45,626 nt of DNA from Candidatus Kuenenia stuttgartensis (GTDB lineage: Bacteria; Planctomycetota; Phycisphaerae; Phycisphaerales; SM1A02). Positions within the stretch are counted from its first letter, which is position 1, and each line of letters opens with the position of its first letter. The DNA lies in assembly GCA_945902075.1 (NCBI GenBank), contig CAMDMA010000028.1, forward strand, positions 1 to 45,626, given 5' to 3'. Position numbers and translations under genes: made by a program. The notes under the pieces were generated by a model, which was not told where the DNA came from, ran no database searches, and was given only the letters and a program-made list of their open reading frames with translations. This document shows positions 1 to 45,626 of this stretch, piece by piece.

Positions 1-152
1 GAGAGCACGATCGAGAGATCCGCGCTGCCGACGGATCCGTCGGCGTTGAGGTCGCCGAAGCAGATCCCCGACTGCGCGCGCGCGGTGTGCAGAGGCGCAA
101 GCAGGCCAGTGAGAAGGACGAGCGCGACGAGCAGGCGGAAGTGCGAAGACAT
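1..152 (-). CDS. Secreted protein with dockerin-like Ca-binding motif (3' part outside window)
   Basis: Reading leftwards from the ATG at 152, the product begins MSSHFRLLVALVLLTGLL, a clear signal peptide (short charged start, long hydrophobic core, likely cleavage after HTARA). It continues with CFGDLNADGSVGSADLSIVL and runs off the window edge. The D-x-N-x-D-G-x-x-x-x-x-D pattern is that of a dockerin type I / EF-hand-like calcium loop. Such loops are very common in exported proteins of Planctomycetota, often near the C-terminus; here the motif follows the signal peptide directly. Only about 50 residues are visible, so the function of the rest is unknown. An alternative is a short exported peptide made almost entirely of this motif. 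Confidence 0.72.
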   Translation of the reverse strand, partial: MSSHFRLLVALVLLTGLLAPLHTARAQSGICFGDLNADGSVGSADLSIVL

Positions 153-249
153 CGGCGAGTTCCCGGGAGTACCGAACGGATCCGGCCGCGGTAGAAGCGG
201 CTTCGCAGATCAGGCGCAGAAGACTACCACCGTACGTCGCGGGATCAAG

Positions 250-276
250 ATCATAATGCCCGCCTCGCCGACGCAA
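250..276 (-). promoter_or_regulatory. Possible promoter for the leftward secreted-protein gene
   Basis: On the minus strand TTGCGT (276-271) is followed after 15 bases by TATGAT (255-250), a 5/6 match to the -10 consensus. The spacer is shorter than the usual 17. It points at the gene starting at 152. Weak call based on consensus match only. Confidence 0.25.
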
Positions 277-302
277 GGCGATGGTTATGCTCTGAGCGCT
301 GT

Positions 303-851
303 ATGTACGCCCAGCGCCCTGCCCCACTCGCCGTTATTTGCGGACCCATGTTCGCGGGCAAGACCACCGAACTGCAGCGGCGGATCGCGCTCGCGCAGGC
401 CGCGGGCGAGCGCGTCCTCGTGGTCAAGCCCGCGCGAGACACCCGCTACGGCGACCACGAGATCGTCACCCACACGGGGGTGCGCGTGGCTGCGCGGTCG
501 GTCGGAACGCTTGATGAGATCGCGGGCGAACGCGCGGACCTCCTCGCCATCGACGAGATCCACTTCTTCGCTTCTGAAGCGGTTGCCCCAATCGCGTCTC
601 TGCGCGCGCGCGGCGTGCGCGTAGCGGTCGCCGGTTGCGACATCGATCACTTCGGCGAAATCTTCGCACCATTTGACGCGCTTATTCCGCTCGCGACCGA
701 AGTCGTTCGCATCACCGGCACGTGTCACCGCTGCAACGCTCCGAGTACCCACAGCGAACGCATCGTCCAAACAACCGAACGCATCATCGTCGGCGGCGCA
801 AAGGAGTTTGTCGCGACGTGCGCACAGTGTTTCAAGCCGAGCGCTCGATAG
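303..851 (+). CDS. tdk: Thymidine kinase (type II, TK1-like)
   Basis: This 182-residue cytosolic enzyme phosphorylates thymidine to dTMP with ATP in pyrimidine salvage. The N-terminus carries the P-loop GPMFAGKTTEL (residues 14-24). The Walker B/catalytic segment is AIDEIHFF, where the family usually has DEaQFF, so the catalytic Glu is kept while Ala-Gln is replaced by Ile-His. Two cysteine pairs near the C-terminus, CHRC and CAQC, form the structural zinc site typical of this family. Length is normal. It lies convergent to the uridine kinase-like gene (22 bp between stops) and near the nucleoside permease, so the three look like a nucleoside salvage group. The start is the ATG directly before AQRPAPLAVICGPM. 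Confidence 0.95.
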   Translation: MYAQRPAPLAVICGPMFAGKTTELQRRIALAQAAGERVLVVKPARDTRYGDHEIVTHTGVRVAARSVGTLDEIAGERADLLAIDEIHFFASEAVAPIASLRARGVRVAVAGCDIDHFGEIFAPFDALIPLATEVVRITGTCHRCNAPSTHSERIVQTTERIIVGGAKEFVATCAQCFKPSAR

Positions 852-873
852 TGCCCACGATCCACCGCGCGAC

Positions 874-1482
874 CTATGCGTTTCGCACCACAAAGTGCGC
901 GTTCGTTCGATAGCGTTCCGCGTGCAACGCAAATGTCGGCTCGGCGACCGTGCAAAAGAAATGCTCGAGATACGCAACCGGCCACGGGCGCTCACCGGCT
1001 TGCTCACGCGAAACGGCACGCGCCCAACGCGCGTCGCGCGGCGCCTCCACGAACACCGCGATATCGACTTGCTCGCGTACCAAGTCGTGCAACGCGTGCA
1101 AACCCTCCACCACAATCAGGGTGGCAGGCTCGATCTGCAACTCCCCCACGCGCGCATGCACCTCGAAGCTCCACTGCGGGATTCGCGTCGCGCGCCCCGC
1201 ACGAAGTTCTGCAAGGTCAAGCGCAAGTCGCGCAAGATCTGAGGACTCGGGCAGATCGCGCAGATGCTCGGCGGTCGTTTCGTAGTTTGGCAAATAGTGG
1301 TCGGTTGAAACGACGAGCGACCCGAGCGCGCGCGCAAGTGTCGATTTTCCCGCAGCAACCGCGCCAGTGACCCCAATCACAGCCCGCGGACCCACCGCTT
1401 CGGCAGCGGTCCGGATGGCCGCAGCAGCGGCGTGCATAGGGAGTTCGATCGGTCGCGCGTGCTCCATCGGAGCGCGCAGCAT
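874..1482 (-). CDS. Uridine kinase-like P-loop nucleoside kinase
   Basis: The product of about 202 residues has a P-loop GVTGAVAAGKSTLARALG, a substrate-side VVSTDHYLPNYE motif, the segment IPQWSFEVHAR (compare P-x-Y-d-f-x-x-H-x-R of uridine kinases) and a Walker B-like TLIVVEGLHAL. This order matches the uridine kinase / phosphoribulokinase superfamily, which phosphorylates uridine or cytidine to the monophosphate. The ATG at 1482 is preferred; ATGs at 1467 and 1437 are alternatives, and longer starts would run into the divergent permease gene that begins at 1508. The permease and thymidine kinase next door support a nucleoside role. A kinase of another small metabolite (pantothenate, phosphoribulose) cannot be excluded from sequence alone. 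Confidence 0.82.
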   Translation of the reverse strand: MLRAPMEHARPIELPMHAAAAAIRTAAEAVGPRAVIGVTGAVAAGKSTLARALGSLVVSTDHYLPNYETTAEHLRDLPESSDLARLALDLAELRAGRATRIPQWSFEVHARVGELQIEPATLIVVEGLHALHDLVREQVDIAVFVEAPRDARWARAVSREQAGERPWPVAYLEHFFCTVAEPTFALHAERYRTNAHFVVRNA

Positions 1483-1507
1483 ACGCGCGACAAGTATCCT
1501 CCGGCCC

Positions 1508-2800
1508 ATGCACCTGTTTGGACTTCTCGGCGTCGCTGCGATCCTTGCGATCGCGTACACACTTTCTTCCGCCCGTCGGTCGATTCGTTGGCGCACGATC
1601 ACAGTCGGACTCGCCATCCAGTTCGTGCTCGCGTTTCTCTTCCTCCGCTTCCCGCCGGTCGTCGCGCTCTTTGACGCGTTCGCCGCGGGCGTGACCAAGG
1701 TCATCTCCTTTGCCGACGAGGGCACACGCTTTCTCTTCGGCAACGCCGCCGACGCATCGGGAGCATGGGGATTCATCTTCGCAGTCAAAGTGCTCCCGAT
1801 CATCATCTTCTTCGCAGCGTTCATGGCGGTGCTCTACCACCTCGGCGTGATGCAGCGGTTGATCGCCGTACTCGCGGGAGGTCTCCGGCGTGCGCTTGGA
1901 ATCACCGGCGTTGAAGCGATGTCTGCGGCGGCCAACATTTTCGTTGGTCAGACCGAGGCACCACTCACGGTGCGCCCATTCATCTCTCGCATGACCCGCT
2001 CACAACTGATGACTGTGATGGTTGGCGGATTTTCGACGATCGCCGGCAGCGTCATGGCCGCCTACATCGTGCTCCTTGGCGGCGACGACGACGGCGCGCG
2101 CATCGAAGTGGCCAAACATTTCATGACCGCGAGCGTGATGTCGGCCCCTGCGGGAATTGTGATGGCGAAGATGATGCTCCCAGAAACCGAGCAGCCGCCG
2201 GACGAGTCGATCGACGCGTTGGAGAAGCTCCCGCGAACGACATCGAATGTGATGGATGCTGCTGCAGAGGGCGCAGGCGACGGACTCAAACTTGCGCTCA
2301 ATGTGGCGGCGATGCTGATCGCGTTTGTGTCGCTCCTTGCGCTCTTGAATTGGCCACTCACTGCGCTGAGCGAGGTCAACGCCGACTGGCTTCCCATCGC
2401 CTCGTGGCGCGCGCAACTCGGCCTTCCGGTGCTCAGCTTTCAGAACATTCTCGGCTTCATCCTGCAGCCGCTCGCCTGGCTCATGGGTGCTGGTAGCGAC
2501 GCGCACAAAGTCGGTAGCCTCATGGGCGAGGCTGTGGTTGCAACCGAATTCGTCGCTTACCTCGATCTCGCGAAGATGATGGAAGCAGGCGAAATCTCAC
2601 GACGCGCGTCGACGATCGGGATCTACGCGCTATGCGGCTTCGCAAACCTACCCTCGATCGCGATTCAGATCGGCGGCCTCGGCGCGATGGCACCCGAACG
2701 GCGCAGCGACCTCGCGAAACTCGGCCTCCGCGCGATGACCGCAGGCGCCCTCGCGTGTTGGATGACAGGCGCGGTCGCGGGTGTTTTTCTCAGTGCGTGA
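1508..2800 (+). CDS. nupC: CNT-family concentrative nucleoside transporter
   Basis: This 430-residue polytopic inner-membrane protein starts MHLFGLLGVAAILAIAYTL and keeps the family landmarks. There is a long central hydrophobic stretch VKVLPIIIFFAAFMAVLYHL. The GQTEAPLTVRPF motif in the first substrate hairpin binds the nucleobase and ribose. A C-terminal half contains GEAVVATEFVAYLDL and CGFANLPSIAIQIGG. Length and motif order match NupC-type Na+- or H+-coupled nucleoside symporters. The ATG at 1508 is chosen because the hydrophobic N-terminus begins there. It is divergent from the uridine kinase-like gene, only 25 bp apart, so both probably share a promoter region and jointly import and phosphorylate nucleosides. 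Confidence 0.93.
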   Translation: MHLFGLLGVAAILAIAYTLSSARRSIRWRTITVGLAIQFVLAFLFLRFPPVVALFDAFAAGVTKVISFADEGTRFLFGNAADASGAWGFIFAVKVLPIIIFFAAFMAVLYHLGVMQRLIAVLAGGLRRALGITGVEAMSAAANIFVGQTEAPLTVRPFISRMTRSQLMTVMVGGFSTIAGSVMAAYIVLLGGDDDGARIEVAKHFMTASVMSAPAGIVMAKMMLPETEQPPDESIDALEKLPRTTSNVMDAAAEGAGDGLKLALNVAAMLIAFVSLLALLNWPLTALSEVNADWLPIASWRAQLGLPVLSFQNILGFILQPLAWLMGAGSDAHKVGSLMGEAVVATEFVAYLDLAKMMEAGEISRRASTIGIYALCGFANLPSIAIQIGGLGAMAPERRSDLAKLGLRAMTAGALACWMTGAVAGVFLSA

Positions 2801-2837
2801 TCGTTGTGGAACGCTTCGAGTGGCGGAAGCGATGATC

Positions 2838-2877
2838 GCTTTCACGCGGCGCGTTGCGCTTTCACGCGGCGCGTTAC
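2838..2877. repeat. 20-bp tandem duplication at the 3' end of the NHL gene
   Basis: The 20-mer CGCTTTCACGCGGCGCGTTG at 2838-2857 is repeated at 2858-2877 with a difference at the last bases. The right-hand copy overlaps the stop codon (2876-2874, minus) of the NHL-repeat gene; the left-hand copy lies just downstream of it. It sits between the convergent permease and NHL genes. It looks like a recent slippage or duplication event. Confidence 0.8.
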
Positions 2878-3923
2878 GCCTTCACCAGCCGCGTCACTCG
2901 GCCGATCGGCACCCATTCGACCACCAGAATCGAGCCATCCGCGAGGAAGGTCGCCGAGTGCGGATGGACAAACTTGCCCGGAATGAAGTCCTTCCGCGCC
3001 GCGCCGCGAAGATTCGTTGGATGACCGTCGCCGAGAATTGCGACCGCCTTGTTGTCCTTCCCAAGAATCTCGACCGCGCTTGAGAGGTCGGGCACGAGGA
3101 GCAGGTCGCCGCGCGTCTTGAAATGGCACGGCTGGCGCATCGACTCGGTGACGAATGACACATGCTTCCACGGCTTACCCGCGCTGCTTTCCGAGAAATA
3201 CTGAATGCGATTGTTCGAGCGATCGGCGATCGCGAGTGTGCCGAAACGATTGTCCCACCACAGCCCGTGCGGACTCGACACCTCGCCAGCCGCGCTTCCT
3301 GCGCCGATGATCGTCTGCTTGTACGCGCCGTCCTTCGAGTAGATGTGCACGAAGCTCTTGCCGTAGCCGTCGCCGACGAAGAGGTCACCGTTCGGATGAA
3401 ACGCCACATTGGTCGCGTTCCAATCACCTTCGTTGGCATAGCACTTCGCGCCGTTGAACTCCGCCTCGACCGGTGCGCCACGCGACCACACAACCGTTCC
3501 GTCGAGTTTGGTCTTGATGACGCGGCGATGGGCGACATCACAGTGATAGAGGTACTCCGTGCCATCCTCAGTGCGGATGTCGAGGCCGTGTCCGCCGCCC
3601 TTCATCTCGGGCATCATCGAGCGGACAAACTTGCCGTCCTTGGTGAACACGTAGACAGCGTCGTCCTTCTTCGCCTCTGCACCAACCGTGTGCGAAATGT
3701 AGATGTTGCCAGCAAGATCCTGGGTGACTCCGTGGGTGTCGCCCCACGCGAGGCCTTCGGGCGGCATGATCCAATCGTGCTCCACGCGGTAGGTGAAGTC
3801 GCCCGAACCAGTCGTCACGTCACCAGCGAGAAGCGCGGCAGCGAATGCGTTTGAAAATGGCGCGACGGCTGCAATGCCAGCGGTTGTGCGGATAAAGGCG
3901 CGGCGAGATTCGCTGTGGGTCAT
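2874..3923 (-). CDS. Tat-exported NHL-repeat beta-propeller protein
   Basis: The 349-residue product opens MTHSESRRAFIRTTAGIAA, a twin-arginine signal (SRRAFIR) followed by a moderately hydrophobic stretch, so a folded protein is probably exported. The rest is built of beta-propeller blades of NHL type, each with H-G/N-x-x-x-D-x-x-G-N/D-x-x-x-x-D patterns: HGVTQDLAGNIYISHT, NVAFHPNGDLFVGDGYG, SPHGLWWDN and HSATFLADGSILVVEW. It resembles secreted 6-bladed propellers related to the peptidyl-alpha-hydroxyglycine lyase fold, but no enzyme activity can be assigned. It lies 78 bp downstream of the DUF2231/cytochrome gene on the same strand and may be co-transcribed. The start is fixed by the Tat signal; an upstream in-frame ATG at 3995 would bury it. 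Confidence 0.82.
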   Translation of the reverse strand: MTHSESRRAFIRTTAGIAAVAPFSNAFAAALLAGDVTTGSGDFTYRVEHDWIMPPEGLAWGDTHGVTQDLAGNIYISHTVGAEAKKDDAVYVFTKDGKFVRSMMPEMKGGGHGLDIRTEDGTEYLYHCDVAHRRVIKTKLDGTVVWSRGAPVEAEFNGAKCYANEGDWNATNVAFHPNGDLFVGDGYGKSFVHIYSKDGAYKQTIIGAGSAAGEVSSPHGLWWDNRFGTLAIADRSNNRIQYFSESSAGKPWKHVSFVTESMRQPCHFKTRGDLLLVPDLSSAVEILGKDNKAVAILGDGHPTNLRGAARKDFIPGKFVHPHSATFLADGSILVVEWVPIGRVTRLVKA

Positions 3924-4001
3924 GCGCGAAGAGTACTGCCCCGGAGCCCGATGCGAAAGGACGAAGACGCGCAAAGCGTGCGTGTCCCGCGCCACACAAG
4001 A

Positions 4002-5618
4002 TCACCCTGCGGGCTTCGGTTCGGTGGCAGCGGCTTCAGCCGGAGTCGCATCCTCTGGCATCGGCGGCGTCTTTGGTTGGGCAAGCGGAAGGTCCGCACC
4101 CACCACCTCCAGCGTGCGACCGTCCGTCAGCGCCTTCATCGCCTCGGGCGTGTCGAGCGCGGTCTGCCACACATACACGCGCTTCAAAAGCGGTTGGCTC
4201 CGGAGCCACGCGGTGCTTCCCGAAGTGACTTTCGCGCCGACAAGGTTGATCGACTCAAGTCGCGCGAGGGAGCCAAGGCCCGAAAGCCCCGCATCGCCAA
4301 CCCCGGTTCCATCGAGACGCAGTCGTTCAAGATGCGGCATCGCACCGATCTTTGCGAGTCCGGCGTCGGTGAGCGCTGTCTTCGAAAGGTTGAGCGTGGC
4401 CACAACTGGCGCAATATCAGCGAGAAGTCCCGCGTCGGCGTCACCGATCGGCGGCTCGGCCCGGCTTCCGTTGACATCAAGGAGCGGACTCTCCGCTGCC
4501 AACGGTTGAACGAGTACGCCGCGAGCGATCAGCGCCTTCGACGCGGCTTCTGCCTTCGCGCGGACGGCGGGCGCGATGTTGACAACCGTGCTGCTTGCAA
4601 TCGAGAGGGTTCCGGTCGCGGACAGCGCTGCGGTCGCCGCGGCCGACGACACGCCCGGCGCACCAATCGCACCCGGTTGAACATTCGGATAAGGCGCGCC
4701 TGCATCGATCCACTTCGTGAGCTTTGCGATCTCATCCTTGGTCAGCCCATCACCTTCCGGCGGCATCGCGTCCGGATCTGTTCGGTCGAGTTCGACACGG
4801 TGGACAAGGAGACTCTCCGCGCTCTTCCCAGGAACGACCGTCCAATCCGCTTCTTCACCGTTGAAGAGCCACGACTTTGAATCAAGCCGAAGCCCGCCCT
4901 TCTGCTTTCGTCCGCCGTGACACTCGAAGCAACGCGCCTCGAGAATTGGCCGAACGTCCGAAAGGAAATACTCCTCGTCGCTCGTGAGCGAAATGGTCGT
5001 CGCGGGTGAAGATTCAACCGGGTCCATCGTTTCCTTCGTCGGCGGGAACAACACCTTGGTGAGATAGCCCTCACCGTGCACGAGGTCGCCGCCGAGATGG
5101 CCGGTGACGGCGACGGCAATTCCACCAACGAGTGCTGCCCAGCGAAATGCGGAGAGCGACGCCATTGCCGCGGCGGCACCGCGCGAAAGTTCTGCTGCGA
5201 GAATCCAACACCACCACGCAAGTGCTGCAAACACCACCGCTGTGCCGGTGCCGATCCAACGATGCAGTTGCAGCGTGGTGGAGTCACTTCCGTCGTGCTC
5301 GTAGCTTGCATTGATCCAGCCAGACGCCGAAGCGCCGATGATCGAAACCGCAGCGATCAGAAGAAGCGGAAGCGTGAGCGGCGAAAGTCCCTGCCGGCGA
5401 CTCATGCTCCGCCACCATTCACTCGCGACGGCAACAAGGCCAAGCGCGATTGGAAAGTGAACAAGAAGCGGATGGAGCCGACCCGCAGCTCGACCAAAGT
5501 CGGGAAGCACTTGCTGTGCTGCCCCGGAACTTGCGGCAGGAGCGGCATCGGCAAGGACGGGAGTCCACGTCGACAGGAGCGAGGTGGCCAAATCGAGGAA
5601 GGCGGCGTTCGGAACCAT
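4002..5618 (-). CDS. DUF2231 / planctomycete-type cytochrome c / LRR membrane protein
   Basis: Three parts are visible in 538 residues. Residues ~45-185 hold about four membrane helices with the RLHPLLVHFPIALG signature of DUF2231. A periplasmic domain then carries a single c-type haem motif C230-F-E-C-H234 followed by GGRKQKGGLRLDS, and ends with AMPPEGDGLTKDEIAKLTKWI. This is the planctomycete-type cytochrome C1 pattern. The C-terminal third (about 400-500) has leucine-rich repeats such as LERLRLDGTGVGDAGL. The architecture is typical of planctomycetal envelope electron-transfer proteins and very rare elsewhere, but the redox partner is unknown. The ATG at 5618 is chosen because residues upstream of it (to 5798) are Arg/Ala-rich and uncoding-like. 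Confidence 0.85.
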   Translation of the reverse strand: MVPNAAFLDLATSLLSTWTPVLADAAPAASSGAAQQVLPDFGRAAGRLHPLLVHFPIALGLVAVASEWWRSMSRRQGLSPLTLPLLLIAAVSIIGASASGWINASYEHDGSDSTTLQLHRWIGTGTAVVFAALAWWCWILAAELSRGAAAAMASLSAFRWAALVGGIAVAVTGHLGGDLVHGEGYLTKVLFPPTKETMDPVESSPATTISLTSDEEYFLSDVRPILEARCFECHGGRKQKGGLRLDSKSWLFNGEEADWTVVPGKSAESLLVHRVELDRTDPDAMPPEGDGLTKDEIAKLTKWIDAGAPYPNVQPGAIGAPGVSSAAATAALSATGTLSIASSTVVNIAPAVRAKAEAASKALIARGVLVQPLAAESPLLDVNGSRAEPPIGDADAGLLADIAPVVATLNLSKTALTDAGLAKIGAMPHLERLRLDGTGVGDAGLSGLGSLARLESINLVGAKVTSGSTAWLRSQPLLKRVYVWQTALDTPEAMKALTDGRTLEVVGADLPLAQPKTPPMPEDATPAEAAATEPKPAG

Positions 5619-5776
5619 CGGAGTCAACTGTACTTGACGCCGCGTGCGGCGGGAAGCGTCTTGCACATGCAACGACGCGGGCGCTCGAAAAGCGTCGCGC
5701 CGGGAAGATTCCGCCTTTGCCCGACGCGACGCGTGTTCGACTTGCGGTGCGGACGTCGCAGTCGCAGCAGCCGCTG

Positions 5777-5818
5777 AAAAAAAGAAACGGGGCGCCAAAC
5801 CTTGCGGTCGTGCGCCCC
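5777..5818 (-). terminator. Rho-independent terminator
   Basis: On the minus strand GGGGCGC (5818-5812) pairs with GCGCCCC (5795-5789) around a 16-nt loop. It is followed by GTTTC and seven T's (5783-5777). It lies upstream of, and cannot serve, the cytochrome gene at 5618. It ends transcription of ileS and/or of the RNA proposed at 5777-5942. Confidence 0.8.
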
Positions 5819-5942
5819 TTCTCGTGTGTCGTGATGGTCGATCGTGAGCAAGCTCGCGTTCGACTCATCCGACTTGCGGGACGGGCCGCTTCCGCAGCCC
5901 GCTCTCTCTCCCGCATCCGTCTGAGTCCGAAGACCCAGACGG
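5777..5942 (-). ncRNA. Candidate structured small RNA downstream of ileS
   Basis: About 165 nt on the minus strand fold into a run of strong helices. Hairpin A (5942-5917) has an 11-bp stem, including one G-U pair, closed by a UUCG tetraloop. Hairpin B (5901-5882) has an 8-bp stem with a GGAA (GNRA) tetraloop and is enclosed by a further 6-bp helix, GCGGGA (5914-5909) with TCCCGC (5881-5876). The segment ends in the rho-independent terminator at 5818-5777. No convincing reading frame lies in it. It does not carry the consensus of SRP RNA, RNase P RNA, tmRNA or a GEMM riboswitch that I can recognise. A TTGACA just upstream suggests its own promoter; processing from the ileS 3' end is the alternative. 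Confidence 0.5.
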
Positions 5943-5945
5943 ATG

Positions 5946-5974
5946 TAAGGTGGCACATCCACCGGACATGTCAA
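5946..5974 (-). promoter_or_regulatory. Possible promoter of the small RNA
   Basis: A perfect -35 TTGACA occupies 5974-5969 (minus). Seventeen bases further is ACCTTA (5951-5946), a poor -10. Initiation a few bases downstream would begin the transcript right at hairpin A. The -35 is strong and the -10 weak, so this is tentative. Confidence 0.3.
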
Positions 5975-6080
5975 GGTCGCCGTGTTCGCAACGAGCGAAA
6001 TTGGGGGAGACTCCAACAATCGCGCATTATCCGGGCCACGCATTGCCCCGCTGACAACGGTCAGCTCACGAAACAATCCC

Positions 6081-8984
6081 TCAGGCGACGCCGACGGCTT
6101 CTGCATCGCGGTCGGAGAGCAACCCTCCATCCGAACGCTGTCGAACGCTGCCATCACGCTTCCAACTTCGCTCACAGCGTGGTTCGCCACGAAGATCCAC
6201 AATCTCAATCGCGCTTTGGTCGGCTGCCATGACAACACGCGACACGCCAAAGATGTCGGGCAGATCCTCAACGAACGGCTGCAAGTGATGGTGCGCCTCC
6301 GGAAGCATGACGCCGGCATCGAGTGGATTCTCAATACCGGAAGCCTTCGCGCGCTCAAGCGCCGCGTGCACCACCTCGCGCAAGGCAAGCACCTCCGTCC
6401 ACCGCGGGTGGCACGGCTGCACGAGCGTGCGATGACGCTCCAAATGCACGCACGCCGTCTCGTCGCGGGTGAGCGCGCGGAATGCCTCGTCCGCTGTGTG
6501 TGGCAAGAACGGAGCCAACATGCGACAGAGCGCATCGGCGGTGCGATACATCGCCGCTTGCGCCCGGCGACGGCGCACAGACCGCGCCGGATCGCAATAC
6601 AACCTGTCCTTGGTCGCGGCGCAATACACGCTCGACAGCGTCTCGTTACAGAGCGTGTAAATCGCTTGCTGCGCTTCGCGGAACGAGCACGCGACAATCG
6701 CGCGTCGCACCACCTCTTCAACACCAGCAACCTGCGCAAGCACCCACGCCTCAAGACTTGTGTCAGCAATTCCCTCGAGAATCGAATCCGTCTCCGATGC
6801 GTCGAAACCGTCAAGGTTCGAAAGCAAATACCGAATGGTGTTGCGAACCTTGCGGTAACTCTCGCCGGCGACCTTAAAGAACTCAAGATCAGCGCGAATG
6901 TCGTTTTCGTAGTCCGTTCCGGCAACCCACCAACGGCAGACATCGGCGCCAAACTCCTTGAGCAGCGCCTCGACATCGATGGTGTTCCCGATCGACTTCG
7001 ACATCTTGCGGCCTTCTTTGTCCACGATGAAGCCGTGGGTCACAAGTCGCTTGTACGGCGCGATGCCCGTTGCACCTAGTGCAGGAAGAAGCGACAACTG
7101 GAACCAACCGCGATGCTGATCGCTTCCCTCCAAGTAAAGCTCGCTCGGATAGCCGATGTTTCGGGCGCGGAGAACGGAGTTCCATGAACTTCCCGCCTCA
7201 AACCAGACATCAAAGATGTCGTGCAACTTCACCAGTGCCGTGATGTCGAACCCTGCCGGCGCGTGCGGATCGCCAGCGACGTCGTAGTGCGCGAGCAGCT
7301 CGGCCGGCGACTCCGTGAACCACGCGTCGCTGCCCTTCTCTGCAAAGCGCTTCGCAATGGCGCGCACCGACGCAGAGGTGAGAAAGGTCTTGCCATCGGC
7401 TCCACGAAACGCCGGAATTGGAAGGCCCCACGAACGCTGTCGCGAGATACACCAGTCGGGCCGCGACTCAAGCATTCCGCGCATGCGGTTGCGCCCCCAC
7501 TCAGGCGTGAATGCGACTTCCTTCTCAACCGCCTCGAGCGCGCGTGCGCGGAGCGTCTTGCCATCACGCTTCACCGGAACATCGACACCGATGAACCACT
7601 GCTCGGTCGCTCGGAAAATGACTGGCGTCTTCGACCGCCAGTCGTGTGGGTACGAGTGCATGAACTTGTGGTCGTAAAAGAGATGTCCGCTCGCACGCAA
7701 GTGCTCGGCGACCTCGGCATTGGCGGTCCAAATCGACTTCCCACGCAGCCACTCCGGCACGCTGTCGTCGTAGGTTCCATCCTCGCGCACTGGGCAATAC
7801 GCGGGAAGACCCTCGCGAAGCCCAGTGCGATAGTCGTCGGCGCCATGGCCAGGTGCGGTGTGCACAAGACCGGTTCCGTCTTCAAGTGTCACATAGTCGG
7901 CGGCGACAATCCGACCCTCTCGCGCACAAAACGGATGGCGATACGCGAGACCAACCAACTTGGCGCCATCAGTCTCTGCACGCACGAGAACCTTCTCCGC
8001 CCCCGCCTTTTTTGCGACTTTTTCGACAAGCTCGCTTGCCATGATCGTGGTGTTGCCGTCGATCTCGACGAGCGCGTAACGAAAGCGTTCATGCACCGCG
8101 ATGGCAAGGTTTGCCGGGAGCGTCCACGGAGTCGTCGTCCAAATCATGAAGCTTGGCGTCACATCAAGAAATCGCGACTCGTCGACTTCCGCGTCGGTGT
8201 CAGCCGCAGCGACTTCCGCGGGCGACTCCGTGATCAAGCCGAACGCAGCGGCGACTTTCGCGCGATCGGCGGCTTCAAAATCGACATAGACCGAGAGATC
8301 TTCGCGATCCTCGTATTCAAGCTCCGCCTCCGCGAGCGCAGTCTTGTTCGCAATCGACCAGTGCACAGGCTTCAACGCGCGCACGACAACACCTTGGTCA
8401 ACGAGGTCCGCAAAAACCTCAAGCGTCTTCGACTCGTAGCCTGGCATCAGCGTGTAATACGGATCCGCGTAATCAGCGATGGTCAGGAGTCGCTTCATCT
8501 GCTCTGCCTGAAGTCCGATGAACTTCGTGGCCGCAGCAGCGCACTCGCGCCGAATCGCCATGTGACGCTGCTCGGGCGCGAGCGTGTCGAGCTTTGCTGT
8601 CTTCCCCTTCTCGTGCAGTTCGGTCATGACCTTGTGTTCGATGGGAAGCCCGTGGGTATCCCAACCCGGCACAAAGCGCACACGACGGCCTTCCATGAGC
8701 GCGCCGCGTACAACGAAATCCTTGAGGACTTTGTTGAGCATGTGGCCCATGTGGATCGGACCATTTGCATAGGGCGGGCCATCGTGAAAGACGAATGGTT
8801 CGGCGGCTTCGCGGGCAACCTGCAGCCGACCGAAGAGGTGCGAATCCTCCCAGCGCTTCATCGACTGAGGCTCGGCCTGAATCAAGTTCGCCTTCATCGC
8901 GAACGCGGTCTTCGGCAAATGAAGCGAATCCTTGTAGGTCGGCTTGGCGCTGGGATTGGTGGAGTCGGACTTCGGTTCGGACAT
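6081..8984 (-). CDS. ileS: Isoleucyl-tRNA synthetase
   Basis: This 967-residue class I synthetase charges tRNA-Ile and edits mischarged valine. The HIGH motif is H78-M-G-H81 within PYANGPIHMGHMLNK; KMSKSIGN is present in the C-terminal part of the catalytic core. The large CP1 editing insert and anticodon-binding domain are in place and the length is normal. The extreme C-terminus retains the outline of the usual zinc knuckle, but it is degenerate: CERSW (Cys937) stands where the family has C-x-x-C-W, and the second pair reads LSDRDAEAV instead of LCxRCxxAV. The start ATG at 8984 precedes SEPKSDSTN; the frame is open further upstream without homology. It is divergent from the methyltransferase gene. 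Confidence 0.96.
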   Translation of the reverse strand: MSEPKSDSTNPSAKPTYKDSLHLPKTAFAMKANLIQAEPQSMKRWEDSHLFGRLQVAREAAEPFVFHDGPPYANGPIHMGHMLNKVLKDFVVRGALMEGRRVRFVPGWDTHGLPIEHKVMTELHEKGKTAKLDTLAPEQRHMAIRRECAAAATKFIGLQAEQMKRLLTIADYADPYYTLMPGYESKTLEVFADLVDQGVVVRALKPVHWSIANKTALAEAELEYEDREDLSVYVDFEAADRAKVAAAFGLITESPAEVAAADTDAEVDESRFLDVTPSFMIWTTTPWTLPANLAIAVHERFRYALVEIDGNTTIMASELVEKVAKKAGAEKVLVRAETDGAKLVGLAYRHPFCAREGRIVAADYVTLEDGTGLVHTAPGHGADDYRTGLREGLPAYCPVREDGTYDDSVPEWLRGKSIWTANAEVAEHLRASGHLFYDHKFMHSYPHDWRSKTPVIFRATEQWFIGVDVPVKRDGKTLRARALEAVEKEVAFTPEWGRNRMRGMLESRPDWCISRQRSWGLPIPAFRGADGKTFLTSASVRAIAKRFAEKGSDAWFTESPAELLAHYDVAGDPHAPAGFDITALVKLHDIFDVWFEAGSSWNSVLRARNIGYPSELYLEGSDQHRGWFQLSLLPALGATGIAPYKRLVTHGFIVDKEGRKMSKSIGNTIDVEALLKEFGADVCRWWVAGTDYENDIRADLEFFKVAGESYRKVRNTIRYLLSNLDGFDASETDSILEGIADTSLEAWVLAQVAGVEEVVRRAIVACSFREAQQAIYTLCNETLSSVYCAATKDRLYCDPARSVRRRRAQAAMYRTADALCRMLAPFLPHTADEAFRALTRDETACVHLERHRTLVQPCHPRWTEVLALREVVHAALERAKASGIENPLDAGVMLPEAHHHLQPFVEDLPDIFGVSRVVMAADQSAIEIVDLRGEPRCERSWKRDGSVRQRSDGGLLSDRDAEAVGVA

Positions 8985-9097
8985 GGCTGATTCCTGCTGG
9001 CCGCTCGGGCCGCGTTGAAGGTGAGGCGAAAGGATACAACGCCACACAATCCGACGAGAAGTGGAGCGATTGCTTCGATTCCGCCGATTTCGCAGCC

Positions 9098-10402
9098 ATG
9101 CACGCAGCGCACGATCTCACCACGCCGAGCAGATTCTTTGAGTTTGAAATGCTGGCGTCGGGTCGGGTTTTGGTGCGCGATCAAGCGGTTTCTGCTGCCG
9201 ATGCGCGTGCGACCGGAGGAATCCTTGAGGATGCGTTCGCGAGACATGCACATCTTGCTGTTGCGTGCGCGAAGCGCGTCACAGGTGCGCAGATCGCGGC
9301 ACATGGGGTTTTTGTCCTCCATCCAAAGGGATTCGTGCGTCACGGTCGCGGTGCACCGAAAGATGCGGAGCGGTTCGACGTCGAGGTGGACGCTGTCGAC
9401 CACGGCGTGGCCGTCATCGACGGCGCGGTATTCGCAGCGGTGCGCGGCGAAGCGTTGCTCGACCCATTCGTCGGTTTCGGCACGCTCGCACTTCTCGCGA
9501 TTTCCCTCGAAAGCCGTCGGCGTGGTCTCGGGCGGGTGGTGGCCTGCGCGGCTGCGGTCGTTGAGGAAGCGCCCGACACGGCGGAGCGGTTTGAGCGCGA
9601 GGGCTTTGGCTCCGCCGTCGCCGCAGCACACCTCCGCGCACACCTCGGCTTCAATGCAGAATGCTGCGATCTTGACGAGATTTCGAACAACGCAACACGA
9701 AGCGCGCTCCGTTGGAACGCACCGATCTGGGGCGCGGCGGTCGGATTCGAAAAATACGTCGACCGTGGTGCATATCACTGGGAGCTTTATCGCACACACG
9801 ACGCGTATCGACGCCGCGCCGACACGCTCATCTCGTTTCTTCGCGCGAATTTGCCATCGATTCACGCAGTGACTTCGGGTCAGACACCTCAGGCGAGTGG
9901 CGAACTGCCGATCCTTGATATCGGTGCTGGTGACGCGCTCTTCGCTGGACTTCTCGCGCGACACGGCCTCCATGTCCTTGCGGTCGATGCCGAAGCCGAA
10001 GCCATCGCGATCGCCGACGCCGCAATCGCGCGCGAGTCGCTTTCCGATACTGTCACTTGTCTTCAGGGAACTGCGGAAAATCTACCGGTTCCAAGCGATT
10101 CCTGCCGCGCGGCCCTCTTACTTGATGTGATCGAGCACCTCCGAAATCCGTGCCGTGCGCTGGCGGAAATACGCCGCGTTCTCGCGCCGGATGGCGTGCT
10201 CCTTGTCGCGACGCCCTCGTGGAGATACGGCCATCGCAACGATCCGATCTACCACCTCGATGAATATCGAGAAGACGAACTTTCGCGACAACTGCGCGCG
10301 TGTGGCTTTCATGTGACTCATAGCGCGCGCATCAAAGGCGTCTATGACGACTTGGTTGTGCTTGCACGCCGTACGCCCGTTACGGATGCTCGCCAGGCTT
10401 GA
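9098..10402 (+). CDS. Two-domain protein: GNAT-like N-terminal region plus SAM methyltransferase
   Basis: The C-terminal half of this 434-residue protein is a class I SAM-dependent methyltransferase of the Methyltransf_11 type: motif I LPILDIGAGDALFAGLLARH, acidic strand-2 end LAVDAEAEA, then AALLLDVIEHLRNPCRALAE and RVLAPDGVLLVATPSW. The N-terminal ~230 residues are not a family I recognise with certainty. A stretch with LALLAISLESRRRGLGRVV followed by ERFEREGFG has the spacing of a GNAT acetyl-CoA motif A and the conserved aromatic-x-x-x-GF end, so a degenerate acetyltransferase domain is possible. The substrate is unknown. The start ATG at 9098 lies in the 113-bp gap after the divergent ileS; its 3' end overlaps the small minus-strand gene by 23 bp. 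Confidence 0.8.
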   Translation: MHAAHDLTTPSRFFEFEMLASGRVLVRDQAVSAADARATGGILEDAFARHAHLAVACAKRVTGAQIAAHGVFVLHPKGFVRHGRGAPKDAERFDVEVDAVDHGVAVIDGAVFAAVRGEALLDPFVGFGTLALLAISLESRRRGLGRVVACAAAVVEEAPDTAERFEREGFGSAVAAAHLRAHLGFNAECCDLDEISNNATRSALRWNAPIWGAAVGFEKYVDRGAYHWELYRTHDAYRRRADTLISFLRANLPSIHAVTSGQTPQASGELPILDIGAGDALFAGLLARHGLHVLAVDAEAEAIAIADAAIARESLSDTVTCLQGTAENLPVPSDSCRAALLLDVIEHLRNPCRALAEIRRVLAPDGVLLVATPSWRYGHRNDPIYHLDEYREDELSRQLRACGFHVTHSARIKGVYDDLVVLARRTPVTDARQA

Positions 10403-10559
10403 CGACTTCGTCGAGGTACTTCTGAAACTCACCCATCTTGTACGACAGAAAGCACAGTGCATGATGGACCGCGAAGTACTCGGGGTCGGTCATGTCTTTG
10501 TCCATGTCGGCGCGTTGGCGATTCAGTTCAGCGATGACGACTTCGGCTTTGATCTTCAT
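10380..10559 (-). CDS. Small hypothetical protein (59 aa)
   Basis: A short frame reads MKIKAEVVIAELNRQRADMD, continues with DPEYFAVHHALCFLSYKMGE and ends in a charged tail. It is helical, charged and has a normal amino-acid balance, unlike the antisense frames. It begins 14 bp after the stop of the ZIP transporter on the same strand, so it is probably translated from the same transcript, and its end overlaps the convergent methyltransferase. No family is recognised. It contains four histidines and one cysteine but no obvious metal motif. Confidence 0.6.
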   Translation of the reverse strand: MKIKAEVVIAELNRQRADMDKDMTDPEYFAVHHALCFLSYKMGEFQKYLDEVVKPGEHP

Positions 10560-10573
10560 GGGAAGTTGCTCGC

Positions 10574-11686
10574 TTAGTGTTTGTGGTTCGGATCCGAATG
10601 ATCATGCGCGTCTGTCGGCATGGGCTCCGAGGTTTCCGCGTGATCGTGCGCGTGATCGTGAGCGTGATCATGAGCGTGATCATGAGCGTGATCATGAGAC
10701 TGAGCCACGCTTGACTCAATACGCGCGATACCGCCGGCGACGCCAAGCCCAAGTAAGAGCGACGCAGAAAGCGCGACGCGATCGTGCCGATGAAACTGGA
10801 GTTCCGGCAGGAGGTCACTGGTTGCAATGCAAAGGAAAGTGCCTGCGCTAAACGCCAGTGCGAGCGGAAGTACCTGCGCCCCATCCTTAGAAACACCAAA
10901 CCAAAGCGCGGCCGCACCCACAGGTACAACAAGCGCAAAGAGAAGGTTTACCGCATGGGCAAACGCCTGCGGACGACCCGCCGCGCGCACGAGCGTTGTA
11001 ACGGTCAATCCATCGAACGGCTTGTGCAGCATGATCACAACGAAGGTCGAGAGTCCAGCAATCGCACCGCCGGCGCCGTGCGATTCGCCTGCAAGCACTG
11101 CAGCGGCAAGCGCAACGCCCTCTAACACGCTGTGCAGCGTGAGTCCAATCGTCGCGCCAATCCAACCAAGTTCCGTCACGCTGCGCCCGTCACGCCGCTT
11201 CGAACTCGCACCGTGCTTCGCATGCTTTTGGTTCGCCTTCGGTGTGGCATCCTTCGCGTGTGCGTCGCAGCCGTCATCACAGCAGTCATGGTGCCCCGCC
11301 TGTTCAGGCGTCTCATGCTGGTGAAAGTGGAAGAAGCGCTCAAGCAAAAACATCACGACGAAACCGAGCACCGTCGCAAGCATGATGCCGTCGAGCGAAC
11401 CGTGCAGCATTCCGTGTGAGAGCCCGGCTTCCGAATCGCCACCCGACTCGAGCGCGAGAATAATCGCGTGCGGTAGAAGATGCAGAACACCAACGCCGAG
11501 CATCGTTCCGGCGACGAAACTCAGCGCGAGTTGGAGCCGCCGATGCCCGAGTTTGAAGGACGCCGCGAAGCCACCGCCTACGAGTGAGGCGACACCGACA
11601 GCAGCGCAGTAGACCGTAAGTTGAAGGGTCGGCGAGAGCCGCCCGTCCGCGGCCGCATCGACCGCAATCAGAGCCAGAATTTCCAT
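10574..11686 (-). CDS. ZIP-family divalent metal transporter with His-rich tail
   Basis: This 370-residue inner-membrane protein has about eight membrane helices. The ZIP metal site motifs HSVLEGVALAAAV and VIMLHKPFDGL, and an earlier helix VLHLLPHAIILALE, are visible. A histidine-rich cytoplasmic-type loop (HFHQHETPEQAGHHDCCDD) separates the two helix groups. The C-terminus carries an unusual tail of repeated HDHA units encoded by a 12-bp tandem repeat. ZIP proteins import zinc, iron or related metals into the cytosol, and His-rich loops are thought to sense or sequester the metal. The start is the ATG before EILALIAVDAAADG. The substrate cannot be decided from sequence. A 59-residue protein follows in the same operon. 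Confidence 0.9.
   Translation of the reverse strand: MEILALIAVDAAADGRLSPTLQLTVYCAAVGVASLVGGGFAASFKLGHRRLQLALSFVAGTMLGVGVLHLLPHAIILALESGGDSEAGLSHGMLHGSLDGIMLATVLGFVVMFLLERFFHFHQHETPEQAGHHDCCDDGCDAHAKDATPKANQKHAKHGASSKRRDGRSVTELGWIGATIGLTLHSVLEGVALAAAVLAGESHGAGGAIAGLSTFVVIMLHKPFDGLTVTTLVRAAGRPQAFAHAVNLLFALVVPVGAAALWFGVSKDGAQVLPLALAFSAGTFLCIATSDLLPELQFHRHDRVALSASLLLGLGVAGGIARIESSVAQSHDHAHDHAHDHAHDHAHDHAETSEPMPTDAHDHSDPNHKH
10640..10699. repeat. 12-bp tandem repeat encoding (HDHA)n
   Basis: Five head-to-tail copies of GTGATC(A/G)TG(A/C)G(C/A), the last three nearly identical, lie inside the ZIP transporter gene. They encode alternating His-Asp-His-Ala in its C-terminal tail. Copy number is likely to vary between strains by slippage. 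Confidence 0.9.
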
Positions 11687-11743
11687 AGGGAGGTGAAGGA
11701 TACAGGACGACCCGCCCCCACGGACTTCCGCTCAGCAAACGTG

Positions 11744-11772
11744 TTGGCACCGAGGCGAGACCTTGGTACACT
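11744..11772 (+). promoter_or_regulatory. Promoter of tRNA-Ala
   Basis: TTGGCA (11744-11749), a 17-bp spacer and TACACT (11767-11772) give a sigma-70-like promoter. The expected start lies about 8 bases before the mature 5' end of the tRNA. Confidence 0.6.
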
Positions 11773-11786
11773 TTCGTCCCTCCCAT

Positions 11787-11859
11787 GGGGTGGTAGCTCA
11801 ATTGGGAGAGCGCCTCGGTCGCATCGAGGAGGTTGTGAGTTCGATCCTCATCCACTCCA
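11787..11859 (+). tRNA. tRNA-Ala (anticodon CGC)
   Basis: A 73-nt cloverleaf reads with acceptor GGGGTGG/CCACTCC, D-arm GCTC/GAGC, anticodon stem CCTCG/CGAGG, loop GTCGCAT giving anticodon CGC, and T-arm GTGAG/CTCAT with TTCGATC. Position 3 pairs with 70 as G-U, the alanine identity element, and the discriminator is A73. The CCA end is not encoded. Unusual points are G32 and U38 in the anticodon loop. It reads GCG codons. Confidence 0.95.
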
Positions 11860-11867
11860 CTCTGAAA

Positions 11868-11923
11868 CACAAGGCCCGCCGGGCCCGGCCACTCGGCCAA
11901 GTCCCGCGGGTCTTGTGGTTTTT
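11868..11923 (+). terminator. Rho-independent terminator after tRNA-Ala
   Basis: A 12-bp stem pairs CACAAGGCCCGC (11868-11879) with GCGGGTCTTGTG (11906-11917), including one G-U pair. It is followed by GTTTTT (11918-11923). It ends the tRNA transcript just before mutS. Confidence 0.85.
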
Positions 11924-12003
11924 GCGTGGGGCACCCACAACCGCCACCGATGCCGACGCGCGGATTCCCGCAGTGCACCCCCGCTTTCCCGTACGCTCAC
12001 CGT

Positions 12004-14688
12004 GTGGCCTCCGCCGTTCCCACCTCCGATGCCCGCGACCTGAGTTGGGTTGACCCGACGAAGAACCCGCACTTCGCAACGCCCGCGATGCGCCAGTACG
12101 CGCGCTTCAAGCAGGCGCATCCGGACTGCATCCTGTTTTTCCGGATGGGCGACTTCTACGAGATGTTCGACCGCGACGCAGTGCTCGCGCACAAGTTGCT
12201 TTCGATCACGCTGACCGAACGCACGAAAGGCCTGCCGATGGCAGGAGTGCCATTTCATGCGGCGGAAAACTACATCCGGCGGCTAGTCGCCATGGGTCAT
12301 CGCGTTGCGGTGTGCGAACAAACGCAAGATCCAAAGGATGCCAAGGGCGTGGTCGAACGCGCGGTGACTCGCGTCCTGACACCGGGGACGCTTGTCGACG
12401 AAACGCTGCTCGAAGCTGGCAGCGCGAATCGGGTCGCCGCGGTCACGATCGACGGAGTCCGCGCGGCGATCGCTGCGATCGAGGTGTCGACTGGCGCGTT
12501 TACCGTGCTCGAATGCCCCGTCGCATTACTTGCCGACGAACTCGCGCGGATCGCGCCGAGCGAACTCGTCCACGCAGAGGAGCGCGACGGCAGCGTGCAT
12601 CCAGAATTTGCGAAACTTGCGGCGCGCGGACTCGTGCTGACCGCACGCGCGGGCTGGTATTTCCGCGCGCAGGATGCTTTCGACGCACTGACTGCGCAAT
12701 TCGCCGTTCAATCGCTCGAGGGCTACGGATTCGTTCGCGACGATCCTGCGATCGGCGCGGCGGGTGCCATTCTGCGCTACGCACTTGAGACACAGGCAAC
12801 CGACCGAGCGGATGGGCGCATTCCGCACCTCGCGCCGCCGCGACGTATCGCGCGTGGTTCGTTTCTCGCCGTCGACGCGACAACGCTTCGCGCACTCGAA
12901 CTCGAACGCACGCTGCGGACAGGCGCGAGCGAAGGAAGCCTGCTCTCGATTTTCGACGCGACGGCAACGCCGATGGGCCGCCGTCTCGTGCGCGACTGGC
13001 TCTGCTACCCCCTCGCGCAGAAAACTGCGATTGACGCCCGACTTTCCCGCGTCGCTGCATTCGTCAGTGATGAGCGCCTCGCAAGTGCCGCAATCGGCCA
13101 CCTTGCTTCGATGCAGGATGTCGCCCGCATCGCTGGCCGTGCCGCGCTTGGCCGCGCCACTCCACGCGACTTTCTTGCACTTGCTCGTTCGCTCAACGCC
13201 ATCGGTCCACTCGCGACCACACTCGCGCCGCACGCACCCTTCGCCTTTGATTGTGCGGAACTCGCGCGCATCGCACCGCTGCTCGAACCACTCGCGATCC
13301 GCCTCACCAATGCCATCCGCTCCGACGCACCCACGCATCTTCGCGAGGGTGGAGTTTTTGCCGAAGGCTTTGACCTCGAACTCGATGAAACCAAGCTGCT
13401 CCAGCGCGACTCCAGTGCGTGGCTCGCGCGATATCAGGACGAGCTCATCGCCTCCAGCGGTATCGCTTCGCTCAAAGTCGGCTTCAACAGTGTCTTCGGG
13501 TACTACATTGAACTTTCAGCTGTAAACGCCGCGAAAGCACCTGCTGCGTTCACGCGCAAGCAGACGCTCCGAAATGCCGAACGCTACATCACTCCAGAAC
13601 TGAAAGAGTTTGAAGAGAAAGTCCTCCGCGCCGACGCGCGCGCGATCGAGCGTGAGAAAGAACTTTGGTCGCGACTCTGCGTGGAAGTTGCAGCCAACAT
13701 CGCTGCGATCGTTGCCTTTGGCGAACGTGCCGCAGAACTCGACGCGCTCTCCTGCCTCGCCGCCGTCGCCCGACGCCAGCATTGGGAACGGCCAGAAATC
13801 ACGACAAACGCTGGGATCTTTATCGAAGGCGGGCGGCACCCAGTACTTGATCGCACGCTTGCATCGACTTTCGTTCCAAACGACACCGCGCTCGGCAGCA
13901 ATGCAACGCTCGCGCTCATCACTGGCCCAAACATGGCCGGAAAAAGTACCTACATTCGTCAGGTCGCACTGATCGCACTACTTGCTCATGTTGGTTCGTT
14001 CGTTCCGGCGGCGCGCGCGCAAATCGGCATCCTCGACGCGATCCTCACCCGCATTGGCAGCGCGGACGAAATCCACACCGGGCAATCAACCTTCATGGTC
14101 GAGATGACCGAGACGGCGAACATTCTCCATCACGCAACGGAGCGGAGCCTCGTTGTTCTTGATGAAATCGGCCGCGGAACAAGCACCCTTGACGGCCTAA
14201 GCCTGGCGTGGGCAATCGCTGAAACACTCGCGTCACGCCGCGCGTGCACGCTCTTTGCAACGCACTATCACGAACTCACGCAACTCGCTGAGACACTTCC
14301 CGAGGTGACCAATCTCCACGTGTCCGTGCGTGAATGGAATGACGAGGTCGTCTTTCTCCACCGCATCGTGCCGGGCCGGACCGATCGCAGTTACGGCATT
14401 CACGTGGCACGACTCGCAGGGCTGCCACCCACCACCATCGCGCGCGCGAAGGAAGTGCTCGAACTGCTCGGAAAAGTCGAAGTTGCCAATGCACTCGCCG
14501 GTCGGGTTGAGGAGATCATCGCAACCACGCCGGCGCGCGCGTCATCAGAGAAACAACTCTCGCTGTTCACCGAGTTTGTTGAGCATCCGGTGGTTGCCGA
14601 ACTGCGTCAGGTCGATCTCCATGCACTGACGCCGCTCGCGGCATTCGACCTGCTGCGAGCTTTGACCGAGCGCGCGCAGAAGGCGTAA
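12004..14688 (+). CDS. mutS: DNA mismatch repair ATPase MutS
   Basis: MutS recognises base mismatches and small loops and recruits the repair machinery. The mismatch-binding domain keeps the Phe-x-Glu wedge in LFFRMGDFYEMF. The lever and clamp domains follow. The ATPase has Walker A GPNMAGKSTYIRQ, the signature region STFMVEMTETANIL, Walker B VVLDEIGRGTSTLDG and the H-loop ATHYHELTQL. With the proposed GTG start at 12004 (VASAVPTSD...) it is 894 residues, close to the family norm. In-frame ATGs at 11926 and 11950 would put the start right behind the tRNA terminator and add a proline-rich stretch with no homology, so they are less likely. No mutL is nearby. It ends 25 bp from the convergent thioredoxin-like gene. 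Confidence 0.96.
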   Translation: MASAVPTSDARDLSWVDPTKNPHFATPAMRQYARFKQAHPDCILFFRMGDFYEMFDRDAVLAHKLLSITLTERTKGLPMAGVPFHAAENYIRRLVAMGHRVAVCEQTQDPKDAKGVVERAVTRVLTPGTLVDETLLEAGSANRVAAVTIDGVRAAIAAIEVSTGAFTVLECPVALLADELARIAPSELVHAEERDGSVHPEFAKLAARGLVLTARAGWYFRAQDAFDALTAQFAVQSLEGYGFVRDDPAIGAAGAILRYALETQATDRADGRIPHLAPPRRIARGSFLAVDATTLRALELERTLRTGASEGSLLSIFDATATPMGRRLVRDWLCYPLAQKTAIDARLSRVAAFVSDERLASAAIGHLASMQDVARIAGRAALGRATPRDFLALARSLNAIGPLATTLAPHAPFAFDCAELARIAPLLEPLAIRLTNAIRSDAPTHLREGGVFAEGFDLELDETKLLQRDSSAWLARYQDELIASSGIASLKVGFNSVFGYYIELSAVNAAKAPAAFTRKQTLRNAERYITPELKEFEEKVLRADARAIEREKELWSRLCVEVAANIAAIVAFGERAAELDALSCLAAVARRQHWERPEITTNAGIFIEGGRHPVLDRTLASTFVPNDTALGSNATLALITGPNMAGKSTYIRQVALIALLAHVGSFVPAARAQIGILDAILTRIGSADEIHTGQSTFMVEMTETANILHHATERSLVVLDEIGRGTSTLDGLSLAWAIAETLASRRACTLFATHYHELTQLAETLPEVTNLHVSVREWNDEVVFLHRIVPGRTDRSYGIHVARLAGLPPTTIARAKEVLELLGKVEVANALAGRVEEIIATTPARASSEKQLSLFTEFVEHPVVAELRQVDLHALTPLAAFDLLRALTERAQKA

Positions 14689-14713
14689 TCGCGGCGGAAA
14701 GCGCTCGAAACCA

Positions 14714-15283
14714 TTAGTCTCCGTGCTGCTGCCGGAGGCGCGGCGAAAGTCGGAGCATCCACTGCACTCGCTCGAATTCGTCGAGCCATTCCTGCAACAC
14801 CGCCGCACTCTCATCGTGAGGAATCTCCGCCCAAGGAAGTTCACACGAAGCACCGAGTTGCCTCCGCGCAAGTCCGCGATATCGCGAGAGCGTGCGGTCG
14901 CCGAGAATCGCACAGGTTTCAAAATCTTCCGCCGCGAATACCACGACCGGCACACGCCCACCGCCGCAGATCGTGAGGCTCCGCGTGAACTCTGCCTCCG
15001 CATCACGATCGACCCAGCGAAGATCAATGCGTGGATTCGCCTCAGCGATGCGCGCAAGAAGCGGCCCCTGCTGCACGCAGTCACCGCACCAAATCCCGCT
15101 CACCACGAGTACGCGCATTTGCCGGGTAAAACCTGCGATTTCCTCACGCTGCACTGTAGTGAGGGACGTACGGGCGTGGACCGTGTTCCAACCTCCGGCA
15201 CGGGAGGAATCGCTCTCGAGATAGCGTTCATACGAAACGGCGCGGGCAAAGATTGCTTCCAATGAGCTGCGATCGATCATCAT
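14714..15283 (-). CDS. Thioredoxin-like protein (Thioredoxin_9 type)
   Basis: This 189-residue protein has a helical N-terminus followed by a thioredoxin fold with the active-site sequence VVSGIWCGDCVQQGPLLARI. The W-C-G-D-C active site and the following IDLRWVDRDAEAEF and RVPVVVFAAEDFE (cis-Pro loop) are typical of the small bacterial Thioredoxin_9 family. Members act as cytosolic disulfide reductases of unknown target. There is no signal peptide. The ATG at 15283 is used (a second ATG lies at 15280); the frame extends upstream over the divergent VWA gene without homology. Confidence 0.8.
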   Translation of the reverse strand: MMIDRSSLEAIFARAVSYERYLESDSSRAGGWNTVHARTSLTTVQREEIAGFTRQMRVLVVSGIWCGDCVQQGPLLARIAEANPRIDLRWVDRDAEAEFTRSLTICGGGRVPVVVFAAEDFETCAILGDRTLSRYRGLARRQLGASCELPWAEIPHDESAAVLQEWLDEFERVQWMLRLSPRLRQQHGD

Positions 15284-15435
15284 GCTTCCTTCAGTTTGAG
15301 CGGCCACTTCGATGGCGAAAGTTCGCGTCGGCGGCACGGGATGTCGAGCGTACACTCCGGCTCGTGATGCGTCGCCTCACCGCTACCCTGTTTTCACCGA
15401 CCTTCTCGCAAACAGCTGCGCGAATCGGCTCGTTG

Positions 15436-17061
15436 ATGCGACTTGCGCTGCTTGCCTCCGCTCTCCTCCTGCTTTCTCCACGCAGTTTCGCGGCCCCGAG
15501 CCTCGCACAAGACGACGCTGCTGCGATTACCGAGCCGTCGCTTCCGCTCTCCGACGCGCCACCAGAAGAAGCGGAAGCACTCAACCGTCTCGCGAGTGCA
15601 CGAAACTGGCCTTCGCGCGCGCTCGCTGTGATGCGGCTTGAGCGCTACGACTGTGATGCGAGTGCCGGACGCCTCGTGTCTTTCACCAACGATCCTTCGT
15701 GGCGCGTGCGCGCGTACACCTACGCGTGTCTCGCGCGTCGCGGCATTGTGGTCGCGACCGCTTCCATCGAGGCTGAGCGCGACCCGCGCGTACTTCGCGC
15801 AATTCTCCGTGGGCGACATCCCGTCGCTTCCGCGACGCTTGACGCGTGCATCGCGACCATCGAGAAGTCAGGCAATGTGTTCGAGGCCATGGTTGCGCTT
15901 GAAGCACTCGCGGCGCTCGACGCACCGGCCGCGGAGGACGCTGCGGCGCTTCGCGAACGCAAAGATGAACTTCTCTCGCGCATCATTCTCCGCATGAACC
16001 GCGCTGAGGGCGGCGCACTGTCGAACCGCCTCGCTTCCATCACAAGCGGCGAGGACTCGGGACGCGACTATCGTTGGCGCGAGTGGCTTCGCAAAAACCG
16101 CGCAAAGCCCGGCTACCAACAAATGACGCTCGTTCCCGCGCGCCCAGCTGGCGTTCGACTCGTTGAGCGCAACCGCGTTGCCTCGCTCGATTCCGCGCGT
16201 TTCATCTCATTTGAGCAGTATCTCGCGGCAGTCTCAGAACGGCCGATGGACCTTGCGATCCTCATCGACTGTACCGCGAGTATGTGGCGTGAAATCTCCG
16301 ACGCCCAAGGCAGCATCGATGACCTCGTTGAGTTTCTCGGCAGTGTGACCGCCGGAATTCGTATCGGCCTCGTCGGCTATCGCGATCGCACCGATACCTG
16401 GGAAACAAAGGCGTGGGACTTCACGCCGAGTCTCGCTGAGGCGCGCACACGACTCTGGTCACTTTCAGCAGAGGGCGGCGGCGATACGCCTGAAAGCGTG
16501 CACGCGGCGATGAAGCTCGCGCTCACGAAGTTTTCCTGGCTCCGCGATTCCACCCCGCCAAACCCTCAACCAATCCGTGCCTGCGTCATCATCGGCGACG
16601 CGCCACCGCATCCCGGCGAAGGCACGCTCTGCGTCAATCTCGCCAAACGCGGTCTCGCTGCGGGAGTCCGCTTTTACGGGCTCATCGCACGCGACTCGGA
16701 GAAGAATCTCGTGCGCGAGACTGATGCCAAGGTTGAGGCGGAACCTGAGAAAGCGACCGAAGACGAGGCTCGCGAGGCGAAACCAGATGCATCGTCAGAG
16801 CCGAAAGACGATGAGAAAAATCTCGATGGGCGTTCCAAACGCGGGAAACCCATCCCGCCGCCAAAGTTGCCTCCCGCGACCATGCGCCGACAGACGAGTT
16901 ACACCTGGTTTCCCGAGATCGCAGAAGCTGGCGGAGGTCGCGCAGAAATTCTGAAGGAACAAGATTCGCTCGTGGCAGAAATCGCCGAGCTCACGATCGG
17001 AGATCGGTATCGCGATGAGTTTGCCGATTTCTTCGCGGCATATCGACTGCTCTGCCGCTAG
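15436..17061 (+). CDS. Secreted HEAT-repeat / VWA-domain protein
   Basis: The protein starts with a signal peptide (MRLALLASALLLLSPRSFA) when the ATG at 15436 is used; an in-frame ATG at 15367 would add 23 residues. Residues ~45-200 are helical and HEAT-like (e.g. NDPSWRVRAYTYACLARRGI). Residues ~270-420 form a von Willebrand A domain. Its metal site is D278-C-T-A-S282 instead of the classical D-x-S-x-S, with GGGDTPES supplying the central Thr and VIIGDAPPHP the last Asp. The D-x-T-x-S form also occurs in alpha-kinase-type VWA proteins. A charged Lys/Glu/Pro-rich insert of about 50 residues follows before a short folded C-terminus. It is probably an envelope adhesion or assembly factor; the ligand is unknown. 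It is convergent with obgE. Confidence 0.78.
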   Translation: MRLALLASALLLLSPRSFAAPSLAQDDAAAITEPSLPLSDAPPEEAEALNRLASARNWPSRALAVMRLERYDCDASAGRLVSFTNDPSWRVRAYTYACLARRGIVVATASIEAERDPRVLRAILRGRHPVASATLDACIATIEKSGNVFEAMVALEALAALDAPAAEDAAALRERKDELLSRIILRMNRAEGGALSNRLASITSGEDSGRDYRWREWLRKNRAKPGYQQMTLVPARPAGVRLVERNRVASLDSARFISFEQYLAAVSERPMDLAILIDCTASMWREISDAQGSIDDLVEFLGSVTAGIRIGLVGYRDRTDTWETKAWDFTPSLAEARTRLWSLSAEGGGDTPESVHAAMKLALTKFSWLRDSTPPNPQPIRACVIIGDAPPHPGEGTLCVNLAKRGLAAGVRFYGLIARDSEKNLVRETDAKVEAEPEKATEDEAREAKPDASSEPKDDEKNLDGRSKRGKPIPPPKLPPATMRRQTSYTWFPEIAEAGGGRAEILKEQDSLVAEIAELTIGDRYRDEFADFFAAYRLLCR

Positions 17062-17103
17062 CGCCAGATGCAACTTGCAGGGGCCGCCTGGATAAAGACA
17101 CGC

Positions 17104-18138
17104 TCAGCGACGCCATTCGGTGGGCATCACTTCGCCCTTCACCATCGCGTACGCTCGCTCGAGTAACTCGCGCATGCCTTCACCAGTCGCCGCGGAAATC
17201 ACGAGCGGCGCCTCGTCTTTCCCAAGACCGATCTCTGTCGCGAGACGACGGACGCGCTTGGCACGCTCGCTCTCCTCAACAAGATCAATCTTCGAAAACA
17301 CGACCAGTTCTGGCTTCTCTGCGAGCGCAGGCGAAAACGCGTGCAATTCGCCGCGAATCGTTCGATAGTTGTCCGCGGGCTTCGAACCATCGAGCGGAGC
17401 GATGTCGACGACGTGCACGATGCCCTTCGTACGCTCGATGTGCCGAAGGAAATCGTGACCAAGTCCAGCACCATCGCTCGCGCCCTCGATGAGCCCGGGG
17501 ATATCCGCGAGCACAATGCGGCGGTCGCCGGGCAACTCCGCGATTCCGAGTTGCGGCTTCCGCGTCGTAAACGGGTAGTCACCAACCTTCGCATTCGCCC
17601 TGCTCGTTGCGCCAAGCAGCGTGGACTTACCCGCGTTGGGAAGCCCGACGAAGCCGATGTCAGCGATGAGTTTCAGCTCGATGCGCAGACTGCGCACCAC
17701 CGCGTCACCGCCCGGAGTGCATTCTGTCGGCGCTTGGTGGGTGGCGGTCTTGAAGCGATCGTTGCCCCAACCGCCCTTTCCACCCTCGGCGACGATGACC
17801 TGCTGGCCATCTTCGATGATGTCCGCGACGAACTCGCCGCTCTCAAGGTCATGCACAATCGAACCGAGCGGAACCTTGACGAGCAAGTCTGGCGCGTCAG
17901 AGCCGTGACACTTCTTCTTGGAGCCCTTCTCGCCATCCTTCGCGAAATGATGCGGACGATGCTGAAACTCGACGAGCGTGTCGAGGTGACCATCGCCGAC
18001 CAGAATCACGTGGCCTCCCCGGCCGCCGTCACCGCCGTCGGGGCCGCCCTTTTGAATCGACTTCTCGCGACGAAACGCAACGACACCGTTTCCGCCGCAT
18101 CCGCTTCGAACATGAATGATCGCTTCGTCGACAAGCAT
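17104..18138 (-). CDS. obg: Obg-family ribosome-assembly GTPase
   Basis: This 344-residue essential GTPase acts in 50S ribosome maturation and stress control. The glycine-rich Obg fold is visible at the N-terminus (LVDEAIIHVRSGCGGNG, GGPDGGDGGRGGHV). The G domain has G1 GLPNAGKSTLL, switch I/G2 DYPFTTRKPQLG, G3 DIPGLIEGASDGAGLG and G4 SKIDL, where most GTPases have NKxD, and G5 ISAATGEG. The variable C-terminal OCT domain is absent, as in many phyla. The start is the ATG before LVDEAII at 18138; the frame continues upstream without homology. It lies downstream of rpmA, separated by 166 bp that contain a stable hairpin. Confidence 0.96.
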   Translation of the reverse strand: MLVDEAIIHVRSGCGGNGVVAFRREKSIQKGGPDGGDGGRGGHVILVGDGHLDTLVEFQHRPHHFAKDGEKGSKKKCHGSDAPDLLVKVPLGSIVHDLESGEFVADIIEDGQQVIVAEGGKGGWGNDRFKTATHQAPTECTPGGDAVVRSLRIELKLIADIGFVGLPNAGKSTLLGATSRANAKVGDYPFTTRKPQLGIAELPGDRRIVLADIPGLIEGASDGAGLGHDFLRHIERTKGIVHVVDIAPLDGSKPADNYRTIRGELHAFSPALAEKPELVVFSKIDLVEESERAKRVRRLATEIGLGKDEAPLVISAATGEGMRELLERAYAMVKGEVMPTEWRR

Positions 18139-18171
18139 CGTGCAGGCACTTCCACAAACAGCGTCAGGTGA

Positions 18172-18206
18172 GAACAAGAACGGCGCCTCGGAAAGCCGAG
18201 GCGCCG
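18172..18206 (-). terminator. Hairpin between rpmA and obg (terminator or attenuator)
   Basis: A perfect 11-bp inverted repeat, CGGCGCCTCGG (18181-18191) and CCGAGGCGCCG (18196-18206), has a 4-nt loop. Reading on the minus strand it is followed by TTCTTGTTCT, a T-rich but interrupted tail. It would end or reduce transcription from rpmA into obg. Confidence 0.65.
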
Positions 18207-18304
18207 AAGATTGCAAAGAATACGTTCGCTACTGTCTTAGCAGACCTCCACAAGCGTACGGGAGGCGCTCGCAAACAGTCGGATGTGACAGCAATCAGCC
18301 AGAT

Positions 18305-18574
18305 TCAGACATACGCGTAGCGCGGAGTCGCCGGATCGGACGGCACAATGTGCACGCGCGAGCCCTTGAAGACCACCGTGCCAGCTGCGTCGGCCATGAG
18401 GGTGTGATCCTTGCCCATGAGGACGAGGTATCCGGCCTTCCAATGCGTACCGCATTGACGGACGATGATCGCACCGGCCTTCGCGGTTTGACCGCCGTAA
18501 AGCTTGATGCCACGGAACTGCGGGTTGGAATCGCGTCCGTTCTTGGTTGAGCCTTGACCCTTCTTGTGTGCCAC
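18305..18574 (-). CDS. rpmA: 50S ribosomal protein L27
   Basis: This 89-residue protein sits near the peptidyl transferase centre. The N-terminus [20 protein letters not shown] is the canonical L27 start, followed by [19 protein letters not shown] and [13 protein letters not shown]. The initiation codon is GTG at 18574; GGAG lies 7-8 bases upstream and no ATG fits. The N-terminal extension cleaved off in some Firmicutes is absent. It precedes obg, as in most bacteria, but the usual upstream rplU (L21) is missing here and is replaced by a secreted hypothetical gene. Confidence 0.96.
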
Positions 18575-18607
18575 GACGAAATCTCCAAAGAGGTGCTGAG
18601 CCGGGAG

Positions 18608-18637
18608 AAGATACAGAAGTCTCGCCGGAAAGTCCAA
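18608..18637 (-). promoter_or_regulatory. Putative promoter of rpmA
   Basis: On the minus strand TTGGAC (18637-18632) and TATCTT (18613-18608) are separated by 18 bp. They lie 34 bp before the GTG start of rpmA. This suggests that rpmA is transcribed separately from the upstream secreted-protein gene. Confidence 0.45.
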
Positions 18638-18693
18638 CGGTCGCCGGTGCAAATCTGAAACGGCACGCGAGCGATCGCAAACTTGATGTTGTG

Positions 18694-19374
18694 TTAGCGG
18701 AAGGTCCAACCCTGCGATTCGACCGGATACGACACGGTGCCCGCCGTTTGCGGATTGCCAGGGACCAGATAATCAATGCGCCAAGCCTTGCGCTGGGTGA
18801 CCGGCTCGCCAGACTTTGGATGCTCGACTTTCTTGGTCTCGCGCGAAAGCCCTTGGACAAAGATCGAGAGCTCCGTGTGATCGAGATTCTGATCGTCATG
18901 AACCCGCGGCGCGACTTTCTTATCAATCGCGTCAAGATCAACGACCGCGAAAACGACAAGGCCGCTCTTCGCGTGCTCTTTCCCCTGCAGCACTTCCCCG
19001 AGGATTTCAAACTGATCCTCAAGAAGTTCATTTCCGAGGTACTTCATAATCTGCTTCGACACGCTGCCCGGAACGCCATCACCCTGACGGACGACATGCC
19101 CCTCATCGGTGAGCATCTCGATACGCGGAGCGAAACGCTGGTCTTGTCCAGTGTTGTTCACAACGTCATAGGTCATGTACCAGTAGTGCTTGCCGGACTC
19201 AGGATCTTTGAAGAGCCGAAGCGCGCTCGGAGTGAAATCAAGGTCGCGCGAAGCAAGCGGCGCGAGCGCTGCCGCGCAGACGCTCGCCGGGGCAGTGATG
19301 GCGAAAGCCGTTACGGAAACTGCAATCGCGGCAACTGAAGAGAGGACACTCACGCGGACGGTCGGCATGCTCAT
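18694..19374 (-). CDS. Secreted hypothetical protein
   Basis: The 226-residue product begins [20 protein letters not shown], a signal peptide with a hydrophobic core extending to about residue 35 and probable cleavage near VCAAA. The mature part is soluble and mixed alpha/beta. It contains [20 protein letters not shown], which resembles the start of an Ig-like or DUF-type domain that describes conserved response to ionic or structural partners, and [21 protein letters not shown] do not recognise a family. The context (upstream of rpmA-obg, in the place normally held by rplU) does not suggest a role. The start at 19374 is chosen for the signal peptide; ATG at 19368 is an alternative. Confidence 0.7.
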
Positions 19375-19505
19375 CGGAAGACTCCGTAAAATCGCGCCTG
19401 AGGGGCGGGACAGGGTCGCAGAGTGTAGCGAACTTCGCCGATTGAGCCGAACGCCCTCGCCGGTCGATGTAGCCTTCTCGTCAAGTCTCATTCGTCACGC
19501 CCCGC

Positions 19506-20486
19506 ATGCACCGCACCACGATGCCCCCGATAAACGAATCGCCTCATGTCGTGCGTGCAAGCTCCGAGCGCATGGAAGAGGCGATGGGGGCGCTCCTTGG
19601 TTCGGGCCCCGCCGCTGCAACGCGCTTCGTGCGACAAGCAGAAAGTGCGAGAATCGCGCTCGACCACATCTGGTGCCTTGCAGACGGATTCGGTCGCTTT
19701 CGAATGGCGGTGGTGTCGATCCCAAGCCCTGGCCGCGCGGCCATGCTGCTTGCCTCTCATGCGCGCGACCCCATGGAGGCTGCAGCCCTCGGAGTCGCGA
19801 TTCGCGCCGCGATTGATGGCTCCAAGGGCTTTGCGGATCTGGTTCAAGCGTTGGTCGAGCCTTCCCGGCCGTTTGACATCATGACCTTCGAAGCGGGCGG
19901 CATGCAGCGCATGGCAACCCTCGACTACCTCGAGCGCGCGCTCCCCCGTCTCGGAGCGCTTGAAACGCCTGCACCGCAAGAAGGCTGGACGATTGCGCTC
20001 GCCGCGAGCGAGGCGATCTTGGGCGGATCCGATCCGCTTGCGATCGACCCGCAGACTCGCGCGGAACTCGTTGGCGTACTCGACCGCAGCTACGAAGACA
20101 CCCGCGACTGCCCTGGGCTCGCTGGCATGCGTCGTACGAGCGACGTACTTGATGGGCACTTTGGTCTCGGAGCGCGACCTCGTCACTGGTTTGTTGCGCG
20201 ACAGTCGGGCGTCGCGCACGGCGTGTGCCTCATGAACATCAACCCTGATCACACAGGCGCGGAACTTGTGTACCTCGGGCTTGCGCCTGAAGCGCGCGGC
20301 AGAGGCATCGCACGCGCACTCCTCGCAACGGGACTGCGCGCATGTTCGCTCGCGGGTTGTCGCGCAGTGTCACTTGCTGTCGATGAGCGAAATAGTGATG
20401 CACGAAAACTCTATGAAAAAAGCGGTTTTCGCAAGACCTCGTCGCGTATCGCGTTTGTCTGCCCCACGCATCGTCGCGCGCCTTGA
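19506..20486 (+). CDS. GNAT-family N-acetyltransferase (two-domain)
   Basis: The C-terminal ~150 residues of this 326-residue protein form a GNAT domain: LVYLGLAPEARGRGIARALL is motif A with the acetyl-CoA pyrophosphate loop RGRGIA, followed by VSLAVDERNSDARKLYEKSG (motif B). The N-terminal half may be a decayed second GNAT unit, as in other tandem GNAT proteins, but it lacks a clear R-x-x-G-x-G/A loop. The acceptor substrate is unknown. The start could be the ATG at 19506 or 19521. It is divergent from the secreted hypothetical gene and is followed by a long non-coding stretch before dnaA. Confidence 0.82.
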   Translation: MHRTTMPPINESPHVVRASSERMEEAMGALLGSGPAAATRFVRQAESARIALDHIWCLADGFGRFRMAVVSIPSPGRAAMLLASHARDPMEAAALGVAIRAAIDGSKGFADLVQALVEPSRPFDIMTFEAGGMQRMATLDYLERALPRLGALETPAPQEGWTIALAASEAILGGSDPLAIDPQTRAELVGVLDRSYEDTRDCPGLAGMRRTSDVLDGHFGLGARPRHWFVARQSGVAHGVCLMNINPDHTGAELVYLGLAPEARGRGIARALLATGLRACSLAGCRAVSLAVDERNSDARKLYEKSGFRKTSSRIAFVCPTHRRAP

Positions 20487-21165
20487 AGCTGCCTCGAAAT
20501 GCACGGCCTCACTGCGTGAATCTCATCACACTCCATCGCGGACTAAAAACATCGAGGCTGTCAACAGGTATTCGGCGTGAGCGGAAGTAAAACATTTTGC
20601 AAGTCGACAACGCTCAACACACTCGTTCGCGATTTATCCACAGGAACATCGTCACAAGGCAATCAGACTGCTTTGAAACGTGCAACCCGCGCTTCTGCCT
20701 ACATTTCCGTTTGAATACACCCGCTTGTCTGGCATGAAGCGGTTGCGATCGACGATGGCCGCGTTACAGTGCGCCCCGCTCGCAGGGACGTGAGCCTCCG
20801 CGATGTTTCTTCTCGCGCGGAGTCGAGTCGGGAAAGTGCTTGCCGAGTTCTTCGCTGCAGCGCCTCCCTTCACTCGGGTTGTCATTTCACTCCTCCCACC
20901 TCTCCGCTCTTGAATGCGTGCGATCAGGTCGACGAAGTCGACTGCGACCGCCAACGCGTGATCACGCTGCGCGAGCCTCGCCGAAACGAACCTCGGCTCG
21001 ACTCCGCCTCTCGTGCCACGCCTTGGCCCGCTGTCTCCTTGCCAGACCTGCCCGCCACGAATCGAACTCGCAACACTCGACCGCGCGTCTCTCCATCAAC
21101 GCCAAGTCGACCACGCACGATTCGCGCAGGCAAGTTTCAATCCAAACTCGCGTCCCGATCCCGCG
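20487..21165. other. 679-bp non-coding stretch upstream of dnaA; possible origin region
   Basis: No credible gene lies here. The part from about 20540 to 20640 is clearly poorer in G+C than its surroundings (for example GACTAAAAACATCG and GTAAAACATTTTGC). A perfect DnaA box TTATCCACA occupies 20634-20642. I find no second exact box on either strand, and dnaN does not flank dnaA, so calling this oriC is only a possibility. The box could instead serve dnaA autoregulation. The remaining part (20700-21165) is GC-rich with no evident structure and probably holds the dnaA leader. Confidence 0.4.
20634..20642 (+). promoter_or_regulatory. DnaA box (perfect consensus)
   Basis: The sequence is TTATCCACA, an exact match to the bacterial DnaA-box consensus, 524 bp before the dnaA start and next to an A+T-richer stretch. 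Confidence 0.65.
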
Positions 21166-22770
21166 ATGAATCCAGACCTCGCCCACCCTCCCGCGCTCTC
21201 CGAAGCCCAATCCGTGGCACAGCCCATGGCACAGCCCGCGGCCACCCCGCTTTCGCGGACCGCACGTGCCGCCGCGTCCGCCGCCGCGACAGCCACCTTT
21301 CGCGAAGCCCTCGCCGCCGAACTCGGTGCCCACCGCTTCGGACTTTGGTTCGAACATGGAACGAAGGCTGAAGCGACCGACGGGACCATCGCGATCTCGG
21401 CGCCGAATGCCTATGTCGCAGACTGGATCGGACGCAACTTTCGCGATGCGATGCAGCGCGCCGCAATCATCGCGCTTGGGGCAGAGGCCACAATCTCCAT
21501 TACAACTGCGGCGAACAGCACGGAAACACACTCGAATAGCACCGAAAAAGCGCAGCTTCACACCTCCTTCACCAATCCGCGCGGGGCTCCCCTCCGGGAC
21601 GGCACCAACAACGGGCGTGGCGTGATAGACGGTGCGGTGGATGGAGCGACCGATGGCGCGAATGAATCGCGACGACGATTTGCGAGCGGGCAGCGCACGC
21701 CTCGGTCGGCAGCCCTCCGTCGCCTCGAGGACTTCATCGTCGGTGATTCGAACCGCCTTGCCTTTGCCGCCAGCCAGCAGGTTGGCGAGGGCTCTGCCGA
21801 CGCGCCACCGATTCTGTTTCTTCACGGCGAGTGCGGAGTTGGTAAGACCCACCTGATCCAAGGCCTGTGCCGCCGCCGATCGGAGCGTGCGCCGAAGCAG
21901 ATTATTCGGTACGTCACGGCCGAACAGTTCACCAACGAGTACATCGCCGCTGTGCGTGATGGATCGCTTGATCAATTTCGAAAGCGCCTTCGGCGACTCG
22001 ATCTGCTCGCGATCGACGACGTCCACTTCCTCGCGAACAAAACCGCTACGCAGGCGGAGTTCCTCCACACGATCGACGCCATCGATCTCTCCGGCGCCCG
22101 TGTCGCGCTGGTCTCTGACGAGCATCCACGTCACATCCGACGCTTCAGCCAGTCACTTGTGAGTCGCTTCCTATCGGGGATGGTGGTCAAGGTCGAGCGC
22201 CCTGATCGGGGAACCCGTTCCGAACTCGTCCGTCGGCTTGCCTCAGAGCGCGGACTCGATTTGACAACCGCTGCCGAAGATGCGGTCGCGGGTCGATGTG
22301 CTGGCTCGATTCGAGAAATCGAAGGTGCGATCACCCGACTCGGCGCGTTGGTTGAACTTGATGGCGTCCGCGGACAGATCGGTCCGGGCACCGTGGAGCG
22401 GCTCCTCGGACACGACGGTCAAACCAACACCGGTGCCGCCCCGATTCGGCTTGCCGCGATTGTCGAAGCCGTCTGTGACCGTATGCGGGTGAACCGCGAG
22501 GACCTGCTTGGGAGCGGGCGCCATGCTCGAACCGTCGTCGCCCGCGGCGTGGTCGCGCACCTCGCGCGAGAGTTGACCACGCACAGTTACCCAGAGATTG
22601 CCCGCGCACTGGGCCGAGACACCCATTCCACCGTGCACACCGCCGCGAAACGCCTGAAGGGGCTGCTTGACGCGGACGCTCGGATCGCAGTTGGGGGCGA
22701 AGCCGTCCGTGAAGTCGTCGACCAACTCCGCCACGACCTCGCACGCGGTGGTCGGGGTCGCTCGGTGTAA
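21166..22770 (+). CDS. dnaA: Chromosomal replication initiator DnaA (divergent)
   Basis: All four DnaA domains are visible in 534 residues. Domain I spans ~43-105 (FGLWFEHGTKAEATDGTIAI), domain II is a variable linker to ~180, and domain III is an AAA+ ATPase with FIVGDSNRLAFAA, Walker A G221-ECGVGKTH and Walker B LLAIDDVHFL, then ALVSDEHPRHIRRF and SRFLSGMVVKVERPD. Domain IV has a DNA-binding helix-turn-helix with ARGVVAHLARELTTHSYPEI and GRDTHSTVHTA. The last motif differs from the near-universal GGRDHSTVLHA by replacing GG-RDH with G-RDTH, so the base-contacting loop is altered. The start ATG at 21166 is supported by loss of homology upstream. Downstream is a HEAT-repeat gene rather than dnaN. 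Confidence 0.9.
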   Translation: MNPDLAHPPALSEAQSVAQPMAQPAATPLSRTARAAASAAATATFREALAAELGAHRFGLWFEHGTKAEATDGTIAISAPNAYVADWIGRNFRDAMQRAAIIALGAEATISITTAANSTETHSNSTEKAQLHTSFTNPRGAPLRDGTNNGRGVIDGAVDGATDGANESRRRFASGQRTPRSAALRRLEDFIVGDSNRLAFAASQQVGEGSADAPPILFLHGECGVGKTHLIQGLCRRRSERAPKQIIRYVTAEQFTNEYIAAVRDGSLDQFRKRLRRLDLLAIDDVHFLANKTATQAEFLHTIDAIDLSGARVALVSDEHPRHIRRFSQSLVSRFLSGMVVKVERPDRGTRSELVRRLASERGLDLTTAAEDAVAGRCAGSIREIEGAITRLGALVELDGVRGQIGPGTVERLLGHDGQTNTGAAPIRLAAIVEAVCDRMRVNREDLLGSGRHARTVVARGVVAHLARELTTHSYPEIARALGRDTHSTVHTAAKRLKGLLDADARIAVGGEAVREVVDQLRHDLARGGRGRSV

Positions 22771-22911
22771 CCGGACAGTTCTGCGTGTCCGAGGCGGCTC
22801 CCTCGCCGACCTGACAAGCCCGACGGCTCCGAGCGTTCGTACCGACGAATGCGGAGCGAACCCCTCGTCATTCCGCACTTCCGTCCATCCTGCATGGGTT
22901 ACACTCGATCC

Positions 22912-24501
22912 ATGCCCTGCGCATTTCGCGTTCGTGTTCCGCGCCTTGCGCCGCTCGCCATCCTCGCAGGAGCATTGTGCTGCGTCTCGACGCTTTCCGC
23001 GCAGTACGGCCCTGTCGATCCATTTGAATCCTCGGTGCGCGCGCTCAAAGAAGGCATCGCAGCCAGAGCGGACGGAGAACAACATGCTGCGATGGTCGCG
23101 CTTCGCGAACTCCGCGACCCCGCGCTGCGCCCGCTGCTTGAGCGACTTTTGAAGAGTGACGACTGGTCGCTTCGTGTCGACAGCGTGCTTGGCCTTGCTG
23201 AACTTGACCCCGCAGGAAAGGTTGACGTCGCACTCGTCGAGAGCCTGCCCGGTGAAGGCGATCGCGAGACCTCGATCAACGCAGTGGTCGCACTTGAACT
23301 CCTTGACTCCGATCGCGTGGCAGCGATGCTTGCGTGGGACGATGTTCCTGCGGCCCAGCGCATCCTGCTCGCTTGCGAACAGCGCCGACTTGGTGGCACG
23401 CCGGACATTGCCGGAGTGCTTCGACTCGCGGATTCAAAGACCCCCGAAATCGCGGCACTTGCGGCGGCACTGCTCATCGAGATTGGCCCTCCCGCGTTCG
23501 GCGCGCCTGAAGCGGCCGCCCTCGCCGAGCGCACGCGCACGACCATCGCTTCACTTCCGCCGCGGAGCCGCTCGGCGATCGTCGCGCAGGTTGCCGATGC
23601 ATGTTCGATCAGTCGTCTGAAGGGCGCGGCCCCGTTTGTCGTTTCACTTCTCGCGCTCCCCGACATCGGTTCCGACGCACGCATGCGTGCCCTCGGAGCG
23701 CTCCTTGTCCTTTCGCCCGAAGCAGCGTTTCCCGTCCTTGCTGCAGCAATCGACGCGGACCGCTCGCAAACCGGACTCATGCGACACGCTTCGATTTTGC
23801 TCGCAAGCGGTGTACGCGCGCCGAAGTCTGAGTGGGATCGCCTTCGCAATGGCGATGCACTCATCGAGGCACTCGCAGACGCTGGAACCGCGATTGGTGA
23901 GAGCCGTGACGACGATGCCTACGCTCGCATCCTTGCGCTGAAGCACCGTGTTGCACTTCGTGCAGCGCTCGAAGGCGCGCGGCGACTCGGGTCAAGTTCC
24001 GATCGCGCGCTTGGTATCGCGTGTGCGAAGTATCTCGTCGCCGAACGCCGATCAGCGGGCGCACTCGCCGAAGGATTAACGCGAGCGATGGCTCGACTCG
24101 CCGTCGTTGCGCCCGAAGAATTGCGACCGATCCTCGAGGCGGTGACTGATGACCGCGCGATTCAAGAGGCCGTGCTACTCGCGCTTGCGTCTGCGGGAAG
24201 TCTTGAGGCTTCGTCGGTAGCGAAATCTGCAACCGGCAAGTCGTCGCGCATTGGCGAAGCGATGATTGCGGTACTCAATGCGCGCTTTGCTGAAAAGCTT
24301 GCGCAATCGGAACTCGATCAACTGGCGACCGTCGCAGGTGGCGGCGCGGGAGTTCCACCTGCCGTGCGTACGCAGGCCGCCTGGCTTTGGCTCAGGCACG
24401 CAAAGCGAACGGAGCCTGCGATTGACGCACTCCTCGCCGGAAACAGTCCGGCCACCCCAGCATCCAATGCAACGACCGCGCCTAAGGAGGCCGCACAGTG
24501 A
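22912..24501 (+). CDS. Secreted HEAT-repeat protein
   Basis: This 529-residue product begins with a signal peptide (MPCAFRVRVPRLAPLAILAG, cleavage near TLSAQ) from the ATG at 22912; an ATG at 22894 is also in frame. The mature protein is a long alpha-helical array of HEAT-like units such as RELRDPALRPLLERLLKSDD and SLRVDSVLGLAELDP. It has no catalytic motif, and such solenoids usually serve as binding scaffolds. The last codons overlap the start of the next gene (GTGA), with the downstream Shine-Dalgarno AAGGAGG lying inside this gene. Expression of the two proteins is therefore very likely coupled. The binding partner is unknown. Confidence 0.8.
   Translation: MPCAFRVRVPRLAPLAILAGALCCVSTLSAQYGPVDPFESSVRALKEGIAARADGEQHAAMVALRELRDPALRPLLERLLKSDDWSLRVDSVLGLAELDPAGKVDVALVESLPGEGDRETSINAVVALELLDSDRVAAMLAWDDVPAAQRILLACEQRRLGGTPDIAGVLRLADSKTPEIAALAAALLIEIGPPAFGAPEAAALAERTRTTIASLPPRSRSAIVAQVADACSISRLKGAAPFVVSLLALPDIGSDARMRALGALLVLSPEAAFPVLAAAIDADRSQTGLMRHASILLASGVRAPKSEWDRLRNGDALIEALADAGTAIGESRDDDAYARILALKHRVALRAALEGARRLGSSSDRALGIACAKYLVAERRSAGALAEGLTRAMARLAVVAPEELRPILEAVTDDRAIQEAVLLALASAGSLEASSVAKSATGKSSRIGEAMIAVLNARFAEKLAQSELDQLATVAGGGAGVPPAVRTQAAWLWLRHAKRTEPAIDALLAGNSPATPASNATTAPKEAAQ
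24485..24501 (+). promoter_or_regulatory. Strong ribosome binding site and GTGA start/stop overlap
   Basis: AAGGAGG (24485-24491) precedes the GTG start at 24498 by 6 bases. The GTG overlaps the TGA stop of the HEAT gene at 24499-24501. Exact anti-SD matches are rare in this window, so this marks a deliberately coupled start. Confidence 0.85.
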
Positions 24502-25649
24502 GCGAACCAATTCGACTTGGGATGCACGATCCGAATCGTGGCGAATGGAGCGAGATTCAGCAGACGCTGCGTGCGTCGCATGGTGAGCTTCACAAGATTG
24601 AGGAGCGCGTCGAGCAACTCGTTGCAGACATCGTTGCTCGGCCATTTGGTGTCGCGTTTTCCTCAACCGGCGCAGCCATCGAGGCGACGCTCGAAGCACT
24701 CGGCGCGACAAGTGGGACGGAGATTGTGGTGCCAGCACTCGCCCCCGCAGTGCTTGCGTCCGCTGCGTCACGGGTCGGCACGCGCGCGCTCTACGCCGAT
24801 GTCGATCCAAAGTCGATGACCCTCCGCGCGCACCACGCTTCCGCACGCGTGACGACCGCGACCCGCGCCATCGTCGGAGTGGCCCTCCACGGCCAGCCGG
24901 CTGGCCTCGATGAACTGGCCGCCGTCGCATCCCGCAACGAGATCCCGCTGCTTGAGATCATTGCCGGCGGAATGGGCGGACGCATCGGGCGCGATCCCGT
25001 TGGCCGCTTTGGTCGCGTGGCGGTGATCTCACTTGGCGAACGCGACTCCACCATCGGTTCGGGTGGTGCTGTCTGTGTCACCAACGACGACAGTCTTGCG
25101 AGCACACTTCGACTTCTCCGAAACGGCGGCGCGCTCGACCCACGCAGTGACTGGGAGAAGCTCGGCGGAATTCGACGCATCGACCGCATCGGCCTCGATG
25201 GCCGAATGAACGCCATGCAAGCCGCGCTCGCAACGGTGCGACTCTCTCGCTTTGAGCAAACTTGCAACGAACTCGAGGAGATTTTCCACGGGTACCTTCG
25301 ACGCCTCGCGTTGCATCCGGAGCTCGTCCTACCCGCCCCTTGCGCTGATGGAACAGTTCGTTGGTCACACTTTGCCGTGCGGCTTTCGGAGCGTTACTCT
25401 CGCGACGACCGCGACTCGATCATCCAAGGCATGCTCCGACATGACATCGCCGCGACGAGCGTTGCCCACGTTCTTCCGCACGAGCCCGCCTTTGCCTGTG
25501 GTCACAAACTCGGTGATTTTCCAGTCGCTGAGCGCGCATCGGATCGCCTGATCGCACTGCCATTCTCAACAGACATCGGCGATCGCGAAATCGACCTCAT
25601 CTGCCAAACGCTTCAGGTCATGATTGAGCGGCAATCGATTCTCCGCTGA
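24498..25649 (+). CDS. DegT/DnrJ/EryC1-fold protein lacking the PLP-binding residues
   Basis: The 383-residue product has the full outline of a DegT/DnrJ/EryC1/StrS sugar aminotransferase: AFSSTGAAIEATLEALG (S-G-T-x-A region), ADVDPKSMTL, a VALHGQPAGLDELAAVA strand, LRNGGALD and GLDGRMNAMQAALATVRLS near the dimer interface. Key cofactor residues are gone. The family E-D-x-A-Q/H segment that contacts the PLP ring reads E153-I-I-A-G, so the Asp is Ile154. The Schiff-base Lys of S-F-x-x-x-K is replaced by Arg182 in SLGERDSTIGSGGA. Enzymes of the ColD type also lack the Lys but keep the Asp. The protein is therefore probably not a PLP transaminase. It is coupled to the secreted HEAT gene; the two could act together, though it has no signal peptide itself. 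Confidence 0.82.
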   Translation: MSEPIRLGMHDPNRGEWSEIQQTLRASHGELHKIEERVEQLVADIVARPFGVAFSSTGAAIEATLEALGATSGTEIVVPALAPAVLASAASRVGTRALYADVDPKSMTLRAHHASARVTTATRAIVGVALHGQPAGLDELAAVASRNEIPLLEIIAGGMGGRIGRDPVGRFGRVAVISLGERDSTIGSGGAVCVTNDDSLASTLRLLRNGGALDPRSDWEKLGGIRRIDRIGLDGRMNAMQAALATVRLSRFEQTCNELEEIFHGYLRRLALHPELVLPAPCADGTVRWSHFAVRLSERYSRDDRDSIIQGMLRHDIAATSVAHVLPHEPAFACGHKLGDFPVAERASDRLIALPFSTDIGDREIDLICQTLQVMIERQSILR

Positions 25650-25657
25650 GCGTGCGA

Positions 25658-27220
25658 TCACTCCCACTCGATCGTGGCCGGTGGCTTCGACGAAATGTCG
25701 TAGACCACGCGATTGACGCCCTTCACCTCATTGATGATGCGGTTCGAGATTGTGGCAAGGACGTCATACGGAATGCGCGACCAATCTGCGGACATGAAAT
25801 CCTGTGTATCGACTGATCGAATCGCAACCACAGAGTCGTAGGTTCGGCCGTCACCCATGACACCGACCGACTTCACCGGAAGCAGAACGGCAAAAACTTG
25901 GCTCGTCGATCGATAGAGATTTGCAGAAACAATCTCTTCGAGCAGAATTCGATCACACTCGCGTAGCACATCAAGTTTCTCAACCGTGATGTCGCCGATC
26001 AGCCGAACGGCAAGGCCGGGGCCTGGAAACGGATGACGCCACACCATTTGTTGCGGCAAGCCAAGCACTTCACCAAGCGCGCGGACCTCGTCTTTGAAGA
26101 GGAGCCTCATCGGCTCAATCAACTCAAACCCGAGTTGCTCGGGAAGCCCGCCAACATTGTGATGCAGTTTGATGTTCGCACTCGTACCCGCGTGTCCATG
26201 CCCGGACTCGATGACGTCGGGATAGAGCGTCCCCTGCGCCAAGAACTTGACCTCGCCGGGAATCGACTTCGCAGACTCCTTAAACACTTCGATGAAGCGA
26301 TGTCCGATCCGACGGCGCTTTTCCTGCGGCTCGACGATGCCTTCGAGATCACCGAGAAACTCGCGACTTGCATCGACGACACGAAGGTCAATATCGAAGT
26401 GGTCGCGAAACGTCGAGTCGACAAGGTCGCGCTCATTCTTCCGGAGTAGACCGTTGTCGACAAAGATGCAGACAAGTTGCCGACCGATCGCCTTCGCAAG
26501 CAACGCCGCGACGACTGAGCTATCGACTCCGCCTGACAGGCCGCAGATCACCTTCGCCGTCCCGACGCGCGCGCGAATTCGAGCGCATTCCGCATCGACG
26601 AAATCCGCCATCTTCCAGGAACCTGCGCAGCCGCAAGCCTTGAAGAGAAAGTTGGCCAACATGTCGCCACCTTGGGGGGTGTGCGTGACCTCCGGATGAA
26701 ACTGCACACCGTAGAAGCGGCGCGCGCTGTCGCGAACCGCTGCGCATGGACAGGTCGCGGTGCTTGCGATCACCTCGAAACCAGCGGGCGTCTTCGTCAC
26801 CTGGTCGCCGTGGCTCATCCACACGGTGGCGTGCGCATCGACGCCGGCGAAAAGTTCGCTTCCCTCTCGGACATCGATCTTCGCTCGTCCGTATTCGCGA
26901 TGCGCCGCCGACTGCACGGTTCCGCCGAGCAAATGGCTCATCAGTTGCATTCCGTAGCAAATACCGAAGACCGGAATGCCCAGCGCAAAGAGGGCTGGAT
27001 CACAGGTCGGCGCACCCGGCTCGAACACACTCGCCGGACCACCTGAAAGGATGATGCCTTTGGGCGCGATGCGCCGGACCTCCTCCACGCCGATATTCGG
27101 CGAGACGAGCAGGCTAAAGACGCCCGACTCGCGAACGCGACGCGCGATCAGTTGCGCCGTCTGGCTGCCAAAGTCGAGGATGAGGACCGTTTCGGTACCG
27201 GGCGGTGGAATCTCAATCAT
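25658..27220 (-). CDS. guaA: GMP synthase (glutamine-hydrolysing)
   Basis: This 520-residue cytosolic enzyme converts XMP to GMP using ATP and glutamine. The N-terminal class I glutamine amidotransferase carries the nucleophile motif [15 protein letters not shown] and the His-Glu pair in QFHPEVTH. The ATP-pyrophosphatase domain has the P-loop [18 protein letters not shown]. The C-terminal dimerisation domain ends in the conserved KPPATIEWE. Length is normal. The ATG at 27220 precedes [19 protein letters not shown]. It is convergent with the DegT-like gene, 8 bp apart. Confidence 0.97.
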
Positions 27221-27334
27221 GGGGAGGGGGCGAAATGTAACACCCGCGGCGGCCGCTGAGGCTGTCCTGGTCGCGATGGAGGCAACGCAGGGCAGCGGTA
27301 CGCGCAATTGCCGCCGCTTTTCCCAATCTGGCGG

Positions 27335-28045
27335 TCATGCGACCCGTGAAATCGGCCCGTCATCTGGCATCACCCGCGGGATGGGCGAACCTCGTCCGTG
27401 GAGTCCAGGTTCGTCGATGACTTCGGAACTTCCGCTGAAACCGAGCGCCCCGCGCAACTGCCTCGACGCAGCGTCGCGCGCGATTGGGCCCTTTCGAGCG
27501 CTGTCGGAAGCCTCGCGGTCGGTCGCCGCATCGATGGACAGCGGGTCCACGGCGGGAGCAAGCGCGGCGGCGAGGGCGACATCTTCGATCCATCGCCAAC
27601 AGATCAACGCGCTTGCGATCACGATGAGTACGGGGACGAGGATGTGGAGGATCGACGCGCTGTTCGTCGCAAGCACCGCACCCATATCTTCACGCGCAAA
27701 CGCGATCGATCCAAAGATGGCAAGTGATGCCGTAGCTGCGCCCGCACGCGGCGAGCAACCACGGACGATGACGAAAAAGGAGCCGAGGGCAAGTGCAGCG
27801 AGCGCCGAACCGGCGAGCAGCGAGACTGACACCAATCCGTCCGCAAGGACTCCCGACATCTCGCCGATGCGCGCGATCAATGGCACTCCCGCTTCCGTTG
27901 CGCCGGTCGTCGGTGGCGTCACCTCGCCACTTGCAAGCGCGCACGACACTTCGATGGCGCGCGCGAGCGGCGCAGCACACCAGATGACACCGGCGCAGAC
28001 GATTCCGCGCGTGAGGCCTCGAGCGAGTCCATCAAGTGGAGACAT
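27335..28045 (-). CDS. Hypothetical membrane protein
   Basis: The 236-residue product (from ATG 28045; ATG 28117 is an alternative) has a hydrophobic N-terminal segment (IVCAGVIWCAAPLA) that may be a signal anchor. It has two or three further membrane helices, around SALAALALGSFFVIVRG, ASLAIFGSIAF and VLIVIASALICWRWI. A polar, probably cytoplasmic tail of about 70 residues follows, rich in Ala, Ser and charged residues. I recognise no family. It sits between guaA and the phosphoesterase on the same strand; gaps of 114 and 158 bp do not argue for an operon. Confidence 0.6.
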   Translation of the reverse strand: MSPLDGLARGLTRGIVCAGVIWCAAPLARAIEVSCALASGEVTPPTTGATEAGVPLIARIGEMSGVLADGLVSVSLLAGSALAALALGSFFVIVRGCSPRAGAATASLAIFGSIAFAREDMGAVLATNSASILHILVPVLIVIASALICWRWIEDVALAAALAPAVDPLSIDAATDREASDSARKGPIARDAASRQLRGALGFSGSSEVIDEPGLHGRGSPIPRVMPDDGPISRVA

Positions 28046-28203
28046 GGAGATTCGGTCGACGCGATTGGGAACGATGTTTCGAACTTCGAACGGCACGATT
28101 GGATTCCCCCGCTGCAATCGCTGCGTATGAGGATTATGCGATCTGCGCCAACTCTACCGCGCAAGAGCCGCCGGAATGCCGGTTCGATCGCGCCGTGATC
28201 GCA

Positions 28204-29004
28204 TCACGCACCGATCGCGAGGCGTTCGCCGAGAATCCCCGGAAGGCCGGCGGCGATCGTGCGACGCATGGCCTCCTCAACGTCGTACGCAACCCGCTGA
28301 AACTCTGCCACAGAACGATCAAGATCGAGAATCGCGTAACTCGCGCGCGGATCTCTATCGCGCGGCTGTCCGACCGATCCAGGATTGATGATCGCGCGGC
28401 CATCACGAGGCAAAATGACGGACTCTACGGCAGAGGTCTGCAGACTTCCGTCGTCCATCCCGGGTGCTGGCGTAACGACGGAGATGTCCTCAAGATGAGG
28501 CCGCGTCGCACCTCGCGCCGTCGTCGTGAAACACGCGGGAACATGCGTATGTCCAACGAGGCAGATCGACTCACCAAGCCAGAAAAACGCATCAGCAGCA
28601 TCTTTCACGGTCCGGAGATAATTCATGCCGTGCTCGCTTGGGATCGGTGAGTCGTGGACTGCCAAGAGGAGCCCCGCCACAGAAAAGCTCGCAGGGAGAT
28701 CGGTCAGAAACTGCTTGTCTGCAGCACTGAGAACTCGCCGTGCATAGGCGATCCCCGCGCGAGCGGCTGGATTCCAACCTTTCGAAAGTTCGCCCGCAAG
28801 CACACCGTCCTCATGATTCCCGCGAATGGCAAGCCGACACGAACTTCGAACCATTTGGACACACTCGGAAGGCTCTGGGCCGTACCCCACAATATCGCCA
28901 AGGCACAGCACCGCGTCGATATCGCGTCGATCGATATCACGCAGCACTTCCTCAAATGCCACCCGATTCCCGTGAATGTCCGAAATGATCGCCAATCGTG
29001 CCAT
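28204..29004 (-). CDS. Calcineurin-like metallophosphoesterase
   Basis: All metal-ligand motifs of the calcineurin-like phosphoesterase family are present in 266 residues: ISDIHGN, LGDIVGYGP, RGNHED, HD near LLLAVHDSPI, and GHTHVP. The arrangement and the DIVGYGPEP signature fit the MJ0936/YfcE-like group that includes phosphodiesterases and diadenosine tetraphosphatase-like proteins. It is cytosolic, with no signal peptide. The ATG at 29004 fits the MARLAIISD start of the first beta strand. The substrate is unknown. Confidence 0.88.
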   Translation of the reverse strand: MARLAIISDIHGNRVAFEEVLRDIDRRDIDAVLCLGDIVGYGPEPSECVQMVRSSCRLAIRGNHEDGVLAGELSKGWNPAARAGIAYARRVLSAADKQFLTDLPASFSVAGLLLAVHDSPIPSEHGMNYLRTVKDAADAFFWLGESICLVGHTHVPACFTTTARGATRPHLEDISVVTPAPGMDDGSLQTSAVESVILPRDGRAIINPGSVGQPRDRDPRASYAILDLDRSVAEFQRVAYDVEEAMRRTIAAGLPGILGERLAIGA

Positions 29005-29360
29005 GGAACTCTTGCCTCCTCGAAATTCGAACAATGCCTACCGGTCCAGAAAGACACTGGCCTTCTGGATTGCCTTCAACTCCGGCCTCAATGCCTCGCC
29101 GCCACGCGACAGTTACTACGGAACACGAGTTGCTTATTGACTCATTTGGTCATCCGTGCTGTGATCGGGGCTTTACGTTGTTGAAAGGACGGACACCCAC
29201 CATCCATTTCAGCGACCTCTCGATCCACCTGAAGAACCATTTCCGCGCGCATCGAAATCAAACCCGTCCTGCGTAATTGCTTCTGTCCACACAACCCTGC
29301 TAGGCCGCCCCAAATCCCCCCTCGGCTCCGCGTAGACAACCGAGCCGCTCAAGCACCAAC
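29005..29360. other. 356-bp intergenic region with nothing recognisable
   Basis: Between the phosphoesterase start and the dprA stop there is no RNA gene, terminator or repeat that I can see. A plus-strand frame (28998-29276) exists but has weak codon bias and no family. Confidence 0.5.
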
Positions 29361-30677
29361 TCAGCACACCACTTGGAACGCACCATCGACCGTTCGCTCA
29401 ATCATGCCGCCGACCTCCAGTTCAAGCGTTGCAACGGCGATGCGCTGAATCGGCCACTCCAATGTCTGCTCAAGCTCATCAAGCCCGGCGCGCGTCGCGA
29501 GGCCGATCTCGGCAAAGACCCGTTCCGCATCCGGTGACCGTGGCCGCACCACGCCTCCTGCCGGCGCCGCGGAGGCTCGAATCTCAGAGCTACCGTTGCC
29601 ACTGCGTGCGCCCCGTTTGTTTGGATGTGCCTTGCGCAGTTCGCGCCCTCCACCATCGGATGCACGCGACATCCGACGCACATTCTCGCTCGCGCCGACG
29701 GCGATCGTGCGTGCCTCGTCGAGCATCTCGCAAACATCGTCGGTCGTCGTAATCAATCGTGCCCATCCCTCGCGAATCGCACGATGGCAACCTTCACTGA
29801 GAGCGCTATCAATCGGCCCGGGAACACACCCCACATCGCGCGAAAGATCGTCGACCGCAATGCGGGCCGTCAGCAACGCGCCGGAGCGCTGCGCTGCCTC
29901 GACAACGAGTACGACAAGCGAGATTCCGGCAACGATGCGGTTGCGCCGAGGAAAGAGTTCCGCGCGGGGAAGCACATCAGCGGACTGCTCCGTAATCACC
30001 GCACCTCCGCCCTCGACGATCGCATCGAACAATGATGCGTGTTCTGGCGGATAGGGGTGATGGAGCCCGGCAGCGAGCACTGCGATCGTACGACCACGAG
30101 ACCGAAGCGCAGCCCGGTGCGCCTCGGAGTCGATCCCGCGCGCGCCGCCGGAAACAACGGTCACTCCGCGCGACGCAAGGTCGGCAGCAATCCGCCCAGC
30201 CTGCAGCCGACCATAGGAAGTGGCACGACGCGATCCAACGATCGCGACGGCTGGCTCAGGCGCCGCCGCCAATGCACCGCGCACAAACAAAATGGCTGGC
30301 GGATCCGGTGCGGCGCGGAGGAGATGTGGGTACTCCTCGTCGTGGACACCGAGGATGCGCGCACCCGCGCGGGCTGCAGCGTCGCGGTCGCGCTCTGGCG
30401 TCGCACGGCGCGCATCGGCCAAAATCCGGGCTGCTTCACCGGGGGCGACCCGCAAGGCCTCCGCGAATACAGCCGCATCGGCCTCAAGCGCCGCCGCCAC
30501 ACCACCAAACGCATCACGCAACTTCGCGACCCGCGCCGGCCCCACGCCGCCCACTGCGAGAAACCGGAGCACCGCGTCGGTCTCACTGGTTGTGGCGCAA
30601 CAGTCCGCACAAATCGTGTGCTCTGAAGGATGCGCGCGTGCCGTTGGCTCGAAGGAAGCGGATGGGAAATGGTTCAC
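29361..30677 (-). CDS. dprA: DNA-processing protein DprA
   Basis: DprA loads RecA onto incoming single-stranded DNA during natural transformation. The central Rossmann-like domain shows AVAIVGSRRATSYGRLQAG, VVSGGARGIDSEAHRAAL, AVLAAGLHHPYPPEH and FPRRNRIVAGIS. A C-terminal winged-helix (DML1-like) domain, RVFAEIGLATRAGLDELEQT, is preceded by an Arg/Gly/Ser-rich linker. The N-terminal helix-hairpin-helix-like segment is VGGVGPARVAKL. No ATG suits the start; a GTG at 30677 (VNHFPSASF) gives 438 residues. An ATG at 30809 would overlap the upstream gene and add non-homologous sequence. No other competence gene lies in the window. Confidence 0.92.
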   Translation of the reverse strand: MNHFPSASFEPTARAHPSEHTICADCCATTSETDAVLRFLAVGGVGPARVAKLRDAFGGVAAALEADAAVFAEALRVAPGEAARILADARRATPERDRDAAARAGARILGVHDEEYPHLLRAAPDPPAILFVRGALAAAPEPAVAIVGSRRATSYGRLQAGRIAADLASRGVTVVSGGARGIDSEAHRAALRSRGRTIAVLAAGLHHPYPPEHASLFDAIVEGGGAVITEQSADVLPRAELFPRRNRIVAGISLVVLVVEAAQRSGALLTARIAVDDLSRDVGCVPGPIDSALSEGCHRAIREGWARLITTTDDVCEMLDEARTIAVGASENVRRMSRASDGGGRELRKAHPNKRGARSGNGSSEIRASAAPAGGVVRPRSPDAERVFAEIGLATRAGLDELEQTLEWPIQRIAVATLELEVGGMIERTVDGAFQVVC

Positions 30678-30775
30678 GCGTCGCAAACTAGCGCGCAAAA
30701 AACCGTGATCTGATGACCACACCTGTTCCCCGACATTTTCTGAAAAGTTTCGATTTCCGCCACCGCGAGGGAGAT

Positions 30776-31900
30776 TCAGAAGGCGCGAGGATCGCGGGTA
30801 TCGATCCATTGCGCGTCGTCGAGGCCATGAAAGAGACTAAGCGTGTCAAGTGCGCGGTCATAGGCATCGGGCCGTGCCGCGGATATCTCGACCTCCTGCT
30901 CCCCAACACACGACTCCGTCCGGGCAGCGACGGAAGTGGCCTCATCCTCGTCCACATCGTCTTCGGTCACATCGTCCTCGGTCACATCGTCCTCGGTCAC
31001 TTCCTGTTCGACCACGATGTCTTCGACTACGACGTCTTCCACCACGACGTCTTCCACCACGACGTCTTCAACTACGACGTCTTCCACCACGACGTCTTCA
31101 ACCACGACGTCTTCGACTACGACGTCTTCCAGCACGTCGTTCTCAAACACGAAATCCGCCTCGACTGCCTCAGTAACCGCGACGCCACTTGCCAAGTGCT
31201 CAGCGCTCGATGCGTCAAAATCGATTGAATCAATAAGCGCAATTGGCAGAACAGCATTGCTGCGAATCACCTCAGGCGACGCGTCCGATGGATGAGCTCC
31301 GGCGATCGCTCCGCGAGCTGTTCGCGCAAGATCAAACTTGCGTTCCGGGCGACTTCGCACACGGTCACCCTCGGTCGTCGGACCGAACACAAGCCCGAGG
31401 AAAATCAAAAAGACGCCACTCGCCAATACCCACAGCCGCCGGGGGCCCGTCGCAAGCCGCGAGAGGAGCGTGTCGGGATACGGGGACACGACCGGAACCT
31501 CAAGCGGTTCCGATGCATCAATCCAACTCGACACTGTCTCGTTCATGGACGGCAGCATGAGGTACGGACGCTCGTCGACCGCCATGCGGTTGAGCTGGCT
31601 CGCCGCGAGGCGGCGAACAAGTTGCGTCTCGCCTTCGTCGATCGCCTCCACGAATCCCTCGTACGCGGCAAGCCTTCGCTCTGAATGTTCAAGTAAAGCG
31701 CGATGAACCTCGAGCGAACCGCGGAGTTCATGCAGATCACGCTGCGCGGGAATGAGCACGCCAGCAACGATGAGACCGATGCCAGTGACGACGAAGGGCC
31801 AGCCCGGATCGAACTGAAACAGCGAACGCCGCGGATGCTGCGGGCTCTGCTTGCTTGCGAGGTTCCCCGCTGTTTCGATCGTGGTTTCAGAGCTCTCCAT
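30776..31900 (-). CDS. Two-TM hypothetical protein with (VVVED)n repeat tail
   Basis: Of 374 residues, an N-terminal cytoplasmic stretch is followed by TM1 (about 34-50, WPFVVTGIGLIVAGVLI). A charged helical segment with coiled-coil character (55-110) then leads to TM2 (156-173, LWVLASGVFLIFLGLVF). The long C-terminal part contains an acidic, hydrophobic repeat of the pentapeptide EDVVV (residues ~257-298) and then T-E-D-D-V units (301-318). Alternating Val and acidic residues suggest an extended beta or fibre-like, strongly negative tail. No family is recognised. It lies upstream of dprA and divergent from the chemotaxis operon. The antisense frame over the repeat is also open, but lacks membrane helices and balanced composition. 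Confidence 0.65.
   Translation of the reverse strand: MESSETTIETAGNLASKQSPQHPRRSLFQFDPGWPFVVTGIGLIVAGVLIPAQRDLHELRGSLEVHRALLEHSERRLAAYEGFVEAIDEGETQLVRRLAASQLNRMAVDERPYLMLPSMNETVSSWIDASEPLEVPVVSPYPDTLLSRLATGPRRLWVLASGVFLIFLGLVFGPTTEGDRVRSRPERKFDLARTARGAIAGAHPSDASPEVIRSNAVLPIALIDSIDFDASSAEHLASGVAVTEAVEADFVFENDVLEDVVVEDVVVEDVVVEDVVVEDVVVEDVVVEDVVVEDIVVEQEVTEDDVTEDDVTEDDVDEDEATSVAARTESCVGEQEVEISAARPDAYDRALDTLSLFHGLDDAQWIDTRDPRAF
30947..31137. repeat. 15-bp tandem repeats encoding (VVVED)n and (TEDDV)n
   Basis: From 31004 to 31137 a 15-bp unit (on plus CGACGTCTTCCACCA with variants at two positions) repeats about nine times. From 30947 to 31000 a related 15-bp unit (CGTCCTCGGTCACAT) repeats about three times. 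Period 15 preserves the reading frame, giving pentapeptide repeats. The array should be prone to length change. Confidence 0.9.
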
Positions 31901-32142
31901 GCGGCGTCGTTATCGACGCAATGTACGCAGTTCCTGCAGTTTCGTGTGGCCTGCGCGGACACGCCAGACCTGCCGCGCGACAACTCCGCCTCATTGGGCA
32001 ACTTCCCCAATCGAAGTGCATCGCTCGCCGATCCGCGTCCTCGCCTTCATTCACGCCAACCTGCCGCCGATTGCTGTCCTGCACTCCATCCTGGTGTGCC
32101 CGCATCTGCGGTTCGCGAGTCGTCCAACGGAAGGTCTCACCG

Positions 32143-34680
32143 ATGGGGTTGAAAGCCTCGATCAACGCAGCCGCCAAAGCCGCCGTCCTCACCGACGCCG
32201 GCGATCTTCAGAGCCTCGTCGTCCTCGGCGATCTGCTCCGGCAACTTTCCACCGATGCGGCGAGCGAGGGCATCGCCGAAGTCGCCGATCGGTCGGCCGA
32301 AGCCGCGGATCTCAGTGAGCGGATCGTGATGCGTCAAGTCGACGATGTCGATGCCGCTTTCCGAAAAGTCATGGAGGCGATCCGCACTTGTGACAGCGCC
32401 TGCGAACGAGCCAGCGCCCCACCTCGCGAGCCAGCCGATCCGGAGTTGCTCCTGGCTTGGGTTGCGAGCTGCGAATCAATGCTCCCTGAAATCGAGCACC
32501 TCGCAGTGATGGCGGAAACGACGGGATTCGTTGGCGAAACTGCAGCCGACATCCGTCGCCGAATCCACACCCTGAAGGGCGAGTGTGGCGTCCTCTCGCT
32601 CTGCGAGGCCCAAACGCTCTGCCACGACCTGGAGACGCTCATGGACGCCTCCGCGGATCGATTTCCGATTGAGGCTGTCCTCGCGGTCTGCGACTGGATG
32701 AAATCCCTGATTGGTGCCCTTGGCAACGATCCATCCGCGCAAGAGCCCGACACCGCTGCGGTTCGCGCGTCGCTCGCGCACCCATCGCCCGAACAGATCG
32801 CGACGACTATCAGTGAGCCCGCAGGACTCGCTGAGCCAACGGCTGACTCGACCAGCGATCCATTCGCCGATCTCGCAGCAATCCCCGTCGACGAGCGTGT
32901 GACGATCAACCTTGAACACGCGGACGAAAATGTCGGGGACTTCGCGCTTGAGGCGCGCGAACACCTCGCAAACGCTGAGGCCGCCGTCCTCTCCATCGAA
33001 GCCAATCCGGGCGACCCCGAGCAAGTGAATGTCGTCTTCCGTGCGTTCCACACCATCAAGGGCGTCGCCGGATTTCTGAATTTGCCACGCATTGTTGAAG
33101 TAGCGCACGCTGCTGAATTTCTCCTCGACAAAGTCCGATCAAACAAAATCCCACTTACTGCGCATGTGCTCGAATTGGTGCTCGCGTCCAGTGACATGCT
33201 TGGGCAACTCATCGGCATGCTTTCTGGCGGTGACGCTGCGCGCGAACGCGAGTTAAAGATTCTTGTCCGGCGCCTCGAAGCCGCATGCGAAGGCCGCATC
33301 CTTGGGACAATCGACACCAAGGGAAGCACCGCACCGATTGCCTCAACAGTGACGGCGGCACGCACGACTTCCCCCGCCGGCGCAGCAACAACCTCCGAGC
33401 CGAAATCCGACACCATCAGCACGATCGGCGAGTCCGCCGCAGTCGCCGAAGCCTCGAATTCGCTCAGCAAAACGCACGCAACTGCGAAGGCCGATCAAAC
33501 CGTCAAGGTCTCGACCCAGCGCATGGATAGCCTCGTGAACCTGGTCGGCGAGCTCGTCATCGCACAATTAATGGTGATCCAAGATCCAATTGTCGGCAAT
33601 CTGCACGACCAACGCGTCCAGCGAAACCTGTCGCACCTTGGCAAGATTGTCCGTGACTTGCAAGAGACTTCTATGAGCCTCCGCATGGTCACGCTGAAGT
33701 CGACCTTTCAGAAAATGGCTCGACTCGTGCGCGATGTTGCTGCCAAGGCCGGCAAGCGCATTCAGCTTGAGGTCGAAGGCGAGGACGTCGAACTCGACCG
33801 CAACGTGGTCGAGGAAATTGGCGATCCGTTGGTGCACATGATCCGCAATGCATGTGACCACGGCATCGAGCCGACTGACGAGCGACGCGCCGCTGGAAAG
33901 CCTGATCACGGAACTCTTCGACTTCGTGCGTCGCACTCTGGCGGATCGATCGTGATCGAAGTTGAGGACGACGGCCGCGGATTGAGTCGGGAACGCATCA
34001 TCAGGAAATGCCTTGAAAAAGGCCTCATCGACCCATCGCGAAACCTTGATGAGATCCCAGAAAGTGAAGTGTTTAACTACATCTTCCTTCCTGGATTCTC
34101 CACCGCGGAAAAGGTCACCGATATCTCTGGTCGGGGGGTCGGGATGGATGTCGTGCGCCGCAACATCGAAGCACTCCGAGGTTCAGTCGAGATCCACTCC
34201 ACGACTGGAAAGGGTTCCGTGTTTTCGATGCGCCTGCCACTGACCATGGCGATCATCGATGGCATGGTTGTGCGTGTAGGCACACAACGCTACATCGTTC
34301 CAACACTCAACATTGAAAGATCATTCCGACCGACGGCAGCGCAACTCACCGTCGTGCTCGGAAAGGGCGAAGTCGTACAGGTCCGTAATGGCCTGCTCCC
34401 CATTTATCGCCTCCAACGCATGTTCAACCTCGATGAGGGCACGCGCGAGCTTGAGCAAGGTCTCTTGCTCATTCTCGAAAATGGAAAGCGCCGAGCGTGC
34501 GTATTTGTCGACGAAATCCTCGGGCAACAGCAAGTCGTCATCAAAAACCTCGGTGAATCTCGACCACAAATCCGCGGAGTGTCTGGCGGCGCGATTCTCG
34601 GCGACGGTCGCGTCGCGCTGATCGTTGACGTCGGTGGACTCCTCGAGAGTGCCACGACCCCCGCCAACTCCGCAGCCTGA
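32143..34680 (+). CDS. cheA: Chemotaxis histidine kinase CheA with two Hpt domains
   Basis: The 845-residue protein carries two phosphotransfer domains: one around H142 (RRIHTLKGECGVLSL) and one around H303 (FRAFHTIKGVAGFLNL). A Ser/Thr/Ala-rich linker (~385-450) follows with no clear CheY-binding P2 domain. Then come the dimerisation helices (VSTQRMDSLVNLVGELVIAQ), an HATPase with N-box HMIRNACDHGIE, G1 VEDDGRGLSRE and G2 GRGVGMDVVRRN, and a CheW-like regulatory domain (690-835). The start ATG at 32143 has GGAAGG upstream. It is the first gene of the chemotaxis operon and phosphorylates CheY and CheB in response to receptors, acting at the membrane in complex with CheW. The first Hpt is an addition to the standard layout. 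Confidence 0.94.
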   Translation: MGLKASINAAAKAAVLTDAGDLQSLVVLGDLLRQLSTDAASEGIAEVADRSAEAADLSERIVMRQVDDVDAAFRKVMEAIRTCDSACERASAPPREPADPELLLAWVASCESMLPEIEHLAVMAETTGFVGETAADIRRRIHTLKGECGVLSLCEAQTLCHDLETLMDASADRFPIEAVLAVCDWMKSLIGALGNDPSAQEPDTAAVRASLAHPSPEQIATTISEPAGLAEPTADSTSDPFADLAAIPVDERVTINLEHADENVGDFALEAREHLANAEAAVLSIEANPGDPEQVNVVFRAFHTIKGVAGFLNLPRIVEVAHAAEFLLDKVRSNKIPLTAHVLELVLASSDMLGQLIGMLSGGDAARERELKILVRRLEAACEGRILGTIDTKGSTAPIASTVTAARTTSPAGAATTSEPKSDTISTIGESAAVAEASNSLSKTHATAKADQTVKVSTQRMDSLVNLVGELVIAQLMVIQDPIVGNLHDQRVQRNLSHLGKIVRDLQETSMSLRMVTLKSTFQKMARLVRDVAAKAGKRIQLEVEGEDVELDRNVVEEIGDPLVHMIRNACDHGIEPTDERRAAGKPDHGTLRLRASHSGGSIVIEVEDDGRGLSRERIIRKCLEKGLIDPSRNLDEIPESEVFNYIFLPGFSTAEKVTDISGRGVGMDVVRRNIEALRGSVEIHSTTGKGSVFSMRLPLTMAIIDGMVVRVGTQRYIVPTLNIERSFRPTAAQLTVVLGKGEVVQVRNGLLPIYRLQRMFNLDEGTRELEQGLLLILENGKRRACVFVDEILGQQQVVIKNLGESRPQIRGVSGGAILGDGRVALIVDVGGLLESATTPANSAA

Positions 34681-34713
34681 ACCAGCAACACCACCACGCA
34701 AGGAACCAAAGCC

Positions 34714-35265
34714 ATGGCGATCATTGACCGAAACGAAACCAACGCCCGTGAATCACGCGGCGCAAACGAAAACAAGTTCCTTTCCTTCTGCCTCGGAAGC
34801 GAGCACTTCGGCGTGGAAATTCTTCGTGTCCGAGAGATCATCGGTCTACTCGCGATCACTCCGCTTCCGCAGACTCCCGCGTATGTCCGAGGTGTGATGA
34901 ATCTCCGCGGCCGCATCATTCCGGTCATCGATTTGCGACTGCGTTTCGGCTTGCCTTCCACGGAAGCAACGAAAGAAACATGCATCGTCGTACTCGAAGC
35001 TTCCGAGCAAGATGGACCCCAAACCGTCATGGGTGCGATCGTTGACAGCGTGCGCGAAGTTCAGGACATCCCGCGTTCGGCAATCGAACCCCCGCCGGAG
35101 TTTGGATGCGAGATTCCACTGCGATACATCCTCGGAATGGGCAAGGTGAAAGAGAAGGAGAAGGACCGCGTTGTGATTCTTCTTGAGATTGCCGAGGTCA
35201 TCGCGATACGCGAACGCGCTCAGATCGCGGGCGCCATCAAAGATGTTGAGCGCCGCGCAGCCTGA
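34714..35265 (+). CDS. cheW: Chemotaxis coupling protein CheW
   Basis: This 183-residue protein is a single CheW domain that links receptors to CheA. It shows FLSFCLGSEHFGVEILRVRE, the proline-containing turn ITPLPQTPAYVRGVMNLRGR and IIPVIDLRLRFGL, then a second beta-barrel half ending VVILLEIAEVI. Length is slightly above typical because of N- and C-terminal extensions. AAGGA lies about 10 bases before the ATG. It follows cheA by 33 bp in the same operon and is followed by cheR. Confidence 0.95.
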   Translation: MAIIDRNETNARESRGANENKFLSFCLGSEHFGVEILRVREIIGLLAITPLPQTPAYVRGVMNLRGRIIPVIDLRLRFGLPSTEATKETCIVVLEASEQDGPQTVMGAIVDSVREVQDIPRSAIEPPPEFGCEIPLRYILGMGKVKEKEKDRVVILLEIAEVIAIRERAQIAGAIKDVERRAA

Positions 35266-35326
35266 GCGCCCGCCAACGCCGTTACCGCAGTACAGACCGC
35301 GACTCGAAACGAGCCTAGAGGGCACC

Positions 35327-36175
35327 ATGTCCACACTCACCGAAACGACATTTAAGCGCATCGCAGACATCGCCCGTCGCCGATGGGGACTCTCACTCGG
35401 CGAGCGCAAGATGCAACTTGTCGCCAATCGTCTCACCTCCCACCTTCGCAAAGCTGGCGGTGGCGAGATTGAGGACTACGTGCTTCGCCTCGAACGAAAT
35501 CCCACCGAAGAGGACATGCTCGTTCTCTTCGACATTCTCTCGACGAATGTCACGAGTTTCTTCCGCGACCCAGCGCACTTCGCCTTCCTTGAGCGCGAAC
35601 TCTACGCTGGACTTGCAAAGGGCACTCTTGCGTTACCAGGCAAGCGACTCCGCATCTGGTCCGCAGCATGTTCCATCGGTGCTGAGCCCTACTCGCTTGC
35701 AATGCAGGTGCTTGAACTGCTCCCTTCATCGCTTGGTTATGACGTGAAGATTCTCGCGACCGACCTCTCGAACAAGGCTCTGACGGGCTGTCGTGAAGGC
35801 GTCTACACCGAGACACAACTCACCGGTCTCTCGCCCGAACGCCGAGCGCGCTTCCTCAAAAAGGTTGATCCACCGAAGGGTGCGACTGGAACCGCCACGC
35901 ACACTCCGATGTGGCGGGTCACCGATGAGGTGCGCAGAATTGTCGAGGTTCGTAGGCAAAATCTCGTCGAACCCTACACCGGACTCGGCCCGTTCGATGT
36001 GATCTTTCTTCGAAATGTCATGATCTACTTCGACCGCGACACACGCCGAGAGGTGGTCATGCACATGCACGGCGTTATGCGACCGGGCAGCATTCTCGCG
36101 GTTGGTAGCGCCGAGACCCTCTCCGGACTTGATGTACCTCTCCGCGGCGCTGCGCCAGGGATGTACCTCCGTTGA
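35327..36175 (+). CDS. cheR: Chemoreceptor methyltransferase CheR
   Basis: CheR transfers methyl groups from SAM to glutamates of chemoreceptors. Residues 1-75 form the helical N-terminal domain (FKRIADIARRRWGLSLGERK). The catalytic domain has TSFFRDPAHF, the SAM motif RIWSAACSIGAEPYSLAMQ (family usually W-S-A-G-C-S-x-G-E-E-P-Y-S), KILATDLSNKAL and PFDVIFLRNVMIYFD. The two substitutions in the SAM loop (G to A, E to A) are mild. The start ATG at 35327 gives 282 residues, normal for the family; the open frame upstream overlaps cheW and is not homologous. Confidence 0.94.
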   Translation: MSTLTETTFKRIADIARRRWGLSLGERKMQLVANRLTSHLRKAGGGEIEDYVLRLERNPTEEDMLVLFDILSTNVTSFFRDPAHFAFLERELYAGLAKGTLALPGKRLRIWSAACSIGAEPYSLAMQVLELLPSSLGYDVKILATDLSNKALTGCREGVYTETQLTGLSPERRARFLKKVDPPKGATGTATHTPMWRVTDEVRRIVEVRRQNLVEPYTGLGPFDVIFLRNVMIYFDRDTRREVVMHMHGVMRPGSILAVGSAETLSGLDVPLRGAAPGMYLR

Positions 36176-36209
36176 ACAATTCACACCAGCAACCATCGGA
36201 TCGAGGCGC

Positions 36210-36773
36210 ATGATGTCGCGAAGCCCATCCCTTCCATTCAAGAACGACCCCCCGCGCGCGGGCGAGATCGATCGCGGCGCAGCTCGGGATAAGGTCGTCG
36301 TCGGAGTCGCGGATCTTGCCGTTGTGCGCGATGCTACGAAGTCGATCGTGACCTACGCGCTCGGCTCCTGTATTGGCGTGACGGTCTACGATCCAGTTGC
36401 CAAAGTTGGCGGCATGCTGCATTTCATGCTCCCGGAATCGACGGTCAACGCGGAGAAGGCACTGGCAAACCCAGCGATGTTTGCGGACATCGGCGTGCCG
36501 CTCCTTTTCCAAAAAGTGATTGAAGCTGGAGCCCGGCGCGAGCGCCTCATCGTGTGTGCGGCTGGTGGTGCTGAAGTCCTCGCCGACGATGGACACTTCC
36601 GCATCGGCAGCCGAAATCGCACGATTCTCCGCAAGATCTTCTGGAAGCAAAATCTCTTGCTCGCAGCCGACGATACCGGTGGCCAACACAGCCGCACGCT
36701 GACGCTGCGACTTGCCGATGGTGTCATCAACATTCGCGCGCAAGGAAAGGAGACGCAACTGTGGCCACATTAA
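36210..36773 (+). CDS. cheD: Chemoreceptor glutamine deamidase CheD
   Basis: CheD deamidates glutamines of chemoreceptors so that CheR and CheB can act. The catalytic Cys and His are in TYALGSCIGVTVYDP (C54) and GGMLHFMLP (H71). RRERLIVCAAGGAEVLADDG and the ending are also typical. Length is 187 residues from the ATG at 36210 (another ATG three bases on). Its final 13 bases overlap the GTG start of the HDOD gene, so the two are translated together. In some bacteria CheD works with CheC as CheY phosphatase; no CheC is found here, but a CheX-like gene is. Confidence 0.92.
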   Translation: MMSRSPSLPFKNDPPRAGEIDRGAARDKVVVGVADLAVVRDATKSIVTYALGSCIGVTVYDPVAKVGGMLHFMLPESTVNAEKALANPAMFADIGVPLLFQKVIEAGARRERLIVCAAGGAEVLADDGHFRIGSRNRTILRKIFWKQNLLLAADDTGGQHSRTLTLRLADGVINIRAQGKETQLWPH

Positions 36774-37621
36774 ACGACGCACTCGCGACGCTCGACACGC
36801 TACCGGCACTGCCAACCACAAGCATCCAACTCGTCGGCATGCTCGCGAGCGGTGGCCGTGAGGCGGATCTTCGCGAAATCGAAGCCATCATTCGTCACGA
36901 CGAGTCCATCGCAGCGACGGTGCTGAAACTTGCGAACTCCGCAGCATTTTCCAGCCCCGGTCGTACGTTCTCACTCGGCGAGTCGGTTCGCAGACTTGGC
37001 TCACGTACGCTTTGCCGCATCGCGCTCGAGACACAAGTTTCCGGCACGCTTGCCAATGCTGGACGGTCGTACGGACTTCGGCGTGGATCGCTCTCGCAAT
37101 GCGCCGCGGGTGGTGCTCTTGCCGCGGATACACTCGCCCGTCGTCACCGGATCGACCCTGAACTCTGCTTTGTCGCAGCGCTTCTACGTGATATCGGCAA
37201 ACTCGCAATTGACGCTCTCGCTGGCCCTGAAGCGTTGGAACAGATCGCCGCACAGGCGGACGCTCGCCCGTTTCTTGCGTATGAGCGCGAAGCATTCGGC
37301 GCAGATCATGCAGAACTCGGCGGCATTCTTTGTGAACGCTGGGGGTTGCCCTCTGAAATCTGCGGCGCCGTCCGCGGCCATCACGAGCCACCGTCCCACC
37401 CGGCAAGTGCCGTCACCGACATCGTGCACGCGGCAGATTGTGTCGCCCGCTGGGCCGGACTCGGCCTTGGATGCGACGGGCTTCTCTATGTCTTCGATTC
37501 GGCAGCGCGTGAGCGGCTGCACACTACACGCGATGAACTCGAGGCCCTCGTCGCTGACGTGCTCTCCGCCTCGACACCTCAAGCAACTCGCGACCTTCAC
37601 TCGCTTCGGAGCACCGCATGA
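36761..37621 (+). CDS. HDOD-domain protein embedded in the chemotaxis operon
   Basis: The 286-residue protein is an HDOD domain (metal-dependent-phosphohydrolase-like fold without full metal ligands). It contains DTLPALPTTSIQLVGMLAS, IIRHDESIAATVLKLANSAA, the RLGSRTLCRIALE helix and ALLRDIGKLAIDALAG, in which the family HD reads RD. It then runs through GADHAELGGILCERWGLPSE and VRGHHEPPSHPA. HDOD proteins act in signalling; some bacterial members affect motility. The GTG start at 36761 overlaps cheD by 13 bp, and its TGA overlaps the ATG of cheY (ATGA). This tight coupling suggests a role in chemotactic output or adaptation. No EAL or receiver domain is attached. Confidence 0.9.
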   Translation: MATLNDALATLDTLPALPTTSIQLVGMLASGGREADLREIEAIIRHDESIAATVLKLANSAAFSSPGRTFSLGESVRRLGSRTLCRIALETQVSGTLANAGRSYGLRRGSLSQCAAGGALAADTLARRHRIDPELCFVAALLRDIGKLAIDALAGPEALEQIAAQADARPFLAYEREAFGADHAELGGILCERWGLPSEICGAVRGHHEPPSHPASAVTDIVHAADCVARWAGLGLGCDGLLYVFDSAARERLHTTRDELEALVADVLSASTPQATRDLHSLRSTA

Positions 37622-38034
37622 ACCACCAACTGCAATGCCATGTTCTCATCGTCGACGACTCGCCGATTCTGCGTGCCGCGATCAAAAAGGTCGTCAAACT
37701 CGCTGGTATCAGCGAGGATCGGATCTTTGAAGCCGGAAATGGTGTCGAGGCACTCGAGGTGCTGGAAACAGTTTGGATCGATCTTGTGCTGCTTGATCTC
37801 AACATGCCAGTGATGGATGGAGAAGAGTTCGCCCGCGAACTTCGCAAGCGCGAAGATCTCAGCGATGTTGCCGTGGTGGTGGTCTCCACTGAGGCAAATC
37901 GCGAGCGCCTCGATCGCATGAGAAACCTTGGCGTCGCCCACACACTTCGCAAACCATTCGAACCAGAGGATCTCTGTCGGCTCATCGCGGACGTCCTTGG
38001 AGTCAAGCCTTCTTCCTCGCTTGGAGAAATGTGA
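37618..38034 (+). CDS. cheY: Chemotaxis response regulator CheY
   Basis: This single receiver domain of 138 residues has the acidic pair D13-D14 (VLIVDDSPILR), phosphorylation site D60 (LVLLDLNMPVMDG), the switch Thr91 (VVVVSTEANRER) and Lys112 (LRKPFEPEDL). It receives phosphate from CheA and would bind the flagellar switch. The start overlaps the HDOD stop by 4 bp and its stop abuts the ATG of the cheX-like gene. A helix following the Thr is more charged than in E. coli CheY. Confidence 0.95.
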   Translation: MNHQLQCHVLIVDDSPILRAAIKKVVKLAGISEDRIFEAGNGVEALEVLETVWIDLVLLDLNMPVMDGEEFARELRKREDLSDVAVVVVSTEANRERLDRMRNLGVAHTLRKPFEPEDLCRLIADVLGVKPSSSLGEM

Positions 38035-38492
38035 TGCCAAACAAACCAACGACTTCCAACCTCGATTCCACATCGCTCTCGCGACTCGTGATCGATGCGC
38101 TTGAGCGTACAGCGTTCGTTCTTGCTGATCCATGCGAAACTCCTGAAGCGCTCCCGCCCGCAGACACGTTCGCTGCGATCGATTTCCGCGGTCCAGAGGA
38201 TGGCGGTATCGACCTCCGCGCAAGCCGATGCTTTGCACGAAATCTTGCTGCGAGCCTCTTGGGCGTTGATGCGTCGGAGATTGCTGACAACCAAGCTGAA
38301 GAGGCCCTTCGCGAACTTGCGAATATCGTCGGTGGCTCTGTGATCACTGCGCTTGGCGGCGACGATTGCCGCTTCTCGCTCGGGCTTCCCACTCTTGGGG
38401 CCCGTGATCCAGGCGCGAATCCGACTGCATGCGTGCTCGACGCTGAAGGCGAGCGACTTGAAGTGATCTGTCACCACGCACCCGCTGCGTGA
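38034..38492 (+). CDS. cheX: CheX-like phosphatase domain protein
   Basis: The 152-residue product has the E-x-x-N signature of the CheC/CheX/FliY phosphatase family in AEEALRELANIVGGSVITALGG (E94, N97, one catalytic helix rather than two). It has a central beta-sheet (AAIDFRGPEDGGIDLRAS, FSLGLPTLGARD). A single signature helix is characteristic of CheX, which dephosphorylates CheY-P as a dimer. Given the absence of CheZ and CheC it is the most likely CheY phosphatase here. The ATG at 38034 shares its first base with the cheY stop (TGATG); a GTG three bases earlier is also in frame. Confidence 0.8.
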   Translation: MPNKPTTSNLDSTSLSRLVIDALERTAFVLADPCETPEALPPADTFAAIDFRGPEDGGIDLRASRCFARNLAASLLGVDASEIADNQAEEALRELANIVGGSVITALGGDDCRFSLGLPTLGARDPGANPTACVLDAEGERLEVICHHAPAA

Positions 38493-38510
38493 ACTCTGGA
38501 GTCCCGCGCC

Positions 38511-39722
38511 ATGGCCGACATGAAAAATTCCGACGCTCGTACCTCACCTGAAAAAACGACGCGTAACTCGCGCGTCTTAATCGTGGATGACAGCGCCATT
38601 GTGCGTCAGGTGCTGCAAGCACAGCTCGCGCGTCAGCCTGGTATTGAGGTGGTTGGAACCGCCGCAGATCCGATCGCGGCGCGTGAGAAAATCCTTGCGC
38701 TCAGCCCTGATTGCGTGGTGCTTGATATCGAGATGCCGCGCATGGATGGACTTACTTTCCTCCGCAAGTTGATGAAGTTTCATCCAGTTCCGACGATCAT
38801 CTGCAGTTCGATCACTCCGCGCGGATGCGCACTCGCTCTCGAATGCCTTGAGGCGGGCGCGCTTGAAGTGGTGTCAAAGCCCGGCGGAAACTTCTCCGTC
38901 GGCGATGTCGCCGCACGACTCGGCGAGCTCGTTCGTGCAGCGCTGCATGCGCCGATGCCACGCGCGTCAAGCATTTCACGCCCTACATCCGTGATCGACA
39001 TCCCCGAGAAACCAAGCGAACGGCTGAGTACAACTCACGGCGAAAAACCTGCACTCACGAGTGCCCTTCGCGCTTCAATCGCTGCAGGCCTTCCGAATCC
39101 AGTCTTCCGACCGGGGCTCTCTGATCGGCTTATCGCAATCGGTACTTCGACAGGCGGCACCGAAGCACTTCGAACCGTACTCTCTGCGCTGCCCGCAGAA
39201 ACGCCACCAATTCTTATGGTGCAACACATGCCCGAAGGCTTCACGAAAGCTTTTGCCGACCGACTCAACAGCCTCTGCCGCATCCGCGTGAAGGAGGCCG
39301 AAGATGGAGATCCTGTCCTCGCTGGCTGCGCGCTGCTCGCGCCGGGAAGTCGTCACATGCGCCTCGTGCGCGATGGTGGGCCAGCTTGCGGCAAGTGGAT
39401 CGTTCGCGTCGCCGACGGGCCTCGTGTCCTTCGCCATAAGCCGTCGGTCGAGGTGCTCTTTGAGAGTTGTGCGCAATATGCAGGAAATCGCGCGATGGGA
39501 ATCATCATGACCGGCATGGGAAATGATGGTGCCGCGGCCCTGCTCTCAATGCGAAAGGCTGGTGCTGTCACGGTCGGACAAGACGAGCAAAGTTGCATCG
39601 TCTACGGCATGCCTCGCGAAGCAGCACTCTGCGGCGCGCTACAACTCGTCTCACCTCTCGACCGGATCGCAAAGCACATCGCTGACTTCACAAACGGGGC
39701 GCTCACCGCGCAGGCTGCATGA
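38511..39722 (+). CDS. cheB: Chemoreceptor methylesterase/deamidase CheB
   Basis: In this 403-residue protein an N-terminal receiver (VLIVDDSAIVRQVLQAQLA, phosphoacceptor D72 in LDIEMPRMDG) is joined through a ~60-residue Ser/Pro/Arg linker to a methylesterase domain. That domain has the Ser-His-Asp triad: S213 in IGTSTGGTEAL, H239 in VQHMPEGFTKAF and D339 in MTGMGNDGAAAL. CheB removes methyl groups from receptors when phosphorylated by CheA. It is the last gene of the operon; a hairpin lies 140 bp downstream before the convergent mdh. Confidence 0.95.
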   Translation: MADMKNSDARTSPEKTTRNSRVLIVDDSAIVRQVLQAQLARQPGIEVVGTAADPIAAREKILALSPDCVVLDIEMPRMDGLTFLRKLMKFHPVPTIICSSITPRGCALALECLEAGALEVVSKPGGNFSVGDVAARLGELVRAALHAPMPRASSISRPTSVIDIPEKPSERLSTTHGEKPALTSALRASIAAGLPNPVFRPGLSDRLIAIGTSTGGTEALRTVLSALPAETPPILMVQHMPEGFTKAFADRLNSLCRIRVKEAEDGDPVLAGCALLAPGSRHMRLVRDGGPACGKWIVRVADGPRVLRHKPSVEVLFESCAQYAGNRAMGIIMTGMGNDGAAALLSMRKAGAVTVGQDEQSCIVYGMPREAALCGALQLVSPLDRIAKHIADFTNGALTAQAA

Positions 39723-39863
39723 AGTGTCTCAGGTCGCAGTGATGGTGCATCCGCGAGCAGTGGATGAATGCTGAACTCTCCGCGTGCATTGCATCACCTC
39801 ACGACTCAACGCTGTTCGTCGCGGCCTCTCCGTATCGATCCAAGACTCATCCACAAAAGTGCA

Positions 39864-39890
39864 CAGCGGCAGGCTTCCGGCCTGCCGCTG
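39864..39890. terminator. Bidirectional hairpin between cheB and mdh
   Basis: A perfect 11-bp stem, CAGCGGCAGGC (39864-39874) and GCCTGCCGCTG (39880-39890), encloses a 5-nt loop. On the minus strand it is followed by TGCACTTTTG, a short T tract, and lies just past the mdh stop. On the plus strand the tail is not T-rich. It probably ends mdh and may help end the chemotaxis operon. Confidence 0.6.
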
Positions 39891-39911
39891 CGCTTCAACG
39901 CTCGATTGCAT

Positions 39912-40913
39912 TCACGCGAGCTTCGGGAAGCTCGGCTGTCCCTGCTCATTCGGTTTCGCTGCAAGGTCCTTGACGACCTTCACAAGATCCTTGACATGCT
40001 GCGCGCTCTCCTTGAAGAGGGCCAGTTCGTCCGCATTCATCTTGATCTCAACGATCTTTTCCATGCCGCCCTTGCCGAGCACGCATGGCACGCCGACGAA
40101 ATACCCCGCGCCTTTCGCGCCCGGCGCGACGCCGAATGCGTCCTCGCAATAGGCGGCGCACGGGAGGATGCGCTTCTTATCCTTGATGATCGCCTCGGCC
40201 ATCTGAATCACGCCCGACGCAGGCGCGTAGTACGCCGAGGTGCCCATGAGCTGGACGATCTCGCCACCGCCAACCTTCGCGCGCTGGACGCACTTATCGA
40301 TCGTCTCCTTCGACAACAACTGATCGATCGGGATGCCGTGCACGCTGGTGAAGCGCGGCAGTGGAACCATATCGTCGCCGTGGCCGCCGAGGAGCAGCGC
40401 CTGGATGTCCTCGATAGAGCAGCCAAGTTCCATCGAGAGGAACGCGCGGAAGCGCGCCACGTCGAGGCAGCCAGCCTGCCCAAGCACGCGGTGCGCCGGG
40501 AAGCCGGAAGCCTTCCACGCTGTGTACACCATTGCATCCAGCGGGTTCGAGAGCACGATGATGATGGAATTCGGGGCGTGTTGCGCGACCTTTTCTGCGA
40601 CGCTCGACACGATGCCCATATTCGTCACGATCAAATCATCGCGGCTCATGCCCGGCTTGCGTGGGATGCCGGCGGTGATCACAACGATGTCGCTTCCTTC
40701 AATAAGCGTGTAGTCGCTGCCACCTGAGATATTGCAATCGAAGCCCTCGATCGGCGCGCTCTCATAGAGGTCGAGCGCCTTCCCCTTGGCAACGCCGTCA
40801 TTGATATCGATGAGGACGATGTCCCCAAGTTCCCTCGAGGCGGCCCAGACTGCGCAGGCTGCTCCGGTGTTGCCTGCTCCGATGATCGAGATCTTCGCGC
40901 GACGCATGTGCAT
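39912..40913 (-). CDS. mdh: Malate dehydrogenase (LDH-like)
   Basis: This 333-residue NAD-dependent enzyme interconverts malate and oxaloacetate in the TCA cycle. It shows the dinucleotide fold ISIIGAGNTGAACAVWA, acidic residue LIDINDGVAKGKALD and substrate-binding arginines in ITAGIPRKPGMSRDDLI (R85, R91), which mark malate rather than lactate specificity. SNPLDAMVY, AGCLDVARFR and the catalytic His in LLGGHGDDMVPL are also present. It begins MHMRRAK at 40913; the ATG at 40907 is also possible and the frame upstream is without homology. Regulation is not evident. Confidence 0.95.
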   Translation of the reverse strand: MHMRRAKISIIGAGNTGAACAVWAASRELGDIVLIDINDGVAKGKALDLYESAPIEGFDCNISGGSDYTLIEGSDIVVITAGIPRKPGMSRDDLIVTNMGIVSSVAEKVAQHAPNSIIIVLSNPLDAMVYTAWKASGFPAHRVLGQAGCLDVARFRAFLSMELGCSIEDIQALLLGGHGDDMVPLPRFTSVHGIPIDQLLSKETIDKCVQRAKVGGGEIVQLMGTSAYYAPASGVIQMAEAIIKDKKRILPCAAYCEDAFGVAPGAKGAGYFVGVPCVLGKGGMEKIVEIKMNADELALFKESAQHVKDLVKVVKDLAAKPNEQGQPSFPKLA

Positions 40914-41088
40914 TCGACTCCGTGACTGTGGTGTGCGTTCGTTTGTCAGAAGGACATCTTCCAAATCCAGCGCCAGATTGCGCGGAAGGGGGAAGATGAT
41001 AGCGGCCGACGCGGTTCGCGCGGGAAGGTTCGAAACAACACCGTGGGGACTGAGCAAGCCAGAGTTTGAATGCCTACGGCCCGGGGAG

Positions 41089-41655
41089 CTACTTCTTTGT
41101 TCCTGAAGAGATTCGGTCAGAGAGCGAAAGCAAAATCGCCGAGATGACAAAGACCATGTGGATCCCGCTCGACCACCACAAAGTGCGCTCATCGGCTTTC
41201 TCAACCTGCATGAATACCCGCAGAAGTTGAATTGCGCTGATCGCAACAATCGAGCCAAAAACCTTCTGTTTCAGACCTGATGCATCAAGCTTCCCGAGCC
41301 AACTCGGACGATCTGCCCCTTGCAAATCAAGCTTTGAGATCGAGTTTTCGTAGCCACTCAAGACAACCATGAGTACAAGATTGGCCGTGAGCACCACGTC
41401 AATCAGCGACAAGACAAGAATCGTCGTTTCAGCCTCCGTGAGCGTCGTCATATGAAGAAGCAGATGCGACAACTCCCGACCAAATTGAACGAGCAACGCG
41501 ACCAAAGCCAAAACAAGCCCGAAGTAGAACGGGAGGAGGAGCCAGCGGCTCGAGAAAAGTGCGCCTTCCAGAGCCCGCTCTGCTGCACCCGCCCGTGGAA
41601 CATCTACTTCACTCGCACCGGACAAATCTGTCTGTGACTGCGTTTCATCCGCCAT
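41089..41655 (-). CDS. UPF0114 (YqhA-family) membrane protein
   Basis: The 188-residue protein has about four membrane helices, including LLPFYFGLVLALVALLVQF, ILVLSLIDVVLTANLVLMVV and a C-terminal GIHMVFVISAILLSL. It has the family signature SGYENSISKLDLQG and RPSWLGKLDASGLKQKVF. YqhA proteins are inner-membrane proteins of uncertain function. The ATG at 41655 has GAGGAG 8 bases upstream. It lies upstream of mdh on the same strand with a 175-bp gap. Confidence 0.87.
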   Translation of the reverse strand: MADETQSQTDLSGASEVDVPRAGAAERALEGALFSSRWLLLPFYFGLVLALVALLVQFGRELSHLLLHMTTLTEAETTILVLSLIDVVLTANLVLMVVLSGYENSISKLDLQGADRPSWLGKLDASGLKQKVFGSIVAISAIQLLRVFMQVEKADERTLWWSSGIHMVFVISAILLSLSDRISSGTKK

Positions 41656-41800
41656 GACCAACTCCTCACCGAAGATTGAATGAAGGCGTCAAGCAACCTA
41701 ACCCTGGCACAACATAGCGCGAATGAACAGAGAACTCTGCACGATCGGACCCTTTGAATCATGGTGTGATCCTGCGCGCGACGGCCCTAAAGCAAAACAG

Positions 41801-41836
41801 CCGCCAAAAACAACACGGCCGCCAAAAACAACACGG
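41801..41836. repeat. 18-bp tandem duplication next to a terminator
   Basis: CCGCCAAAAACAACACGG occurs at 41801-41818 and again at 41819-41836. The second copy forms one arm and the T tract of the terminator at 41822-41860, so the terminator's distal half has been copied downstream. Confidence 0.85.
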
Positions 41837-41860
41837 CCGCCCATGTATTGGGCGGCCGTG
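41822..41860 (-). terminator. Rho-independent terminator of tRNA-Ile
   Basis: On the minus strand CACGGCCGCCC (41860-41850) pairs with GGGCGGCCGTG (41842-41832) around a 7-nt loop. It is followed by TTGTTTTT. It starts 6 bases after the mature tRNA end. Confidence 0.88.
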
Positions 41861-41865
41861 TGCAG

Positions 41866-41939
41866 TGCGCCAGAAAGGACTCGAACCTTCGACCTCACCC
41901 TTATCAGGGGTGTGCTCTAGCCAGCTGAGCTACTAGCGC
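41866..41939 (-). tRNA. tRNA-Ile (anticodon GAU)
   Basis: A 74-nt cloverleaf on the minus strand has acceptor GCGCTAG/CTGGCGC (one U-G pair), D-arm GCTC/GAGC, anticodon stem CACCC/GGGTG and loop CTGATAA giving GAU. The T-arm is GAAGG/CCTTT with TTCGAGT and discriminator A73. CCA is not encoded. It stands alone, not in an rRNA operon. Confidence 0.96.
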
Positions 41940-41964
41940 GTCTCGACAGCGACGTCGGAGGAGG

Positions 41965-41993
41965 AGTATAGCGAAGCATGCGAATGGTCGCAA
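41965..41993 (-). promoter_or_regulatory. Promoter of tRNA-Ile
   Basis: On the minus strand TTGCGA (41993-41988), a 17-bp spacer and TATACT (41970-41965, 5/6 match) form a sigma-70 promoter. It lies about 20 bases before the tRNA. Confidence 0.65.
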
Positions 41994-42062
41994 CGCCTCA
42001 AGGCCACATCGAAATCGCCAAAAACCGCGCACAGATTTGGTGCGGTTACGTCAGGTCATCAG

Positions 42063-43100
42063 TTACCACACCGCAATATCGCCGATGAGTGGCTCGACCA
42101 AGTCCTTCATGGACACGATTCCAAGCGGTCGATCGGGGCGCTCTGCAACGATTGCGAGTTGAACACGATCGCGACGCATGCTCTGAATCGCCTCAAGCGC
42201 GACAATGTCCGGGTGGAGCGTGACGACCGCCCGCATCAATGCACCGGTGAGCGCGGAGGGTTGACTGATGTGGTCGATTGCTGCAACGACACCAATCACC
42301 TTCCCTCCACCGTCAATCACAGGCAGCCGACTTGCGCCGCTTTGGAGAAAAATCTTCGCACGTTCAGCGGGCGTCGCACTGCTATGAACCTTCGCGACTG
42401 ACTTCCAAGGCTTCATCTCCTGCCTAACTGTAATCCCACGCATACTGAAGACTCGGTCGGCAAAGCCGAGCTGTGTCTCGCTCAGTCCTTCGCTCCCCGC
42501 GCCCTCGGCCAGCAGCGCCGCGACGCGCGCACGTGATTCAAGAAACTCGTCTGTCGGGCGACCACCAAACAGTCGGGTCGCCAGCGTTCCAAGACCGACC
42601 ACGATCGGCACGATGCCCGTGACCGTCAAAAGGATTCGTAAACCCGTCAGCAAAATCGCGTACCGCGGCATCCACCGATCGGCATACACCCGAAACAAAT
42701 CCTTTGGAAGCACTTCCCCAAAGATGAAGACAACCGGAACGAGGACCAACAGATCGAGCAAAACCGCCTGAAACTGGCCAAATCCGAGTCCATCGAAGAT
42801 CTGTGACACTCCGAAACTCGCTATCCAGCCAGCGATCGCGTTCGCGACGAGCAATGTTGCCAACATACGTTTTGGACGCGCATACTCGACAGCCAATCGG
42901 CTAGCGCCAGCATCACCGCGCGCTGCACGAATGGAGAGCCGCACGCGAGACAATCGGTACATCCCCGTCTCAAGTCCAGCAAGTAGGCCCGCCGCAAGGA
43001 TTCCGCCGACGGACAAGACACCGAATGCGACGATTGCTGCGGTACCAATGACCTCAGTTGATGCGAGTACCGGCGCAATCAAATTACAGCCGCCGATCAT
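42063..43100 (-). CDS. DUF21/CBS-domain (CNNM/CorC-type) membrane protein, short paralogue
   Basis: This 345-residue protein has an N-terminal DUF21 (CNNM) membrane domain of about four helices (VAFGVLSVGGILAAGLLAGL, then VLLDLLVLVPVVFIFGEVLPKD). A CBS pair follows (RLPVIDGGGKVIGVVAAIDH and LAIVAERPDRPLGIVSMKDL). The FGEVLPK motif is a family landmark. Members bind nucleotides and export or regulate Mg2+/Co2+. The CorC_HlyC C-terminal domain is missing in this copy. Its ATG at 43100 overlaps the stop of the upstream paralogue (ATGA), so both are made together and may form a heterodimer. Confidence 0.88.
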   Translation of the reverse strand: MIGGCNLIAPVLASTEVIGTAAIVAFGVLSVGGILAAGLLAGLETGMYRLSRVRLSIRAARGDAGASRLAVEYARPKRMLATLLVANAIAGWIASFGVSQIFDGLGFGQFQAVLLDLLVLVPVVFIFGEVLPKDLFRVYADRWMPRYAILLTGLRILLTVTGIVPIVVGLGTLATRLFGGRPTDEFLESRARVAALLAEGAGSEGLSETQLGFADRVFSMRGITVRQEMKPWKSVAKVHSSATPAERAKIFLQSGASRLPVIDGGGKVIGVVAAIDHISQPSALTGALMRAVVTLHPDIVALEAIQSMRRDRVQLAIVAERPDRPLGIVSMKDLVEPLIGDIAVW

Positions 43101-44398
43101 GGTTTCGCCTCTGACCTTCGCAACGAGACCAAAACGCTTCGAATACGAGCGCCCTCGACGACTTCCACTTCGATCCGAAGATTTGCAAACTCGATTGCAT
43201 CGCCGACTTTGGCAATTCTGGAGAGACGCTGCATCACGAGACCCGCGACCGTACTCGCCCTCGGTGAAATCACGCGAGCACCAAAGAGATCGCTCCAACG
43301 TGAAATTGCCATCTCGCCACTCACTCGCCAAATTCCCTCGACAACCTCGGTCGGTGCGTCAACGACGCGTTCATCGGTACCGGCGATATCACCGACAATC
43401 TCTTCTACGCAATCCTCAAGTGCGACGATCCCTGCTGTTCCGCCGTACTCATCGACGGCAATCGCAAGTTTGCTGCCCGTGCGACGAAAGTGCTCCAACA
43501 GTTGTTCGAGCGACGCAAGCTCTGGGACAAATCGTGGAATGTCTATGCACTCCGTCCTCGATGGCCGCACCGCTGCCAAGAAGTACCGTTTGAGGTCAAG
43601 GATTCCAACGATGTCATCGACATCACGTCCGACGACTGGAAGATGGGTGAGACGCGCAATCGTCGCTGCATCCACAATATCCGTATCTGTCGCATCCATT
43701 TGAATCGAGGACATATCAACACGCGGTGTCATGACATCACGCACTCTCAACTTCCGCAGCCGCATGACACCTTCGATTGCATCGCGCTCACCGACATCGA
43801 TCGAACCCTCGCTCGCCGACTGCGCGAGCAAGGCTGCCAATTCGGCCGCATTGACGACGCCCTGTGGCTGCGTACTGGCCGCCAATCTCCCAAGTGGCGA
43901 GAGAACATAAGAGTCAATAGCCTCAGCTACTGGACCGACGACAGTGCAGAACAGGGTCGTCGGAACCACAGCGAATCGAGCAGATCGTGTTCGATCTGCA
44001 TTTCCCACGAGTTTGGGAAGAACCTCTGCCGAGAGCACCATTCCAAACAGCGACAATCCGGCGACGAGCAGCGAGTACAAAAGTGAATGTTCGAAGCTTG
44101 TCACCAGAACCGAGCTCACGACGAGATACGCGGTGCTCACGACGAGAGAGCCGAGCATCGTTCCCACGAGTAAAACGCGCGGACGCGAAAGCAGTCCATC
44201 AACCATCGCCGACGATTTGGGATGCGCCCTCCGCAGTACAAGCCGCTCCGCGGGAGTCAGCGCGAAATACGTCGTCTCGACAAAGGAGAAAAATGCCATC
44301 GATGCGAGCAGTGGTGGAAGTGCGCACAGCAACGCGATGTCTGCCGACGAAAATGAAGGAAAGTCGACTTCAAGCGTGGAAAAGAACGCCTCGAACAT
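43097..44398 (-). CDS. CNNM/CorC-type transporter (DUF21-CBS-CorC_HlyC)
   Basis: The complete architecture in 433 residues is as follows. The DUF21 membrane domain carries helices MAFFSFVETTYFALTPAERL, VSTAYLVVSSVLVTSF and LSLFGMVLSAEVLPKL. Two CBS motifs follow, with VRDVMTPRVDMSSIQ, LTHLPVVGRDVDDIVGIL and AIAVDEYGGTAGIVALEDCV. A CorC_HlyC C-terminal domain ends the protein (DAIEFANLRIEVEVVEGARI). The VMTPR and DEYGG signatures are diagnostic for this hemolysin-like (TlyC/CorC) family linked to Mg2+/Co2+ export. The ATG at 44398 overlaps the TAA stop of hscB by one base (TAATG). The pair with the next gene suggests a two-subunit transporter. Confidence 0.92.
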   Translation of the reverse strand: MFEAFFSTLEVDFPSFSSADIALLCALPPLLASMAFFSFVETTYFALTPAERLVLRRAHPKSSAMVDGLLSRPRVLLVGTMLGSLVVSTAYLVVSSVLVTSFEHSLLYSLLVAGLSLFGMVLSAEVLPKLVGNADRTRSARFAVVPTTLFCTVVGPVAEAIDSYVLSPLGRLAASTQPQGVVNAAELAALLAQSASEGSIDVGERDAIEGVMRLRKLRVRDVMTPRVDMSSIQMDATDTDIVDAATIARLTHLPVVGRDVDDIVGILDLKRYFLAAVRPSRTECIDIPRFVPELASLEQLLEHFRRTGSKLAIAVDEYGGTAGIVALEDCVEEIVGDIAGTDERVVDAPTEVVEGIWRVSGEMAISRWSDLFGARVISPRASTVAGLVMQRLSRIAKVGDAIEFANLRIEVEVVEGARIRSVLVSLRRSEAKP

Positions 44399-44952
44399 TA
44401 GCAACCGCCAGCCTCAGACTCGCGATCCAGTTGCTCGAGCATGCGATCAAACGATCGAACCACATTCATCTGGGTTCGGATCTCCGAAGCCCTCGACGAA
44501 GTCATCAACCGCATATCGCTCGCCAAGTCCTCGAATCCTGCCGCGATAGTTGTGAGAGCGATTCCCCGCCGCTGTTCTGCTTCGGCTCGAAGGCTCGAAA
44601 GTGCATTTCGATCCCCTTGCGCCTCATCGGCGCGTTCCCGCAACTCCATCATCTCCAGAAGAAACCCGTCAGGAAGTCGCAGGTCCCCCGTCCCCGAGCA
44701 ACCTCCAACCGAGAGGAGTACATCGGCTCGTGAGAGCGGATCACGAAGTAGGTGATACGCTCGATTGGCGTCGGAAGCGGCCTCCACTGAACCATCGGCA
44801 TCAGGGTGTTGTGCTGCAAGAAGGCGCATCCACGCTGTTCGCAGTACGCTCGCGGAAACGTCAAAGCGACGGGGCAGGCCCAAGACTTCAAACGGTGTAA
44901 GGGCCGCACGCTCGGAGAAATGCTGAGAAAACGGTTGGTACGGATCCGGCAT
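44398..44952 (-). CDS. hscB: Fe-S cluster co-chaperone HscB (J-domain protein)
   Basis: The 184-residue protein begins with a J domain: FEVLGLPRRFDVSASVLRTA, the H-P-D motif in AAQHPDADGS, and DANRAYHLLRDPLSRADVLL. The C-terminal HscB domain is recognised by LPDGFLLEMMELRERADEAQ, which binds the scaffold IscU. HscB delivers IscU to the HscA chaperone during iron-sulfur cluster transfer. No isc genes or hscA are nearby. Instead it heads an overlapping operon with two CNNM-type membrane proteins. The ATG at 44952 is used; ATG 44994 is also in frame. Confidence 0.85.
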   Translation of the reverse strand: MPDPYQPFSQHFSERAALTPFEVLGLPRRFDVSASVLRTAWMRLLAAQHPDADGSVEAASDANRAYHLLRDPLSRADVLLSVGGCSGTGDLRLPDGFLLEMMELRERADEAQGDRNALSSLRAEAEQRRGIALTTIAAGFEDLASDMRLMTSSRASEIRTQMNVVRSFDRMLEQLDRESEAGGC

Positions 44953-45136
44953 AGGTCGCTTCGCAATTGTGACATGGAAGGACGCCTCGCACATTGCGCC
45001 CTCGAGAACCCACGCCCCGACCGTTGCCGACCAGAAACTCCTTTTGTTATCAGTACAACTTTGTCGGGCTACACCAAAAATTGGTCGGCCAAACAAAAAA
45101 ATCTTTCGAACTCAACGGAACCGGAGGAACAACGGC

Positions 45137-45163
45137 TTGACAGCGTTGCAGATCCTGTATGCT
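45137..45163 (+). promoter_or_regulatory. Putative promoter of the RRM gene
   Basis: TTGACA (45137-45142) is a perfect -35. TATGCT (45158-45163) follows after 15 bp, with TG just in front that could compensate. This gives a leader of about 100 nt before the ATG at 45273. The rest of 44953-45272 shows no gene. Confidence 0.5.
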
Positions 45164-45219
45164 TAACCATTGACCGCACGACTGAACGTCAGTCCACCGC
45201 GCGTCGAGAATTCACTTAG

Positions 45220-45270
45220 GCCATGTACTCTTTGTTTCCGTACATGGCGTGACCTGGCCCAGGAGGCCAG
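45220..45270 (+). promoter_or_regulatory. Two leader hairpins, the second covering the ribosome binding site
   Basis: Hairpin 1 pairs GCCATGTAC (45220-45228) with GTACATGGC (45240-45248) around an 11-nt U-rich loop. Hairpin 2 pairs CTGGCC (45254-45259) with GGCCAG (45265-45270), placing CAGGA of the Shine-Dalgarno AGGAGG (45261-45266) in the loop and its GG in the stem. The ATG is at 45273. This arrangement is suited to translational control, for example by temperature or by the RRM protein itself. Confidence 0.6.
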
Positions 45271-45272
45271 AA

Positions 45273-45626
<354 letters not shown>

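What the first reader, a model, noticed from the sequence alone, without database searches (positions are those of the whole stretch)
24498..25649. DegT-fold protein that has lost all PLP-contact residues, translationally coupled to a secreted HEAT protein
The overall DegT/DnrJ/EryC1 pattern is intact, but Asp (E-D-x-A-Q) is Ile154, the Gln/His positions are Gly157/Met159 and the Schiff-base Lys is Arg182 (SLGERDSTIG). Known Lys-less relatives (ColD) keep the Asp and still use PLP. Losing all of them suggests a pseudo-enzyme or a new activity. The GTGA overlap and the strong AAGGAGG inside the HEAT gene imply a functional pair.
Basis: partly seen in the sequence, partly recalled or inferred. 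Interest (0 to 1): 0.78.

Follow-up and report, generated by a model that had tools for sequence, protein, structure and literature searches.

The report
Aminotransferase-fold protein without its catalytic site
A gene whose relatives look like vitamin-B6-dependent sugar-modifying enzymes has, in one bacterial family, lost the residues that hold the vitamin while still being kept and protected by selection in some twenty genera, so the protein probably matters for something other than the original chemistry.

Summary
Window 24498-25649 encodes a 383-aa DegT/DnrJ/EryC1 protein (PF01041, 1.3e-52) whose PLP site is gone: Asp to Ile154, Glu/Gln to Gly157, aromatic Phe to Pro83, phosphate loop G-T to T-G, neighbour-subunit Asn to Asp234. 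The Schiff-base Lys aligns without gaps to Asp183 (not Arg182); it is Asp/Glu in all 15 rows of the genus. This is not decay of one copy. All 45 orthologues sampled outside the window's family keep Lys, 44 with Asp. Within the family 29 of 106 sampled rows keep Lys; 77 (20 genera) lost it, at least twice by a GuaA+DnaA tree. Lys-less copies are under purifying selection (dN/dS 0.03-0.18, as in Lys-bearing ones) and have a HEAT-like gene directly upstream in 77 of 77. No Lys-bearing orthologue was seen in the 20 Lys-less genomes checked. Best reading: an old DegT-fold pseudo-enzyme kept for a non-PLP role, perhaps ligand binding or scaffolding in envelope-sugar metabolism; the role itself is inferred. 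The HEAT partner looks exported and the DegT protein cytoplasmic, so a direct complex is doubtful. I found no description in the papers searched.

The parts
24498..25649 (+). DegT-fold protein without PLP-site residues (383 aa)
   Evidence: PF01041 1.3e-52; motif table; tree; fold search of a low-confidence model (pLDDT 57) gives perosamine synthase and WbpE among its best hits, TM about 0.6
24957..24959 (+). Ile154, at the position of the Asp that binds the PLP ring nitrogen
   Evidence: Asp in 73 of 74 Lys-bearing orthologues; I/V/F in 15 of 15 rows of the genus
25044..25046 (+).
   Evidence: gap-free alignment within the orthogroup; D or E in 15 of 15 rows of the genus
24666..24671 (+). Thr57-Gly58, in place of the G-T phosphate loop
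   Evidence: G57 98%, T58 97% in Lys-bearing orthologues
24744..24746 (+). Pro83, in place of the aromatic residue that stacks on the PLP ring
   Evidence: F 100% in Lys-bearing orthologues; P in 15 of 15 rows of the genus; the stacking role is recalled, not from a call
25197..25199 (+). Asp234, in place of the Asn that reaches the PLP phosphate of the other subunit
   Evidence: N 98% in Lys-bearing rows; D in 62 of 77 Lys-less rows; the role of the Asn is recalled
22849..24501 (+). HEAT-like protein, probably exported; likely start ATG 22912
   Evidence: PF13646 E=0.0015, below cut-off; relative upstream in 77 of 77 Lys-less rows
24484..24490 (+). AAGGAGG ribosome-binding site inside the HEAT gene
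   Evidence: GGAG within 24 nt upstream of the start in 11 of 15 genus rows (my count)
24498..24501 (+). GTGA stop/start overlap
   Evidence: 4-bp overlap in 14 of 15 rows of the genus
21013..22770 (+). DnaA paralogue upstream of the pair (neighbour in much of the order)
   Evidence: TIGR00362 308.7 bits against a cut-off of 343.9; synteny

Best explanation
It is a DegT-fold pseudo-enzyme. SHOWN: its orthologues elsewhere in the class keep the residues of PLP-type sugar-nucleotide aminotransferases, nearest to PseC, ArnB and perosamine synthase. In this family the Schiff-base Lys was lost at least twice, and most remaining PLP contacts changed as well in the window's genus. The gene stayed at the same locus (DnaA paralogue, HEAT-like gene, DegT) under strong purifying selection. 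INFERRED: the protein no longer binds PLP covalently or transaminates. It keeps the DegT fold, presumably as a dimer, and acts without PLP chemistry in the cytoplasm, most likely as a ligand-binding (sensor) or scaffold protein for nucleotide-sugar and envelope metabolism, made in step with an exported HEAT-like protein by translational coupling. The second role would have existed before catalysis was lost, since the HEAT linkage is found with Lys-bearing copies too.
For: Lys absent in 77 of 106 sampled family rows (20 genera), present in all 45 sampled rows from other families. Mostly single-copy: 158 of 171 family genomes (own one included) match at E<=1e-30, all but two of these with one match. 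In 20 Lys-less genomes searched with a Lys-bearing profile, every other listed DegT protein scores 6e-52 to 4e-95, against 1e-171 to 5e-198 for four Lys-bearing family orthologues and 1e-135 for g59. The further DegT proteins whose DNA I held (12 distinct ones, 11 from Lys-less genomes) all keep Asp and Lys and fall outside the orthogroup in a tree. dN/dS 0.03-0.18 in 17 Lys-less pairs, 0.04-0.19 in 6 Lys-bearing pairs. 30 columns, the PLP contacts among them, are 95-98% conserved in Lys-bearing groups but only about as conserved as the rest of the protein within Lys-less clades; 31 other columns, including W289, R295, R305, R350 and P355, stay conserved in both. HEAT-like gene upstream in 77 of 77 Lys-less rows and DnaA in 40 of 42 with enough upstream sequence. 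No invariant lysine in the genus.
Against: No biochemical evidence. The model has mean pLDDT 57, so the pocket cannot be inspected. 19 of 77 Lys-less rows keep the Asp and could still hold PMP non-covalently. Asp234 is a new near-fixed residue (62 of 77), which hints at a new ligand rather than an empty site. In three clades (g17, g57, g43/56) the changed columns are slightly MORE conserved than average. The gene is not universal: 13 of 171 family genomes, 6 of the 104 best ones, have no match at E<=1e-30. The co-loss idea failed. The HEAT-like protein is probably in another compartment. The sensor/scaffold role rests on no direct data.
Confidence: 0.72

Rival explanations
1. A new PLP-independent enzyme: the DegT pocket was re-used for another reaction on a nucleotide sugar (for example lyase, epimerase or hydrolase chemistry), with Asp234 and, in the genus, Asp/Glu183 as new catalytic residues.
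For: Asp234 in 62 of 77 Lys-less rows; D/E183 in 15 of 15 rows of the genus; invariant H131-G132, L-E-x-x-x-G-G, R-F-G-R and G-S-x-G-A in the genus; changed columns slightly above average conservation in g17, g57 and g43/56.
Against: The residue at 183 differs between Lys-less clades (R, S, T, A, G, D/E), and in the other six clades tabulated the changed columns are at or below average conservation (.74 against .77 in the genus).
Confidence: 0.15
2. PLP or PMP is still used without a Schiff-base Lys, as in ColD.
For: 19 of 77 Lys-less rows (g19, g43, g56, g58, g61) keep the Asp, and g19 keeps F83 in part of its rows.
Against: 58 of 77 rows, with all 15 of the window's genus, lack the Asp too. 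The genus also lacks the phosphate loop, the aromatic stack and the Asn. ColD keeps the Asp and has His for Lys (recalled); no Lys-less row has His there.
Confidence: 0.06
3. An inactive partner subunit that heterodimerises with an active DegT paralogue, as in serine palmitoyltransferase LCB1 or GcvP alpha (both recalled).
For: The window's genome has three further DegT proteins with Lys and Asp, and DegT enzymes are dimers with shared sites (recalled).
Against: The Asn that such a subunit would lend to its partner's phosphate site is Asp in 62 of 77 Lys-less rows. The paralogues are only 26-29% identical and lie on other contigs.
Confidence: 0.07
4. A decaying gene or a sequencing/assembly artefact.
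Against: No in-frame stop in any family match listed; 20 genera share the loss; dN/dS 0.03-0.18.
Confidence: 0.01

Closest known systems
DegT/DnrJ/EryC1/StrS sugar aminotransferases (PF01041); nearest equivalogs PseC (TIGR03588) and ArnB (NF008658); nearest chains perosamine synthase 3bn1, WbpE 3nyu, ArnB 8sng/1mdo
   Same: Whole-length profile match and fold-search match. The one Lys-bearing orthologue searched against solved chains (L041) matches ArnB at 5e-71 and 2e-69.
   Different: The window protein lacks Lys, Asp, phosphate loop, aromatic stack and Asn. Neither it nor the four Lys-bearing orthologues scanned (L041, L055, L032, L150) reach any equivalog cut-off.
ColD (GDP-4-keto-6-deoxymannose 3-dehydratase, 2gms/3gr9)
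   Same: DegT fold without the Lys; ColD chains are among the hits.
   Different: ColD keeps the Asp and uses PMP with His in place of Lys (recalled); here Asp is lost too and Lys is D/E in the genus.
PLP-fold subunits without Lys: LCB1 of serine palmitoyltransferase, GcvP alpha (both recalled)
   Same: Fold-type-I protein kept after loss of its own PLP site.
   Different: No linked active partner seen here, and the residue that would be lent to the partner's site is changed.

Membership tests
DegT/DnrJ/EryC1 aminotransferase, as a sequence and fold family | match to PF01041 above the curated cut-off over the full length | tested here: met
   179.6 bits against 19.8, profile 9-359 of 360; Foldseek 3bn1 E 2.2e-17, TM 0.60, on a pLDDT 57 model
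DegT/DnrJ/EryC1 aminotransferase, as an enzyme | Schiff-base Lys | tested here: not met
   Asp183; Lys in all 45 sampled rows outside the family, in 0 of 15 rows of the genus
DegT/DnrJ/EryC1 aminotransferase, as an enzyme | Asp to the pyridine nitrogen | tested here: not met
   Ile154; 73 of 74 Lys-bearing rows have Asp
DegT/DnrJ/EryC1 aminotransferase, as an enzyme | phosphate loop G-T and Asn from the neighbour subunit | tested here: not met
   T57-G58, D234; roles recalled
DegT/DnrJ/EryC1 aminotransferase, as an enzyme | transaminase activity, PLP absorbance | not testable with these tools
   needs purified protein
ColD-like Lys-less PMP enzyme | His at the Lys position, Asp kept | tested here: not met
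   Asp183 and Ile154; the ColD definition is recalled
Pseudo-enzyme (retained non-catalytic homologue) | catalytic residues lost in a lineage while the gene is retained under purifying selection | tested here: met
   77 rows, 20 genera; dN/dS 0.03-0.18 in 17 pairs
Pseudo-enzyme (retained non-catalytic homologue) | absence of catalytic activity | not testable with these tools
   needs purified protein
Inactive subunit completing a partner's PLP site (LCB1-like) | keeps the residues lent across the dimer | tested here: not met
   N234 to D in the window protein and in 62 of 77 Lys-less rows
HEAT-DegT functional pair | conserved gene adjacency | tested here: met
   77 of 77 Lys-less, 24 of 29 Lys-bearing rows of the family, 17 of 25 in other families of the order, 0 of 20 outside the order
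HEAT-DegT functional pair | physical or genetic interaction | not testable with these tools
   needs pull-down or knock-out

The most novel reading that the evidence does not exclude
The PLP pocket has been turned to a new, PLP-free use on at least two occasions: a DegT-fold enzyme or nucleotide-sugar sensor with new pocket residues (Asp234; Asp/Glu183 in this genus, Arg183 in a sister group). It would work in step with an exported HEAT-like protein across the cell envelope, and would be a PLP-free branch of the DegT family that I found nowhere described.
Probability: 0.25. Interest if true: 0.8.

Novelty: new variant of a known kind. Interest (0 to 1): 0.62.

Why it matters
Here one mostly single-copy gene offers a series: Lys-bearing orthologues in the rest of the class, at least two Lys losses, and graded loss of the other PLP contacts in some 20 genera at one fixed locus. 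That makes it testable what a PLP-fold protein does when the cofactor is dropped, and whether a second, non-catalytic role came first. It also warns annotation pipelines: a PF01041 match here would be named an aminotransferase.

Tried and rejected
Isolated decay: rejected, since the loss is shared and under purifying selection. A hidden Lys through a better alignment: rejected; no lysine column is invariant in the genus, best K105 at 80%. A Lys-bearing second copy doing the job: not seen in the 20 Lys-less genomes searched. In some of them (for example G000, G031, G161, G170, G149, G099) a paralogue scores a little better than the syntenic gene with the Lys-bearing profile, so score alone does not settle it. 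A tree of the 151 rows plus 15 further DegT entries from held loci keeps all 151 on one side (support 1.0), joined only by L170 and L177, which are the syntenic Lys-less genes of G130 and G071; the other 13 entries (12 distinct proteins) keep Asp and Lys. Most of the lower-ranking paralogues were not fetched and not placed. A paralogue may still have taken over the old activity. Co-loss with the nucleotide-sugar dehydrogenase seen beside the gene outside the order: rejected, 145 of 171 family genomes, the window's own among them, have a match at E<=1e-60, with hits in both Lys-bearing and Lys-less genera. One single loss: the DegT gene tree needs 2 changes (quick tree, SH-aLRT only, key branch 89); the GuaA+DnaA tree of 29 genomes also needs 2, with one clade for the 19 Lys-less genomes rejected (AU p 0.0047). 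If Lys cannot be regained that tree reads as about four losses (the clade of 16 genera, g19, g57, g58), but only 7 of its 26 inner branches are well supported. The two trees disagree on g5, g8 and g59. Direct HEAT-DegT complex: doubtful, 70 of 98 long HEAT ORFs have a hydrophobic stretch near the N-terminus, 0 of 151 DegT rows do (a crude hydropathy count, not a predictor). Single-sequence AlphaFold failed (pLDDT 36).

Rows dropped before counts: of 164 loci held when the tree set was made, L034-L038, L071 and L072 (second copies of places already held), L039 and L040 (distant paralogues), L002-L004 (own paralogues) and L142 (273-aa fragment, Lys-less, g16) were left out, giving 151 rows. Family rows are 106 taken from the 158 matching family genomes, chosen by genus; rows from outside the order are 20, one or two per family. 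Of the genus, 15 of 16 genomes gave a row; G010 had no match. The 30 columns were picked for being rare in Lys-less rows taken together, so only their conservation within clades is informative; g3 and g50 (3 rows) are not in that per-clade table.
Full report
OBSERVATION. The ORF at 24498-25649 (+) is open, 383 aa, GTG start. It overlaps the upstream ORF 22849-24501 by GTGA, with AAGGAGG 7 nt before the start. It matches PF01041 at 1.3e-52 over profile positions 9-359 of 360; its nearest solved chains are perosamine synthase (4e-27) and WbpE (3e-25). An AlphaFold model from 8 sequences is weak (pLDDT 56.9, pTM 0.58); its best Foldseek hit is perosamine synthase (3bn1 2.2e-17, TM 0.60, rmsd 7.5), with WbpE, Fic25 and ArnB further down the list.

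ACTIVE SITE. In the orthologue alignment the motif E-D-x-C-E-G-L-G-G is E-I-I-A-G-G-M-G-G, and F-Y-P-N-K-Q-I-T-T-G-E-G-G is L-G-E-R-D-S-T-I-G-S-G-G-A at the same columns, without gaps. The window protein also lacks the G-T phosphate loop (T57-G58), the stacking Phe (Pro83), the Asn lent to the other subunit (Asp234) and Tyr322-Phe323. The roles of these residues are recalled from DegT structures. No lysine column is invariant in the 15 rows of the genus.

RELATIVES. 59 of 61 genomes from genus to order, own one included, have a match at E<=1e-30, all but two of these exactly one. In the family 158 of 171, again all but two with one; among genomes at least 90% complete 98 of 104, so a few seem to lack it. 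In the class sample 115 of 120 match at E<=1e-60 and, by my hand count of the table, 96 at E<=1e-100. In the phylum sample 29 of 78 match at E<=1e-85; the best outside the class, 2e-116 to 3e-114, come close to the weaker in-class ones, so whether the orthologue ends at the class is open. Of 151 orthologues aligned, 74 have Lys (73 of them also Asp; L062 has Val for Asp) and 77 do not. All 45 rows from outside the family and 29 of 106 family rows have Lys. The 77 Lys-less rows span 20 genera: Asp/Glu in the window's genus; Arg with Asn or His for Asp in a large sister group and g3, Arg with Asp kept in g61; Ser, Thr, Ala or Gly elsewhere. 58 of the 77 have lost the Asp too. The one Lys-bearing orthologue searched against solved chains, L041, matches ArnB at 5e-71 and 2e-69; the four scanned stay under all NCBIfam equivalog cut-offs, PseC being nearest.

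HOW OFTEN LOST. The DegT tree without the motif columns needs two changes of the Lys label. A GuaA+DnaA tree of 29 genomes puts 16 Lys-less genera in one clade (98/99). It puts g19, g57 and g58 in another with the Lys-bearing genera g5 and g8 (94/88; g58 with g5 and g8 99/95). One clade for all 19 Lys-less genomes is rejected (AU p 0.0047). So at least two losses, about four if Lys is never regained. The two trees disagree on g5, g8 and g59, so the number is open.

SELECTION. Nei-Gojobori dN/dS is 0.03-0.18 in 17 Lys-less pairs and 0.04-0.19 in 6 Lys-bearing pairs; the HEAT-like gene has 0.06-0.38 in the 19 pairs where both copies were long enough (dS is near saturation in several pairs, and three pairs share rows). 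31 columns are conserved in both sets; 30 columns, the PLP contacts among them, are conserved only with Lys. The latter are 95-98% conserved in the three Lys-bearing groups but near each Lys-less clade's own average.74 against .77 in the genus.62 against .69 in the Arg group, slightly above average in g17, g57 and g43/56. Asp234 is the clearest new constraint: 62 of 77.

NEIGHBOURHOOD. The order DnaA-HEAT-DegT is common in the window's order: HEAT-like gene directly upstream in 77 of 77 Lys-less rows, 24 of 29 Lys-bearing family rows, 17 of 25 rows of other families of the order, 0 of 20 outside it. Two rows that first gave a wrong short ORF (L131, L056) do have the full gene, and L083 shows only its end at a contig edge. 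DnaA is found in 40 of 42 Lys-less and 14 of 15 Lys-bearing family rows with at least 2.3 kb upstream, in 0 of 20 outside the order. Outside the order I read 12 neighbour ORFs from 12 of the 20 loci: three are nucleotide-sugar dehydrogenases and two MsbA-like ABC transporters; others are unrelated (ClpX- and PurF-like among them) or spurious (only one dehydrogenase confirmed by profile, the rest named by eye). That leans towards an envelope-sugar role for the ancestor, no more. The 4-bp overlap occurs in 28 of 77 Lys-less rows and 2 of 41 Lys-bearing rows with HEAT. The HEAT-like protein starts like an exported protein and the DegT protein does not (and by eye).

NO REPLACEMENT COPY SEEN. In 20 Lys-less genomes searched with a profile of Lys-bearing orthologues, the other listed DegT proteins score 6e-52 to 4e-95, against 1e-171 to 5e-198 for four Lys-bearing family orthologues and 1e-135 for g59. 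The 12 distinct paralogues placed in a tree fall outside the orthogroup and keep Asp and Lys. Such paralogues could still have taken over the old activity.

MECHANISM. Shown: loss of the PLP site with retention. Inferred: the protein folds as a DegT dimer, does not carry PLP covalently, and serves by binding or scaffolding. I rate a ligand-binding or scaffold role in envelope-sugar metabolism most likely because the ancestor was of that kind, the scaffold columns stay fixed, and the gene stays linked to a probably exported protein. A new PLP-free reaction is the main rival; Asp234 and Asp/Glu183 speak for it, the variety at position 183 against it.

KNOWN OR NEW. As a sequence it is a DegT-family member; as an enzyme it fails the defining features tested. 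ColD-like PMP use is not met (no Asp, no His). I found no paper on Lys-less DegT clades in the searches listed under Tried and rejected. I call it a new variant of a known kind: a pseudo-enzyme branch of a well-known enzyme family.

Noticed in passing
window 21013-22770; L253:515-2005: The DnaA beside the pair scores 308.7 bits, under the TIGR00362 cut-off of 343.9, while the same genome has a second DnaA at 471.9 bits. 25 of 30 genomes checked have two DnaA matches at E<=1e-40. The linked one may be a second, divergent DnaA kept across the order.
   Followed up: partly
L135, L136, L137 (genus g59): These three keep Lys and Asp but have no HEAT-like gene: DnaA lies directly upstream of DegT. 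All 77 Lys-less rows have HEAT, so Lys may be dispensable only where HEAT is present; 41 Lys-bearing rows have HEAT as well.
   Followed up: partly
L062 (family f5): A Lys-bearing orthologue outside the family with Val for the Asp (EVACEAFG): a possible first step of a similar loss elsewhere.
   Followed up: no
window 25658-27307 (-): GuaA lies convergent, 8 bp from the DegT stop, and its relative lies downstream in most genus loci and in some other Lys-less loci such as L019, L026, L030 and L059.
   Followed up: no
L044 and L070 (genome G055): One genome has two Lys-bearing orthologues, both with a DnaA upstream; contamination is possible (3% listed).
   Followed up: no
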